From Stachybotrys elegans (lineage: Eukaryota; Ascomycota; Sordariomycetes; Hypocreales; Stachybotryaceae): DNA of 64,000 nucleotides. Below are positions 1-64,000 of the stretch, piece after piece (the first letter of the stretch is position 1; each line of letters begins with the position of its first letter). Location of the stretch: NCBI GenBank assembly GCA_020746835.1, contig JAGPNK010000012.1, forward strand, positions 930,001 to 994,000, in the 5' to 3' direction. Below the pieces are notes generated by a model that searched no databases, was not told the origin of the DNA, and was given only the letters and a program-made list of their open reading frames with translations. Position numbers and translations under genes: made by a program.

Positions 1-966
1 CAGCCGCCGTTTGGTTTAGAAATCAGAGAAGCTAGATTTGGGCAGATTAGTATCTTTATTCCATTCCTCCAATAACCATGAAGGCCTGCAACACGATGAG
101 AATAAGGAGACATGCGCGCATCAGCCCAGCTAGCGGCTCTTTCTAGAGCCGGTTAGTGATGGACCATATCATGAGATTGGTCGAGGCGATCAGAAGGAGA
201 ATATTTCCCACCAGGACATTGTGATATAACGAGATGTTCCACAAGTTGGCGTAGGAATAGTCAGCGAATCGAAAGGTGGAGAAGTAGGCTATACTTGTGA
301 AGATCTGCGTGTCTCCCGGAGACGCTGCCATATCCTCTAGGATGTTTGGGACCTCATCCCAGCTATTACCAGATGTTAGGAGGGCGTGGAATTCTAGCGT
401 AGATCTTAGCGACAGAGAAACTCACCATACATGTTCCCGACTTCTCCAGATGAAGCGGAGTTTACGCAGCACAAGAGGAACTGCCACTATTATAGTTATA
501 ATGGAGATACCGAAGAATACGGCCATGGCCTGCCGGCGTCCAGGTTAGCTAAGAACCGTAAGGCGCAGAACAAAGAGGTCTTTAGGGCGCATACCCCAAT
601 GCCAGCAATGTCTGGGCCACCAACGAATCCTCCCCGCCCGTATGGCCCAACGCTGATCAGAGTGGTATTGTCATCGCTCAGCATGAGACTGCAGTTCAGC
701 GAGATGGCTACGAGCACCGTTACAAGCTAACATCCTGGCGACAGGTGAAACCCTTCGCAGTCATGTGATGCGTCAGGATACAGCTTCACATACACATACA
801 GAGGGCTAGGACAGTTGTAGAAAACCTCTACTGACTCATTGGAGATTGACGAGACCAAGTGGAAGGCTTCTACGGTACCAGATGGAAGGAAGTGACAGTC
901 TTTATATGTAGCTTCAGGCCTTAGCTTCAGACAAGGCGGAGCAAGGACCAACATGAGCGAGTTCAT
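1..966 (-). CDS. Fungal multi-pass membrane protein, 3' end open at window edge
   Basis: I do not recognise a function. Minus-strand exons can be joined through introns at 530-594, 363-425 and 143-211, all with GT..AG ends and frame kept. The joined protein holds the pattern GPDIAGIG (before the 530-594 intron) followed by a hydrophobic span, a basic loop, a middle region and another hydrophobic span near 120-65. This resembles a large family of uncharacterised fungal membrane proteins. The 5' part is unclear: an ATG at 966 opens a frame that runs to a TAG at about 727, and the same frame then continues into the membrane exon. Either a phase-0 intron (for example a GTGAAG donor near 788) removes the stop or it is a true nonsense codon. 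At the left edge a stop lies near 57, but a TACTAATC..CTAG signal at 50-31 suggests a further exon outside the window. Start and end are therefore tentative. Confidence 0.5.
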
Positions 967-1325
967 AATTGGGCTCTGGGAGGCCGAGACAAAGCTCCCC
1001 AATCCTTCTCTCTTTCTATCACTTCATCTCGCCAACCTCCAACCATCCCAGCTCCCAACAAGAATAAGCCTATGGGTGGTACAATCTGGTCTGAACCCAG
1101 ACTTACTCCCGCCGCAATAATAGAAGTTGGATTCCCATAATATAATTCACCAGACTGGCATCCGCTAGACAGTTCAAGGACCTCCCCTATATTCTGTCCT
1201 ATTCATATCACCCAACCACCACTGGGCTTACAACATAAGGCCACTACTCTATATACCTACTGTCTCAAGAATAGGCCTAGCGTTTCTCTCTCATCGCACC
1301 ATCTCTCTCTCTCTCTAATACCTAT
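967..1325. other. Intergenic spacer with CT-repeat
   Basis: No supported gene. A short (CT)n run lies at about 1302-1316, close to the 3' end of the SesA-like gene. The upstream region of the leftward membrane-protein gene should lie here, but no clear TATA box was seen. Confidence 0.5.
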
Positions 1326-2003
1326 TTACGAAGAAACCCTTTCATCTGCCTTTGCATGGAAGTTATACGTAACGCGATCATTGCGGCCAGTCACCTGAAG
1401 CCCCCCAGTGCATATGTTCTGGTTTCCTTTCCCAGAAAACGATAGCATGGTGCCATTAGCCTTGTTCACGCAATATATGGTAGGTTGAGGCGCATCCTCC
1501 AGAGACGCAGGCACATCATCCAGCTCCTCAATAGCAGATTTCAGAACGGTGATGCGCCCCTCTTCCACCACCGGCTCAATAGCCATAACCAAAACTTGTC
1601 CAAGCAATTCGCGCATAACCTCCTCGATCATATCACCACCGTTTGCCTGCACCGCTTGCTGGTACTTCTTCATCTTCCACTGGGGGCTCTGCTCTCCCGC
1701 AAACGCATCAACGAGGTCTTCCAGATCCCGGATCAATTTGCAACTCTGACTACAGGCCTCTTTAATGTCGGTATATATGTCGGGTAGGCCTTCAGGGGGC
1801 CCTCCCGTGCCTTGAACAAAAGTCTCAATGCACGAGATGGTGTCATGGACGAGGTCGAGATGCCTTGCGACGACGACAAAGGCCGGAGGGAGGCTCGAAG
1901 CATCGGGAATTGATGCGCAGTTTTTGATGATTCTGGGTAGAACTAGTGAAACATCGGAGAGGGCTCTTACAGCCTGGGAGCGAGTGACTTGAGTGTCAGG
2001 CAT
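1326..2003 (-). CDS. SesA-type effector with C-terminal amyloid-like motif (paralog 1)
   Basis: A small intronless gene of 225 codons. The start ATG at 2003 was chosen because a TATA box for this strand (TATATAAA, 2096-2089) lies 86 nt upstream; the in-frame ATG at 2075 would sit almost on the transcription start. The N-terminal two thirds resemble SesA, the helical domain found at the N-terminus of fungal STAND/NACHT proteins. It aligns by eye with the divergent neighbour at 2485-3117 (both have a SLPPAF/GLPPSF stretch followed by a helix ending DT). The last 50 residues change character: they are Gly/Asn rich, with GKGNQN, then a Gln seven residues later, then RNDRVTYNF. The nearby NLR carries the same spacing at its N-terminus, ending RSDRRHFTF. 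By family knowledge such motifs form amyloid folds that pass activation from an NLR to a membrane-active effector. That role is inferred. Confidence 0.75.
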   Translation of the reverse strand: MPDTQVTRSQAVRALSDVSLVLPRIIKNCASIPDASSLPPAFVVVARHLDLVHDTISCIETFVQGTGGPPEGLPDIYTDIKEACSQSCKLIRDLEDLVDAFAGEQSPQWKMKKYQQAVQANGGDMIEEVMRELLGQVLVMAIEPVVEEGRITVLKSAIEELDDVPASLEDAPQPTIYCVNKANGTMLSFSGKGNQNICTGGLQVTGRNDRVTYNFHAKADERVSS

Positions 2004-2484
2004 GGTGAGCAGAAGGCGAACGACCCATTTGCGTGTAACAGAAGCCAGGAAAGATACCGAGAGGGGGTGACACATATAGGGCTCTCTGTTTATATAAGGC
2101 GGACACCCCCGCACGTGGCTCTGCGTCTGACAACCTGGGTTCCGGAGCGCAATATTCAGACAAGGCTGTCTCTTACTACTGACAGTCAATACCCTCTTTA
2201 TGATTAGGAAGGTATCATTGCATTGTGGCTGACTTGCACAACACCAGCTGCATGCTTATCATTACGAATCCTAGCCGTGAGTCTCCACAAATACCGTAGT
2301 AATACTACTGATTGGTATAAGCTCGCTGACTGCATATGCGCGTTGACCTAGGTGTGGTTTGCCCAGGCAACTAGGCTCTGTCAGCCCAACGTAACAGCAC
2401 CTGCGTCGAGTGAGGGAAATTCCTAATTTTAACCTGGAAAAGGCAGCAACCTTTTGTCGGTCTTCTTTTGTCACCGGCTTTATC
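2004..2484. promoter_or_regulatory. Shared bidirectional promoter of two SesA-type genes
   Basis: A 481-bp spacer separates the start codons of two divergent SesA-type genes. TATATAAA at 2096-2089 fits the minus-strand gene. A weaker TATA-like GGTATAAG at about 2314-2321 could serve the plus-strand gene 165 nt away. The layout would allow co-expression of both effectors; that is inference. Confidence 0.55.
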
Positions 2485-3117
2485 ATGTCAGGGGTTGAGC
2501 TTGTCGGGCTGATCTCGGGTATCATCACGCTGATCGAGGCCTCTATCAAGATTTACAAAATTGCCGATAACTCTTCTGGTCTACCTCCCTCCTTCCACGA
2601 TGTAGCATCTCGCCTCCCGCTCATTCAGGACACATTAACCCTGGCAAGCCATGGTATCAGCACAGACTCAGCATCCAGTCCGTCTAGCGATGCACTCAAG
2701 AAGGTCCTTCTGGCATGTGCAGAGCGAGCCGCCGCTCTGCACGAAACTTTCCAGGTTGCAGTTCCTCGAGCAGGCACTACCTTGTCGGGAAGATATCTTT
2801 CCGCACTAAAGACGGTCCCCAAGGCTGGCAAGGTCGAGGAACTGATGACTGGCATCACCCGCGACCTTCAGGTCCTGACAGCAAACCGCGCAGTGCAAGC
2901 TCCCACGAGGGCAGAAATAACTGAGCTAATTCGCGAGCTCCAAGCGATGACTCTTGCACAGAAGGGCTTTCCCGGGCCTTCAGTGGTCTTGCGCAATCTG
3001 GGATCAGGATCTCAATATCACTATGGCGGAGTTGGTAACCAGAACTTAGCAAGCGACGGAGCCACCCAGATCAATGGTGATATCCATGGCGGAACATTTA
3101 ACATTATTCAAAAATGA
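2485..3117 (+). CDS. SesA-type effector with C-terminal amyloid-like motif (paralog 2)
   Basis: An intronless gene of 210 codons. The start at ATG 2485 is preferred over the upstream frame opening because the protein then begins MSGVELVGLISG, the usual hydrophobic first helix of SesA domains. Residues 1 to about 150 form a predicted all-helical domain (ISGIITLIEASIKIYK; GLPPSFHDVASRLPLIQDTL). The last 43 residues are a Gly/Asn/Gln-rich tail with GVGNQNLASDGATQING followed by GGTFNIIQ at the very end. The same G-x-G-[ND]-Q-x8-Q spacing occurs in the first 35 residues of the NLR whose 3' end lies only 102 bp away. Placement of the motif at the extreme C-terminus of the effector and the extreme N-terminus of the receptor is the hallmark of known fungal amyloid signalling pairs. 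Whether it belongs to the sigma, PP or another motif class I cannot decide. Confidence 0.8.
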   Translation: MSGVELVGLISGIITLIEASIKIYKIADNSSGLPPSFHDVASRLPLIQDTLTLASHGISTDSASSPSSDALKKVLLACAERAAALHETFQVAVPRAGTTLSGRYLSALKTVPKAGKVEELMTGITRDLQVLTANRAVQAPTRAEITELIRELQAMTLAQKGFPGPSVVLRNLGSGSQYHYGGVGNQNLASDGATQINGDIHGGTFNIIQK

Positions 3118-3219
3118 GTGCATATAATAGCTAGAAGCACGGAAAATGGTCCCTATGAACTACCGTACTGTGTTTATATCCTGGTGGGAATCTTAGCAAC
3201 AAGTATGGTCCTTCGTATC

Positions 3220-6200
3220 CTAGCGGTAGTTATAGCTCCGCCGTGATGCTTTCTTTTTTAAAAGAGCTCGAATCCGATCACCTTCATCGTCCATTCTCAC
3301 AAAATTGATAGCCGACAAGCCGTCTCTGTTCTTCATTCTCACATTAGCACCGTAATCCAGCAGTGTCTGAACAAAATCCAACTTCCCGAACTGCACCGCA
3401 AGCATCAAAGGCGTTTTGTCCTCATTCTCCATAGCATCTAGATGGACAGCCTTCTGGCGAAGAATACTCAGGGTTTGGACCGTTGACTCGCGGCCAATGA
3501 CGGCGTGATGAACTGCCGTATAGCCTTGGTCATCAGCCAAGTCGAGGTTTTCCGTACTCTGGAGAAGATTAAAGAGTCCTGCGTCAAAGCCCATCGAAGC
3601 GGCATAATGAAGTGGTGTTACCCCAGATAAATTCTTAGAGTCACAAGAAGCCCGCCACTCCAACAATATTTGCATCATAGGAACGCTGCGATTCAGCGTT
3701 GCGAGCGCAAGAGCAGTGTGTCCGTGCATATCCTTCACATCTATGCATTTCTGTCTTGCGGCTTGCGGTGCCAGCAGCTCGAGCGTCTCCACGTCGTTTC
3801 TGAGCACGGCGAGGTGTATTGGTGTATGTCCATTGTTATCCTTGGTGTCAGTCCTGACATTCCGATCCAGCAAAAAGCGGACAAACGCTCTGTGCCCTGC
3901 CTGGGGAGTGATGCGGTGCAGCAAAGTCATACCATTGGCGTCGACAAAGTGTGGGTCGGCACCGTATTCGCATAGCAGCCACGCCAAAGATGCGTCACTG
4001 TTTTGCATGGTTAAGGAGAGTGCTTCTTCCGCACATGCGGCAACATTTGCCTGGTTCGTTATCAATAGCCAAACGACACCTCGATGCTGGTTTTGCACCG
4101 CATGGAGCAAGGCAGGCCAGCGGTTCCCGTCATATGCGTCGAGGAGGGCCCCATGCTTCACCAAGTGCCAGACTAGACTTTCATCGCCATCCTTGACAGC
4201 TTGTGTGAGAGGAGTCCAACCGTCAGCGTTTGTCTCGTTCACATCCGCCCCATGTTGAATGAGAAGCTGGATCATCCTTGGGTCCTTGTAGTAAAACGCC
4301 CAGCGAAGGGGTGATTTCTTTTCTTTGGGGTCTCGTAGGTTGATGTTGGCTGGATTTGGCCCCCTTGTCAATAGTGTCTCCGCCAATTCGCACTTTCGTA
4401 TCTTTACAGCATGGATCAGTGGCAGCCAGCCGTCCCGGTCCCGGGATGGCTGATTGAGATCGACGCCACGTTGTAGAAGGATGTTGACGAGTGTCTCGAA
4501 ATGCCGCTTCATAACCTGCACCAAGGGCTTGGATTCATTGGCGCGGGATGTCTCGAGTATTTCGTGGCTGTGGTTCATCACTTCTCTCAGTGCCGTGAAG
4601 CCTGAAAATATCTCGGCATTGATATCCGAATGTTTTTCCAGCATTAGCTCAGCAAGGGCCGTTGGGCCAGATCTGATAGCGGTGGACAAGGGACTCGGTT
4701 TGCTGTAGCTATGTAGATCAAGCTGCGCACCAGCATCGATCAGAACCTCCGCGACGCGTACACCATTCTCAGCGGAGTCAATGATAGCTTTATGAAGAGG
4801 TGTGTCATGACGCTTATCCCTTGCATTAGGACTTGCTCCATTTCTCAACAGCAGTTCGATTAGATGGATTCTGCCTAGGCGGACTGCCCAATGAAGAGCT
4901 GTTTGGCCATCCGAACAACGCTCGTTGATGTTGGCTCCGTCTTGCAGAAGTTTCATCATCCACGGCTTCTTGTTGAGATAAGTCGCTGCATGAAGTCCTG
5001 TGATTCCCACCCATTCGAATTGATGTGGGTTCGGTAGGAATCGGAACCCAAGCTCTAGTTTTGCTGAGTTCTCTAGGAGCTGGTAAACCAATGTATCATT
5101 AAAATCCCCTCCCCTTTGGTGGTGGTCATTCAAGTGAGACGTCCAGTGACTTGCGGCGTAGGAGAATAAATGCCTTTGGGTATTATTCTCAAGGTTGCAA
5201 TCCAGCAAGAACGACACGCAAACCCTGGCCATCGACATGTCTGCAGCCTCGTGAATGATGTCATGGGCCCGTAGATGATGTTGCACGGATTCATGTACCA
5301 GGCGTATCGTGAGCGTTTCCGGATTGATGACAATGAGATCCTCGCATGCCGAGAGAATCACCTGCTTTGAGGGCCTGTGGTCTTCGTATCGATTGTTACC
5401 ACACTGGGCCACAGCAAAGCTTTCCTGTACCTGCATGAGGCTAAGGTCGACCTTGGCGTGGACCACCCAGGTGAGGACATGTTTGGCCAAGACAAAGTCA
5501 GGTTTGCCGTCTTTCTTCAAAATCCTGGCCACGGCATTCTCAAACTCACTTCCGGGGTCAACCGGAAGGCTCAGAAGTGCATCCTTAATTTCAGCAATGC
5601 TGCTTTTCTTGCAGATGTTATCCATGTACATCCGAGCCAGGAGAAACCTATATTCCAGTCAGGCGTCGTAGCCACGAGCGGATTGAACGAGACACTTACA
5701 TTGAATTTTCGCAGGCTGACTTTGTCACTTGCTCTATTACTTGCTTTTGGTAATTCACCTCGGAAAGTATTTGGTATAGCTTTGTATCGCCTTCAATGCG
5801 CCATTCGACATAGGACTGTACGTCTTGTTCACGCGGTTTGACTCTTATCTGTAGACAACCTTGAAGTCGCTGAGTTGCTGAGCTAGATCTGGAAGTAAAT
5901 AAGATCTTGATATTCGGAGGCATGGACTTCAAAGTGCTGAGGATACTCTGCTGCTGCCGGTCGCTGTTGTTCGGAAAGTGATCCAACGCATCAAATATGA
6001 CATAGACCGTATTGAAAATGGATGCTTGAACCTTGAACAACTCATAGTATGCCGAGGGGTGAAAGGATGCTGTGCCTTGGATACAATCATGGAATCTGGT
6101 GGCAAGCTCAGGTGAGACGCCGCCGGGACACTCGTGTCGCAAGAGTTGCAATAAGAGTGATGACCAGATACAGACAGAGCTCAAGGCCTGGTCGTCTTCT

Positions 6201-6939
6201 TGGAGATAGAAATAAACGCATGCAGACTCTTTCTGTAGCTTGACCTTCTCTTTGATGAATTGTACGGCCTTGCAACTGCACTTATCAGCCAACCATAAAT
6301 CGTTGCGGGTTAACGGCAAGCATACACAAGCATGGTCTTTCCAGAGCCCACTACCGTGTGGTGGAGAGGACAGTCAGTCATTTACTGCCATAAGTGTATT
6401 CGGAGTGCTTTCCTTACATATTCCGTGCATGGATAGGAGCTGAGAAGAAGCATCTGTGCTTCTCCATAACTCGAACTCCTCAGTCTCTTCTACCCAGAAC
6501 TCGGTCCTAGGCATTAAGCGACTGACAAGTTCCGAGTGGCGAAGCTCTGCATCGAGGATGGGTATATTCGATTGTTTCAGCAGCCATTTAATGATGGCGG
6601 ATCCTTTGGGGACATTCAGTCGACGTGGAAGATGAAATAGCACGTCGTATACGTACGTGATGGTGCACTTAGTTCGTCCTTTTGGTCAATGACGTTTCCG
6701 GTGCCACCGAGAGCTTGCATTAGGGGCAATATCGATGAGATACCCGGGGTGTTAACTGATGTTGACTTGGTTAACCCAAATATCGACGGCGGGCGGGGCA
6801 TCTCACAGGTAAAGTGGCGGCGGTCACTTCGATCATTGTACTGTGTTCCATGGTCATGAACCGAAGCCTGGTCTCCATTGCCAGAAGCAAGGTATATCTT
6901 GCCTCCTTGTTCATTGGTAGCGTTTATCTCGGAACCCAT
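3220..6939 (-). CDS. NLR: amyloid-like N-terminal motif, NACHT ATPase, ankyrin repeats
   Basis: Six exons: 6939-6807, 6755-6657, 6603-6418, 6350-6328, 6268-5700 and 5647-3220, 3438 nt in all (1145 aa, frame kept throughout). The start is ATG 6939 in an ACCATGG context. Residues 1-45 carry a motif with SGNGDQASVHDHGTQYN then RSDRRHFTF, matching the tails of the two neighbouring SesA-type proteins. A NACHT module follows: HGILGSGKTML (Walker A) near residue 145, VYVIFDALDHF (Walker B-like) and ILFTSRSS. A winged-helix-like segment after MFLLARMY leads to about 15 ankyrin repeats from roughly residue 545 to the C-terminus (for example DGQTALHWAVRLGRIHLIELLL). By family knowledge this is a STAND receptor: ankyrin repeats sense, NACHT oligomerises and the N-terminal motif templates an effector. 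The Walker A sequence sits on a 23-nt exon. I saw no disabling change. Confidence 0.9.
6900..6939 (-). other. NLR N-terminal amyloid-like signalling motif
   Basis: This interval encodes part of the motif at the start of the NLR; the full motif runs on to about 6812. The key pattern is G-x-G-[N/D]-Q, eight residues, then Q. It is followed by R-[S/N]-D-R-x2-[F/Y]-[T/N]-F, shared with SesA paralog 1. The partner motifs are at about 3000-3114 (plus) and 1345-1460 (minus). Confidence 0.65.
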
Positions 6940-7325
6940 GGTCGCATTTGTCAAGGCTTGACTCCAAGATGGAATGGCAGAACAGAAAACAGCAGTGTTT
7001 GTGAAAGAACCTCGTAAGACAGACAGATAACGGAACAGCTGGAAAATGGATGAGCTTTCTACCCCACTCGGCCCGTCTGTTTGAAAAGGCTGCAGCCTGA
7101 TCCTTCTGACATCTCATGGTTGCATCCAACGTGGGCCAGTGCGGCTGATGATACTCCGACAAATATTGACCCTGTAAGCCACACTGATCTGACCACCCCT
7201 TTACTTCGCGCGGCAGCCTGATGGACATTGGCACTCCCCCATCACTGCTGGATCTTCCTAGTCTTTAGACCATTTAACCCCTCACCATCAAGCCCGATTA
7301 TCACTCAATATTCCAAGCCATAACG
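6940..7325. promoter_or_regulatory. Divergent promoter of the NLR and the coiled-coil gene
   Basis: A 386-bp spacer between two divergent start codons. No strong TATA box was seen on either strand. The last 70 bp before 7326 are pyrimidine-rich with several CTCA/CAAT-like runs, as is common in fungal core promoters. Confidence 0.45.
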
Positions 7326-9959
7326 ATGCCGTCTGTGATTCCTGGACCAGTTCAACGCAAGGCCTCAGCTGTGACGACAGGATCGAATGCTCGGCAGCAT
7401 GTTACCTCCCGCAGATCAATTGGACACATCAACTCTTCGCGATCCGGTCCGTCCAGCCTTCCCGTGGTTGAGGAGGAGGGGGCTCGTGACAAGAAGAAGA
7501 AGAAGAATAAGGACCAGCCTAATTATGCCATGAGTGTTTCCTCAAACCTTTCTGCGGAAAGCATCGATACTATTGATGACGAGGCGCCTTCTCCAGCCCC
7601 TCAAACCTCGCAACCTCATCGAAGTCGTCATTCGAGGCGTCACGAACCGGCTCGACACACAGTTCCTGTCAGCATCCACATCGAGCCGCAAAGTCGTTAC
7701 GTAGAGCATCCCACGAGCCTATATGGTCAGCCCCTCGTCCAAGCTCAGGGCCCAACCATCTTTGACGCTGGGCCTATGCCAACGACGTCTCGACCCCAAA
7801 GCTATCCGAGACCCACGCATCCGTCATATCCCAGCTATAATTTCAACTACCCTGAGACCCTCGAGACCAGCATACCGCAACACATGTCAAACAGGGCACC
7901 GAAAGCGCCTCCTCAAAAACCAGCCCGTTCTTCTGCCAGATCTGGCCGACAGCCAAAGCGGCCGCCCGTCAACTCGCACGAATATACCAACCCCAATGAC
8001 ACCATCTACGTGGAGGATGAAGATGATGAGCTTCCCTCAGATGATGGGGGGTCATTGTCTAGAGATGAAATGTCGCACAGGGGTTATGGACATCGCGGAG
8101 GCTACGGACATCACGGAGGCTACGGATATCATACCCCATATACGGGTTATGGGAACTATGCACACAATGGCCCCTATATGGGCTATGGAAACCAGACGAT
8201 GCCTTATTATGGAGGCTACGGGGCATATGCCCCATACCCGTATGGGCCTCAGTACCTCCACGTCCCTGCTCCACCTCCCCCGCCAACTGAACCACCAGAA
8301 CCGTCGTCATCCGAGCCTCCTGCCCCAGACCCAGATAAGGTTCGACTGGCGGCTGAGTTAACAGCTTTAAAGTTGGAGCAAGATAAAGTCATTGCCCAAG
8401 AGGAAAAGAGGAATGAACTTGAAATATTTCGCAAAGAGGTTGAGCATGAACTAAAAAGAAAGCAAGATGAATTGCACGAGGTGCAAGAAAGAGCACGACG
8501 AGAGATTGCCGAAGCAGTGGCGGAGGCAAAGAAACAGGGCATGGAGGAAGTCATTGCCAAACAGAAAGCGGATGCAGAAAGATCACAGTTGTTAAAAGAC
8601 CATGAGGAGCGCATTGAAAAACAGGTGCGGGCGCAGTTGCAAGCGGAGCAGTTAGCTAAGGAGGCTGCAAAAGAGGCCGGTGAAATGCGTCGAAGAGAGG
8701 CTCACAACATCACCAAAGAGATGCTGCTGGAGAGTTTTGATGAAATACTATCAGCAGCCAAGGAAAAACTGCTACTCGACATGGGAATAGATCTCAAATC
8801 CCCCACGATGCTACAAACTCCATCAGGCAAAATAGACATCGACAGATATCGCATCCGAACACATGATAAGAGATGGCATCGCAAGGAAGAAGAAGATTCA
8901 GTCCTGGATACTGCCAGCCAGACAAATGCATGGCAAAGAGTGATGTCGACTCGCTCTCAGAACAGCGACGCTGGGTCACGGAGGACCTCTTCCGTCCAGA
9001 GTGTCTCATTGGGACGCTCTAAAGAATCACCTGTGGCCTTTGGCGTTGAGAGTACACAGGGTTTTGACCCGTCTCATCCACCTCATGCACCAGAGATTCC
9101 GAAATATGACTCTGAATTGGAAACACAAAGTGACCATTCTCTTCGCGACAAACATCCGAGTGATTCAAGCGATGAGTCTACCTATGGCGTTTCTGGAAAG
9201 AGGCGAGACTCCACCCGTCAGCGGGGTGCCAACAGATTTTCTCAGATAGAACTCAACCATTTAGCTGGTGCCATTGCTGATAAGCTTGCCAGGCTTCAAC
9301 GGTATCCCCCGGTGAGGGTGGGGGGACCGCTTCGCAAGCCGGCAAACAGGAGACGACTGTCACCGAGGAAGACCATGTCGGACTCTGAAGATGAAACAGC
9401 TCCAGACCATCCATTCAAGCCTAACTCTCAAGCATATGTCTCTCCTGAACCCCAGGAAGAAGGCCTGCAGCCAACGCCTTACCTTACAGTCGATGTAGGT
9501 GCAGAAGAGATGCAAAACATCGCTTACACGGTATCCAAGAACGGCATCGTTGTATGTACGGAAGTCATATCCAATGAGACCAAGGGCGAGATGGAGGAAT
9601 CCGAGTCAAACATAGGCACCGTTGGGGAACAAGGGACAGAGAGTACTCTTGGCCAAAGCACAAATTTTGACGAATTCCAGACAGTCGTCAACTCCACAGC
9701 TTTGGATGATAAAGGTGCAGGGGTGGAAGTCAAGATAGTGCGTTCCTTGGACGCCAACCAAGACGCCAACGATGAGGGAGCGCAACCGCAGATCAAGCCG
9801 CCTGCGCTTCGAATCAGACAGCCGGCTTCCGTTCAGTCAAACAGCTGCAGCTCATGCTCAGGCCACGCGAGAAGACAGATGAGGAACTCGCATCCTCAGG
9901 TTTCGGTTCCAGTGCAACAGCCGGTGCGCAAAAGCAGGCGACAGACGCTGACCAAATGA
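7326..9959 (+). CDS. Large disordered coiled-coil protein with Gly/Tyr/His repeats, function unknown
   Basis: A single 877-codon exon from ATG 7326 to TGA. I do not recognise the family. The first 240 residues are low-complexity and basic or acidic (a KKKKKNKDQ stretch near residue 58, DEDDELPSDDG near 230). Residues about 250-305 are a Gly/Tyr/His-rich tract with repeated HRGGYGH, HHGGYGY and MGYGN units, followed by a Pro-rich linker (PPPPPTEPPEP). Residues about 338-470 are a long charged coiled coil (ELTALKLEQDK through EAAKEAGEM), ending in a helical segment (NITKEMLLESFDEIL). The rest is Ser/Thr/Glu-rich and probably unstructured. There is no signal peptide or membrane span. The aromatic low-complexity tract joined to a coiled coil suggests a scaffold or condensate-type protein, which is inference. 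It shares a promoter region with the NLR. Confidence 0.75.
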   Translation: MPSVIPGPVQRKASAVTTGSNARQHVTSRRSIGHINSSRSGPSSLPVVEEEGARDKKKKKNKDQPNYAMSVSSNLSAESIDTIDDEAPSPAPQTSQPHRSRHSRRHEPARHTVPVSIHIEPQSRYVEHPTSLYGQPLVQAQGPTIFDAGPMPTTSRPQSYPRPTHPSYPSYNFNYPETLETSIPQHMSNRAPKAPPQKPARSSARSGRQPKRPPVNSHEYTNPNDTIYVEDEDDELPSDDGGSLSRDEMSHRGYGHRGGYGHHGGYGYHTPYTGYGNYAHNGPYMGYGNQTMPYYGGYGAYAPYPYGPQYLHVPAPPPPPTEPPEPSSSEPPAPDPDKVRLAAELTALKLEQDKVIAQEEKRNELEIFRKEVEHELKRKQDELHEVQERARREIAEAVAEAKKQGMEEVIAKQKADAERSQLLKDHEERIEKQVRAQLQAEQLAKEAAKEAGEMRRREAHNITKEMLLESFDEILSAAKEKLLLDMGIDLKSPTMLQTPSGKIDIDRYRIRTHDKRWHRKEEEDSVLDTASQTNAWQRVMSTRSQNSDAGSRRTSSVQSVSLGRSKESPVAFGVESTQGFDPSHPPHAPEIPKYDSELETQSDHSLRDKHPSDSSDESTYGVSGKRRDSTRQRGANRFSQIELNHLAGAIADKLARLQRYPPVRVGGPLRKPANRRRLSPRKTMSDSEDETAPDHPFKPNSQAYVSPEPQEEGLQPTPYLTVDVGAEEMQNIAYTVSKNGIVVCTEVISNETKGEMEESESNIGTVGEQGTESTLGQSTNFDEFQTVVNSTALDDKGAGVEVKIVRSLDANQDANDEGAQPQIKPPALRIRQPASVQSNSCSSCSGHARRQMRNSHPQVSVPVQQPVRKSRRQTLTK
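8080..8245 (+). repeat. Imperfect tandem repeats encoding a GYG/GGYG tract
   Basis: Degenerate repeats of about 15-18 nt with cores GGAGGCTACGG and GGCTATGG/GGTTATGG lie inside the coiled-coil gene. They encode HRGGYGH, HHGGYGY, YTGYGNY and YMGYGN units. The frame is kept, so the repeat is translated. Confidence 0.75.
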
Positions 9960-10710
9960 AGTCGCTTCTGTTGTAGTAGGCCCTGCTGTCTGTATTGTGA
10001 CGGATTTAGCAAAACGGAGTTATTGTTTTCCTAGTATTACTGAAGCGCTGAGACGGGGTATTAGCTACACTAAATGAATGTCCTCTTCATGATGCAAGGC
10101 TGAAAGATATACACGACTGAGTGCTGCAAGAAATCATAATGCTCCTCGCCATCCTACAGGATGCATGGCGACGACTTCAGAAAAACAGTTATTCTAGGCA
10201 TGAGGCCTTGGCTAAGACTTACAGATAGATATGTTTATTTGTAAGGTGCGGTACACGCATCTTAGAATACCTTCTCTCAAGTTCGCCAGGAGTACTTTGA
10301 CACACCCTTGTATCAGGCGCTTGGTATTCTTCGCCGTATGCCTCTTTCAGTTCCCTCAGGAAATCCGGTCCGATGTCCTTAGACAGTCAGGAACCTTCCT
10401 GGCCCATCGCTCCAGAAGCTTTGTGTCTGTCAAGGATGACAATTCTCCTGCGTCGACCTATGACTGAACCGCACAGCGATTCAGTGCAGCAAGGCAGACT
10501 AAGCCATTTGAAGAATAGAAACAAATATTTATAAAGGGGTTTTAATGGGACACGGACGGAATACGAGGCATGGCCAAGGACAGCCCCCTGTCACTAGCAA
10601 GGCGGGTCAGAAGTGTGTGTTTTGACGATCATCTTTTCAAGAGAAATGCCTTCTTCCACTGCCATCCGTCTGCTCGTGGTGGTGCTTCATCCACGCTTAC
10701 GGGGTATGCG
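9960..10710. promoter_or_regulatory. Spacer with TATA box of the first subtilase
   Basis: No supported gene; an open frame at 10231-10467 has no recognisable features. TTTATAAAGG at 10528-10537 is a good TATA box. It lies only about 35 nt before the in-frame ATG at 10570 but about 175 nt before ATG 10711, which argues for the later start of the protease. Confidence 0.55.
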
Positions 10711-13529
10711 ATGCGTCTTTTCAGCTATCTGGCCGCACTTACCTGCTGGTTGAACGTTGCCAGCCCTCAATCCGTGCCGCCAAGTGCATATTACGTGCAG
10801 CTATCCAGGGATTCAACCGAGTCCAGCCCCGATACCCTGGTCGAGAGAGCAGCCGGGCACTCAATCGCGCTCCATCTCAGACACACCTTCGATGATGCTG
10901 CATTTCACGGCGTTTCGGTTGTGCTCGACGACGTCGATGATGTCGACAAGCTCCGAACCCTTCCCGGCGTTGAGAATGTCTTTCCCGTGGAGCAGCTCAT
11001 GGTGAACCGCCCAGCGACGACAGAGACAACGACCCAAGAAGCGCCGTCCGTACGCAAGCGTGCTGCTCCTTTGTCTCACGCCACACCTTCTCGCGAAGAG
11101 ATTGACTGGAACACCCCGCACTCTGTGACAGGCGTCGACCGACTTCACGCACAAGGAATCTTTGGCGAGGGCGTGCGCGTCGCCATACTCGACACTGGCA
11201 TCGACTATCTCCATCCAGCTCTGGGCGGATGCTTCGGCCAAGGCTGCAAGGTCGAGTACGGCTACGACTTTGTGGGCGACGAGTATGGAACCATCGATTT
11301 TGTCCTGCGGCCCAAGCCCGACCCTCGCCCACTGTGTTATGATGCGTACCACGGCACGCACGTCGCCGGCACCGTGGGAATGGAGGTGCCGTCCAACGCA
11401 TCCGCCTTTCCGGGCTTGATTGGCGTGGCGCCGCGGGCCAAGCTGGCCATGTATCGTGTCATCGCTTGCATCAATGCCGTCGTGGGTGAGGACACGATTC
11501 TTGCTGCGCTGCAGAGAGCCGCCGACGACGGCGCCCATGTCATTAGCATGTCCTTTGAAGTCACTGCGTGGACACTGGGGAGATACAGTCCCTTGCCAGC
11601 GGCCGTGTCTGCCTTGAAAGCCCAGGGCATAGCCGTCGTTGCCTCTGCTGGCAACTATGGTGCTCGCGGCCTGTTCAACATTGTCCTGCCGGGAGGGTCA
11701 CCGGACGCGATGGCTGTTGCATCCGTGGAGAATGCCAATTTCCCAACATATGCAATAAGCGACTCCAACGGCAAAGACTTCAGATATGGGTCTCTGTATT
11801 CATTCCCCTCCGGAGAGTATCCAGTTGCCTGGGCTGGTAGCGAAGGAGCCCGTTCTGGGTGCTCGGCCTCCGACTATCCTCCTGCGAGCAGCCTCTCAGA
11901 TCCCACCTCCGACTACATTGTCGCTGTCAAGCAAGGGCTAGACTGTGACATTAACCGGATACAGACTCTGGCTCTGGCTGCCAACTACACCAAGATCATG
12001 ACATACATGGATCCTGCCGACGTCGGATCTTCCGCGAAAGACTATAGCGCCCCCTCGCCCGTGCTAGACAGGCAAGGATTTCAGGTTTCCTTTGCCTCCA
12101 CGCACGACAGCACACTCTCCGAGGCAGCCAAGAGCTCCGGACTTTATAAGCTAATTGTCCACTCAGAGTCGCCACAGTTGGTGAGACAGCCAGGAGGCTC
12201 TACTCCCAACAACTTCTCAAGCGTCGGTATGCTTAGCACCCTCTTACTCAGTAACTTCGGGACCAGCATTGACCAGTTCTAGGTCCCAACACAGATTTCA
12301 GCTTCAAGCCTGACATCGCTGCCCCTGGAGGCTCCATCATCTCAACGTTGCCACTGTTGCAGAACAGTACCGGATTCGGCATCCTCAGTGGAACGTCAAT
12401 GGCGACACCTTACGTCGCAGGAGTATACGCCCTCATCAAATCTCAGCATCCACGGCTATCAGTTGATGAGATATTCGACCTCATCAAGTCCACTGCCAAG
12501 CCAGTCAACATGACTAACAGCCCCAAACTGTCTCCGGTTGCTCAACAGGGCGGTGGATTGATCCAAGCTTATGATGCCATTCATTCAACGTCGCTTATCC
12601 AACCAAGTGCTTTCAGTCTAGTCAACTCGTGGGACGCAAGCCTATCCATTGACAATCCCACTGATACCGACGTCAGATACACTCTTGCAGCGCGACCAGC
12701 GAGTGGTGTATCTGCATTTGCCCAAGGCTCCGCGCGGACTACTATGTCCGGCTTTCTACCAAGTGATCTTGCAGCCGATGTCGTCTTCCCCGGTGGAGAT
12801 GAGATCACCATACCTGCTGGAGATAACAAGAATATTTCCTTCTCTATGGTTCCCCCGCCAGATATCGAGCCCAGCTTAGTGCCTCTACTTTCCGGCTTCA
12901 TTGAGATTAGCTCTTCTCGTGGCGAGCATTTCACTATCCCCTACATGAGGCCGTCCTACAGCTATAGCACTGCTCCTGTTATTGGGCTAAGGAACCTGAC
13001 AGAAGAACAAAAGGCAAATGCGACGGCACCTGGCCGAGATCCCCTGTCTGCTCCGCAGGTGTTTGCCAATACTGACAAGGCCGACATTGGAGAGCGCCGT
13101 GCTTTCGCGCTCCAGTGGCCAGATGTCATCATTGCTCAGTTCACTTCGCTCCAGCCGGTTCGGCAATATCGGATGGATCTTGTCCGCGCGAGCACCAACT
13201 TTACACCCACATGGTACGGATACGATCCGAAAATAGAGCAGGGCAACCTCACCGAGACAACCATGCCCGATAATGGAACGGTCGGGGGCGTATCAATTGT
13301 CGGATCTGTCGAGATTCAGAACGACTTGGCTCCCCAGACAAACTACCAATTCACGTGGCAGTTCTCCCCGCTTGATGTGACAGGCTCTAGGGGGATAGAC
13401 TTGAGGAAAGGGTCTTATCGTCTCTTGCTGAGGTGGCTGAAGTACTACCGAGAAGAGGACGACGTGGATGAGTGGGAGAGCTGGATGAGTGGGGTGATAG
13501 ATATTACACAAGACAAGATCCGGGGCTGA
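10711..13529 (+). CDS. Secreted subtilisin-like serine protease (S8), minor-extracellular-protease type
   Basis: Two exons, 10711-12226 and 12283-13529, separated by a 56-nt intron with TTGAC before CTAG; 920 aa with frame kept. The start at 10711 gives a clean signal peptide (MRLFSYLAALTCWLNVASPQ). Next come an inhibitor-I9-like prosegment (about residues 25-110) and the S8 catalytic domain. The triad residues are Asp161 in ILDTGIDYLHP, His214 in HGTHVAG and Ser544 in GTSMATP; the oxyanion Asn is in ASAGNYG. The long insert between His and Ser looks like a protease-associated (PA) domain, as in Vpr/C5a-peptidase-like subtilases. The C-terminal 300 residues are beta-rich and Fn3-like with several N-glycosylation sites. 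It should degrade proteins outside the cell. A related protease lies on the other strand at 17948-20683. Confidence 0.93.
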
Positions 13530-14146
13530 TGATAAGGCAACGGCCGTTTGACGGACTGCCACGCGAGGACAGCCTGGCGTCACAGTTCACAGCCCTACTA
13601 CTTTAGCGACCTCAGTGCTGCCTAGAAGGACCCTTACATTGCAGCCCTATACCATGACCAACATTTCTTTCTCAACCGTGCGCAACAGCGTTCCTTGTAG
13701 AAAGCTTGTCGAGTAACTTTTACGTCTCAGCGGGGATGCCTCGTCCGTCGAGACAGGACAACACGAGGCATATGGGAAAAGACAGACAACGTACCAGATG
13801 AAATGGAATCCTCGCTTCTTGCCTAGGGTCCTGTACTGCTCGATACATAGCTAGCTTGCGCCACTGTTGCTGGTGGACCCTAGCTATGGCATTTGGCGCG
13901 ATGCGATTTCCGACTCAACTCTCCGATTCGTTGCATCTCCGACTCCGAGAATAAGCTTTGGTAGCATGCCAGCTGTTACTTATAACCCGGGTCTCTCGAA
14001 ACATTTCCACAAACTATTCATCTTCACTTATTCATCATAACAGCCCATCATAACGAAGCCTACGTCGTGGCTAGTTGCCGATTTGGTCCTTTATCCGCTC
14101 CCATTTCCTTGTGCCTTGAAGACGGTTGATCGCTTCGCACCACACC
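13530..14146. other. Intergenic spacer
   Basis: No supported gene. CTTATAACC at about 13978-13986 is a weak TATA-like site 160 nt upstream of the arrestin start. Short pyrimidine-rich runs and repeated CATCATAAC (about 14033-14054) precede the start codon. Confidence 0.4.
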
Positions 14147-15383
14147 ATGCGTTCCATTTTTACGTGCTTGGGGTATTCGTCGCCCTCAAAGATCAGAATA
14201 AGGTATACAATTGCCTTCATCATACGGTAATTGCGCTGACCTCGACAGACCGAGCAATGATTATGTGTTCCTCAGTGGGTATGGCGAAGATGCCCGAGGT
14301 GAATACCTCCGGGGGACAGTGGCGCTATACCAGCCCAAAGGCACGCCTTGCAGAGGCATCCAGATGAAGCTGGTGGGTAGAATACTTCGAGGGTAGGTGA
14401 GAGAGGGAGAAATAGTGAATCGTCTGTCTAATCTTTCGCTCTAGTCACCACGGCCCTTCTCAGACCGAAGATTTCACCGTACATCAGTGGAAACCATTCC
14501 TGGTCGATACACAGCCCAATTCTACTTCGCGGGGCCGGGATGTCTACGAGTGGCCTTTTGAGTTCTTAGTGCCCGGCAACCAGCAGGAGTCGTTTACTGG
14601 GTGCAATCAATGCAGCATCACGTATAGACTGGAAGCTTCCCCCCTCGAAGGCCACACGGAATCCCGAACCTATGTACCAATACGCCTAATCCGCTGCCCT
14701 CCGACTTCGTCATATGAGCTCATGGACCCCTTGACGGCTCATGGAAAATGGGCAGGGAAAATCGAGTACAATATATCGGTTGGCCATCAAGCTATAGCGC
14801 TAGGTGGCTTCATACCGATCGATACTCAGCTTGTCAATCTTGATCCGGAAGTCAAGATAGTGAGAGCAAGGTTCTACTTGCTCGAAACTCACACAGCCTC
14901 CAATAAGGAATCTCCAGACTCGCAGGCATACTACGGACAGCGCCAGGTTCCCGAATGGTCCTTGGAACTGGACAAGGGAGACTCTTGTCGTCAAGAATGG
15001 AGTCAGTATCTAGACTTACCGAGGGTCCTGAGACAATGTCTCCCCGACTTTAACGGTTGCGAGAGTTCCATTACCCACACATTACAATTCTCGGTAACCT
15101 TGTTAGATGATGGCCTAGAGTCTGAGGTATGTCGCATGTCAAACTTTCAAGCATAGCTCTAACGACTGCACAGTATGAGGCATCGGTTCCTGTCGTTCTC
15201 TTTGTATCGCCCGAACTACCCATCACCGGCTGGGGCTTCTTCGACCGCAGCGACAAAACGGGCACAAAGGAGGTTGAGGCGGCTTTGGCAGAAGGGATTC
15301 AAACTCCGCCGGAATACTGTAAAGGGCAGTACCTGAGTGAGGATGAAGAGTGCGGATCCCCGCCTCCAGCGTATACTTTTTGA
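14147..15383 (+). CDS. Alpha-arrestin (ART-type) trafficking adaptor with C-terminal PPxY
   Basis: Four exons, 14147-14202, 14249-14392, 14445-15126 and 15174-15383, total 1092 nt (363 aa, frame kept). The first half is arrestin-N-like (YVFLSGYGEDARGEYLRGTV, then GRILRGHHG and WPFEFLVPGNQQESF). The second half is arrestin-C-like (PLTAHGKWAGKIEYNISVGH and a final beta segment YEASVPVVLFV). The last residues are SPPPAYTF, containing PPAY, a PPxY motif that binds WW domains of Rsp5/Nedd4-type ubiquitin ligases. By family knowledge such adaptors bring the ligase to plasma-membrane transporters and receptors for endocytosis. The short length is at the low end for fungal ARTs. Its place between two secreted proteases and a regulator gives no direct functional clue. 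Confidence 0.85.
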
Positions 15384-15413
15384 TCAGGGATCAGCGAGTC
15401 ATTCAGATCGGTG

Positions 15414-17465
15414 TTAACGGTGCGATTTCAGCACGGATATATTCAGCGTAGCCAGCCTTGTAATACAGTTCTTCTCTCTCAAAAAATCTCTGGACACCGG
15501 GAGAAACATGTTTCTTCTATTGCAACTCATTTGTTGGGACGCTAAAATCACCGCTCCAAAAATCCTGTCTTCTATTAGCATGATACCATTTGTCATTCGA
15601 GGTTCACTCACCCAGCCAATGTCGTCTGGTCGGAACCAGTCAATGTTATTGATCCAATCATCAAATCTCCTTTCCACGTTGATTTGCGCTGGTTGGACGG
15701 GATCTCTCGACGCAAGGCGAGACCTACAAGTGTCAGTAGTTGCTGCAATTCGGCAGACATTGGCTTACTGTAAATGGCGAAGAATAGGATATACGCTAGC
15801 GCAAGCAGGACTGCACCCTCGGAGCTTTTCTAACCGATGGACAGTAGCATCAATGGCGGCTATGTGTTGGCTGAAATCGGACTCAGTGTGTTTGTCGAGG
15901 AGGCAAGACGTAAGCGCAACGGCGCCATGCAGTGCATTACAGGTGATTGATCCATTGACCATCCAACGATAGCACTTGAGCCGGGGTAGCTCGTACAGCT
16001 GGCGGTGTATTTCCATGAGAGCCAGGCTAGACTTGATGCACCGGTCTCTCGACGCCTGGCGGAACCGGGCCCGTGAGTTGTGGAAAGGCCTATGGAGAAG
16101 CAGATACAGCTGATGCGCGTACGTCTGTAGGATACACCAGTGCGCGTAGCCAGCCGTGTCCAAGATATTCCGGGCACCATCGACCAAGTACAACGAGTCC
16201 CACTTCTGTTGTTCGGCTGCTACAGCGGCGTCCAGGCGATTCAGGGAGTCCTCGTCGAATCGATGGGGACTGGAGATCTGGTTGCAGATATCGGTCGATA
16301 GATGGAATAGGCGGATCTGGAATCGCATCAGGGACATGTGTGTGGGTTCATTGGCGTTGGCAGGTCTAGACAAGATTGTGTATGGAAGGATATCGTTGTC
16401 GTTGGCATCGGCGGGCATGGGAGCCTTCATTTCGCATAAGAAGGAAAGATCCGTGTCTCGGAACAGCAAGGCTTGGTACGTGTGCAGTATCAGGATTCCT
16501 GCCCAGCATCGACGTCGCCTCTCGGTTTGTATGCAGGGCGCTTCTCCGGAATCGACGTGGCAGCGGAGGGCAACGGCAATGTTGTGCGCAGTGCCCAGCA
16601 GGGCCCATCCGTACTCGGCGCCTTCGCAGTCGGTGATGGTGTGGATGAGGACCAGGAGAGCTTCGAGGGTGTTGAGGTTGTGCCGCACGAGGAACTGGTC
16701 CTGCGCAAGAGACATCATGGCGGCGTTTCGGTACTTTTGCGACAGAGCCTCGAGATTCGGGGGCGCGGACTGGTCTTGCCATAGCTCCACCAAGCCCGGG
16801 TCGGTGGGAGGGACTGTCTTGAGGGTGAGGGAGCAGATGGCGAAAAGCAGGGCCAGCCACGACAAGTCGGTCTGCTGGGGGCTCTGCAGGAAGTCGAGGT
16901 ATTGTTTTTGAAACGTCGGCCCGTGCAGTATACGGAACAGAGGGACGACGTTGGCAAAGTAGCGCGAGACGAGGTACTCGCACACGCTGTCGGAAGGGAG
17001 GAGGTCGAGCAGCTCCGAGAGGGGGATGCTGGGGCCAAACGACAAGGTGAAGGATACGCCGGCCGCAGACGACGGCGCATTCTTCTCGATGGGCGGTCGG
17101 CACAGGATCTTGTCCCATCGATGCTGAATCGGCTCTGGACTGGGACTCCGGCCCGGCACGGGTTCGGGACTCTGGCTGCTGCTATTGTCCGACGTCTGGC
17201 CTGGAGGAGAGATGAGGGTATCGGTGACCCTCATGACTGGCGCAGAGTTGCGCGTCCTCCGGCGCCTCTGAGAAGGGCCGGCGGCATCCGTCTCGCCGTA
17301 GAGACACTGGTCCTGCCAGCCACGCTTCAAGCAGGTGGCGCAGGGGAGCTGGCGATCGCATCGGAGTTTGGAGTGTCTGCATGGCTCGCAACTCAATGGC
17401 TTCCGACGGCGCTTGAGATTCGGCTCCACCCTCGAGGCCGTGCTGCTGGGGCTCGCTGAGTTCAT
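15414..17465 (-). CDS. Zn2Cys6 transcription factor with fungal-specific TF domain
   Basis: The first exon runs 17465-15769, then an intron at 15724-15768 and a second exon from 15723. The Zn2Cys6 cluster is at residues 26-54 (Cys26, Cys29, then CDRQLPCATC and a last Cys), preceded by a basic KRRRKP stretch. A Ser/Pro-rich linker leads to the middle homology domain (DLLPSDSVCEYLVSRYFANVVPLFRILH). The usual C-terminal signature INNIDWFRPDDIGW is encoded at about 15620-15660. After it either translation continues to the stop at 15414 (668 aa), or a GTGAGT..ATAG intron leads to an earlier stop near 15548. A six-nucleotide repeat (GAGTCC)n lies at about 17570-17590 in the probable 5' leader. It is a nuclear DNA-binding regulator; its targets are unknown, but the flanking protease genes are candidates. 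Confidence 0.9.
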
Positions 17466-17947
17466 AGTAGTAGATGAGACAAGCTGTTGCGAGTCTTGGT
17501 CGGGCGAGACGTGATGAGTCCAAGTTCTGAGTCTGGCAATGCCAATGTAGAGTCAAGGTCGGAGATGGAATCGGACTCGGACTCGGACTTCTTGTCGTGG
17601 GTCCGTTCTCGGGATAACAAGGCTGTCCATTGGCCAGATCTCCTCACGTGTCTCCACTGGCTCGCATTCACAACTCCGATTATCCAAGCCTACCCTAGAC
17701 CTCCAGCCTCATACACAAGCGCAGTATGAAGAAGACCATTGCACGAGGTTGATGAAGTCCAAAGTCTACGGATTGTCGTTTGTAGTGGCGGCGCCAGCGC
17801 TTCAATGTTGAATGGAGGGTTTCAATTATCAAGACAGCATGTTGGCACCATCATCTGCGTCAGGCTTACATCAAATGGTGAGTGGTGAGGGCGTTGAAAA
17901 GAAATATTAGGCAATAAATAAGCTATAGTATCGTATCTAGTAATTGT
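17466..17947. other. Spacer between subtilase 3' end and transcription factor 5' end
   Basis: No gene seen. It holds the leader and upstream region of the Zn2Cys6 gene, including a short GGACTC tandem run at about 17570-17588. At the other end it holds an AT-rich 3' flank of the protease gene (about 17905-17945). Confidence 0.45.
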
Positions 17948-20683
17948 CTATTCTTCATACCGAATCCTGAATGGCATCGTCTCAACGACCTGCCAATCCT
18001 CATCCTTGGACTCGTCTCCAAAAATCCGCAGCGCCTTGACAACAATCTTATATCGTCCCACTGGCGCATACTGGCCGTCGCTCAACCGGCCGTACCAGAC
18101 CCAGGTCCAGAATCCGCGAGAGGCCCATTGGACAGGGAAGCCAGCCAACTGGCCAATTGACTCGCCAGTCTCATTGCTTTGAGTGGTGTTTGAGAGACGC
18201 ACAAGTTCACCGGTCATCTTAGCGGTACCCCAGTAGAGGTTGGCGTACAGCTGCGGCAGGGGCTTGTCCCACGCATCCACGATTATTCCATGCGGGGGGA
18301 GTGTGTAGATCCGGTTGGGACAGGCCGATTCGCCGGTTGATACTGTGAGGTACGTGTTATCCTCGTCAATTGCGACTGCGTTGTGCAGCGATCCCACAAG
18401 TCCATGGTACGACAAAGACAGAGACGTGCCGTCGGAGCCGTTGAGCGCAATGTAGCCGGACCACAAGGCATACCGGTTTGCATCGAGACCCTCTGGGGGA
18501 CTGGCAGTTACCTCGACGGTCGCAGATTTTCCGGCCGGAATGGTCAGCTCGGACGCACTAAAGACGACATCTCCATGCTCTGGCTGGGACTGTGTCGGGT
18601 AGCGGCTAGGCAATCTCCTGTTCTCCGGCAAGGCGTAGAAAGAATGCGTAGGAACGTGGGAAACACGGTACGTAACCTGCTTGCTCCCGTGGTTGGTGAG
18701 GGTAAAGCTCCGCGACTCGACAAAGTTGTCCGTGTCGTTGAAGGACAGGTTGGACGGTTCGAGCGACATGGTAGTGCCGTACGCAGCATCGTACACCTGT
18801 ATGAGACCAGCGCCCTGCTGCAGCGGAGGGGCCAAGAAGTCCTGGAAAACCGCCTCGCCGTTGCGCACCTGCTGGAACCGCTGCGCCTTGGCCGTCGACG
18901 TGAGCAGGTTCTCAATGACGGCAGGCTCGCGGGTGCCCCGGGCCTCGGCGACGAGCGCAAAGGCGGCGGCGGCAAACGGGCACGCCATCGAGGTGCCCGA
19001 GAAGACGGCATAGTTGCCCAGCGCCCTCGGGTACGTGGAGAGAATGTTGCCGCCGGGCGCCCCGATCTTGGGCGACGCCTCCATCTCGTACGACGGGCCC
19101 CAGCTCGTCAGGAAACTCGCCGCGCCCGCCGTGGGGCCGCCATCCTGGGTGTAGACAATGGGCGTTGCTTGGTCCCTGCTGATGAGCTCGACGGTGATGT
19201 TGGCGCCGCCCGCCAGCGCCTCTACCCACGCTTCTCCAATCTCCTTGGGGACCATGGCGGCAGCTTCAACGTCGTTCATGTTGGCTACGTAGATGCAGCT
19301 TGTATCGAGGCCGGTTTCATACACGATGATAGAGCGCGCCCCCTTGGCAATCAGGTTCTCGGCCTGATCAAACGGACCACACGTGGCGCGGCGCACCAGG
19401 ACGTGATACTCGCTCAGGTCGGGGGTATCGTCAGGAAGAGGGTAGCAGGCGTCATCATCGCTGGTCGTGTTGAAGCCCACGGCCCAGAGAGGACGCGCGA
19501 CGCCGTCAAAGTTGTCGCCGCCGCACGCGTCGTAAGGGAATGCGGTGCGCGGGCCGTCGTCAATCGTCTCGAACGACTCGAGCAGCGACAGGGGCAGCTT
19601 CGTGTTCTGGAACGAGGCCACGGACGTGACGCCCTTTCCGATAGCGGCCGATTGGGAGTGGAAGAGACCCTCGGAGCCATCGTTGCCGGCAGAGAGGGTG
19701 CAGGGCACGCCCTTTTCGACGATGCGGCTGGCTGCAATAGCCCAAGGCGCAGATGACCACCCAAAGTTGGCGCCAATGGATGCAGTAATGATGTCGGCGC
19801 CCTCTTCGTAGGCTCTGTTGAAGGCAGCGACGAGAACATCTGTGCTGACGCCGCCATCACATCCGAAGACGCGGTAAGCCGCGATGCGAACACCGGGAGC
19901 GGCGCCTCGGAAGCCCAGCTCATTATCTTCGGCTGCAATGATACCGGCAACATGAGTTCCATGGCCAAAGCAGTTGTCCATGGGGTCGGCATCGGGCACA
20001 GGCTGGTTGGTGCCATTGTAGTTGTCTCCCACCAGATCATATCCCGACTCAATGAGACAGCCCTCTCCAAAGCAGCCTCCCAGCAGGGGATGCTCATAGT
20101 CGATCTAACGTCCCGGTTAATGCTAACGGAGCGAAACAGAGGGGAAGGGAGTATTTACGCCAGTGTCTACGATTGCAATCTTGATGCCTTTTCCTGTTAT
20201 GCCCTTTGCGTGCATCTTGTCGACTTGGGTCATGACATGGGTCGAGTAGGGCACTTCCGAGCTGTTACCACCGCCTCTTCTGAGCGACTCGCTGTCGGCG
20301 CCAGGGATGATGTGGACTTCAGGGTTGGGCGGTGGCACGACCGTGACGGGCCAAATGCTCTTGACGCCGCTTAGCGAAGCAAGGGAAGCCGCTGCCTCGT
20401 CGGCATTGTCCGTGTTGTGCAGCTGAATCGACATGCCCTTGAAGAGCTCAAAGTCGAGATCCAGCCGCGTGTCAAAGCCGGGAGCCTGCCGCCGAAACTT
20501 GGTAGCATCCTGCAATCATTGTTAGCACCATGTATTGGAGCGCCCTCGGCAACATACATGTCCATCCGCGAATTCCACAATGAAGGCTCCTGGGACAGTC
20601 AGTGGCTCAGCAATGTCGCGGTCGATTGCGAGCGCCAGGGGCACAAGGGCGAAAAGCCCCAATAATTTGACTGCGTTCATCAT
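17948..20683 (-). CDS. Second secreted subtilisin-like serine protease (S8) with PA-type insert
   Basis: Three exons, 20683-20558, 20509-20159 and 20104-17948, total 2634 nt (877 aa, frame kept). A TATA box for this strand (TATAAA, 20770-20765) lies about 80 nt before the ATG. The N-terminus MMNAVKLLGLFALVPLALA is a signal peptide, followed by an I9-like prosegment (GAFIVEFADGH; MSIQLHNTDNADEAAASL). Catalytic residues are Asp in IVDTGIDYEHP, His in HGTHVAG and Ser in GTSMACP; the oxyanion Asn is in LSAGNDG. An insert between His and Ser (AKGARSIIVYETG) matches a PA domain. The C-terminal third is beta-rich (Fn3-like; WTWVWYGRLSDGQY). It is paralogous to the protease at 10711-13529, with the same architecture but clear divergence. 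The second exon junction falls right after the catalytic Asp-Thr-Gly. Confidence 0.93.
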
Positions 20684-21557
20684 GGCGACTCAGGCGGAAA
20701 ATGAGCAAAGAAAGCCAGGATGAGCGGCCAGACATGTTTGCAACCATGGCGAGAGTTCAGCAACTTTATAACTCGATTGTGTGCCGCAGCGGATCCCTCG
20801 TACTCAGTCTTCGGCGAGGCGGCGAAGGATGGATGAAGGGCCTTTACGAGCTCGTGTGCAGATTCCGCCCTACAGATACGAACGAATCCTTTCAGAGGGA
20901 GCAAGTTATGCTGCGCCCGGACAATATTTTACCACATTAGGCTAGTTGAGAGGTCAGAATGCAGGGCTCTCGATGGGACTCGTATCGTGGTACCAAAGAA
21001 TTCCCCATCGTCGTCCGTTTGCTCGTTCATGCAGCCCAGCCATAGCACTGTAATTAATTACTATAAATACAAGACTCCCGTCACGCCAACATAGAATGAT
21101 CAACGATTGTCTGTCGCTAAGCATGCCCGTGCAATCGGGACACAACGCGTTATGAGCCTGGGTGGCTCCATCACATCGGCTCTGGACAGCACTCTGCCAT
21201 CAACTAGGCAGAGACAAATAGACAATTAAAAGGCTGCCTTGCCTCTGATCCGACCGCGGCCATTGCCTCGAGCAACTGTAACCTCGGAATATCGAGCTGC
21301 TCCGCAATGCCCAGCAACCGGACGCAACACTAACCGCTCCAGGCGTGTTTAGTGTTTTCCCCTCTCAACCCCATGGGGATTCATCTTCACGAGCGTACAT
21401 CTGGAGGGGCAATGCTGCGGCTTCACTGCTGTCGCTCGGGGACCAATGTACCGAAGGGAACAATCAATGGCCATGCCCGTCTATTTAACCACGTCGCCAA
21501 CCCCTCGGTATGGCTGCCTTGTGAAGCCATCTCGGTGCTCGCCACCTCTCGCAAACC
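20684..21557. promoter_or_regulatory. Divergent promoter region of subtilase and polysaccharide-lyase-like gene
   Basis: 874 bp with no supported gene. The TATA box of the leftward protease is at 20770-20765. On the right, CTATTTAA at 21481-21488 lies about 75 nt before ATG 21558 and may be the TATA box of the lyase-like gene. The middle (about 21040-21110) is AT-rich. Confidence 0.5.
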
Positions 21558-23354
21558 ATGATGAACCCTCGTGGCCTCATGCGCGCCGTCAAGGCCGTTG
21601 GCCTCGCCGTCCTCACCGCGTCTACCGTGTCCGCCGCCGACGACCTTGACTGGACCAGCCTCGCGCTCCTCACCAAGGCTGCCGACGCGCAGGTCCAGCC
21701 CGTCATCGACAACAAGGCCTCCTACTACGCCGGCAGCCCGCGCGGCATCGCCCGTGCCGTCCGTCAACTGGTGACGCCATTCGTCTGGCCCAACTCCACC
21801 TTCCACCATGACGAGGCCCTGCTGCCGCATATCACCGAGATGCTCGACGTCCTCACGGAGCGCCAGCACTGCGACGGCACCTACACCGTCGGCAATCGCC
21901 ACTCGCCCCCCGACACGGGCTTTCTGGTCGAGGACTTTGGCATCATGGTGCGCCTGCTCGAGGGGGACGGCCACGAGGCCTCACCGCCCATCGCAGACAC
22001 CATCCGGGCTATCCTCGTCAAGGCAGGCCCCGGGCTTGCCAAGGGTGGCGTCCATACCCCGAACCACAGGTGGAAGATCTGTGGAGCCCTGGCCCGTATC
22101 TCGCGCATCACCGAGAATGAGAGCCTGGTCTCCCGCATCGACGAGTGGTTGGCCGAGGGCATCGACATTGACGCCGACGGCATCTACTCGGAGCGCAGCC
22201 CCATCTACTACGCCGCCGTCACGAACCCGTCTCTCCTGACGGTCGCCTACGAGCTCAACCGCACCGAGCTCATCGCCCATGTCCGGAGGAACCTCGAGCT
22301 CTCCATCGAACATGCCGAGCCCAACGGCGAGATTGAGAACGTCCACAGCCGCCGCCAGGACCAGAACCAGCCCGCCGGCGACAACATGTCGGGTTTCTAC
22401 CCGCAGTTCCGCGAGATGGCCATCATGGACGGCAACGGCCGGTTCGCCGCCATGGCGCGTCTGCTTGAGGAGCGCGTCGGCCACACCCTCGGCGACTATC
22501 TCGCCTCGGTCATCGAGCGGCCCGAGCTGGCCGCCAAGCTCCCAGAGCCCGAGGAGCCCTTCAAGGACTTTAGCAAGCACTACTCGGACGCGGGCCTGGT
22601 GCGCTGGCGCCGCGGCAAGCTGACGGCCTCGGCGTTTGGCGGGTCCGACTGGTTCCGTGCCGGGCAGCAGACCGACTTCTACAACCGCTTCGCCTCGGGC
22701 CTGTCGACGAACCCGACCATGTTCCGCGCGTGGAACGGCGGGCTCGTAGTCGAGGGCGTGCGGCTCGTGCCCAACTTCTTCACCATGGGCCACTTCCGGT
22801 CCAACGGCATCGCCTTTGGCGCAGACGGCGCCGCCAAGCTCGGCAGCGTCATGGAGGTCCCGTACTACCTGCCCATGCCGGCCGACCTCCGCAACGAGAA
22901 CGGCACGTATGCGCTGGGCAGGTCCGTCGCCGACGGCAGGTTCTACGCCATGCTCGACTTCGAGAACCGTCCCGCGAGCATGCGCCGGCTCAAGACGGAC
23001 GTGACCATCTCGCCCACCGAGGCGGGCTACGACATTGCGTTTGAGGTGACTGGCGAGCGCGACGTCGAGCTCACAATCGAGCTCACCTTTCGAGGGAACG
23101 GCACGTTCAAGGGCATGGAGGAGGTGGTTGGGGAGGATGGGACAAAGACGCACCATCTCATTGAGGGGTCGGGCGAGTACACTCTGGGAGAGGACACCGT
23201 CACCTTTGGGCCCGGAAACGGCGAGGGCATGATATTGACGGATGCCGGCGAGCAGTACAGCTGGCACCGAGGCAGCTTCGGCCTTGCGGGCCACAAGGTC
23301 TACATTACTGGGACCTCCCCCATGAGCTACACGCTGAACCTGGGTTTCTCATGA
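21558..23354 (+). CDS. Secreted heparinase II/III- or alginate-lyase-like protein, strikingly GC-rich
   Basis: A single exon of 598 codons. Start ATG at 21558 (or 21561) followed by a signal peptide ending near VSAADD. The N-terminal half is helical with repeated aromatic/His segments (GGVHTPNHRWKICGALA; SPIYYAAVTNPSLLTVAYEL). This is the style of the (alpha/alpha)6-toroid of polysaccharide lyases and heparinase II/III-like proteins. The C-terminal half is beta-rich (ELTIELTFRGNGTFKGM). I assign it to that broad fold group only; substrate and catalytic residues are not identified. Codon third positions are almost all G or C, so local GC is far above that of neighbouring genes, and there is no intron. 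Both could reflect horizontal transfer or strong codon selection. It is convergent with the DyP peroxidase gene, 111 bp away. Confidence 0.7.
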   Translation: MMNPRGLMRAVKAVGLAVLTASTVSAADDLDWTSLALLTKAADAQVQPVIDNKASYYAGSPRGIARAVRQLVTPFVWPNSTFHHDEALLPHITEMLDVLTERQHCDGTYTVGNRHSPPDTGFLVEDFGIMVRLLEGDGHEASPPIADTIRAILVKAGPGLAKGGVHTPNHRWKICGALARISRITENESLVSRIDEWLAEGIDIDADGIYSERSPIYYAAVTNPSLLTVAYELNRTELIAHVRRNLELSIEHAEPNGEIENVHSRRQDQNQPAGDNMSGFYPQFREMAIMDGNGRFAAMARLLEERVGHTLGDYLASVIERPELAAKLPEPEEPFKDFSKHYSDAGLVRWRRGKLTASAFGGSDWFRAGQQTDFYNRFASGLSTNPTMFRAWNGGLVVEGVRLVPNFFTMGHFRSNGIAFGADGAAKLGSVMEVPYYLPMPADLRNENGTYALGRSVADGRFYAMLDFENRPASMRRLKTDVTISPTEAGYDIAFEVTGERDVELTIELTFRGNGTFKGMEEVVGEDGTKTHHLIEGSGEYTLGEDTVTFGPGNGEGMILTDAGEQYSWHRGSFGLAGHKVYITGTSPMSYTLNLGFS

Positions 23355-23465
23355 ACAGGATGTATTAATATGTGGATGGATAGCATTTGAGCTACTACTG
23401 TCCATTTTTCTCTTCATACTGATTCTTATTATCGCATAGGCTGGTGAATCGGGCCCGTGGGGCTC

Positions 23466-24545
23466 TCAATCGTCATCCAAATCATCCAGAAAAGACTGCT
23501 GCGGCACAAAGAACGTAGACCCCGTCACTGGACGCGAATAGTCGAGGATACGGTCATGAAGGCCAGGCGGATCCCCAACAAACATGCGTTCCAGCATCTT
23601 CTCCACGACCCATAGCTTCCGAGAGTAGCCGATGAAGTAGGTTCCGAACTCGCCTTGGGCTGGTGACCCAAAGGGCATGTTGTCTCGTAATATATCATGC
23701 TCGTTCCCATCCGCGTCTTCGATCGTCGCCAGCGACTTGTGCGACTGCTGCCCTGAATCAGCATCGTCGAGCTCGATATTGTCCAGTTTGGTCCGGCCGA
23801 TAATGGCTTCTTGCTGCTCTGTGCTCAGGCGCTTCCACGCTGCGAGGTCATGGAGATACTTCTGGACAACCACATAGCTCCCTCCAACCGCTGAAGCGTC
23901 CTGTTCCGCCGTGATGATGACCGAATCTCGGATCTTGGACCCCACGGGGTTGGCGGTGCCGTCAACGAAGCCGAGGACGTCGCGCGCATCGAAGTAGCGG
24001 AACCCGACGGTTTCATCCTTCGTCTCGACTGCATCTCCCAGGCGGTCCATGAGCTGCCTCTCGAATTCAAAAGACAAGTCTCTTCGCTCCGAGCGGATGT
24101 GGAAAAGCAGATCTCCAGGCGTCGACACTGCCGTGTGCTTGGCGCCTCGGACCTCCTTGAACGGCCGCAGCTCTTGTGGTCGCGGGAGGCTAGTAAGCCT
24201 TTCCCAAATTGAGCTGCCTACGCCTACCGTACAGGAGAGATTGGAGTCGGGCTGGCGAACCGCTACATTTTTGGTAATGTCGGGGATGCTCGACAAGGCT
24301 GACCGGATTTTCTTGGCAGCGTCGGGAGCCTTTGTCGCTGACAGCACAAGAAAGGTGGCTGATTGAGTGAGAGGGGCTTCAACTGCCTGCGGCTCCATTT
24401 CTTCCTCAAACGCACGCCTTGGAGCCGGGCCAGCGCTGAGGGGGGAAGATATAGTCTGGAAAGTTCTTTTCCCTGCCAAACTGATACGGGGTGAAACTCG
24501 GCAGCTGAAGAACGGAGGATAATGGACACCCCGAGTCACAAGCAT
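23466..24545 (-). CDS. DyP-type heme peroxidase (YfeX/B-type-like), probable mitochondrial leader
   Basis: Intronless. The start ATG at 24545 gives 359 aa. The frame is open further upstream to 24623, but the 24545 start yields a leader MLVTRGVHYPPFFSCRVSPR with Arg and Ser and no acid, typical of mitochondrial import. A start at 24401 (MEPQAVEAPL) would give a cytosolic form. The body matches DyP peroxidases: GFVDGTANP (the GxxDG motif with the distal Asp), QQSHKSL upstream of TIEDADGNE (probable proximal heme His), ILRDNMPFGSPAQGEFGTYF, and GLHDRILDYSRPVTGSTFFV. These enzymes bind heme and oxidise substrates with H2O2. The conserved block is close to bacterial YfeX-like proteins. Location in mitochondria is inference from the leader. 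Confidence 0.9.
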   Translation of the reverse strand: MLVTRGVHYPPFFSCRVSPRISLAGKRTFQTISSPLSAGPAPRRAFEEEMEPQAVEAPLTQSATFLVLSATKAPDAAKKIRSALSSIPDITKNVAVRQPDSNLSCTVGVGSSIWERLTSLPRPQELRPFKEVRGAKHTAVSTPGDLLFHIRSERRDLSFEFERQLMDRLGDAVETKDETVGFRYFDARDVLGFVDGTANPVGSKIRDSVIITAEQDASAVGGSYVVVQKYLHDLAAWKRLSTEQQEAIIGRTKLDNIELDDADSGQQSHKSLATIEDADGNEHDILRDNMPFGSPAQGEFGTYFIGYSRKLWVVEKMLERMFVGDPPGLHDRILDYSRPVTGSTFFVPQQSFLDDLDDD

Positions 24546-25851
24546 AGTTAACTCGGTTCCCAGTAAGCCGGTGCATACAGTGTGCAGTATAAGAGTGAGG
24601 GGTAAGAGCGGTTTATTCCTCAATTATGTCAGATGTCCGGTTTGTGGCTCGGCCAATAACATCAAGTGTTAATAATTAACTTCGGCTACATGTTTTGGCA
24701 ATATCGCTACTAGAATTGGTACAAATAAACGCTTTACATCCCATCACAGGAGCCGGCCCTATGAGGTTCCTGAGTCTGGTGAGGCAATTCGTATTTATAC
24801 GACGCCGATCAAACCAGTGATGGTGCCTTCGTTACCTCGCTGCCAAGTGTGAATCCCAGCCCGTTGTATGATATGATAGAAGCGCAGAAACGCATGGAAA
24901 CATGTATACAATCATGCCAATTCGTACAAAGATTACTGTCTGCAGCAACCCCCTCATTGTTCTCTGGCTCCGGCCAACGGGTGATGTCATATGACGATCC
25001 CTTCAGTGTTTGACTCTGTTCTTTGGTCCCGCGGGTAGCAAGGCCACTATTGTTCGCATATACTATTGTTCTTTTTTCCCGGGCTTCGGCTGCGATTCCT
25101 CGTCAGAATCTCTGTGCGCCGGGAGCGCACAAAAGTCATCCTGTTTCCAGACCGTCAGCAACACCGTCATCGGACCGCTTGGAAGGACTCACCTTGAAGA
25201 TAACATCGTCAGGGACGTTGACGGGGGCGGCAGCCGCAGTGTGCGAATCGTTGTTCATTTTGTGTGGTATTAATTTCAGGGGATGTAACAGAGTGTTGGA
25301 TACGGATGAAGAATTCTTCTCTCTCGAGCCGGGGGCTCAAGGGCTTTATGTAGCCGTGGGCTGGAGGCAGATCAAGCTTTTCTCTGTGGGCAGCCTGGAG
25401 CGATGGCAACCTTGCGTGGTTGCAGTCAGTCGAAGCTTTCCATTAGCATCGTGGCGCCCTCCATCTGGGCACAGGCTTCTGCAGCGTTGGCAACCTTATT
25501 CGGTCCGTCAGCGTTCGTCCGATGAGTCAACCGAAGCTTCCCAGCCGGGCACCGTCAGTCAGAGCCTTCCATCTGACCCCGCCCCAACCCTCCTCGCAGC
25601 CACCTGTGGCTCGGCCACTCGGCCGCTCGGCCAGTCGGCTACCCTGTACGGGCAGCCTGACGATGGCTTCGTTGTTGTTCTTCTCTACTGTTTACGACTG
25701 CATTGATTGCTGGGGCACTAGGCACCACCTCTACTGTTTATTTGCTCTCTACTGCTTACACCCCATACTGCACACTCTTTTCCTCATCATACTATTGTTC
25801 TTTTTTCCACACTGCACGCACCTACTCCATCACAAAGATTACCGTCAAGTG
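24546..25851. other. Gene-free region with short repeats
   Basis: Open frames here lack any family features and are not called. A 19-nt stretch, TACTATTGTTCTTTTTTCC, occurs twice (about 25060-25078 and 25790-25808). CTCTACTGTTTA or a one-base variant occurs three times between about 25680 and 25760. A run of CTCGGCC units lies near 25611-25630. The pattern suggests decayed repetitive DNA, but no element ends or transposase were recognised. Confidence 0.4.
25060..25808 (+). repeat. Pair of 19-nt direct repeats about 730 bp apart
   Basis: Identical copies of TACTATTGTTCTTTTTTCC flank about 710 bp of sequence with further short repeats. They could be ends of a small decayed element or chance in pyrimidine-rich DNA. 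No coding region is associated. Confidence 0.35.
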
Positions 25852-26780
25852 TTATTCAACCCGGGACCTCTTTCGTGGCAACTGTGCGCCACCTTTCTTG
25901 CAGGTCAAGCACCGGCACTGAAGGGCTTCAATTGGTACGCCATCGCCACAGCTTCCACAGCGTCCCAGATATGGCTCCTCCAGGAAGGACTCCAGAAGTT
26001 CCTTTGCAAACGCCGGGTTCTCGCTGCAAATAAGGTCGAAAAGCTCCTTGGTCTCCTTCGAATGCAAATACGAAGGCATGGTTTGCCGTGCATACGCCAC
26101 AGCACGCTTCCGGAGCTCTTGACGGTGAACGGGTGTCGAGTAGACGGCGGATAATGAAGTAAGGAAGCACTCCATCCTTACTCCGCCCAGTGCCATGTTA
26201 TAGTTCCTGGCCGCGACGAGCTGCAGCCCGCTGATGAGGTACTCATCGGCCAGCGCAAACATGGTTGCATGGATGATGAGCTGCTCATTGGGGTCCTTTT
26301 CTGTAGCAGCGCATTCTTCAGGGATTCCCTTGTTGTAGTTGCCGGTATAGAGGTAGTCGACCATGCGATGTACCATGGCAGGCTCATAGTCATCAATCGT
26401 GAACTGTGCGTCGGCATCCTCCATTGGGCTCAGCGATCGGCTCCATAGGAGTCAGGACCCGGCAGTCATCAACGTACCTTGAAGAGGCTCACGCATGCCG
26501 CCCCGAAAGCCTCTGACTGCGCACAGGCGACCACCTTGTGCACAGGAATCGTCTCTCCACGGCATACGAACGCATAGTCGATGAACTTGGCGTCTTTGCG
26601 AGCTCTACGGAGCGGACGGTTAATTGGGCTTGCGGGGAAGATCTTCAGCCAGCTTACTTGATCAAGTCGGAATTGAGGCAAGGCAATTTGTGCGAAGCCA
26701 TAGCGAGGCTTAGCGAGGCTGTGACTCTTGGTATCCTCGGTACCGCTCGTGCTCGTTGGTGATTGCTGGAGGATCGAAAT
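25852..26780 (-). CDS. BTB/POZ domain protein with C-terminal cysteine cluster
   Basis: Two exons are clear: one ending at 26478 and a second at 26418-25852, with a 59-nt intron between. The first exon carries the BTB start (AKFIDYAFVCRGETIPVHKVV and AFGAACVSLFK). The second continues with FTIDDYEPAMVHRMVDYLYTG, the classic C-terminal half of fungal BTB domains. A helical region follows (FALADEYLISGLQLVAARNY). The last 35 residues hold CGSCGDG and CRCLTCKKGG, five cysteines in a CxxC..CxCxxC layout that could bind zinc. The true start is unresolved: a TTAACC..CCGTAG signal just before the DAKFID segment suggests another upstream intron, so the 5' limit is approximate. BTB proteins mediate protein-protein contacts, often as cullin-3 adaptors; that role is not shown here. 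Confidence 0.75.
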
Positions 26781-26787
26781 GTCGAGG

Positions 26788-26931
26788 GTGTGGGATTTCC
26801 CGTTTGTGTGCCCCAATGGGATACAGACCAGTGACTTCGAGCAGTCCACCTCTGACGATAAAGACAGTATCAGATCAACAGATAACAACTCGTCAGAAAG
26901 TTCGATTGGGAAAAGCTTGACGCTTGTGAGA
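26788..26931. repeat. Dispersed repeat, copy 1 (upstream of BTB gene)
   Basis: About 140 bp that align with 32407-32538 in the same orientation, with shared blocks TGGGATTTCC, TTGCCCCAA/GTGCCCCAA, CCTCTGA, ATAAAG and GAAAAGCTTG. Read on the minus strand both encode a recognisable SLV-x-IPLG segment followed by KSH, so the repeat may derive from a coding region. This copy is the less AT-shifted one. Confidence 0.6.
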
Positions 26932-27743
26932 AATGTCGAAATGTCGAAGATTCCCCGCCTGCTCTTCCAAATTAAAGTTTCACTCTGGCTATGGCGTCAC
27001 GTGTATGTAAGAATGGAAGGTGAGACCTTTCATCCTCTACAGAAGTTACCACGCCCTCCCAGAGGTGTAGCCAATAGATCACATCTCCTCTATCAGCGCC
27101 AGGCTTCAAACTTCATGTTGTGCCGCTTACTACCTTCTACATTGGGCATCAATCCGACAATGCAGCTGCAGCAAACCTCCAATATACCCGACGTGCTTTT
27201 AGTCACCAGTCACACAAGAGAGATTTCTCCTTGTCCCTTGGCCACTTCATAGGTCCCAATAGTAAGCCAAGGCTCGCTCGTATCCTTGCTATACACCCTT
27301 CCAAGTTTTACCCCCGCATTTCTTCTTTGTCTTATTGCTTGATAAGATGCTTCCTTGGCTATCCAAACGAAACGGTTCCCGCAAAGGTAGCCTGAAATGC
27401 ATGCAGTCAGCTGAGCCATAAACCCTCAATACTACCCTCCCTGCACAGGATTCGCCAAATACTTACCTAAAGCACAATTCTACCCCTCACAAACCCACTT
27501 GAATACATGCTGAGAGATATGATCATCTTCAGCTGCTCAGTAATGTCAGCGCCACTGGTGCTGGCCCATGCATGCGAGCGTATCCAGATACGCAGCGTAT
27601 TCATAACATGTGGTAAGTTATAAATTAGCCTATCCAGTGACTAAATTCTCCTCTTCTACTCAACCTTGTGATCAGCAATCATACTCAGAACTTCTACCTA
27701 CCTAGAAAGCTTTTACTCTTGAACCCACTCCTGTCAAGAAGCG
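26932..27743. promoter_or_regulatory. Spacer upstream of the GMC oxidase gene
   Basis: No supported gene. TTATAAATTA at 27618-27627 lies about 120 nt before ATG 27744 and is the likely TATA box of the oxidase gene. The rest is unremarkable. Confidence 0.45.
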
Positions 27744-29768
27744 ATGCCTATTCATCAACTCTTACCGGATGATATCGCAGAAGTGGATATCATCATTTCG
27801 GGAGGTAAGAAAGCATGCCGCCCTCTGTGTTGACCTTCATTACTGACGAGTGTCTCCCAGGAGGTACTGCCGGCTGTATCGTGGCAGCTAGGCTAGCCCA
27901 AGCAGACCCTACCTTGAGCATCCTTGTTGTGGAAGGGGGCTCGGAAGCAGATGGACCTGACACCAGAAATCCGGCTCTGTATAGAGCCAATCTTGCCCCG
28001 GGTTGTCCCAATTTGAAAGTCTACGTCGGCGAGGCAGAGAAGCAGTTGCTCGACAGACAGCCTTACGTGGGCGTGGGTAATGTACTCGGGGGTGGTTCAT
28101 CGGTGAATGCACTGATCTACACTCGCGCTTCATCCACCGATTATGATTCATGGCAGGCGGAGGGCTGGTCTGGGGATGAGGTCCTCCCCTTCCTGAAAAA
28201 GGTATGCTTTTCAGCCTGGACACTGGGCGAGAGGAAACTCATGCCGAAAACAGTTCGAGAATTACGACGACGGTGATGAGAGCAATGTACATGGGTCCCA
28301 GGGACCAGTATGGGTATCTACGGGTAAATATAAAGGCGCAGAGCTTGCAGACGACTTTATCCAGGCTACAGCACAGACCGGCTGTCCCGAGGTGAAGGAC
28401 GTTCACGACTTCCACACTGCGCACGGTGTGTCAGTTGCAAAGCGATATGTATCGCCTCACGACGGGGGGAGACAGGGCACTTTCCACGTCTACCTCGACC
28501 CCCTTCTTCAAACGGATTCGTACCCGAACCTACATGTTGTCGTCCGATCCCAAGTCAAAAAGGCACTTCTCGACGCAACTCAAGCTAGGGCCACCGGCAT
28601 TGTCTATCAAACAACCAGCGGTGAAGGAGACCAAGACCAACCTGTCACGGAGCGGATCGTCCGCGCCAGGCGAATGGTTATCCTTACAGCAGGAGCTTTA
28701 GGCTCTCCCACCATTCTCGAAAGATCAGGCATAGGACACCCACAGGTTTTGGAGCGAGCAGGCATATCACTTTTGCACAAGCTTCCTGGCGTGGGGAATG
28801 GGTTTCAGGACCATCACTCTGTTGGGTATACCTATCACTCAAAGATCCCAATGGAGGACAGTTTTGAGAGTATACACAATGGGCACAGAGATGTGACTAG
28901 TCTCATCGACAACGACGACCCCCTCCTGAGCTGGAACGGCGTGGATGCGTTTGCAAAGCTTCGACCTACGGAAGAAGAGGTCGACAGCCTTGGACCTGCA
29001 TTCCGTCAAAAATGGGACAAAGACTTTCGAGATGTACCAACCAAACCCCTCGTTGGTCTCATCCTCTTCCATGGGTGAGTCATTACATCCCAAGTGAGGG
29101 CCGAATCACTAATCCGACTAGGTTCTATCTCAACACACACCTGTTCCCAGTAGACACCTACTTTACAATTGGCAGCTTTACATCCTATCCTTATTCCAGA
29201 GGCCATATTGTAAGATATCCAATCGACTGTGTGCATCAATTCCCAACTTACAGTTCTATAGCATGTCACCGGCCCATCTCTGAATGACCCTGTCAACTTC
29301 AAAGCTGGATACTTGTCCGACGAGGGCGATTTTGATCTCACCGCCCAGGTATGGGCCTATAAGAAACAGCGCCAAATTGTTCGCAAGATGAAGTCGCTCC
29401 GTGGGGAAATATCCCATCAGCATCCAAGCTTCGCAGAGGGTTCCAACGCACTGTGCCCAACCACCTGGGGTGCAGCTGAGCCGGTTGAGAACACAGTCGA
29501 CTACACCGACCAGGATGACGATGCGATTCAGCAATTTCTCCGTGGTCAGCTGGGAACCACGTTTCATCCCCTAGGAACATGCAGGATGGGCCCTGCCGAT
29601 GACGAACTGGCGGTTGTGGATCACAAACTGAGTGTTCATGGAATATCTGGGTTGAAGATTGCAGATCTCAGTATTGCTCCCCTGAATGTAGGGGTGAATA
29701 CCATGAGCACCGCCTTGTTGATTGGCGAAAAGGCTGCAGATATCTTTATCCGAGAACTAGCTCTTTAA
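27744..29768 (+). CDS. GMC-family alcohol (methanol-oxidase-like) oxidase
   Basis: Five exons, 27744-27804, 27861-28200, 28253-29074, 29122-29209 and 29262-29768, total 1818 nt (605 aa, frame kept). The ADP-binding Gly motif spans the first intron (DIIISGGGTAGCIVAARLA). GMC signatures follow: GVGNVLGGGSSVNALIYTRAS and GALGSPTILERSGIGH. The active-site region is GTTFHPLGTCRMGP (His) and LNVGVNTMSTALLIGEKAA (Asn). The segment DYTDQDDDAIQQFLRGQLGT is close to short-chain alcohol/methanol oxidases rather than glucose oxidase. The enzyme would oxidise a small alcohol with FAD and O2, giving an aldehyde and H2O2. There is no signal peptide. I see no SKL-type C-terminus (it ends REL-AL), so peroxisomal import is not evident. 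It is convergent with the PQQ dehydrogenase gene. Confidence 0.92.
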
Positions 29769-30155
29769 TTCCGCGAGGCACGCGGATTGAAGGGACGTTA
29801 CCATACCACTTATTCATCTAGTAGTAGAGCATATATCTGTCTGCCTCTTCAACATTCTCTCGATGCGTCAGTGGCTGTGGTTGCATTATCAACATACCAT
29901 ATCAGTCCACCGTATGTCTTCGACCTCTATTAGGGATGTTGAGTCCTGGAATCTGTATGTGATCACCGGGAGATAAATAACGGCTAGTTGAAGTGCCGCA
30001 TCTGCATCAAGGGATGAGAATACCCAAGCTTTAGATTCATAACGTAACCTGAGTCTCGTTAACAGGTCCATTTACTATGTAAGCCTGCGGACTAGAAATA
30101 GCTAGCTACCAATGATGCGACCTTGCTGTAGGCCTATCACACCTGCGCACCCAAT
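29769..30155. other. Convergent intergenic spacer
   Basis: 387 bp between the 3' ends of the GMC oxidase and PQQ dehydrogenase genes. No gene or strong repeat was seen. Confidence 0.5.
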
Positions 30156-31277
30156 TCAAGGGGGAGTAAGCTTCAAGAGTCGCCCGCCAGAACCGTCTTC
30201 CAGCACCCACAGGACTCCGTCAGGACCCTGTCGGATGCAGCGCATGCGTCGGCCCATTGGTATGCGTTCAGCCTCTCGGGCCGTATCGCCAGAAATCTCA
30301 ACACGAACGAGCCCCAACGAAGTGAGCCCGGTGATAATAGCATTGCCCGTCCAATCAGGGAAGAGGTCGCCTTTGTAGATGATCATGCTGGCGGGGGAGA
30401 TTACAGGGACCCAGTAGGCCTTGGGGGGAATAAACTCGGGACGTGTGTCGTGGTCGGGGATAGGCTCTCCGTCGTAATGGTCGCCCTGGGACACGATGGG
30501 CCAGCCGTAGTTGCCACCTTCCTGGATCAAGTTGAACTCGTCGCCGCCCATTGGTCCCATTTCAATCTCCCAAAGACGGCCCTGGTCATCAAAGTCGATG
30601 CCTAGGGGGTTCCGGATGCCCATTGCCCATACTTGAGCCGCGACTCCGCCCTCGGCAGCGAATGGGTTGCCCTCTGGGACGGATCCGTCGTCATTCAGGC
30701 GGAGAATCTTGCCGAGGTTGTTTGACAGATCCTGGGCGGGATCAAATTGCTGCCTGTCGCCGGACGTAACCCACATGGTCGAATTGCCGCTGAACAGGAT
30801 GCGGTGCGAGAAATGACCCTGTGCCGAGTACGTAACCGATTGCCGCCATAGCACCTCAAGCCCTTCGAGCGCTCCACCACCGTTGCTGTCGAGCACGAGC
30901 CTAGCACGCGCAAGTGCGGCACCCGTCTGCGGACTGCCGTTCGGCTCGGCGTAGCTGATATAGACGAGGCTGTTCTCGGCAAACAGGGGGTGCAAGACGA
31001 CCTCGCCTAATCCACCCTGGCCGCCGTATTGAACGGCCGGTACACCGGTGATGTCGTTTGTAGAGCTGGTGGATGGGTCGACAAGGCGCAGTCTACCGCC
31101 TTTTTCCGTGACGAGGATGCGTTCGTCGGGCAAGATGGCTAGAGACCATGGCTCGGCAAAGTTGGCGATGGGAGTAATTTGGAACGGGGCATCTTGGCGA
31201 GGCGATACCTGCCCTGGAGCAGCCAAAGCAGCGGTAGCTGACGCCAAAGCGTAGGTGGTTGAGATTGAGAACCGCAT
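30156..31277 (-). CDS. Secreted PQQ-dependent aldose sugar dehydrogenase (YliI/Asd-like)
   Basis: A single exon of 373 codons from ATG 31277. The signal peptide MRFSISTTYALASATAALAA is followed by a six-bladed beta-propeller. Motifs match soluble aldose sugar dehydrogenases: ILVTEKGGRLRLVD, GQGGLGEVVLHPLF, YISYAEPNGS, GHFSHRILFSGN, SGDRQQFDPAQDLSNNLGKI, AMGIRNPLGIDFD and GGNYGWPIVSQGDHYDG. The protein would bind PQQ and Ca2+ and oxidise sugars outside the cell, passing electrons to an acceptor. Fungi usually carry longer PQQ enzymes with a cytochrome or cellulose-binding module. This one is the short, bacterial-style form, and the lack of introns would fit an old transfer. That is inference and needs a phylogeny. 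Confidence 0.88.
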   Translation of the reverse strand: MRFSISTTYALASATAALAAPGQVSPRQDAPFQITPIANFAEPWSLAILPDERILVTEKGGRLRLVDPSTSSTNDITGVPAVQYGGQGGLGEVVLHPLFAENSLVYISYAEPNGSPQTGAALARARLVLDSNGGGALEGLEVLWRQSVTYSAQGHFSHRILFSGNSTMWVTSGDRQQFDPAQDLSNNLGKILRLNDDGSVPEGNPFAAEGGVAAQVWAMGIRNPLGIDFDDQGRLWEIEMGPMGGDEFNLIQEGGNYGWPIVSQGDHYDGEPIPDHDTRPEFIPPKAYWVPVISPASMIIYKGDLFPDWTGNAIITGLTSLGLVRVEISGDTAREAERIPMGRRMRCIRQGPDGVLWVLEDGSGGRLLKLTPP

Positions 31278-34153
31278 CGTTGGGTGCTTCTTCTTGCTCG
31301 TTCTACTTCAACAACAGGTTGGTAGATGGTCAGGGAGGCAAGAAAGCTGGCGAATCCCAGTACCAGCAGCAGAGAGCATGCAGGATGTACGACTTTAATA
31401 AACATTCACTCGAACTGCCTACTTAAGAAACATTCCACTCGATAACTCCTGCCTATATTGGCTGGATTTGTTTCAGATAGTGACGGTAGCAGGGTTGGAT
31501 AGGAAATGATAATCACATCAGTTGTTGGTTGTAGCTTCTTGGCGCGATATGGATAATACCAAGACTGACAGGATCTGCAAGTCATATCCGGCATTCCTCT
31601 AGATGGCCCAAGGCGGCATCGGCATGCGGAGGCAATGGCACCGATGATAGGTGTGGTGATATGTGCGATAAAGCAGGGAGGTGCCTTGGTAGACCTGGTT
31701 TGGCCCACCTGGCGGATCACATGTCATGAAACAAAGCACGGCAGTTGATCCGGCTATACCAGAATCGTATGTAGCTGTCTCAATAGCAGCTTGAGTATAG
31801 GTCGTCACAGTCATTGGTGTTGGGATATAGGACATGGCTATTGCACCATCCATTGGCCTCCTCTGTCATCTTTGCATTAGTGCCTGCAATGTTCATAACA
31901 AGACAGATATGCTTCTTTTTAAGCTTTCAGGATATTTGTCATACAGTGTCCCACCTCACCTCCAATTTCACTGATGCTACGTGCACAAATTGGCGCCATT
32001 TGCGATGTGGGACTCAATACGACTCCTTGGCAACTCCACCGCCACGTAGGACATGACGTGACATGATAGTCAATAGCCATTTTGTGTATCATCGGGGGTT
32101 GGTTGGACAGGATGCTTAAAATGACTTGCCTACTACGGGTAGCTTCCCACTGTAGTTGATGCTCCTATCGACAAGCATTATAAAAATGATTCCACCAACC
32201 AACTTCACATAGTCATCGACGCAAGGGTCAGAGTAGCACAGAACTAACCTCGGTAGTCATGACGTATGGAGCACCGGCAATCTTGGGCAACTTGGGGGAT
32301 GCGGATCTTGGCATAACGGAGGCCAGCCCCCCGGCAGGCAAAGTAATACGTGCTGGAAAACTACAGTAGCGCCAACAACCAAGAACCAGCCCCTTTAACC
32401 AGTTAATATGGGATTTCCTGCTCGGTTGCCCCAACGGGATATATACCAGCGAGTTCAAAGAGGCCCCCTCTGATAATAAAGGTAATATTAAATCAGTAGA
32501 TGACAGTTAGAAAATTCAACTGAGAAAAGCTTGTGGCTATGCCGCTATGGCGATGCCAATGCCAAAACTTTCCAGCTACCTGATGCAATTGGTCGGGAAC
32601 TTCCGTCACGATGCCACCGTAGCGTCAGATATCCAACACCCTCTAACCAGTTAACTGGATGATTGTAGTCCAGAAATGTTGGTGCTCCCAGGGAGGCCCA
32701 TCACCAAGATTCTTGTCCCAGGCTCGATGCAACCACATATGCCCTTCACCCGCTTGTGAAGGTCTTCTTTATCGGCGAAGACGAGTCACTCTAGGGTTGA
32801 ACTGTATCAACAAATTATGAATGCCTGCATAGGACCTTCTCTGTGTGTCCTCCATCAACTCGTATGTTTTCCTCGTTTCACCCTTGCGCATTGATCTTGA
32901 GGGTATCAAATGCATGGCAGGTGAGATAATGCAGACAATACATCGGGAAGACAAAGAGCGCTTCACCTCACCTGACTCGACAGGCTACGGTGGAAGGAGA
33001 TTACAAAGCTCTGCAGACTTGAAGGATTGTCGCCCAAACGGCCATCATCCTGCTCGCCTCGGCGGGTCTCTCCTTTTTAGCAGTATAAGGTTGCTGGGAA
33101 GCGATTGTTATTTAGTAAGCTGTAGCTCGAACCAACCTCACAGTAGTTGGAGGCGAGGACTTTCACTCTGGACTTGTAGATAGATGTTCATGGCAAGCTT
33201 TGCCTGATTGTACCTATAGTTTTGAGCGTGGCTGCTGTCCAAGGCCGAGGTGGACGGCATGTCTGGGGAGGGATGCACCTAATGATAATGAGCCATTCAG
33301 CATCTGGGAGTCCCCTGCCATATCAAGCTCTTGAGTCGCACCACGCATTTAGCACGCCGCACGGTAACCCAAGCATCGTCTATGCTAAAAGCGATATTAA
33401 CATCGTGAATGGGTGGATCGCGGGTATGCGTCCCGAGCTAATTTCGCTGCCTGATGGATCAAAAGGGGATGGCAAGGATATCATATCGAGGGAGCGGCTC
33501 AGCCACCCATTTTTAGAAAGGTCAGGATGCACGGCTTGCTGCAGCAATAGGTAAAGAGGTCTCAGCTTATGCTATTCTGCAGGAGGATTGCAGGGATTCC
33601 ATCGCCTACCGATGAGCTGAAAGATCTTGCAGGGTATATATAAGGTAATACGTTCCGTGGGACATGGTATTCCTAGGCATAGATTCCTTGGCGAATAAGA
33701 AGATACATCCTACTCAGGGATACAAGTCTTGGTAGCAAGACAATGTCAAGATTCTCCTATGCTATCCGTCAACAACGCTGGTTTCAAAACGGCCCGTATA
33801 ACGTTACACAACGAAACGCCTCGTCAGGTAAATGGACGTTGAATGGACTGGCAAGGTGGACGCGAGACGCTCGATAACGTTACTCGGAGTGGCTGAGCAA
33901 ATATCGCCGTCATCCTTGGCGCAACTCATTTCCGACGCCGCTTCGTATTCAGAGATGTGGGTGAGTCTTGTCAACAACTATGTTTGGCTATGACATGTTG
34001 GATTGGATGTTATCTTGTGTTCAAGGTCGGCTGCAACTGGCGCCGACACACTGAACAGATAATATTAAATATCTACGTGCTGCAACCACCACGACATGCC
34101 CATATGCTAGATGACACCACCCTGCTCTAGTCTCTTCTTAGTTGACCGCCACG
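31278..34153. other. 2.9-kb gene-poor region with a decayed repeat and orphan TATA box
   Basis: Open frames here have no recognisable domains and are not called. The stretch contains the second copy of a dispersed repeat (32407-32538). TATATATAAG at about 33635-33644 is a good TATA-like sequence with no start codon of a supported gene nearby; the next gene begins at 34154. An unrecognised multi-exon gene cannot be excluded. Confidence 0.4.
32407..32538. repeat. Dispersed repeat, copy 2 (decayed, AT-shifted)
   Basis: Partner of 26788-26931. Many differences are C-to-T or G-to-A toward this copy, and the minus-strand reading now meets stop codons. This is the kind of bias produced by RIP in ascomycetes, but a formal transition count was not made. 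Confidence 0.55.
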
Positions 34154-36134
34154 ATGCATCTCTTCAGCTCCGGAGCGATACTTTTCGCTTTGGTGCTGTC
34201 AACAGCACTGAGCGATACGATAGTAACATCTGACACAGCTCTCAGCAACTGCCCGCCGCTGGGCGCAGTCCTCCCTGCACCACGTCAACCTTCCAGCAAT
34301 CCTGTTGTACAGGCGGTTCTGTCCGAACTCAAAGGGTTTGAGGCTGCTGCAGCAGGTCTGTTCCAGAATGCCTCTGCAATGTCCATAAGCATCGCCTCGG
34401 TCTACGAAGATTCGCCTTTGCTCAACCTCGCCTACAGACCTCCAGTCCTCAACACATCCGGAACAAGCGTCGTAGATGGGGATACCGTCTTCAGAGTGGG
34501 TAGTGTGTCCAAGGTGTTCACTGTTATGGGGCTTCTCCTGCTGGGAGACAAGGTGAACATGGCGGACTCGGTCCTCAAATACCTTCCTGAGCTTGAGGAT
34601 TTGAAGGAGCAGCAGGATCAGCACAATGCAGTCACCACGGTGAATTGGGAGGGAGTAACTCTCGATGCATTGGCTTCTCAACTTTCAGGGGTGGGTGGCA
34701 ATGGTGAGTTTCCCATTGCTTTCGAAAATGACACAGTCACTGATGCGCGGTGATTTCAGTCGGCTCTGATCTAGCTACTGTCCCTCTTCTCGACCCCCAA
34801 GACTTCGGCCTGCCCTTGATCGACGAAGACGACTTTGCTATGTGCGGCACGTCACCATTTCTGTCACCATGCACTTGGGACGGTAAGCCTCCCATGACCT
34901 TGGCGTTCTGGTATGCTGACACATGACGATATTAAGACTTTTCGAACAACTATGGGAAGCGAGTTCCAATGTACGGACCATATACGACACCAATATACGG
35001 CAACATGGCCTACTCGATTCTCGCTCGAGTGATTGAGCGTGTGTCTGGCCAAAGCTATGAGAGTTACATCCAACAGAGCATTCTGGAACCACTAAACATG
35101 ACGCGAACATACCTCGCCAAACCTGAAGACGACACCGTGGGGTTCATCTCACAACAGCCAGTCAACTGGTGGGAAGTCCAGTTTGACATCGAGTTGGCGT
35201 GAGGACATTAACTGCCTATCACTGGAAGCAGAGTCGCTGACATTTCAATAGAGCAGGAGGCTACTATTCGAGCTCAAACGACCTTGCAAAGTTTGGTAGA
35301 GGCATCCTCAGCTACCAACTGCTGTCCGAAGCTGCTACGAAAGCTTGGCTTAAGCCGCGGTCGCACACGGCTTCGCTGGGCATCTCCGTCGGCTCGCCCT
35401 GGGAGATTGGTCGAGCGAACAATCTAACTGTTGATGGACGAGTCATTGACGTCTACACGAAAAATGGGGGTGTGGGAGACTATCTTTCTCTCTTCATTCT
35501 CGTCCCAGACTATGGACTGGTCCTATCAATAGAGTCGGCAGGAGAGCTATCCAGGGGAGCTATACAGTTCGGCATTTCCGACATAATCCTGCCTCCATTG
35601 GTCCGGGCACTCGAGGCAGCAGGCAAGGCTGAGGCCCAGACGGTGTACGCTGGAACTTATACCGGCGCAAGCACCAACAGCACAGTCACTCTGGAAATAG
35701 ACAATGAGGCCGGCCTTCATGTTGCGAGCTGGATCATAGACGGAAGGGATATCAAGGAAGCCTACATAAGGCTAAGCAGCGCTCTTGGTGCCCCAGCTGG
35801 TCCACCTTATTTGGTCGTCCGTTTGGTTCCCGCTCAGCTGGAAGGGGGTGGCCAGGTGGCATGGAGAGCAGTTTTTGTGACGACGCCCCCAGAAGCCGTC
35901 CCGCAGATCAACCAGCTGTTCATCATCCACATGGCATGCCAGAGTTGGTTCAACATGGACCCGATAACATATGGAATGAGAAGTCTGAACGAATTCATCT
36001 TCCAGGTGGATGAAGATGCAGGCAAAGCTGGGTCCCTGATATTGCCTGCCTTCCGTCAGACTTTGAAGCGGAAAAGCTGCGGCCGAGCTGCAAGGCCTTC
36101 CGTTCCTCGACAACTTACGCAGGAGATATGCTGA
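34154..36134 (+). CDS. Secreted beta-lactamase-fold (class C/PBP-like) serine hydrolase
   Basis: Four exons, 34154-34703, 34760-34882, 34937-35198 and 35252-36134, total 1818 nt (605 aa, frame kept). The start at 34154 follows GCCACG and gives a signal peptide (MHLFSSGAILFALVLSTALS). The catalytic Ser-x-x-Lys is SVSK in FRVGSVSKVFTVMGLLLL. The second motif is YGNMAYSILARVIE (Tyr-x-Asn-like region), and the AGGYYSSSNDLAKFGRGIL block is typical of this fold. The C-terminal 200 residues form a beta-rich lipocalin-like extension. By family the active serine could hydrolyse esters, amides or beta-lactams, or transfer acyl groups; the substrate is unknown. Several N-glycosylation sites agree with secretion. 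The nearest neighbours are unrelated in function. Confidence 0.88.
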
Positions 36135-36738
36135 GGTAAATGGAGAAGCTAATATACCATCCATTTGGGGCATATGGGACGTCATTCTGGGTTGACAGTA
36201 GAATGACTTGAACTGGAGAGGAATTTGTTCCGCTCTGTCACCGCCTTTGGTCCCTGTGTCTAGTGGGGTTATGGGGACTGATAAACACGCGTCATCTTTC
36301 ACGACGCTTCATGTTGGACTCCGCTCGAGAATGGTGATTCCACACACGGATAGAGGGAGTTGTGGCCAGCCCCAGATACCAGGCTTGGATACACGAAACC
36401 GCACCCATGTGTTTGAAGCCCATACGCCATGGCTACGGGTCCTTCAGCAAAAGACTTTCTATTCACTTGCTGGTGTCTTCTTGCCAAGGCTGTGCATCGC
36501 AACACTCCATGTCAGATATGGAGCGCGCTAAGATAATTTGGCTGACATTGAACAACAACTGAGGGGCGATTCTTGTCTGGCTCCATCGTTAGCCTGGGGT
36601 GTTTCTTAGCATAACTCCGTAGACAATCTGTCGTTTGTAGCCGACCCCTCATTTTGTCTGTTCGTGCTCTGTCGTGAGTCAATGGCCTGAAACCTGTTGC
36701 TTCACTTGGTGTGCTGGCTCTTTCGGCTGTAATCGATC
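36135..36738. other. Intergenic spacer
   Basis: About 600 bp between tandem genes. Open frames on both strands lack family features. No TATA box or repeat stood out. Confidence 0.4.
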
Positions 36739-38216
36739 ATGTCGACGTCCCCAACCCAGCCAACGGCGCCAAAGGCGTCTGAAGGAAATAACGTAGGCCC
36801 TTCAGCTCCAGATGAGGGCCTGCTTGTTGCTGGCAATTCTCCCGTACGATGGAATTGGGGCTGAAATTTGGGACAAATGCTAATATCATGCAGATCGATG
36901 ATGAAGATGACGCAGGCGAAGATGGGTTTGTGTACCGCCGCCTGCGATTGGATAATGTCCTCACACTGTGAGCAGGCTATCGTCAACCGCGTCGATATCT
37001 TCCAGCATCCTTGAGTATCGGCGACTTCAAGGTCGTACTTACCACAGCGACAAGTTCGCCTCTACCTACTTTCTCCCAAACGACCAGCAGCAGATGGATT
37101 CTATTGATATGAGGTCATGAATGCAGGTCACATTTACGTGCTTAGTTGCTGACCTTTGACAACAGTCATCACTACTTGACGATTCTCCTCAATGGCCGCC
37201 TTTATCTTGCTCCTCTTGAGCAGAACAAAACGCTGGTAGGAGCTCATCATAACCTTTCATCGATTCGTATGGGTTTGTCACTAACCGAGAACATTCATAG
37301 AGAGTGCTTGATGTTGGCACTGGCACCGGTAAGTCGCAGTGCTGAGCTTATGGTGAATGTGGGCTAACATCTTCCACAGGAATATGGGCAATGTACTCTA
37401 CCATGTAGCCAGAACTCCAGATGGTGCATATGCTTACACATCCGAACAGCGAATTTGCCGACCAGTTCCCGGATGCCGAAGTAACGGGTACAGACATCTC
37501 ACCATGCCAGCCTCGGTGGGCTCCTCCTAATGTGAGATTCGAAATCGACGATGCCACGGCTAACTGGACGTGGGGTTCCGAGAATTTCGACTTTATCCAT
37601 ATCCGCTACCTTTTTGGTGCCATACGAGACTGGAATGCTCTGTTCCAAGAAGCGTACCGCTGCTGCAGGCCAGGGGGCTGGGTGCAGTCGGGCGAGTGTG
37701 ACGTTGAGTTCCGCAGTGACGACGGCACTACGGAGCTGGAGCCAGTCCTTAAAACCTACAAGGACTTGTTTCAAGAGGGTGGCAAGGCTATGAACGTTTC
37801 ATTCTTCGTCCAGGAGCTTCAGCAAAAGGCATTTGACGAGGCTGGCTTCGTTGAGCAAAAGAGCGCTCGGTACAAGGTACATAATGCAAGAAAATCCACA
37901 CCAGTCTTCAGAGGTGATTAATTTGTCTTCAGATTCCTATTGGTGGCTGGCCCAAAGATCCTCAGCTTGCTGAGATTGGCCGTGTCGTCAGAGCGACTCT
38001 TGAAAATGATCTCGAGGGTAAGCAGCCCTCTTGTCATTCCCTCGACGCACCCGCTGATAATACCCAGGGTACACCCTTTTCATGTGGCAAGATGTGCTCA
38101 AAAGACCAAGGGACGAATATGCCGTGTGGCTTTCGAGTCTTCGGAAGGCCATCCGAAATCCAAAGGTCCATAGCTACATGGTCGTGCATTATGTGTACGG
38201 TCGTAAGCCGGAATAG
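36739..38216 (+). CDS. LaeA-like SAM-dependent methyltransferase
   Basis: Nine exons: 36739-36843, 36894-36925, 36976-37113, 37166-37235, 37301-37328, 37380-37392, 37450-37876, 37933-38017 and 38068-38216. The sum is 1047 nt (348 aa, frame kept). The N-terminus is acidic and Ser-rich. SSILEYRRLQGRTYH is the usual entry to this fungal family. SAM motif I, RVLDVGTGTGIWAIEFAD, is split over exons 5, 6 and 7, exon 6 being only 13 nt. Later motifs are EVTGTDISPCQPRWAPPN, FEIDDATANWTWG, FDFIHIRYLFGAIRDW and CCRPGGWVQSGE; the end GYTLFMWQDVL..VHYVYGRKPE is typical. Donor GTCATG of intron 3 is weak. Members act as nuclear regulators or as small-molecule methyltransferases; which applies cannot be told here. 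Confidence 0.88.
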
Positions 38217-39049
38217 CTGACCTACGGAGTATTGAGGCTCCGTCGTACCACAGCGCATTTCAATATGGATCGGGGCAAAAAAGCCGCGCCGTCTACTAAA
38301 CGAAGAAGACATCTTGTGACAGGCTGTCGGAGGCGTAGCCGCCTACCCTTCCACGCGATGCCATGATACTGGCGGCACATCTCCCTTCCACCCTTGCCAT
38401 CTCCTTCAGCTAGCATCTGAAGTAGGGAAGAGGAAGCAGTGGCTGCGCGTTTGTTTCTGGATGGTGGCTTGCCAGTCAACTCCACCTTGGGCCTCGCTTA
38501 GAGTCTGGAAGCGTCTGTCAGCTGCGGTCAGAGACCGAAGGGGAATTTGGTACCAAATTGTTGCCTCGAAGCTACTTAGGCCATTCCAGGATCTCAGTAC
38601 TGTTCCAAATTTGACGCTCCATCCTGCTATCTGTCAAGAAGTGTTTGTGGTATGATTAGTACATGGCTTTTTTTAGACCTTTGGAACCTGAAGAAGCGGC
38701 AAGGACATCACGACATTGTAGGCTGGCGCACTCGCTTACACATCCGCATCCTACTCACCAAGCTTTATCCGGTGGAGGGGGGGAACAGCACAAGCCAAAC
38801 ATGCATGATGCACACGTTTGGTGTGGCTGCGCCCGTTATCTCGACCTGTTTAGCCGAATGGAGCCAGTTCCATCACCACAAATGGGGATGTCATTGCGAA
38901 GCGGCAAGTTTTGGCTTCTCTGGATACGAGAGACTCTGAAATGGGGATTTGGAGGATCATAGGTCACAGACCGTATGCTGCATAAATATCCCTCCAAGGG
39001 ACCTGCCTGCCAAGGAGTCCCCAGGCACTTGGGGCAGGTTGCCATCAGG
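38217..39049. promoter_or_regulatory. Spacer with TATA-like site before the GT34 gene
   Basis: No supported gene. CATAAATATC at 38981-38990 is a TATA-like site about 65 nt before ATG 39050. This argues against the in-frame upstream codon at 38975 as the start of the next gene. Confidence 0.45.
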
Positions 39050-40129
39050 ATGTTCAAGCTATCCCAAGCATCGGCATTGGACCGGGCTCTCAGGATAGTT
39101 CTGGTGCTGTTCTCTATAATATTGCTGATACAGGGGATATCGTTGCTCCAATCCCCCTCGATCCAGACCCAGCCACTACGAACCGAGCATGTCAATGACC
39201 AGCCAATAACGCCTCCCTTCTACGCTCACGGAAATACGTCTTGCGTCCCCCCAGCTGAGGACAGCATCGAAATAGCAACATGGCGGAAACTGCAGTGCGC
39301 AAAAAGCAGTCCATTTAGGGAGTCGAAACTTCGTCTTGCAACCGTCACGGCTCATTTTGGAGAACCGCAACCTCACTACCAAAGGGCCCTAAAGTCACAC
39401 ATGGTTCACAGCCTCGTCCATGGCACAGAGCTGCATGTCATGTGCGATGCCATGATTGATGATCTATGGAACAAGCCGGCGTTCATCCTCTCCTTGCTCA
39501 TGGAGGAAATGATGAAGCCTGCAGACGAGCGCTTGGAATGGATTATGTGGGCAGATCGCGACACGGTAATACTTGACGCATGCCGCCCTGCAGCAAGCTA
39601 TCTGCCTTCCTATTTTGTCAGCTCTGGCGACTTCCAGAAAGAGGGCAGCAGCGTAGAAACAAATATCATCGTCACCGAGGACTGGAACGGGCTGAATAAC
39701 GGCGTCTTCTTTCTCCGCGTCACGCAGTGGGCGATTCAACTCTTTGCGGCAATCCTTGCCCTTCGGCACTTCCAACCTGAAGTTGAGCTTCCATTCACGG
39801 AACAGAGCGCGATGGAGATTGTAATGAAGGATTCTCAATTCGCCAACCAGGTCCAGGTGGTACCTCAGGAGTGGTTCAACACATATCCCAAGGACTTTTC
39901 CGATGCATTTCTGACACGCGAGGATGAAGAGGACTTGGATATATTTCAGGTCAGGAGAGGAGATTTTCTAGTTCACTTTGCGGGCTGGGGCGACAAGGCG
40001 GAGGGGATTAATAGTTGGGCAGAGGTGGCAGAGAGTACATGGAATGTCTGGGAGGCGGGACGAGTGCAGCGAGACATGTCGGCGACCATTGCTTGGTTTT
40101 GGTATGAGGTATTATTTGGAGAGGATTAG
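39050..40129 (+). CDS. GT34 galactosyl/mannosyl-type glycosyltransferase (GMA12/MNN10 family)
   Basis: A single exon, 359 aa from ATG 39050 (384 aa if the frame start at 38975 is used). It is a type II membrane protein: a short cytosolic tail, then one anchor (IVLVLFSIILLIQGISLL), then a lumenal domain. Family motifs are LATVTAHFGEPQPHYQRALKSH, WADRDTVILD (the DxD-type metal site, Asp-Arg-Asp), LNNGVFFLRVTQWA, EQSAMEIVM and FLVHFAGWGDK. Such enzymes transfer galactose or mannose to glycans in the Golgi. The conserved segments are intact, so it is probably functional. The gene stands between a methyltransferase and a deaminase with no operon-like logic. Confidence 0.88.
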   Translation: MFKLSQASALDRALRIVLVLFSIILLIQGISLLQSPSIQTQPLRTEHVNDQPITPPFYAHGNTSCVPPAEDSIEIATWRKLQCAKSSPFRESKLRLATVTAHFGEPQPHYQRALKSHMVHSLVHGTELHVMCDAMIDDLWNKPAFILSLLMEEMMKPADERLEWIMWADRDTVILDACRPAASYLPSYFVSSGDFQKEGSSVETNIIVTEDWNGLNNGVFFLRVTQWAIQLFAAILALRHFQPEVELPFTEQSAMEIVMKDSQFANQVQVVPQEWFNTYPKDFSDAFLTREDEEDLDIFQVRRGDFLVHFAGWGDKAEGINSWAEVAESTWNVWEAGRVQRDMSATIAWFWYEVLFGED

Positions 40130-40500
40130 CAATACGATACCCATAATTCTTGCATGTACAGACCCTGCCAACCACGGCGATGAGTGACTTGACTGAAATA
40201 GCAACCACTTTGGGTAAAGAGTGGGCATCGATGAGCTGGTGGTCCAACGTGAGCACGTAAAACGTAGCCTCCATTTGATCAATGAGAATCGAGGCTCTAT
40301 GGGGCCAAGACCACAGACTGAAACTGCAGCCTTTTTGGTGTTAGTCTTCTATCAACGGCTTTAGCTCGACTTACCGCCGCGCAGAGTCCCTACAATGCGT
40401 AAGACTGATCTATAAAAGAAGCCGTTTCCTCTCTTTCTTCAAGGTATTGTAGACCATCACACTTATCTACTACTTGACTCCCATCTTCCTCTTCTTCTTC
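40130..40500. promoter_or_regulatory. Promoter of the deaminase-like gene
   Basis: 371 bp. TATAAAAG at 40411-40418 lies about 85 nt before ATG 40501. A CTTCTTCCTC-type pyrimidine run directly precedes the start codon. Confidence 0.6.
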
Positions 40501-41694
40501 ATGGATCGTGCACTTCCACTTCACGAACGCCTGGCCCTGCGACAGGAACTTCTTGACGCAGATGACAGGTTTGTCTTTGAGCTTCCCAAGGTCGAACTGC
40601 ATGTTCACATTGAAGGCACCTTGACCCCCGAGCTGCGATGGAAACTGTCTCAAAGAAACGGACAAGTTCTAAAGCTTGAGAGGACCGGGACTGTCTATAC
40701 GACCCTAGAACAACTTCGCAAGTCGTACAATGTCATTGAAGCCCGGCCCGGCAATAATATTGACAATGCCGAAGAGACCTTTACCTTCTTCGAAGCATAT
40801 TACGGTGGATTCGAAGTGCTTGTAACAGAGCAAGATTTCTTCGACCTGGCCATGAACTATTTTGAACAAGCCGCCGCCATGAATGTTCGGTACTGCGAGC
40901 CCTTTTTCGACCCCCAGGGTCACACCCGGCGTGGCGTCTCCTGGTACACCATGATGAACGGGTTCCGTGCAGCTCAGAAGAAAGCAGAGGAAGATTTAGG
41001 AGTACGTCGCTCTCACATTTCCCCTGGGTAGATATGATCTAACTAATGATAGGTGAAGTCCAAGTGGATCATGTGTTTTCTCCGTGACCTGTCACCAGAG
41101 TCAGCAATGGAGCATCTCAACGCCTTGCTTGCTTACAGAGATATGGTTGTCGGCATCGGTCTTGACTCCAACGAAGAAAACCGTCCGCCGTCTCTATTTG
41201 CCGGTGTGTTTGCCTCAGCTAGAGAAGCCGGCTTTCGGCTTACGGCACATTGCGACGTGGGACAAAAGAATACGCACATGCACATCCGGCAAGTGGCGTC
41301 GATGCTGGGAGGCGCTGGTGCAGAGCGCATAGATCATGGACTGAACGCTGCCCAGAGCCCGGAGCTTATGCAACTGATTCATGAAAAGGGCATTGGTATG
41401 ACGGTCACGCCATGGGGATACCTCCGCCACCAGCCAGTGGACGAGATTTTCCCCAGGATCCGAGCCCTCCACGATGCGGGAATCAAGATTGCCATTGGGA
41501 GCGATGATCCGGCATACATGGAGGACTGCTGGATCCTTCATCATCTCCTGCTGGCCAAGAAAATGTGCAAATTCAGCAACCTGGAGATGGCAAATTTGGC
41601 TAAGGATGCTGTCGACATGTGCTGGGCGTCTGAGTCGATTCGGGCTGAGATCAAAAGTGAGATAGAAGCAGTTATAGCGAGACATCTAGGCTAA
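40501..41694 (+). CDS. Adenosine-deaminase-like metallohydrolase with altered HxGE motif
   Basis: Two exons, 40501-41001 and 41053-41694 (1143 nt, 380 aa, frame kept). The start at ATG 40501 is 85 nt after a good TATA box. The TIM-barrel deaminase motifs are present: LPKVELHVHIEGTLTPE (metal His pair), GIGLDSNE, LTAHCDV, ERIDHG (His-Gly) and IGSDDPA (metal and catalytic Asp pair). In adenosine and adenine deaminases the third motif is normally HAGE, whose Glu donates a proton. Here it is HCDV, with Asp at or next to that place. The substrate may therefore differ from adenosine or adenine (another aminopurine or nucleoside). The remaining metal ligands look intact. It is cytosolic, with no leader. 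Confidence 0.85.
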
Positions 41695-41773
41695 TACGCC
41701 CGACTCGGGGACACTGCGGCCAAGTCCGTGTGCATCAACGTATGATTCAAGTGCCAGCGTGTGCGATTGGGCC

Positions 41774-43373
41774 TTAAGCCAACATGACGACGCCGCCATG
41801 CGTGTTTCTAATTGGCGAGTTCATTTGTGGCGGGTTATCCCATATCGACCTCAAGGTTTCGAGAGCATTGGTGAAGTGGCGGCACCCAACAGCTTCGTGA
41901 GCAATCGCCAGCCGATTTGTTATCCAGGCCTTCTCCGCTGCGGATTCACAGTCCAATAGCAACCCAACTTGGAACATTGGCCATAGCAAGGAGTAGCTCC
42001 ACGGTGTGGCAGGCGGAACCAGAATCGAAAGTTGTATAGCCTCGGCTTTTATCGCTTGCACAGACTGGCCAATGCTAGGGAACAGCCTAAGGAGGTATGC
42101 CTTGATGCCGAGTCTCCAGATTTGAACTGTATGTCTCCGTGGAGTTCTCAGATCATCATTACGTGTCCATTCGTTCAGACGGCCCATGAGGTCCTGAGCT
42201 TCCACTATTGTCTGTTCGACATTGATCATTCTGGTTGTCTTCTTCAGCATGACAATGTCAACCAGAACCTCAAAGAGCTGAACAGGGCATGGGAACACAT
42301 CATAGCACCATTCTCGAGAAGCAGCAGTCGAAAGGCGGTCAAGAGAAGTGCGGATTTCCTCGATGGTGAAAAATGGTGGTCGCACTGATGTTGTACAGGC
42401 CATAATGTCGAGCCTAAAATCCCAAAAGGATCAGAAGAGTTCGAATCTCGCTATAACAACATCCCAGACATACCATATAAGGCGCTGCTCAAAGTAGTGT
42501 CTGCTAGAGGTCTGCCCTTGACGAAGATTCCGGATAATTGCGATGGCAGCTTGTATATGTGTCTCAAATTCAAGGCACTCCCCAGAGCACATCTGTGTTC
42601 GAGTGTCAGTTTTTTGTAGTGCATAGGAGCTCCAGAAGACCTTACATCTACCTGGGCGAGCATCAAGATTGTGGCAATTATGCTTTCGTCCATGGCTGCC
42701 CCTGGATAGCTGAGTCTCTGTCTTAGCATATGGGTAGCCTGAACGCGAAGCTGCAAGCTTCTCTGGTCAAGGTTGGGTTGCGAAGATCGAGAGGCAACGT
42801 GACACAGCGTGGAAGCTGCAATGGCGTAACGAATTGGCGGGACGGTGTTCATCAGAGGAAGCACATATCTGAACATTGGGTTACTGCTTTGTTCCTTGCC
42901 AAGATAGAAGATATTGCTGAAATCATTGACGTCTTGACGATTGTGGTCAGCAGTCCCCTCTGGTCGGATATATGAAAGCTGGGTATGAACTGACAATGCC
43001 TGACTAGTCTATCCATCATGAGGTCCTCGGCACAAGGGGGTAAGGTCATGATTGAGGAAGAAGAGCGATAGGGCTGACGTGGATCCATGACTGCGTTGAA
43101 GTCGCTCGCTGTCTTGCTCCGCATGTCATTCCACATCACTGGTGAAGAAGGAGTGGCTTCGGGAGGTCCCGCTTCTAAATTTGAAGAATGTCCTTGGTAA
43201 ACGGGGATGGATTGACCAGCGAGCTTGCCGCGCGCAGCCACCCCAGGCCATCGTGTAATGTAGCCCTCGCACGGAACTCTCCTTTGCTCACAGCTCAGGC
43301 AACGAGGAAGCGTGCGGTCGCACTTCCGGCCCCTTCGGCGGCACGTCCTGCACGCTGTTCCATGGGTCGCCAT
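41774..43373 (-). CDS. Zn2Cys6 transcription factor (Fungal_trans_2-like)
   Basis: Four exons, 43373-42995, 42932-42652, 42592-42474 and 42413-41774, total 1419 nt (472 aa, frame kept). The Zn2Cys6 cluster is at the very N-terminus: Cys8, Cys11, Cys18, Cys25, Cys28 and Cys35 (ACRTCRRRGRKCDRTLPRC). A Pro/Ser-rich linker follows, then the helical regulatory domain (LVRHYVNDFSNIFYLG, FRYVLPLMNTVPPIRYAIAA, IATILMLAQMCSGECLEFETHI and TLETLRSIWDN near the end). This is the usual layout of regulators of the SIR1/UGA3 type. It lies tail to tail with the deaminase-like gene (79 bp apart), which is a possible target by neighbourhood only. Confidence 0.87.
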
Positions 43374-45582
43374 TTACTTCTACTCTCTGAGATGCCAGAT
43401 GAAAGGTAGCAAGGCGTCCCTCGCAACAATTTGGGGGCGAAGGATCGATCAAGGATTAGCCGAGCCAACCTTAATTTTACCACATAGGAAATTGAATCGC
43501 ATCCCACGTGAACAGGTAGTGAAAGCGTGCCGTGCACCACTCACCGACATGAAGAGTTGGTAAAAGAAGCATGGTGCTGACAAGGAGGGGTTTGGCTCCC
43601 TTTGACTCATTATTGGAGAGCAGAGTGAAGACTAGCTGCCAACTACCCTACAGTAGTCACCAAGATGAGCTGGTGAATGCACTCACTACGGCCACAAGTC
43701 TTGCGTTTTTCTCAAATGTGTGTGACAGAATTTCCTGCCAAGTGTCATCTAGCAGTTCAAGACTGTCTTCATTGTCAGAGTGGCCTCGCTGCAGAGGATT
43801 GTCTTTCCCATTAGCCACACGATCAGGAAATCCGGCATGAATGGCGACCCAGCTTGGATGCACGAGACCACCGGGTTTGACGTGAGAGGAAAGCAAAATA
43901 GCCAAAAGTATAGAAATAATTTAAGTTTGCATTCTCACATGTAAGAGACCGCTCTAAGAGTTCTTCTAGAACGTCAAGATGAAACATTAGTTTAAATGTG
44001 ACGGTAGCGAGACGTGCCTGATGACTAGGAGGCTTCAGTTTGACAGGTTAGGGTGAAACCCATTCCTCTTCAACTGTCCCATTTGCGCGCTGAAAGCCCC
44101 GTCATTGCGGGATCATGGAAGCAAGTAGTTCTGTCGCCAATGATGTGGGAATTGCGAATAAGAATGTGCATGTTTTGGTGGGACACAATTGAAGCAAAGA
44201 GACGTATAGTCGTGTCTATTATGAGCGACGGAAAAAGACGCGTTGATTAGCATGAAGCGAGGATGAAAAATACATACGTCATCTGTTCCAGAGCAACCAA
44301 ACCCCTGGACCAACCCCTGGCAGGAGAACAAGCTTACGCAGGGGATACGAGATGCTCCCGAGAGTACCTAGGTCTTGAGCCCTCGGTAGATTAGCAAATC
44401 CAAGCATGAATCTCCTTCTGGGTAACAAAGAAGAAGGCCATGGCGTGAATTCCGTCCTTCAATTCCATCCTGTACGTCGTCGGAGCCCCTGTATTTTGGG
44501 AAATGCTTCCCTGTATTTCTGCTCCTCCTCCCGGTGGCCCTGGTCGTGCTGGGACAAAAATGGGTTCCATGAACCGCTACCATGTCGGAGTGCGTAAGCC
44601 TTATTAGCGCGCGCTTTTCATCGACAGCGACTGTGGGCTTCATGGCGTGACGAACCCGCGGCCGAAGAAGAGTCGAAAACTGGGCCAGGGTTTCGCCTAG
44701 GTATGCCTCGCCAAAGCGATTGCAGCACGATGATGCGTTGGCCGGAATGCATGCAATATCCTCTGAGGCGGCCATTTGCTGCCTATCCCCCGTCCGTCCA
44801 TTGCCCCTGGGGAAGGGTGCAACGCGGGTGCAACACGGCGCTGCAGGTCGTGGAGCCCTCTCTGCAAGAAACCCGATTTCGATAATTCTTCTGCAGGGAT
44901 AATTCAAGGAAGAGAAATGTTGAGTGGGAGGGGCGAAGCTTATTTGGATCCAAAAACGCCCCTTGGAAGAAAACGCCCCGAGAAGGGGATGGAGGGAAGA
45001 GGCACTCGACGGCAGCCTCCCATTCGAGCTGCATGCAGACGAGACTTTGCCATGCCTACCAAATGCAGACTGGCAGCGGCCATGCAACTATGTACTAACA
45101 TGTTAGCCAACTGTCAGATGTCACTCTACCGCACTGCTGGCGCGAGACCAACCAGACGGAGCCCCCCTGAAACACGCTGGCATACTCCCCCCCTACCCCT
45201 CTTAGTAATGTCACTGCATATCATGTACCATTCAAGGAAGCAAAGGGCTGCTTGCGTACGCGTCTTGTATAAAAATAAGGGATAGGGGTACACGTGCCAT
45301 ACCCATGCTTGATATTGAAGAGCCAACAGCCCTTCTTCTGGCAGTCTGTGCCTCACACCTCAGCCAGGCACAGCCTTCGTTATTGTGTGTGCCCTCGGTT
45401 GCTGACACGCTCCTTATTATTGACCTTCCAGTCCATCATTCTGACCATCATTCTACCCACCCCGAAATTCTCCAGCACACCAGCACTCTCACCCAACCTG
45501 GAGAAGCTGCCGTCCCTCGTCTGGCTGCTACGTAGCAGAGCCGCTAAATGCACGTCCGGTCGCTCCACAGCCGCTCCCCATC
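43374..45582. promoter_or_regulatory. 2.2-kb spacer with promoter of the fringe-like glycosyltransferase gene
   Basis: No gene could be supported. TATAAAAATA at 45268-45277 is a good TATA box about 305 nt before ATG 45583. Several CCCCT/AGGGG pentamers occur (about 44293, 44304, 44957, 44978, 45196, 45283), matching the stress-response element bound by Msn2-type factors in yeasts; their role here is unproven. AACCCCTGG-type units are repeated at about 44290-44315. Confidence 0.45.
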
Positions 45583-47334
45583 ATGAAAGAACAGCCCTTC
45601 AGCATGGGCATCAGGAATAACTTGATGTCCCTGGCCTGGCGAGCCCCAAGCATCCCAACTCCAGTCGCCAGAGTCCTCAGACTGATGGCTGTTTTGCTCG
45701 TGTTTCTCTTTATGCTCCGCTGGAACCTGGTGCCAGACAGGGTGAATCCGTCGACAGCGTACGCTGCTGACTATGTTGTTAAGACATCCGACATGAGGGA
45801 TTCCACCGCCCATCAACTATTCTGGTCGAATCAACATGGGCATGGACATGGAAGCGAACATGAACATGAACATGAACATGAGCTCAACACCACCCACGGC
45901 GCATCACCCGCCACCAATCACGCCTTGGATTGCAAAATCGATGCTCAGAAACTCAGTGACATCAAGGCCAGGTACGAGATGGGCGATCAGATAGAGTACC
46001 TCAAGCGCTACGTACAATTCACCCGCACACCCATCGCCCGCCATTCCTACACCCGGCTGGACCAAAAGCTTCTGCCCGGATCGGCAGCCCAGGACGGCTT
46101 CCGCGTACTGGACCTGTCGACGATGGAGAGCCATGACGAAAAGTGCGAGGACCCTTTACAAGTCTCGGTTCCCGAATCCAAATTTCCTGCCGACGCTGAC
46201 TTGTCGGACTTCTTGTTTGCCATTTCCACCACCTTCGACCGCTTGCGCGATCCCACCACCATCCGGGAGTGGGCCTACTGGCTGACGGACGGCCATGGCC
46301 GGTCCAACGGGGGCAAGCTTCTACTCCGGCTGCGGGATGCTGCGGAATCGGAGCTCACCGACACCGCTCGCCGGCTTGATGAGCTTGGTATCGACGCAGA
46401 GGTTAGCGGCTGGGGATCTGCCCATAATCAGGAAATGGCCGTGAGCTATGTTGGCCAGGTCCCCTTTATGTTCTCCCACGCTTCTTCTTCCGAGAGGAAG
46501 TGGTTCGTTCTGTGCGACGACGACACCTTCTTCACCGCGGCGAGCGCCCTCGCAGCCCGGTTCAAGGAGTTCGACCATACAAAGCCCCTTTACATCGGCA
46601 CTCTCTCCGAGGACATGGTTGCTGTCAGGACGCATGGCTCTCAGGCTTTCGGCGGCGGCGGCGTTTTCCTCAGCCGTCCCTTGGTCAAGACCATTTTCAG
46701 CGTCTACGAGTCGTGTGTCACGCCCGAAAAGGTCCAGGAGTCCAACAGTGGGTGGGGTGCTCAGGGTGACATCCTGCTTCGCAAGTGCATCTACGAGAAC
46801 ACGGATATACGCCTGACTCACCTGCCTCAACTATGGCAACTCGACCTGGCAGGAGACGCGACGGGCTTCTACGAGAGTGGCATCAAGCCCTTTAGCGTTC
46901 ACCACTTCAAGAGCGGCGAGCTTTGGCACACTGCTTACCCGCTGAGCACCACCAAGATTGCTCATACATGCGGAGAGGATTGCCCGTATATGCGGTTTCT
47001 CACTGCCGACGGGTTTGTCATCTCCAATGGTTTCAGCGTAGCCCAATACCCCGAGGGCGTTAACTTTGATCTCGACCAGGTGGAAGCTACGTTCCACTCG
47101 CTCGCTGATCCTCAAGGCTGGAACTTTGACTACACATTTGGCCCTCAGCGCCTCTGCCTTCACCGCACTGGCAAGAAGCTTGCGTGGGAATTACGTGAAT
47201 CTGAGATCCTGGAGGATGGCTCAGTCTCACAAGTATACATCCGGAAAAAGGATGATGCTCGTTGGACGAACCGCGATGGACAGCCTTTGAAAGCACTTGA
47301 TGGAGTTATTGAACTTGTATGGATTGCGGGTTAA
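45583..47334 (+). CDS. Fringe-like (GT31-type) glycosyltransferase with His/Glu tract
   Basis: A single exon of 583 codons. It is a type II membrane protein: about 28 cytosolic residues, an anchor (VLRLMAVLLVFLFMLRW), a stem and a lumenal domain. The stem carries a tract of HGHGHG then EHEHEHEHEL near residues 86-104. The catalytic domain has FLFAISTTFDRL, then VLCDDDTFF with the metal-binding DDD, YIGTLSEDM, GGGGVFLSRPL (fringe-like Gly-rich loop) and GWGAQGDILLRKC. The C-terminal 130 residues are a beta-rich extension typical of the DUF604/fringe-like fungal group. It should transfer a sugar in the secretory pathway; donor and acceptor are unknown. Confidence 0.85.
   Translation: MKEQPFSMGIRNNLMSLAWRAPSIPTPVARVLRLMAVLLVFLFMLRWNLVPDRVNPSTAYAADYVVKTSDMRDSTAHQLFWSNQHGHGHGSEHEHEHEHELNTTHGASPATNHALDCKIDAQKLSDIKARYEMGDQIEYLKRYVQFTRTPIARHSYTRLDQKLLPGSAAQDGFRVLDLSTMESHDEKCEDPLQVSVPESKFPADADLSDFLFAISTTFDRLRDPTTIREWAYWLTDGHGRSNGGKLLLRLRDAAESELTDTARRLDELGIDAEVSGWGSAHNQEMAVSYVGQVPFMFSHASSSERKWFVLCDDDTFFTAASALAARFKEFDHTKPLYIGTLSEDMVAVRTHGSQAFGGGGVFLSRPLVKTIFSVYESCVTPEKVQESNSGWGAQGDILLRKCIYENTDIRLTHLPQLWQLDLAGDATGFYESGIKPFSVHHFKSGELWHTAYPLSTTKIAHTCGEDCPYMRFLTADGFVISNGFSVAQYPEGVNFDLDQVEATFHSLADPQGWNFDYTFGPQRLCLHRTGKKLAWELRESEILEDGSVSQVYIRKKDDARWTNRDGQPLKALDGVIELVWIAG
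45838..45886 (+). repeat. Hexanucleotide repeat encoding the HG/EH tract
   Basis: Units GGGCAT/GGACAT, then GAACAT repeated four times, inside the glycosyltransferase gene. The frame is kept, so length changes by whole units would only alter the tract. Confidence 0.8.
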
Positions 47335-48354
47335 GCAAGGTAGCGTTTCATTCTTCTGGACTTTTTCTGTTTCTTTTGTATTTACGGGAGCACATAAAGC
47401 GGCGTCGCGACGGTGGTCAATATCGATTTTGTAACATATATGCATTAAAAACGTCTGGGTAATCTGGGCTCTTCAAGCCCTGTAAGAAGATCTTAAAGTT
47501 TCAATGGTGCCTATTAACAACTCGACTGCTTCTCGTATTCTTCACCGTGCCAATAGCTTGTACGCATTTACCTCATCCCGGCATGGCCAGTAAAACTTTC
47601 ACGGCATCGCCGCAGCCGCCCTAGCCTTCAATGCGTGAAGCCAAACTCAAAGTCCCAAAGCATCGCATGTTTGCAAACGGCCATATCTGAAATGCGGCGT
47701 TGGCTTGCGAGGGCCCTCGTAGCGCCTGCGGTTTGTTCCTGGCTTGGAGGGTCAACTACTAGTACGCTTACCATGGCTTTTTGTTTACTGTCTATGACTG
47801 ACTGGCTCTAGCGCTTCGGATTACAGAGTTTGTACAATTTGATACTTCTCATAACTGGGATCATGCGCTCATGCATTTAAATTTACACCCTCCAAACAAC
47901 AGAGACACTACTGCGAAGGTCCCTGGGCTTCCATCTTTGATGTGCAGAAGATATTTGTCATCAGGTTATCTCCGTAAGGGCTGGTGGGAAGTTGGAGGGT
48001 GACTCACTGGAGAACGTCTATTGGCGCACAGGATCAAGAACCCCATTAACATTACGGATTGGTTGGGAGTTGGGGTCATCTGTAAGGTCCATTAATTCGT
48101 CCCAACATCACATCGCAAAGTCTGTATATGCGCACGTATTTTTTGACCAGCCCTCCATTGTGTCCATCGTACCATTCATGACAAGCGCTGATCTGAGGAA
48201 CTATCAACCATTGGGGAGAGGGAACTTCACGTTGTGATCTCTTGCAACCACTTCTACGACCTTCAAATCACCTTTTCCCCAGGCTCACATTGTCCTCAGC
48301 CTGAGCCTCCGATCACATATCAGCATAGATTGCCGCTGAGTTATTCACGCGATA
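47335..48354. other. Intergenic spacer before the MCT-type carrier
   Basis: 1.0 kb with no supported gene. No clear TATA box before 48355 was found. The open frame at 47992-48237 has no recognisable features. Confidence 0.4.
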
Positions 48355-49929
48355 ATGTCAGTTCAAGTTACGTGTTGCTCGTGGCGCCTCTCGGTGGGAC
48401 TCGCATCATCCAACCATGGGCATATAGTGCGTGCCAGAAGGATGCCACACACCGACCAACGAGGGGGTGCTTTTCAAGCAGAAACCAGGCCAAGGAATGC
48501 TGAGAATCAAGGAACGGTTGATGCGGCACCTCCGCCCGATGGTGGCTACGGTTGGCTGTGCGTCTTAGGCCAATTTCTCATCAATGGCTTCACTTGGGGC
48601 GTAGCCGCGGTAAGTTCATCCTTGTTGGAAGACGATGGCCTTGCTGACCGTATCGAAACAAGTCCTACAGCGTCTACCTCGCCCATTATCTCTCACACGA
48701 CATATTTGCAGAGGCGAGACCTCTGGATTATGCGCTGGTTGGGGGCTTCAACTTTGCCTTTGCGCTACTTGTTGCACCTCCTGCCACGCTGCTGATGCAC
48801 TGGTACGGGGTCAGGGCACCCATGTTCCTCGGTGTTGTCCTCCTTCCTAGCGGTTTCATCTCGGCCTCGTTTGCGAGCAGGCCCTGGCACCTCTATCTTT
48901 CACAAGGAGTATGTGTCGGACTTGGCATTGGACTCATCTACATTCCTGCAACAGCTGTCGTCCCTCAATGGTTCAGTAAGAAGCGCAGTCTTGCTATGGG
49001 AATATGTGCCGCTGGTTCCGGTATTGGTGGACTCATCATATGTTTCTCAACACAAGCTATGTTGGATGCCCTTGGGCATGAGTGGGCCCTGCGTATCACA
49101 GCTGTCGTCGTATTCGTTGTCAACCTCGCTGCTACGCTTCTTATTCGGTCACGAAACAAAGAGATACAGCCAAACCGACGCTTATTTGCCATTCACCTTC
49201 TCGCGTCGTACCAGGTGAGATTACTGTTATGCTGGAGCATTCTTCTCATGTTTGGTTATATAGTCCTCATGTTCTCCCTTTCCGATTATGCTCTGGTAAT
49301 CGGCAGGGATGGCCAGGACTCAGCAACAGTAGCTGCCGTTTTGAACTTGGGTGCTGCCGTTGGAAGACCGGTCATTGGCTACCTGAGCGATCGTTATGGC
49401 CGCGTCGAGGTTGCTGGTATCACAACTTTCAGCTGCGGAGTCTTGGTGTTCGCACTCTGGCTACCAACCACAAATTACTACATTCTCATAGCGTTTGCTT
49501 TGCTGAGCGGAGCTATCCTGGGAATCTTCTGGGCTGTTCGTACATATTCCCATTCGTGCTTGGTGCAAAGGTGCGTCCGCTAATGCGTTAATAGGTTATA
49601 AGTCCACTGGTGGCCGAGGTCGTGGGTCTGAAAGAGTCACCTGCTTTTCTTACTATGATATGGCTTTCTGTAGTACTTCCAAGTCTTTGTAAGTCTTTAA
49701 TTCACTCTTCAAACAGATTTGGACAATCTCTTGTTTTGATCTTCAGACTACATGCTCACCTTAAAGTCCAGTCTCAGAAGTTATCGCCTTGGAGCTCAGA
49801 CAACCAAGTTTGGGGTCCCGATCATACCTTAATGCTCAAGTCTTCACAGGGGTTTCATATCTTGCATCGAGTCTACCATTACTTGAATTATGGAGAGTAC
49901 GGAGAGCAGATAGACAAGGAAATGTGTGA
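48355..49929 (+). CDS. MFS transporter, monocarboxylate-porter (MCT/MCH) type
   Basis: Four exons, 48355-48609, 48663-49535, 49595-49688 and 49772-49929, total 1380 nt (459 aa, frame kept). After a hydrophilic N-terminus comes PPPDGGYGWLCVLGQFLINGF, the signature start of fungal monocarboxylate-like permeases. About 12 membrane spans follow, with GVCVGLGIGLIYIPATAVV, WFSKKRSLAMGICAAGSGIGG and GRPVIGYLSDRYGR as conserved loops. The last exon (SEVIALELRQ, then NAQVFTGVSYLASS) restores the usual C-terminal span that is easily missed because of a 59-nt and an 83-nt intron. It probably imports or exports a carboxylate or related metabolite at the plasma membrane. The start could be an internal Met (MPHTDQRGG). 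Confidence 0.85.
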
Positions 49930-50042
49930 GAGTGGTGGTGAAGAATAAGCGAGACTGTAACCTAGGCCGAAATATTCAGGAGAAATAGGCTCTAGAGCTA
50001 CACACTTTGGTGGTTGGCCGTAAAGTTGGTAACGCCATTCTA

Positions 50043-51876
50043 CTAGCAACCATTCCCGACTTTCGATTGCCCATATTGCGTCAAGTCATTTATGACCTTT
50101 CCATACTCGTGCTCAACCACCTCGACGTGATTCTGTGACCGAGGGGTAATTGAGCAGCGAAATGGTAACGGGCTGGAGTTGAACCCATCTGAGTAACCAA
50201 ATCTGCTCTACGTTAGTGCTAACAAGGTAGCTGGACAGAAATGACTCACATGTCGACGTCAATATCCTTGCCATCTTCGTCCTTGGCTGGGCCTATATCA
50301 AATGCCCACAATATGCGTGCAATATTTAGAGTTACAGAAGCAGAGCCCAAGTGCATCCCCGGACAGATTCGACGTCCCCATCCAAAGGCACTGTGGCCCA
50401 AAGGCCCGGGATATTCGCGTTGCTTCAGGAAGCGCTCCGGTAGGAAGTGATGAGGCTCAGGAAAGTCGGCTTCATTGAGATGCACTACATTAAAGTTAGC
50501 GGGGGAAATTTTGGAAGTTGACAAAATTGCACTGCTTACAAGTCCAAAGAGGCGCTATGACCGTACTGCCCTTAGGGATAAACATGCCCTTGTACACGTA
50601 GTCTGCTGTGCTTGCGTGAGGAGTGCCGCCAAGTACGGCGACTGGACGCCAGCGCAGTACCTCGGAGGCGATGGCCGTTACATATCGAAGACTTGGTAGA
50701 TCGTCAAAGTTGGGAAGACGATCACTGCCAACGACGCTGTCAAGTTCCTGATGCGCAAGAGGGATGAAATCAGAACCGAACTTGACGCAGGCTAGGAAGA
50801 AGCTGGCAAGAGAACCGGCGGACTGAAATGAAAGTTAGATCAGTAGTGGCTGCTATCAGGCTAACTCACTGTTTCAACTCCGGCGCCGAATGGAGAGCCT
50901 GCTGTATAGGCGATCTCCAAATCAGTCATTCCGAGATTGTCCTGTTCCTCTAATAGATGCTTGGCAAAGCATTCAGGCGCCACCCCTCGCTTCACCTTCT
51001 CCTTGACCTCGGACATGAGTTCGGTGTAAAGAGAGATATCCTTGGCGCGTTGCTGGAGGACTTGAGCTTTCCATGGAGCGAGGAAACTGGGAACATATTT
51101 GAGTGCTGGGTAACGCTCAACGACAAACTTGCCGGGGATACTGGGCCACGTTTAGCAAGAACAATTGCAATAGGCTCGGGTACTCACTTCACCGATGTTA
51201 GGCGCTCCATAGCTTCAGCATTCTTTCGGACGACAATGTCTGTTTTAACATTATCCACCCGCCTGCCATAAGTGACGGTCACTATGACAGACGCTGCATA
51301 ACGCTCTAGATGGGTTCGAAAGTTTCCCGGAGACTTCAAGAGATCGTGCATGAGGACTTTGGACTCCAGACTCTGAACCGGCTGATAAATCTTGCTCTGG
51401 CGTTGCATGAAACCGCTGTGCAACAACTTTCGCCACCGTCTCCAAAATGGTCCGTAGGAAGCCATGAGGCCTCGCATACCACCAGACAACAACTCACCGC
51501 CCATTATGAAACGTGGGCGAGAGGAGAAGATGGCGCCGTTTTTCTCAAGTAGATCCCAGGCCGCTTGCGCGGAACCAAGAATGATGGTAGGCGTAGGGCC
51601 TAGTTGCAGATAGACCACATCGCCGTACTCTTTGCTGAGCTCTTGAAACCACAGCCACGGCTTTCGAATCCCGGTTTTGACCACTCTAGGTCCCGGAGGG
51701 AGCTGCTTCCGGTGGGAATAGAGCCTCCATTCCTGCTTCACCTGTAGGAGGGAATCAGCAAGTCTTCAAAAAAAACCCATGGGAAATTTCCTGGCATATC
51801 AAACCCTTGGAAACATCGAAATAAGGTAAAAAAGACCAGTAATTGCAATCACCGAACCAAGGAAATTCAACAGCAT
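50043..51876 (-). CDS. Cytochrome P450 monooxygenase
   Basis: The first exon 51876-51805 encodes a membrane anchor (MLLNFLGSVIAITGLFYLIS). The second, 51741-51188, carries PPGPRVVKTGI and the substrate-side helices. Further exons follow, with a last one ending at TAG 50043-50045 after an intron near 50180-50250. Motifs: AGSPFGAGVETVS in the I-helix (normally AGxDTT), SEVLRWRPVAVLGG in the K-helix (ExxR), FLPERFL in the meander, and the heme loop FGWGRRICPGMHLG with the Cys ligand. The style is that of O-methylsterigmatocystin-oxidoreductase-like fungal P450s. The I-helix has Val-Glu-Thr in place of Asp-Thr-Thr, so oxygen activation may differ slightly. The substrate is unknown. Middle exon limits were not all fixed. 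Confidence 0.88.
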
Positions 51877-52514
51877 CTTGGCGGTACGGTACAGATTCGG
51901 CTAACCATCCAGTCTGTCGGCAAGACAGTGTCATGCAGGCCCTCGTTTTAAGTCACAATTCGCAATTATAGCCTCGCGGCCAGTTGCCACGCCGTCAAAT
52001 TAGCAAGCACCACGACTACCCCGCATGCATTCGATGTGCAATGTCCCGTAACCGAGCTTGGCAGTTTCGATAGTAGGATTTAGCTGGTGGATACCATTGT
52101 CTTGGACACGAGGCGAATATCTCAACATCTTCTGCCCTTCAGCTTGAAATCCCACCATGGAAAATATTCGCTAAGATGAACGAAATATTACTCAGGCATG
52201 TTTTTTCTTCATCAACGGAGCTGTGGAACGGCCCAATACGTCCTTTCCGCCTCTTGCTCAACCCGTCTACTCCAATATTTGCCGAGGCCAGGAGCCGAGA
52301 GTAAAAGGGTGTGGGTGGAGAGACCCCCGCCTGATGGGTCCGTCGGCTGAGGTTGCTAGAAACATTATCTGGGGTAATTTTCTGGAGAAGCTGAACGTTG
52401 AGGTCGAGCTAGTTCGTGACTTCGTCAGTTTTTTGAGTATTTAGATGCTACTGTATGCCCAAGCGGGAAGGGCCATTCAGACGACAAGTTCTCCAAGATC
52501 AGCACTCTTGAATC
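51877..52514. promoter_or_regulatory. Divergent promoter of P450 and sugar-porter genes
   Basis: 638 bp between two divergent starts with no supported gene. No certain TATA box was seen. The arrangement would allow shared control of the P450 and the transporter; that is inference. Confidence 0.4.
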
Positions 52515-54411
52515 ATGCAGTCCGCCAGCCCTAAGCATTGGCTTAGCAAGCCGTTCTTAACCTCGCTTTTCCTCGGAATCGGTGGCTTTCTCTATGGCTA
52601 GTATGTGACCGCCTTTTCCCTTGAGAGTTCTGGTTCTCACCGATATCCGTCAGTGATTCAGGCATTATCACACCAAGCTTAGCTCTTTCTTCTTTCTTGG
52701 TTTATTTCGGGAACCCAGACCCTCCCCTCCGTGGCGCCATTGTCTCGATGTACCAGGCTGGAGGTAAGTAGACTCACCTACCAGATATTGGCATCCACTA
52801 ACCATGAAACAGCTTGGCTGGGGAGTGCATCGGTAGGGTACACGAGCGATCGATTTGGCCGCCGCAAGGCCATTGCTTTTGGATGTATCTGGGGCGTTCT
52901 GGGTGGTGCCTTGATGGCTGGAGCAGCGCATGTCGCAATGCGTACGTGACAGTGATTCTGGTTCTCGAAATCTCCTCTGGGCTGATTATCAATAGTCATA
53001 ATGGGTCGCCTACTTGTTGGCTTCTCTGTTGGAACAATTACCGGTGTTGCTCCAGTGTATGGCGCCGAGATTGCCAAGGCAAGTTTTGTCCTGCTGATTT
53101 TCTACAAATTACTGACCAGCTCAATAGACCAGCGAACGAGCGCGGATCACTGCCGTTAACCAAATGAGTAAGTATTCTGTCTCTAATCCTTATTGGGCCA
53201 TCTAACAATATCTCTCCTTGAAAGTGGTTGCCTGGGGTTTTTTTATCGCACTGTGGACTGGTGTGGGCGAGGGACGATGGGATAACCCTAATCAATGGAG
53301 ACTTGGCTTCGCGATCCAGACAATCCCTGCCCTTATTCTTGGGCTTGGTGTCTTTTTCCTCGCAGAGTCTCCTCGCTGGTTATGTCTCAAGGGGCGCCAG
53401 GAAGAAGCCGAGAAAGCATTCCGAAGCTATCATTTTAACGGAGCCAATGATGACTGGTGTTGCACCGAGTTCTACGTCATGCAACTGAATATAGCAGAGG
53501 AAATTCAGGCGCAAGGGCGACTCTCGTGGGGGGAGCTTCTGAAAACACCCGTTTTCCGGAAGCGGCTCTTCGTTGGATCGTTTGTGTGGGCAGCTGCCAT
53601 GTTGTCAGGCATCTCCTTCGTGCAGTACTACCAAACCGCCATCTATGCAACCCTCCAGTTCGATCAAAATCGTCAGCTCCTGGTCAGCGGTCTCTATGGA
53701 TCCGTTGGTCCTGTAGCATGCTTCTTCTCCCTCTTCTTTGTCGACAAGATTGGGCGAAAGAAGATTCTGGTTACGAGCTCGGCACTCCTATCTCTGTCTT
53801 ACATGATCATTACAATTTTGGCAGCAGTGTACCCTGCTCGCCCCGGCTTTCCCACTAACGACGCTGCTCAACGGGGTCTCATTGCTTGCATCTTTGCCGT
53901 TTCTGCAAACTACTCGGCATTGCTGGGACCCATGACATGGATCATTCCGTAAGCTACTTAAATGATCCCCCTTCATCTATTTGCTCTTCCTTTCCCAGTT
54001 ACAAAATCTTGCTTTGCTAACACGATTTACCACTAGGCCTGAGGTTTTTACTACCGAGCTTCGAGCCAAAGCCAACGCTGTGGTTCAGGTGATTCATTAT
54101 TCCATCAGCTTGATCATTACGCAGTGCTCCCCTATTGCACTGGCTGCCGTGGGATGGAGATACTATGTAAGCCAATCTACTGATGTTTTATAAGACAGCC
54201 GCTGACAATAAAACAGATATTGTTCGTTCTGACTAATGCGATGTGTGCCCTTGTCTTCGTTTTCCTTTATCCAGAGACCCGAGGTAAGATTTGCGTCCTC
54301 AAACCCCTGATGCTTTGCTCATGTATTCCAGGAAAATCACTCGAAGAGATCGATGAAATCTTCGGCGATGTCAAGGTCATTCACAAGGAGGACGTCAGTA
54401 AAGGATACTAA
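52515..54411 (+). CDS. MFS sugar porter
   Basis: A gene of about eight exons from ATG 52515 to TAA 54409-54411. Joined segments read FLGIGGFLYGYDSGIITPSL, AWLGSASVGYTSDRFGRRKA (the loop 2-3 sugar-porter motif), GRLLVGFSVGTITGVAPVYGAEIAK, then AVNQM and FFLAESPRWLCLKGRQEEA (PESPRWL-type). A second half begins SWGELLKTPVFRKRLFVGS and holds FFVDKIGRKKILV, PMTWIIPPEVFTTELRAKANA and YPETRGKSLEEIDEIFGD. These are all the standard signatures of the hexose/lactose-type sugar porter family, with 12 membrane spans. Exon ends such as TATGGCTA-intron-TGATTCAGG (GYDSG) were checked by motif continuity. It is head to head with the P450 gene. Confidence 0.9.
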
Positions 54412-54836
54412 GGGTCAATTACATTTCCGGGCAATACTAGAACCACCTTTTGCGAAGCCGCAAAGTCGATCTTTTCCATGCCAAACTCAAACGAAGCCAT
54501 TCTTTACTTCCTGTATGGAGACATCCAAAGCAAAGATTGCCGTACAAATTAGGTATACCTCGAACAGGATACCAATATACGTTGTCTCCATAGCCAGTAA
54601 AAGCACTGATATTCCAACAGAAAACCGATGGTTACCCAGTGGCATCCGGTGACTATCTTGCCATGAGCCGGTAAGGCAGCCCGACAATCATAAGGCTGGG
54701 AAGCAACCAGTTTGATCGCATCATTAGATATGAGGTCGAGGAGCCGGCTGGTTAACTGGCAGCCGTGATATCACGTTCGCGATATTAAGATACATCCCTT
54801 TCATGAGCTCTCCCTGCTTAAAGTTAGTCAAGGCTC
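54412..54836. other. Convergent intergenic spacer
   Basis: 425 bp between the 3' ends of the sugar porter and lipase genes. Nothing notable was seen. Confidence 0.45.
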
Positions 54837-56562
54837 CTAGCAGCATAGGGTCCGAAGCCTCACTGTGCTTTGCTCAATAAAAACACCAACTTCATCTGCA
54901 TGGTCCATTTTATCGTTAACGCCTAGATGCCAGTAGATTCCACGCTTATTGGCGGTGCTGAAATCCAAGTCCGGCAAGTCGCTAATGCTTCTGACGACAG
55001 CGTTGCGTGGACCACTCATGGACTCGGTGTTGACAACACCGTCATTCTGGAACCAGTCTCCGATGCTGGGTCCTAGGATGGTTCTTTGCTCCTGCGTGAG
55101 CTCTTGGCCTCCCATCGCGTACACAGTCGGCAGAAATATTGGTATGACGTCTTTTCGCGGAATAAAGTGGCCTGGACCTGGAAGCACGAGGTTGTAACCC
55201 AACTCCCCGAGAACCCTAGTTATCACTGATTTGGTAACCCACTCCACGAAGGAGCGGAAACTGGTTATGGTCGTGATGAAGGCCCATCCACTAGCAGTCA
55301 TGGCGTCGATCAGTCGATCTATCAGCCACCCGACAATTGGAATACTTCCTATTGTTCCCCGCACAAAACTCTCTATGCTGGTAGGAAAGGAGTCCATTGC
55401 ACTCCTACCCCATGCAGGCCAGTCCTCGGGGAAAGGATTTGTCGCATGGAAAGATAAGCTGAAGTAATAGACATGTTGCGAGGTGTTAATTGCGTCTTCG
55501 GAGAGTTGGTGAACGCCTTTGATGCTGTTATCGTAGAAACCATTCTTTTGGGAACGCAGCCATTTCCACACAGGGCCGTTTTCTGATTCCAGGCGGGTGA
55601 GCATGTCCTGGAAATTTTCTCCCGCAACTCTACAGATTCCCCAGTGGTCCAGCTGAAGGTCGTAAGCCCTCTTCTCTGGAGCATAGAAGGACGCTGTAGC
55701 GAATAGTCTTGCGATTAAGCCCCCTGCCTCTTGAATTGATCGCTACTCCCTATCAATCTTTCAAGGCTCGGCAATCGGGGAATTAAGAGGTTGAAAACAT
55801 ACTGAAAGGAAGCTTTCCAGAGCATCTGTAATTGTTGTCCCTTTGTGGGGGGTCCCGAGGGTTGTGACGGAGACTGTCCAGTCATCTCTTCCTGTCTGGG
55901 TAAAGTAATCGGGATGGAAATTTGGAGAGCCATTGGCCATCAGACTAATGAGATAGCGTACTGTGTTTCCACCTTGAGAATGGCAAATGAAGTGGACTTT
56001 ATGATCCCGATCCCACCTCCAGTTGTGATAGTCTGTTGAGTTTGAAAACAAGATGGCCCGTCGTCTGTGGGCGGTCCTGGTTTGCTCCGGGGCGTGATCC
56101 GGATCTGTGGTTAAGTAGGAGCCGTAATCAACGTTTACATCATAGACCTCATCGATTGAACCAGTCTGCGGGTTGACTGTGCTGAATCTAATATCGATTA
56201 GCTTGGAATGATGGAACAGATAGCGATAAATATACTGTCCGAAAGTGAGCTGGCTGTATAGCTCACAAGCGCGTTCCCAGTTGGTGGAGATTGGAGCGAC
56301 TGGAGCAACAATGACTGTATATCCTTCACGAACAAGGAGTTTTGGGATGTCAATTACACCGCCGAAGTAGTTGACACCACCGAATAGCGGTGCGCCCCAA
56401 CCGGTAAACCCAGGCACTGTGTTCCGTTATTAATTGGGTCCAGGAGTATCAGGAGTACTTACCAAAGACAATCGGTATACTTTTGTTGCTGGGTGCAGTT
56501 TGCTCTATTCTTTGAGCGAGATCTCGCAGATTGACGAGCCCATCGGGGTCATTGAGATTCAT
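54837..56562 (-). CDS. Triacylglycerol-lipase-like alpha/beta hydrolase (staphylococcal lipase type)
   Basis: Three exons, 56562-56463, 56416-55803 and 55742-54837, total 1620 nt (539 aa, frame kept). The core reads IPIVFVPGFTGWGAPLFGG (oxyanion region), TVIVAPVAPISTNWERACEL, HFICHSQGGNTVRYLISLM (nucleophile Ser in HSQGG) and TLGTPHKGTTITDAL. LDLQLDHWGI-like and NDGVVNTESM segments further on hold the acid and His regions. This sequence style matches the large lipases of staphylococci and related bacteria (family I.6) and is known in some fungi. From ATG 56562 there is no signal peptide. The frame is open upstream with a hydrophobic stretch (ICLLNLSLPLLVM) that could be a leader if translation starts earlier, so the 5' end is uncertain. 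Confidence 0.82.
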
Positions 56563-58494
56563 GACGAGTAAGGGTAAAGATAAGTTGAGTAGACAGATGT
56601 TTTGGAGCCGCCTCTGGGCACTTAGATTATGTACGTCGTATAGCTCTGCATAGGGTAGTCGATAGTGAGAGTATTTATATCTGCAAATAGACGAGATTTG
56701 TATTATAAGAAGTTCATAGTCGGAACTTCTGCAGCCATTTATATCCAAGGTCCTAGCCGGGCTTAAGAGTGCCATAGGTTGTAGCGGATTCATAAGCCAG
56801 AGGACACTTGAATCAGATGATCAGACCATTCTATGGACCATAGAACCCTAAATCACCGAATAGCAGAACTGCTGACGCCACTGAATGTTCTCGATCGTCT
56901 GGTAGGAATGAAGGCACCTGAGTTCCTCGAGCCCTGACATGCATTCTGTCTTGGAAATTGAATTCAATTACTTGAGGTTGAAGGAAATTGGTCACAAAAC
57001 TATATCCCGGGACCTGTGCCTCGAATGGGAGACAGCAGGGCTTGCAAGCAGTACCTCAGTATCATCGTCATCAAGATAGAATGCATATTGCCACGAGATG
57101 GGCTACATTTCTCAGCTGTGAAGAAGACCCTGACCACCATCGCCTGATTCTTTGTAATTATTTACAATACATATTATTTTGGTTTCTTGGGAACATAATA
57201 TTGCTGCGATTTGTGGCTGTCGTCATCATGGCCCCGCGTCCAGACAGAGCCTTTAGGTACGAGAGGAACTCAAACTATTACACTACGGGGGTAGGCAGGA
57301 TGCGGGCCGCAACGTGGACCAATATATTGCCCTAGCAAGCACAAGTGTCGAGCCCAAATTCTAATGACCTAGGAGGAGCACAGTGGAAGAATATTGGTTA
57401 TGGCGGATGGGCGGCACTGGGAGAGGTGTGGCATCGGCATGTGTGTGGGCAGAGTTTGAATAGAGATATTAGCACACTAGAGTAACAGCGGCGCAAAAGA
57501 GCAGGCCAAGTCGGTATAGCAATACTATTCCAGAACAAAATGCTAAATGCCTCTTGCACCTACAAATAAGGCTAGGGGTATAACCTTTAATATCAGTAGA
57601 CTCGCTTTTTAGCTTACGTTAAAGGTGTAAATCAGGAGATGATGACGATTTAGTATAAATAACTTGTTCCATGTTTCGGTTTGGACGACTGTGACAGTCG
57701 CCTATCACATGCCTCATAATGTATCTCATGTACACATACGGTCCCATGTACATATAGCTTTTCCTCTTTCTATGGTAAGAACTGATACACTTGGCTTCAT
57801 TATAAGACCAGACCCACGCAGGTCCGGGCACACCTCGTAGATTTAAGTACTGGTAACGCTACTAGCAATTCCCGCCCTGGCATTGCTGAGCACGTGGCAG
57901 TCACAACTAACCTGAGAACTATTTCTTGGCAGGGTGATGAACTCATTCGCTTTCAAGGGAGGAGGTTATGGCCACCAAATTGTTTTAAGACCTAGTCAGA
58001 GTGTTCTGGATCCGAGCGATACCGCTTAAAGCGATCCCGACTATGAAAGCTGAGATTTTGACTTCTGAGGCGTCTGACTCGACACAAAGCTCGAACAGTC
58101 TACGGGTTACTGCATTAGTGGTGCGTTTATCAACAAGAGCCGTTACCAACACGTTTCGGAGACATGGCTGTGCATGAGAGCCATCCAATCGCGTTGATCT
58201 CACTCTAGACACGGTTCCCTTCGACAGTATAGACAGTATCAAACAATTTGCATGCAGCCACTCTAGTATGTCACATTGGATTACCGTTAGATGCCACCAA
58301 TCTTCAAATATTTTATGGTAATAGCATCAAGCAACGGCTATGCTGCATCTCTATTTACCCTGCTGTGTCAGTGGTGACTGGAGAGGTTCGAGGTGAGTAA
58401 ATATTCTTTATTCTATCTTGTGCAATTGGTCCTAATCCTTGGCTGTCTAAATAACGGCTCCACTAAGTTCAGGCATATTGGTTTAGATCTCCAG
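56563..58494. other. 1.9-kb spacer, AT-rich, with a relic of a neighbouring gene
   Basis: No intact gene. The only structure recognised is a copy (about 58130-58222) of the 5' end of the membrane-protein gene at 58495-59861. Several AT-rich stretches occur (57150-57200, 57470-57660). Confidence 0.45.
58130..58222 (-). pseudogene. Relic copy of the 5' end of the adjacent membrane-protein gene
   Basis: On the minus strand an ATG (58164-58162) opens MSPKRVGNGS before a stop. At 59861 a matching ATG opens MAPSRVGNNSQ. The DNA flanking both ATGs is also alike (for example CATCCAAT, GTTGA.CTCACTCT), with mostly transition differences. No further coding similarity was followed downstream. Confidence 0.5.
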
Positions 58495-59736
58495 CTATAT
58501 GTGAGGCCAGAATAACGTCCATTGAACTTCATGATAGACATCTGCCGGCATTGCTCGAAATGATAGGAAAGTCTCTGCAAAAATCAGGATCCGAGCAATA
58601 ATATAGATAGCATAGGCAGAGTTAGCAATGCCTCTGAACAGCCATCGCCTTATGAACGTGTTCTTCTTGGCTTCTCGCGTCCATATCCATATGAGGTCGA
58701 ATTTGAAGTCGAACCAAGGCTGAGTCGACAAGACCGGAACAAACCCGCCAATTACCATAACTGCAAGTAGGATAACGCCGGAACTCCGCCAGATAATGGT
58801 TTCCATAGGGGTAGGAAATGGAAATGACCAACTGACTAGATGAATCATGGCATGGACGACGGAGACAACCCATACCATGGTCGCCTCCATGCCAGTTGGA
58901 GGCGGAGGCGAATAGTCATTCGGAATTCGTTCAAGCGGCCTTTTCTCCAGTCCTCCGTAATGCAAGAGGGAGGGTAAGCGTCGCCAGTCGTCCCATACCG
59001 GCTTCTCCACAAAGTCCAAGGGGGTGTCGACGTAGGGGTCCTTGGCTATGTCCCCAGCTGAAACGAGGAGATCTGCAATAGTCCAATCGACATATATGAC
59101 GTCGGGCTCGTTCACATTTTGTGGTTTTCTTGACCAAGAGTAGGACGTTGCGAGAGTTGGGACAATGAAAGCAACTGTAAAGACCTCAAGTGGAGTGATG
59201 CTCAGCGACTGACTTGCTCGAGCAGCAATCGAGCACAACAGCCACCCTGCCTGTAGGAACGCAACCCATTTTGCCAACCGGTCAGCCTTGCTGCGGTCCC
59301 AGATCTGGTCTCGAGTCACCTGGGGAATACTGATTCATCCTTTCTTAACGAGATAATGTATCGATGTTGCATTGATGGGAAATGCAGGAAACCCAGGCGC
59401 CGCCAGAAGGAAACCACCCGCATTTGCGTAGAAGGCGTGAACCATTGTCCATTCGTGACATCCCAAGCTGTGCATTTCTTTGACTGATATCTTTGCGGCG
59501 TTCCACTGCATAATCGCGAAGAGGGTTAGGACCTCGGGGGCCCAGATGGCCAGGGCAGCCCACCGCAACTTGCGTCTGACGATTGCACTGTATGAGTCGC
59601 GCTTAGCTTGGATATTGTGGTGCAATACGGTCCAGACGCAGACGAAAAGAGCCATGAAATTAGTTATGAGAATGTCAAAAGTGCCCCTTCCATTAGGGGA
59701 GTCAACCCAGCCCACTGTGTCATGAACAGAGTCCAT
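58495..59736 (-). pseudogene. Fungal membrane protein gene interrupted by one in-frame TGA
   Basis: The frame reads from MDSVHDTVGWVDSPNGRGTF (ATG 59736) to IHYLVKKG, meets TGA at 59337-59335, and continues in the same frame as ISIPQVTRDQIWDRSKADRLAKW to the stop at 58495. Both halves belong to one common family of uncharacterised fungal membrane proteins (WVDSPNGRGTFDI; HEWTMVHAFYANAGGF; WDRSKADRLAKW; five or more membrane spans). The family normally reads straight through this point with an aromatic residue. No plausible intron removes the stop: the only GT..AG pair close by is 30 nt long. It is therefore a recent nonsense mutation, a readthrough stop or a sequencing error. A second possible start, MAPSRVGNNSQ at 59861, would need an intron before the main frame. 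Confidence 0.7.
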
Positions 59737-60215
59737 AATGGCAGCAGGAAAATAATGCCGCGGTGGTGGGTGCATGGAGGGCAAACGGGACTCTTCCAGT
59801 ATACATACCAGCTTGTAGCCATGCTTACTTGACTGTTATTGCCAACGCGGCTCGGAGCCATGACTGTGCATAAGAGTCATCCAATAGGGTTGAGCTCACT
59901 CTTGGTATCACAGCCTTGCCAATTCTTATTCTGCAGTTGGTGCTAACAGGTAAGCCACCCACATGGGAGTAGTCGCGCTGAAGGACATGGGTTCCATATC
60001 AGGCAAGTTTACCGCCGAGAAACCCCCATTACCGACATATCAGTTGGATGGCTCGGCTGAGCCCCAGAGGGTTTGCCGCCCAATATCTTTTTATGAAGAA
60101 AGTGGGTTACAGGACCAACCCCCGAATTTTCACCTGCAAAAGATGTCCCACAACTATTCAACGATGATATGAGAAAAGCATACCATTCCGGCGCGCAAAT
60201 AAAACGGAGCCAAAC
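59737..60215. other. Divergent spacer before the squalene-epoxidase-like gene
   Basis: Contains the alternative first exon (59861) and upstream region of the broken membrane-protein gene, matched by the relic at 58130-58222, plus the upstream region of the monooxygenase gene. No clear TATA box was seen. Confidence 0.45.
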
Positions 60216-61701
60216 ATGACCTCCGAATATGATGTGATAGTCATTGGCGCAGGTATCGCTGGCTGTGCAGCTGCAAAGGCCTTTGCACACAAGGGGTACC
60301 AAGTGCTTGTGATTGAGCGGAGTCTTACTGAACCAGATCGCATCGTCGGCGAGCTCCTACAACCTGGCGGTGTCGCCGCATTGCAGCGCCTTGGACTCGG
60401 CGAGTGTCTCGAGGGTATTGACGCATCCCCGGTCAAAGGATATCACATATACTGGCACGGTGAAGAAGCGCCTTTCTGGTTCTGTGCCGCCCCCAACGAA
60501 CCTCAGCCAACGGGGAGGACCTTTCATCATGGGCGGTTTGTGTCTAAACTCAGGCATAAAATCGCAGCAGAGGGAAACATTACCCTAATGGAGGGTACTG
60601 TCAGAGAGATATTACGTGACGATGTTTCTAGACATGTTGTCGGGGTTCAAGTTACCTTGAAAGAAGACATGTTGCTCCACGTAAGTCCACAGCAGCATCT
60701 CGCGAGTCCCTACTTACCACATGCAGTTGAGGCTTCACGCTCATCTGACCATTCTTGCCGATGGACCGTCTTCCAACTTTCGCTCACAGTTTATCGACCA
60801 ACAACCTTCCGCCAAGTCAAGGTTCTGGGGATTGGAGCTCATCGATGCCAATCTTCCTCATTACGGCTATGCATATGGCGTCATCGGGTCTGGACCACCC
60901 CTTCTGATGTACCAGATCAGTGAGAAAGAGACAAGAATTCTCATCGATATATTAGACTCTGACTACAGGCAAATGGGCGATGCTCAGGGTGTCCGAGAGT
61001 ATATCATCTCCAGAGTCCTGCCTACACTACCTCCATCAGTACAGCCCAGTGTTTTGGAAGCAGCGAAATCCGGCCGCTTGAGATGTATGCCTAATTCATG
61101 GCTATCTTCAGCTGCGATCCACACACCGGGAATCGCTATTCTGGGAGATGCGTCTAATATGCGGCATCCTCTCACGGGAGGTGGAATGACGGTCGCCATC
61201 AAAGATGCCATACTTTTGGCCGAGTTGCTCGCACCGAACCGCATCACTTCACTATCTGATAGGAGCCACGTTGCCAAGGCAATCAGAGTCTTCCATTGGC
61301 AGAGGAAATGGCATGCATCTACCATAAATATCTTGGCACAGACCCTTTATCTGTTGTTTGTAGCCGAAGGTGGGTTGATTTATCCATGAAGCAGAAAACA
61401 CACAGCGTTCTAACCGAGTTTCACAGACCCGGGTCTTCAGATTATGCAAGCTGGCTTCGTCAAATACATTCAAAAAGGACCCCGTCATTTTGGAGAGCCA
61501 GTGGGAATTATGGGAGGACTCGTTGAAAATCCCTTGCGACTATTCTATCAGTTTTTCTGCATAGCGTTCTATAGCATCGGGCTGCACGTCCATGGTTCAG
61601 GTGTCTTGGGTCTCCCATTTGCCTTACTTGAATCCTGCAAGGTGTTTTGGAGTGCTGTAGCGATATTGATGCCATGCATTAGAGACGAACTCAAAGGCTG
61701 A
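60216..61701 (+). CDS. Squalene epoxidase-like FAD monooxygenase (ERG1 family)
   Basis: Three exons, 60216-60680, 60727-61369 and 61427-61701, total 1383 nt (460 aa, frame kept). The dinucleotide fold is DVIVIGAGIAGCAAAKAFA. Family motifs follow: RIVGELLQPGGVAALQRLGL, GRTFHHGRFVSKLRHKI, LTILADGPSSNFR (DG motif), GIAILGDASNMRHPLTGGGMTVAIKDA, and a C-terminal hydrophobic membrane region (FYQFFCIAFYSIGLHV). This is the set expected of squalene monooxygenase, which makes 2,3-oxidosqualene in the ER for sterols. The gene sits in an accessory setting rather than among housekeeping genes. It may be an additional copy serving a triterpenoid pathway or inhibitor resistance; that is inference. No N-terminal anchor precedes the FAD domain, unlike many Erg1 proteins. 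Confidence 0.88.
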
Positions 61702-61929
61702 GGCTATAACCACCCTCCCGTTGTCAGTCTTAATCCTAACAAACCCAATATCACAAAAGTTCACGGGAAACCGAAGCAAACCGTCCATCAACGTTAGGGG
61801 GGCTTCTGTCTGTCTCTGGCTATGCAACAAAATAACTAGGAGCCACGCGTGGAGATCATGCACCCTTCATGTGTTCAACTGGCGGAGATATCGTGTTTCT
61901 CATTATTGCTGTATGAACATCGACCACGC

Positions 61930-63075
61930 CTAGAGCTCTATCCCAATGCTCTTGTATATCTCCCGCAGGTACTCCCTTGCCGGCGACGTGAAGGGCATGT
62001 CCGCTCTCATCTTATTCATGACATATGAAATGGTCATCTTTCTCTCAAAATCCAAGATGCATATTGATCCACCCCAACCACCCCAGAGGGCAACACGGCC
62101 AGGTGGTAGCCAGTCAATGCCTGTTTCACCATCCCCGCGAAGAGCCAGGCCCATTCCCCAGCGGAGGTACAAGCCACTGAACATGTCCGTGCCTCGAGTC
62201 TGCTCTTGAAATATGGAATCTGCAGTCTCCTTGGAGAGGACTTCTGTCTTGGCACCACGACCGGCAAGCGTGACATTGGACAGGAGCTTAACACATCCCG
62301 CAGCGTTTCCATGTCCGTTGGCAGCGCCAATCTCGGACCGTCTCCAAGTCTCTGTCTGAGCGAATTCTGGTAACGGTAGAGGGTTCAAGAGCTTTATAAC
62401 AAAAGAGTCGGCAGGGATTGGCGGGATATCAAGACTGGGTGGCGGGATCATGTCCGACACGCGAGGCCAGTCTTCTTCCTTGCAGCCGATTTGCACATCT
62501 GCTCCAGTAGGCGCCGCAAGTTCTTTCGCGACAAATTCGCCCAAGGTCTGGCCAGTAACCCGCCGCACGACTTCGCCAATCAGATGACCATATACCCAAG
62601 TGTGGTAGGTGGACATTGTGCCCGGCTCCCAGAACGGTGCCTGGGCCGCCAGAGCCGCGGTGGCCTTGGGCACGTCGCACATTTCCTCGTACGAGATGGG
62701 CGCTTCCCAGCCCGCCACTCCCGAGCTGTGGGATAGCAGATGTCTTATTTCGATATTTTCCTTGCCGTTGGCGGCAAACTCCGGCCAGAACTTGGCAACC
62801 TTGTCGGTGTAGGAGACGAGACCGCGATCTACCAGCTTCAGCATCGCCATGGCCGTGACGACTTTGGTGCAAGAGTACATGTTGACGATGGTATCTTGAG
62901 TCCAGGGCTTGGTCTGAGTGTTGTCGGCATATCCTCCGTACAGATTGACAACCTCCTTGCCATCTAGGTTGACGCATAGCGAGGCACCGTTTTCCTCGCC
63001 CGAAAGAATTAGTTTCTCAAATGCATTGCGAACGCCTTGGAACTGCTCGTCGCAGTTTCCACCTACGCGCGCCAT
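61930..63075 (-). CDS. Beta-lactamase-fold esterase/transferase (EstB-like)
   Basis: A single exon, 381 aa from ATG 63075 (context CGCGCC-ATG). The catalytic Ser-x-x-Lys is SCTK in NMYSCTKVVTAMAMLKLVD. The second motif region is YHTWVYGHLIGEVVRRVTG (Tyr of Tyr-x-x). The third, near WGGWGGSICILD, carries a Trp-Gly-Gly in place of the KTG of true beta-lactamases, as in EstB-type esterases. The protein lacks a signal peptide and is probably cytosolic. By family it may hydrolyse or transfer acyl groups; LovD-type acyltransferases of fungal pathways share this fold but not the detailed motifs. It lies tail to tail with the squalene-epoxidase-like gene. Confidence 0.87.
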   Translation of the reverse strand: MARVGGNCDEQFQGVRNAFEKLILSGEENGASLCVNLDGKEVVNLYGGYADNTQTKPWTQDTIVNMYSCTKVVTAMAMLKLVDRGLVSYTDKVAKFWPEFAANGKENIEIRHLLSHSSGVAGWEAPISYEEMCDVPKATAALAAQAPFWEPGTMSTYHTWVYGHLIGEVVRRVTGQTLGEFVAKELAAPTGADVQIGCKEEDWPRVSDMIPPPSLDIPPIPADSFVIKLLNPLPLPEFAQTETWRRSEIGAANGHGNAAGCVKLLSNVTLAGRGAKTEVLSKETADSIFQEQTRGTDMFSGLYLRWGMGLALRGDGETGIDWLPPGRVALWGGWGGSICILDFERKMTISYVMNKMRADMPFTSPAREYLREIYKSIGIEL

Positions 63076-64000
63076 GTTGGTGATTAGGATGAGATGTATG
63101 CAGTGAACCTTGCGGAACGAATAATTGCTCAGAGAAACAAGAGGGGTGCAACGAAGGTTTTAACACAAGAGCAGTACGGGGTATGGGGACTCGCTTGATG
63201 CACGGGCATCAGCTGGTCTGTTCACATCATCAGCTTGGAAACATCCCCGTCTCGCCCACCGAGCCCCGCTACCTATATGGAGATTGATGGGGGTCACGAC
63301 CAAACACCTGGGGAGATGCGCAGTCCGAGAATAGAAGATAGACGGCCATGAGGTTTACGACCACGATGTATGTCTGCGCGTACTAGATCACAACGTCTTG
63401 GAAGCATCAATACAACAGCGTCTGATCCTTGGTGGCTAGTCTCTGCTGTGTGGCACAGCAGCAAATCTCAATGCAGCCCACGTCAGCCACTGCTTGGAAT
63501 GGGCACAAAGACGAGGCGGGGCGGACTTGTAGACCAACATACGGCGCTACCGTTTGGGTTACATCAACGCGAGTCGAGTCAGATGTCTAGTCTCGTCTGT
63601 GAGTTAACCGAGGCACTACCATGACTCGGGCTCTCTCCAGATTGGGGCAAAGGGCAATGTTGATCATCCAACCATCACCGCCGACCCGCGCCCCCGGATC
63701 CATACGCCCACATAGCCCACATCGGGCTGGGTCTCTTACGTGCTTCAACAATTTCCCTTGTCTTCTTGACGGGCGCGACGTGGGATCGACGCTCATGGTA
63801 GTTGCAATGGTGGCGCTAAGCAGAGCAGGTGCCTCGCGTGGAGCAGTTTTGCAAAGACTGAAAGACACTGGCAGACATCGCTTGAGGCCTCGAGTAGCAT
63901 GTGTCAGGAAGGGCGGACAGAGAGACCGTCGGGAATAGCAGTCGGCCGCACATCGGGGAGATTTGCCAACGCAGGTATTTCTCTGCCGAGACTACCGTCG
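63076..64000. other. Right-end spacer without a recognised gene
   Basis: 925 bp. Open frames on both strands overlap each other and lack family features. The region is GC-rich from about 63640 onward. A gene may begin beyond the window. Confidence 0.4.

What the first reader, a model, noticed from the sequence alone, without database searches (positions are those of the whole stretch)
1326..6939. Three-gene NLR/effector locus: one NACHT-ankyrin receptor and two SesA proteins share a terminal amyloid-like motif
Seen: G-x-G-[N/D]-Q, seven or eight residues, then Q occurs at the N-terminus of the NLR (SGNGDQASVHDHGTQYN) and at the C-termini of both SesA-type proteins (GVGNQNLASDGATQING; GKGNQNICTGGLQVTG). 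NLR and paralog 1 also share R-[S/N]-D-R-x2-[F/Y]-[T/N]-F directly after it. Known: in fungal HET-S, sigma and PP systems an NLR templates an amyloid in an effector encoded next door. Inferred: this locus is such a death switch, with one receptor feeding two divergent effectors and a motif variant I cannot place with certainty in a named class.
Basis: partly seen in the sequence, partly recalled or inferred. Interest (0 to 1): 0.88.

Follow-up and report, generated by a model that had tools for sequence, protein, structure and literature searches.

The report
Fungal receptor with two matching effectors
A fungal immune-type receptor gene sits beside two effector genes that end in the same short sequence tag the receptor begins with, which fits a recently named, still untested way of switching effectors on by spreading an amyloid fold.

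Summary
The three genes are real, and the tag lies at the receptor's N-terminus and at both SesA C-termini. A Fusarium receptor's tag searched against the whole 43.4 Mb genome returns only these three places at E<=10, the two SesA tags weakly. In relatives the tag is about as conserved as the domains, across variable linkers, and one Fusarium species has receptor and SesA under consecutive locus tags.

It fits the 'GDQN' amyloid signalling motif, named provisionally in 2025 from one Fusarium oxysporum receptor/SesA pair (PMC12261475, passages read). Three Fusarium receptors match the published pattern at 13 of 13 positions, window SesA-2 at 11, the window receptor at 10, SesA-1 at 6.

Pfam's sigma model misses all three window tags but finds sigma elsewhere in this genome. 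Family profiles still link GDQN to sigma, so I read it as a diverged sigma relative. Two SesA genes at one locus is already reported for sigma loci (PMC3321046).

SesA-1 is the odd part: no relative found at E<=0.001, a weak tag, and a decayed relative beside a sigma locus in this genome. Amyloid formation and cell death are inferred.

The parts
1326..2003 (-). SesA-1, single-exon effector gene, 225 aa (SesA domain at residues 22-137)
   Evidence: Open frame; PF17107 36.8 bits, cut-off 26.3; only itself found in the protein database at E<=0.001
1359..1466 (-). C-terminal GDQN-like tag of SesA-1, residues 180-215, NKANGTMLSFSGKGNQNICTGGLQVTGRNDRVTYNF
   Evidence: SesA-2-family HMM 0 of 5000 shuffles, receptor-family HMM 1 of 5000; E 0.145 genome-wide with P0020; only 6 of 13 GDQN positions without a gap, 7 of 13 allowing one gap
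2004..2484 (.). 481-base intergenic stretch between the two head-to-head SesA genes, possible shared promoter region (inference)
   Evidence: Gene coordinates
2485..3117 (+). SesA-2, single-exon effector gene, 210 aa (SesA domain at residues 10-131)
   Evidence: PF17107 114.5 bits; 15 relatives at E<=0.001, 8 with an organism name, 7 of these Fusarium
2995..3105 (+). C-terminal GDQN tag of SesA-2, residues 171-207, NLGSGSQYHYGGVGNQNLASDGATQINGDIHGGTFNI
   Evidence: 11 of 13 published GDQN positions; 61% mean identity to 12 of 15 relatives over the tag, 28% over the linker
3220..6939 (-). Receptor: GDQN tag, NACHT, ankyrin repeats, 1148 aa; introns 6806-6756, 6656-6604, 6417-6351, 6325-6276, 5699-5648
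   Evidence: Splice model with intact P-loop GSGKT; NACHT, NPHP3_N and Ank; 14 relatives at E<=1e-5, 7 of them with the tag
6807..6915 (-). N-terminal GDQN tag of the receptor, residues 9-44 in exon 1 (residue 45 crosses intron 1): NEQGGKIYLASGNGDQASVHDHGTQYNDRSDRRHFT(F)
   Evidence: 10 of 13 published GDQN positions; E 1.1e-6 genome-wide with the F. graminearum relative's tag

Best explanation
This is a three-gene receptor/effector signalling locus of the GDQN amyloid-motif type, a diverged relative of the sigma loci of filamentous ascomycetes. The NACHT-ankyrin receptor stays inactive until its ankyrin repeats bind a ligand. It then oligomerises through the NACHT domain and stacks its N-terminal tags into an amyloid-like nucleus. 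That nucleus templates the same fold in the C-terminal tags of SesA-2 and probably SesA-1, which oligomerises their helical SesA domains; SesA-2, with a hydrophobic first helix, would act on membranes and trigger cell death or a lasting change of growth state. Shown here: the genes, domains, shared tag, its conservation, its fit to the published pattern and, by locus tags, the gene pairing in one Fusarium. Inferred from the family: ligand sensing, amyloid templating, membrane action and cell death.
For: Domains. Tag shared by the three proteins, and these are the only three matches at E<=10 in the 43.4 Mb genome to a relative's receptor tag. HMMs from relatives only recover all three tags, beyond shuffles. 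Receptor-family and SesA-2-family tags match each other by hhalign at 97% probability, 0 of 200 column-shuffled controls. Published GDQN pattern 13/13 in 3 Fusarium receptor relatives, 11/13 in SesA-2, 10/13 in the window receptor. Gene pair kept: receptor relative ACHAPA_008106 and SesA relative ACHAPA_008107 of F. lateritium have consecutive locus tags. Tag about as conserved as the domains, linkers not. The same genome has a SesA domain 43% identical to SesA-2 directly upstream of NACHT and WD40 frames on the same strand, the apparent all-in-one alternative.
Against: No biochemical or genetic result. As single sequences the window receptor and SesA-2 are only weakly alike (32 of 2000 shuffles reach the score; receptor/SesA-1 1 of 2000, SesA-1/SesA-2 0 of 2000). 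The two SesA tags reach only E 0.145 and 0.285 in the genome-wide search, and a query made from SesA tails found only SesA-2. SesA-1 meets only 6 of 13 GDQN positions, no more than the best unrelated place in the window, and its first helix region is less hydrophobic (1.05 against 1.77 on the 19-residue Kyte-Doolittle scale), though the sigma SesA of C10 is lower still (0.92). Structure models are poor (mean pLDDT 60). Adjacency outside this genome is seen in one species only, and by locus tags.
Confidence: 0.75

Rival explanations
1. The tag is simply a canonical sigma motif, and the locus is an ordinary sigma/SesA/receptor cluster.
For: hhalign of the SesA-2-family and receptor-family tags against canonical sigma from this genome: 90% probability each, 0 of 200 shuffled controls. 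Three distant SesA-2 relatives match Pfam NACHT_sigma below its cut-off, E 2.2e-5, 1.6e-4 and 0.0036. Same kind of receptor (NACHT, ankyrin) and a SesA protein as in the founding Nectria locus. Two sesA copies are known at some sigma loci.
Against: NACHT_sigma finds 5 places above cut-off in this genome, none in the window; the three window tags give no Pfam match at E<=10. An HMM from 5 canonical sigma sequences of this genome scores the window tags weakly (47 to 107 of 5000 shuffles equal or better) and does not rank them first among window frames; the SesA-2-family HMM in turn does not separate the second C10 sigma protein from its shuffles (141 of 5000). PMC12261475 reports GDQN apart from its sigma profile hits.
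Confidence: 0.3
2. SesA-1 is not an executioner but a dampener or decoy: it carries the tag and joins the amyloid, but its diverged SesA domain no longer kills.
For: PF17107 score 36.8 against 114.5 bits, no relatives found at E<=0.001, less hydrophobic N-terminus, and its closest relative in the genome is decayed.
Confidence: 0.3
3. The tags are a low-complexity G/N/Q-rich resemblance without a shared function.
For: Short segments; the single-sequence receptor/SesA-2 comparison is weak.
Against: Shuffled controls, only three matches genome-wide, conservation above the linkers and the same pairing in F. lateritium.
Confidence: 0.04

Closest known systems
GDQN amyloid signalling motif pair, Fusarium oxysporum Fo5176, KAI8417719 (receptor) / KAI8417720 (SesA) (PMC12261475; passages read)
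   Same: Same motif pattern at a receptor N-terminus and a SesA C-terminus; same effector domain
   Different: Window has two SesA genes, a weaker match in the receptor (10/13) and a diverged second effector; I compared with the printed pattern only, not with the F. oxysporum proteins themselves
Sigma locus of Nectria haematococca: HET-eN, SesA, SesB (PMC3321046 passages read; PMC516043 abstract read)
   Same: NACHT-ankyrin receptor with N-terminal motif and a 5' intron, SesA effector with C-terminal motif, G/Q/N-rich tag built of repeats
   Different: No SesB gene seen next to it; the tag is not recognised by Pfam NACHT_sigma; two SesA genes instead of SesA plus SesB
Canonical sigma locus in the same genome, about G000:C10:451508-457700
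   Same: SesA plus NACHT-ankyrin receptor with sigma tags
   Different: Has a NACHT_N-domain effector as well, and sigma tags over the Pfam cut-off
PP locus of Chaetomium globosum (HELLP, SBP, PNT1) (PMC5485727, passages read)
   Same: One receptor, two tagged effectors
   Different: Different motif; effectors of two different domain kinds

Membership tests
GDQN amyloid signalling motif | Pattern NxxxGxQYxxxGxGDQNxVSxxxxQxN at the receptor N-terminus | tested here: met
   10 of 13 fixed positions in the window receptor, 13 of 13 in 3 of 7 tag-bearing relatives; best unrelated place in the window frames 6
GDQN amyloid signalling motif | Same pattern at the C-terminus of an adjacent SesA protein | tested here: met
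   SesA-2 11 of 13. SesA-1 alone would not pass: 6 of 13, 7 of 13 allowing one gap
GDQN amyloid signalling motif | Amyloid formation and cross-seeding | not testable with these tools
   No experiment possible; none reported in the passages of PMC12261475 that I read
Sigma motif | Match to Pfam NACHT_sigma (PF17106) | tested here: not met
   No match at E<=10 for the three tags nor in the window in the genome search; 3 distant SesA-2 relatives match below cut-off
Sigma motif | Three repeats of GxGxQFNxx / GGTQNINT units | tested here: inconclusive
   0.43 to 0.53 of fixed positions, 2 to 6 of 2000 shuffles equal or better; profile-profile 90%
PP motif | Match to PF17046 (named Ses_B, but PP according to PMC12261475) or to the pseudopalindrome consensus | tested here: not met
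   No PF17046 match at E<=1 in the genome; PP consensus not above shuffles for the receptor and SesA-2, 82 of 2000 for SesA-1
PUASM motif | FxGxGxQxxGxGxF with a PNP_UDP effector | tested here: not met
   Effectors are SesA, not PNP_UDP; receptor and SesA-2 no better than shuffles. Against this, SesA-1 has 5 of 7 positions (0 of 2000 shuffles)
HRAM / HET-s motif | Match to HET-s profiles on a HeLo effector | tested here: inconclusive
   No Pfam family at all listed for any tag, but hmmscan filters drop weak matches; effectors match SesA
Fungal NLR | NACHT with intact P-loop plus superstructure-forming repeats | tested here: met
   NACHT 31 bits, NPHP3_N 83.1 bits, Ank_2 240.7 bits; GSGKT after splicing
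SesA effector | PF17107 over the curated cut-off | tested here: met
   36.8 and 114.5 bits, cut-off 26.3
HeLo / MLKL four-helix executioner superfamily | Four-helix bundle similar to MLKL or HET-S | tested here: inconclusive

The most novel reading that the evidence does not exclude
The receptor's tag is bivalent. Its core (G-x-G-D-Q ... Q-x-N) is shared with both effectors, but its tail (NDRSDRRHFTF; NDRSDRR is kept in three Fusarium receptors) resembles SesA-1's tail (GRNDRVTYNF) more than SesA-2's. The receptor may thus have been kept compatible with two effector lineages, with SesA-1 a second, fast-evolving output that was once also paired with a sigma receptor (the decayed copy on C10), making GDQN and sigma one continuum that exchanges effectors.
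Probability: 0.25. Interest if true: 0.6.

Novelty: new member of a known kind. Interest (0 to 1): 0.45.

Why it matters
GDQN was named from one gene pair. This locus and its relatives give the motif a family: besides the window, 12 SesA proteins with 9 to 12 of 13 pattern positions (7 Fusarium, 1 Magnaporthiopsis, 4 without an organism name) and 7 receptors with 8 to 13 of 13 (4 Fusarium, 3 Xylariales). They also give a profile link to sigma, which makes cross-seeding between the two directly testable, with both kinds present in one genome. The two diverged SesA outputs under one receptor allow a test of whether amyloid signalling lets a receptor drive a killer and a modulator together.

Tried and rejected
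Canonical sigma membership by Pfam was tried and failed. PP and PUASM were tried by consensus and PP by profile: rejected, apart from a 5-of-7 PUASM resemblance of SesA-1 through the shared GxGxQ core. Structure: both AlphaFold models are low confidence; the plain Foldseek search was run for SesA-2 only and had no match at E<=0.001; the re-alignments list many unrelated helical bundles, and for SesA-2 no MLKL or HET-S chain is among the 50 rows shown; by sequence the SesA-2 family has no solved relative (best E 0.014). RIP as cause of the decayed SesA-1 copy: the two indices do not look RIP-like (thresholds recalled). No sigma- or GDQN-like tag from the 10 kb before the window (L034) is among the hits printed. 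Of the 26 long frames (230 aa or more) listed, three are this locus, one was scanned and 20, with no further receptor or SesA gene; two (25447-26151, 60685-61386) and all shorter frames were not scanned. Rows dropped before counts: SesA-2 HMM without the window protein and without P0014 to P0016 (12 rows), receptor HMM from 7 of 14 relatives; identity averages use P0002 to P0013 (12 of 15 relatives) and the same 7 receptors, because the other 7 have other N-termini. The receptor search scored only the 7,984 candidates sharing most words. The motif alignment used a raised gap penalty.
Full report
What is there. The window is at positions 930001-994000 of contig C4 of an unnamed 43.4 Mb genome; its genes are those of a filamentous fungus. 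At its left end lie three genes: SesA-1 (minus, 1326-2003), SesA-2 (plus, 2485-3117) and a receptor (minus, 3220-6939). The receptor needs short introns to be read as one protein. Of 36 splice combinations tried, the 6 that stay open to the end all use introns 6656-6604 and 6325-6276 (6417-6351 was in all 36); the first and last introns have alternatives, and I chose 6806-6756 and 5699-5648, giving 1148 residues. Two introns flank the P-loop and restore GSGKT. Pfam finds SesA in both small proteins (36.8 and 114.5 bits, cut-off 26.3) and NACHT, NPHP3_N and ankyrin repeats in the receptor.

The shared tag. Because the pattern was written after seeing them, I used relatives as outside judges. 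SesA-2 has 15 relatives at E<=0.001 in a database of 5.8 billion proteins; 8 carry an organism name, 7 of them Fusarium. SesA-1 found only itself. The receptor's first 380 residues found 14 relatives at E<=1e-5 among the 7,984 candidates scored, of which the best 7 keep the N-terminal tag. HMMs built from relatives with the window left out were run on 1,352 window frames plus frames of seven other stretches of this genome, 2,615 in all. The SesA-2 model (12 rows) ranks SesA-2 (3e-20), SesA-1 (0.0016), two sigma tags of C10 (0.014, 0.017) and the window receptor (0.024) first; the next frame has 0.68. The receptor model (7 rows) ranks the receptor (1e-7), SesA-2 (6e-5), three sigma tags of C10 (0.0016 to 0.06) and SesA-1 (0.061) first; the next has 0.28. 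With these models shuffled versions of the three tags reach the real score in 0 or 1 of 5,000 cases. A Fusarium graminearum receptor's tag searched against the entire genome returned three matches at E<=10, the three window tags, at 1.1e-6, 0.145 and 0.285. The reverse query, a composite of SesA tails, returned only SesA-2. As single sequences, SesA-1 and SesA-2 beat all 2,000 shuffles, receptor and SesA-1 all but 1, receptor and SesA-2 all but 32.

Conservation. Over 12 of its 15 relatives SesA-2 averages 55% identity in the SesA domain, 28% in the linker and 61% in the tag. The receptor over 7 relatives averages 37% in the tag, 25% in the following linker and 39% in NACHT. In Fusarium lateritium the receptor relative is ACHAPA_008106 and the SesA relative ACHAPA_008107, consecutive locus tags.

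Which motif. Pfam NACHT_sigma finds five places above cut-off in this genome, on C10 and C16, but nothing in the window, and the tags alone give no Pfam match at E<=10. A 2025 paper reports from F. oxysporum Fo5176 a receptor/SesA pair with the pattern NxxxGxQYxxxGxGDQNxVSxxxxQxN, provisionally named GDQN (PMC12261475, passages read). Three Fusarium receptor relatives match all 13 fixed positions, window SesA-2 11, the window receptor 10, SesA-1 6 (7 allowing one gap). The best unrelated place among about 54,000 positions of the window frames also has 6, so SesA-1 rests on the HMM evidence and not on this pattern. A search of 5.39 million open papers for GDQN together with amyloid lists two, this paper and an unrelated one on a peptide probe (listing only).

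Relation to sigma. Sigma was defined as three repeats of GxGxQFNxx and GGTQNINT units (PMC3321046, passages read). The tag of SesA-2 also reads as three Q-centred units spaced by nine residues; in the receptor and SesA-1 the first unit has lost its Q. SesA-2 aligns with the sigma SesA of C10 without gaps in the core, in an alignment made with a raised gap penalty. Profile comparison of the two GDQN families with five canonical sigma sequences gives 90% probability each, with 0 of 200 column-shuffled controls reaching it; receptor family against SesA-2 family gives 97%. P0014, P0015 and P0016, distant SesA-2 relatives, match NACHT_sigma below its cut-off over the aligned tag (the database's precomputed list gives PF17106 for P0016). 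Against this, a direct HMM of the five canonical sequences scores the window tags only weakly (47 to 107 of 5,000 shuffles equal or better), and the SesA-2 model does not separate the second C10 sigma protein from its shuffles (141 of 5,000). I conclude that GDQN is probably a diverged sigma relative, not ordinary sigma.

SesA-1. It is diverged in its domain, its tag is the weakest, and its N-terminus is less hydrophobic than that of SesA-2, though not lower than the C10 sigma SesA. Its closest relative in the genome is a decayed copy on C10 at 458641-459057, 47% identical over residues 82-220, with two stops in the tag region and a weak N-terminal trace in another frame. It lies head to head with the sigma receptor there. 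I infer that SesA-1-type effectors have been attached to both kinds of locus. The receptor's tail NDRSDRR resembles SesA-1's GRNDR more than SesA-2's tail, and three Fusarium receptors keep it, which is why I raise the bivalent reading.

Mechanism. By analogy with the published systems (PMC5485727, passages read), ligand binding would cluster receptor tags, which template effector tags and so oligomerise SesA domains. A 2025 review names SesA with HeLo, HeLo-like and Goodbye as domains that are also built directly into fungal receptors (PMC12881547, passages read). This genome seems to show both solutions: SesA as separate tagged proteins, and a SesA frame directly upstream of NACHT and WD40 frames on C32, apparently one gene. 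My structure models are too poor to settle the fold, although the SesA-1 model lists MLKL and HET-S domains among its matches. Amyloid formation, ligand and cell death remain inferred.

Verdict. The motif is not new to print, the two-SesA arrangement is known for sigma loci, and the locus is a new member of a known kind with an unusual second effector.

Noticed in passing
G000:C10:458641-459057 (L029 741-1157, L036): Decayed relative of SesA-1 (47% identity over residues 82-220) with stops in its tag region, head to head with a sigma receptor.
   Followed up: partly
L028 (G000:C10:448001-457900): Canonical sigma locus: SesA-sigma, NACHT_N-sigma and a NACHT-ankyrin receptor with a sigma-coding upstream exon.
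   Followed up: partly
L030 (G000:C16:317001-326900): Second sigma locus: NACHT/NPHP3_N-ankyrin receptor and a NACHT_N-sigma protein; by eye the ankyrin array holds near-identical long repeats.
   Followed up: no
L032 4906-8396 (G000:C53): SesA domain followed by GGKGNQAINKGGEQHNIFG, then a GTAAGA donor-like site, a frame with an NB-ARC-like P-loop by eye (5824-6270, not scanned) and a TPR frame: possibly one receptor with an internal sigma-like tag.
   Followed up: no
L031 1442-5103 (G000:C32): SesA, NACHT and WD40 frames in tandem on one strand, apparently a single gene; its SesA domain is 43% identical to SesA-2 and I see no tag.
   Followed up: partly
window 10546-13526 and 17951-20104: Subtilase (S8) frames with Fn3-like domains on either side of an arrestin-like frame and a Zn2Cys6 transcription factor frame.
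   Followed up: no
window 7278-9959: Long frame, by eye low-complexity and coiled-coil-like with a YG-rich stretch; no Pfam match at E<=1.
   Followed up: no
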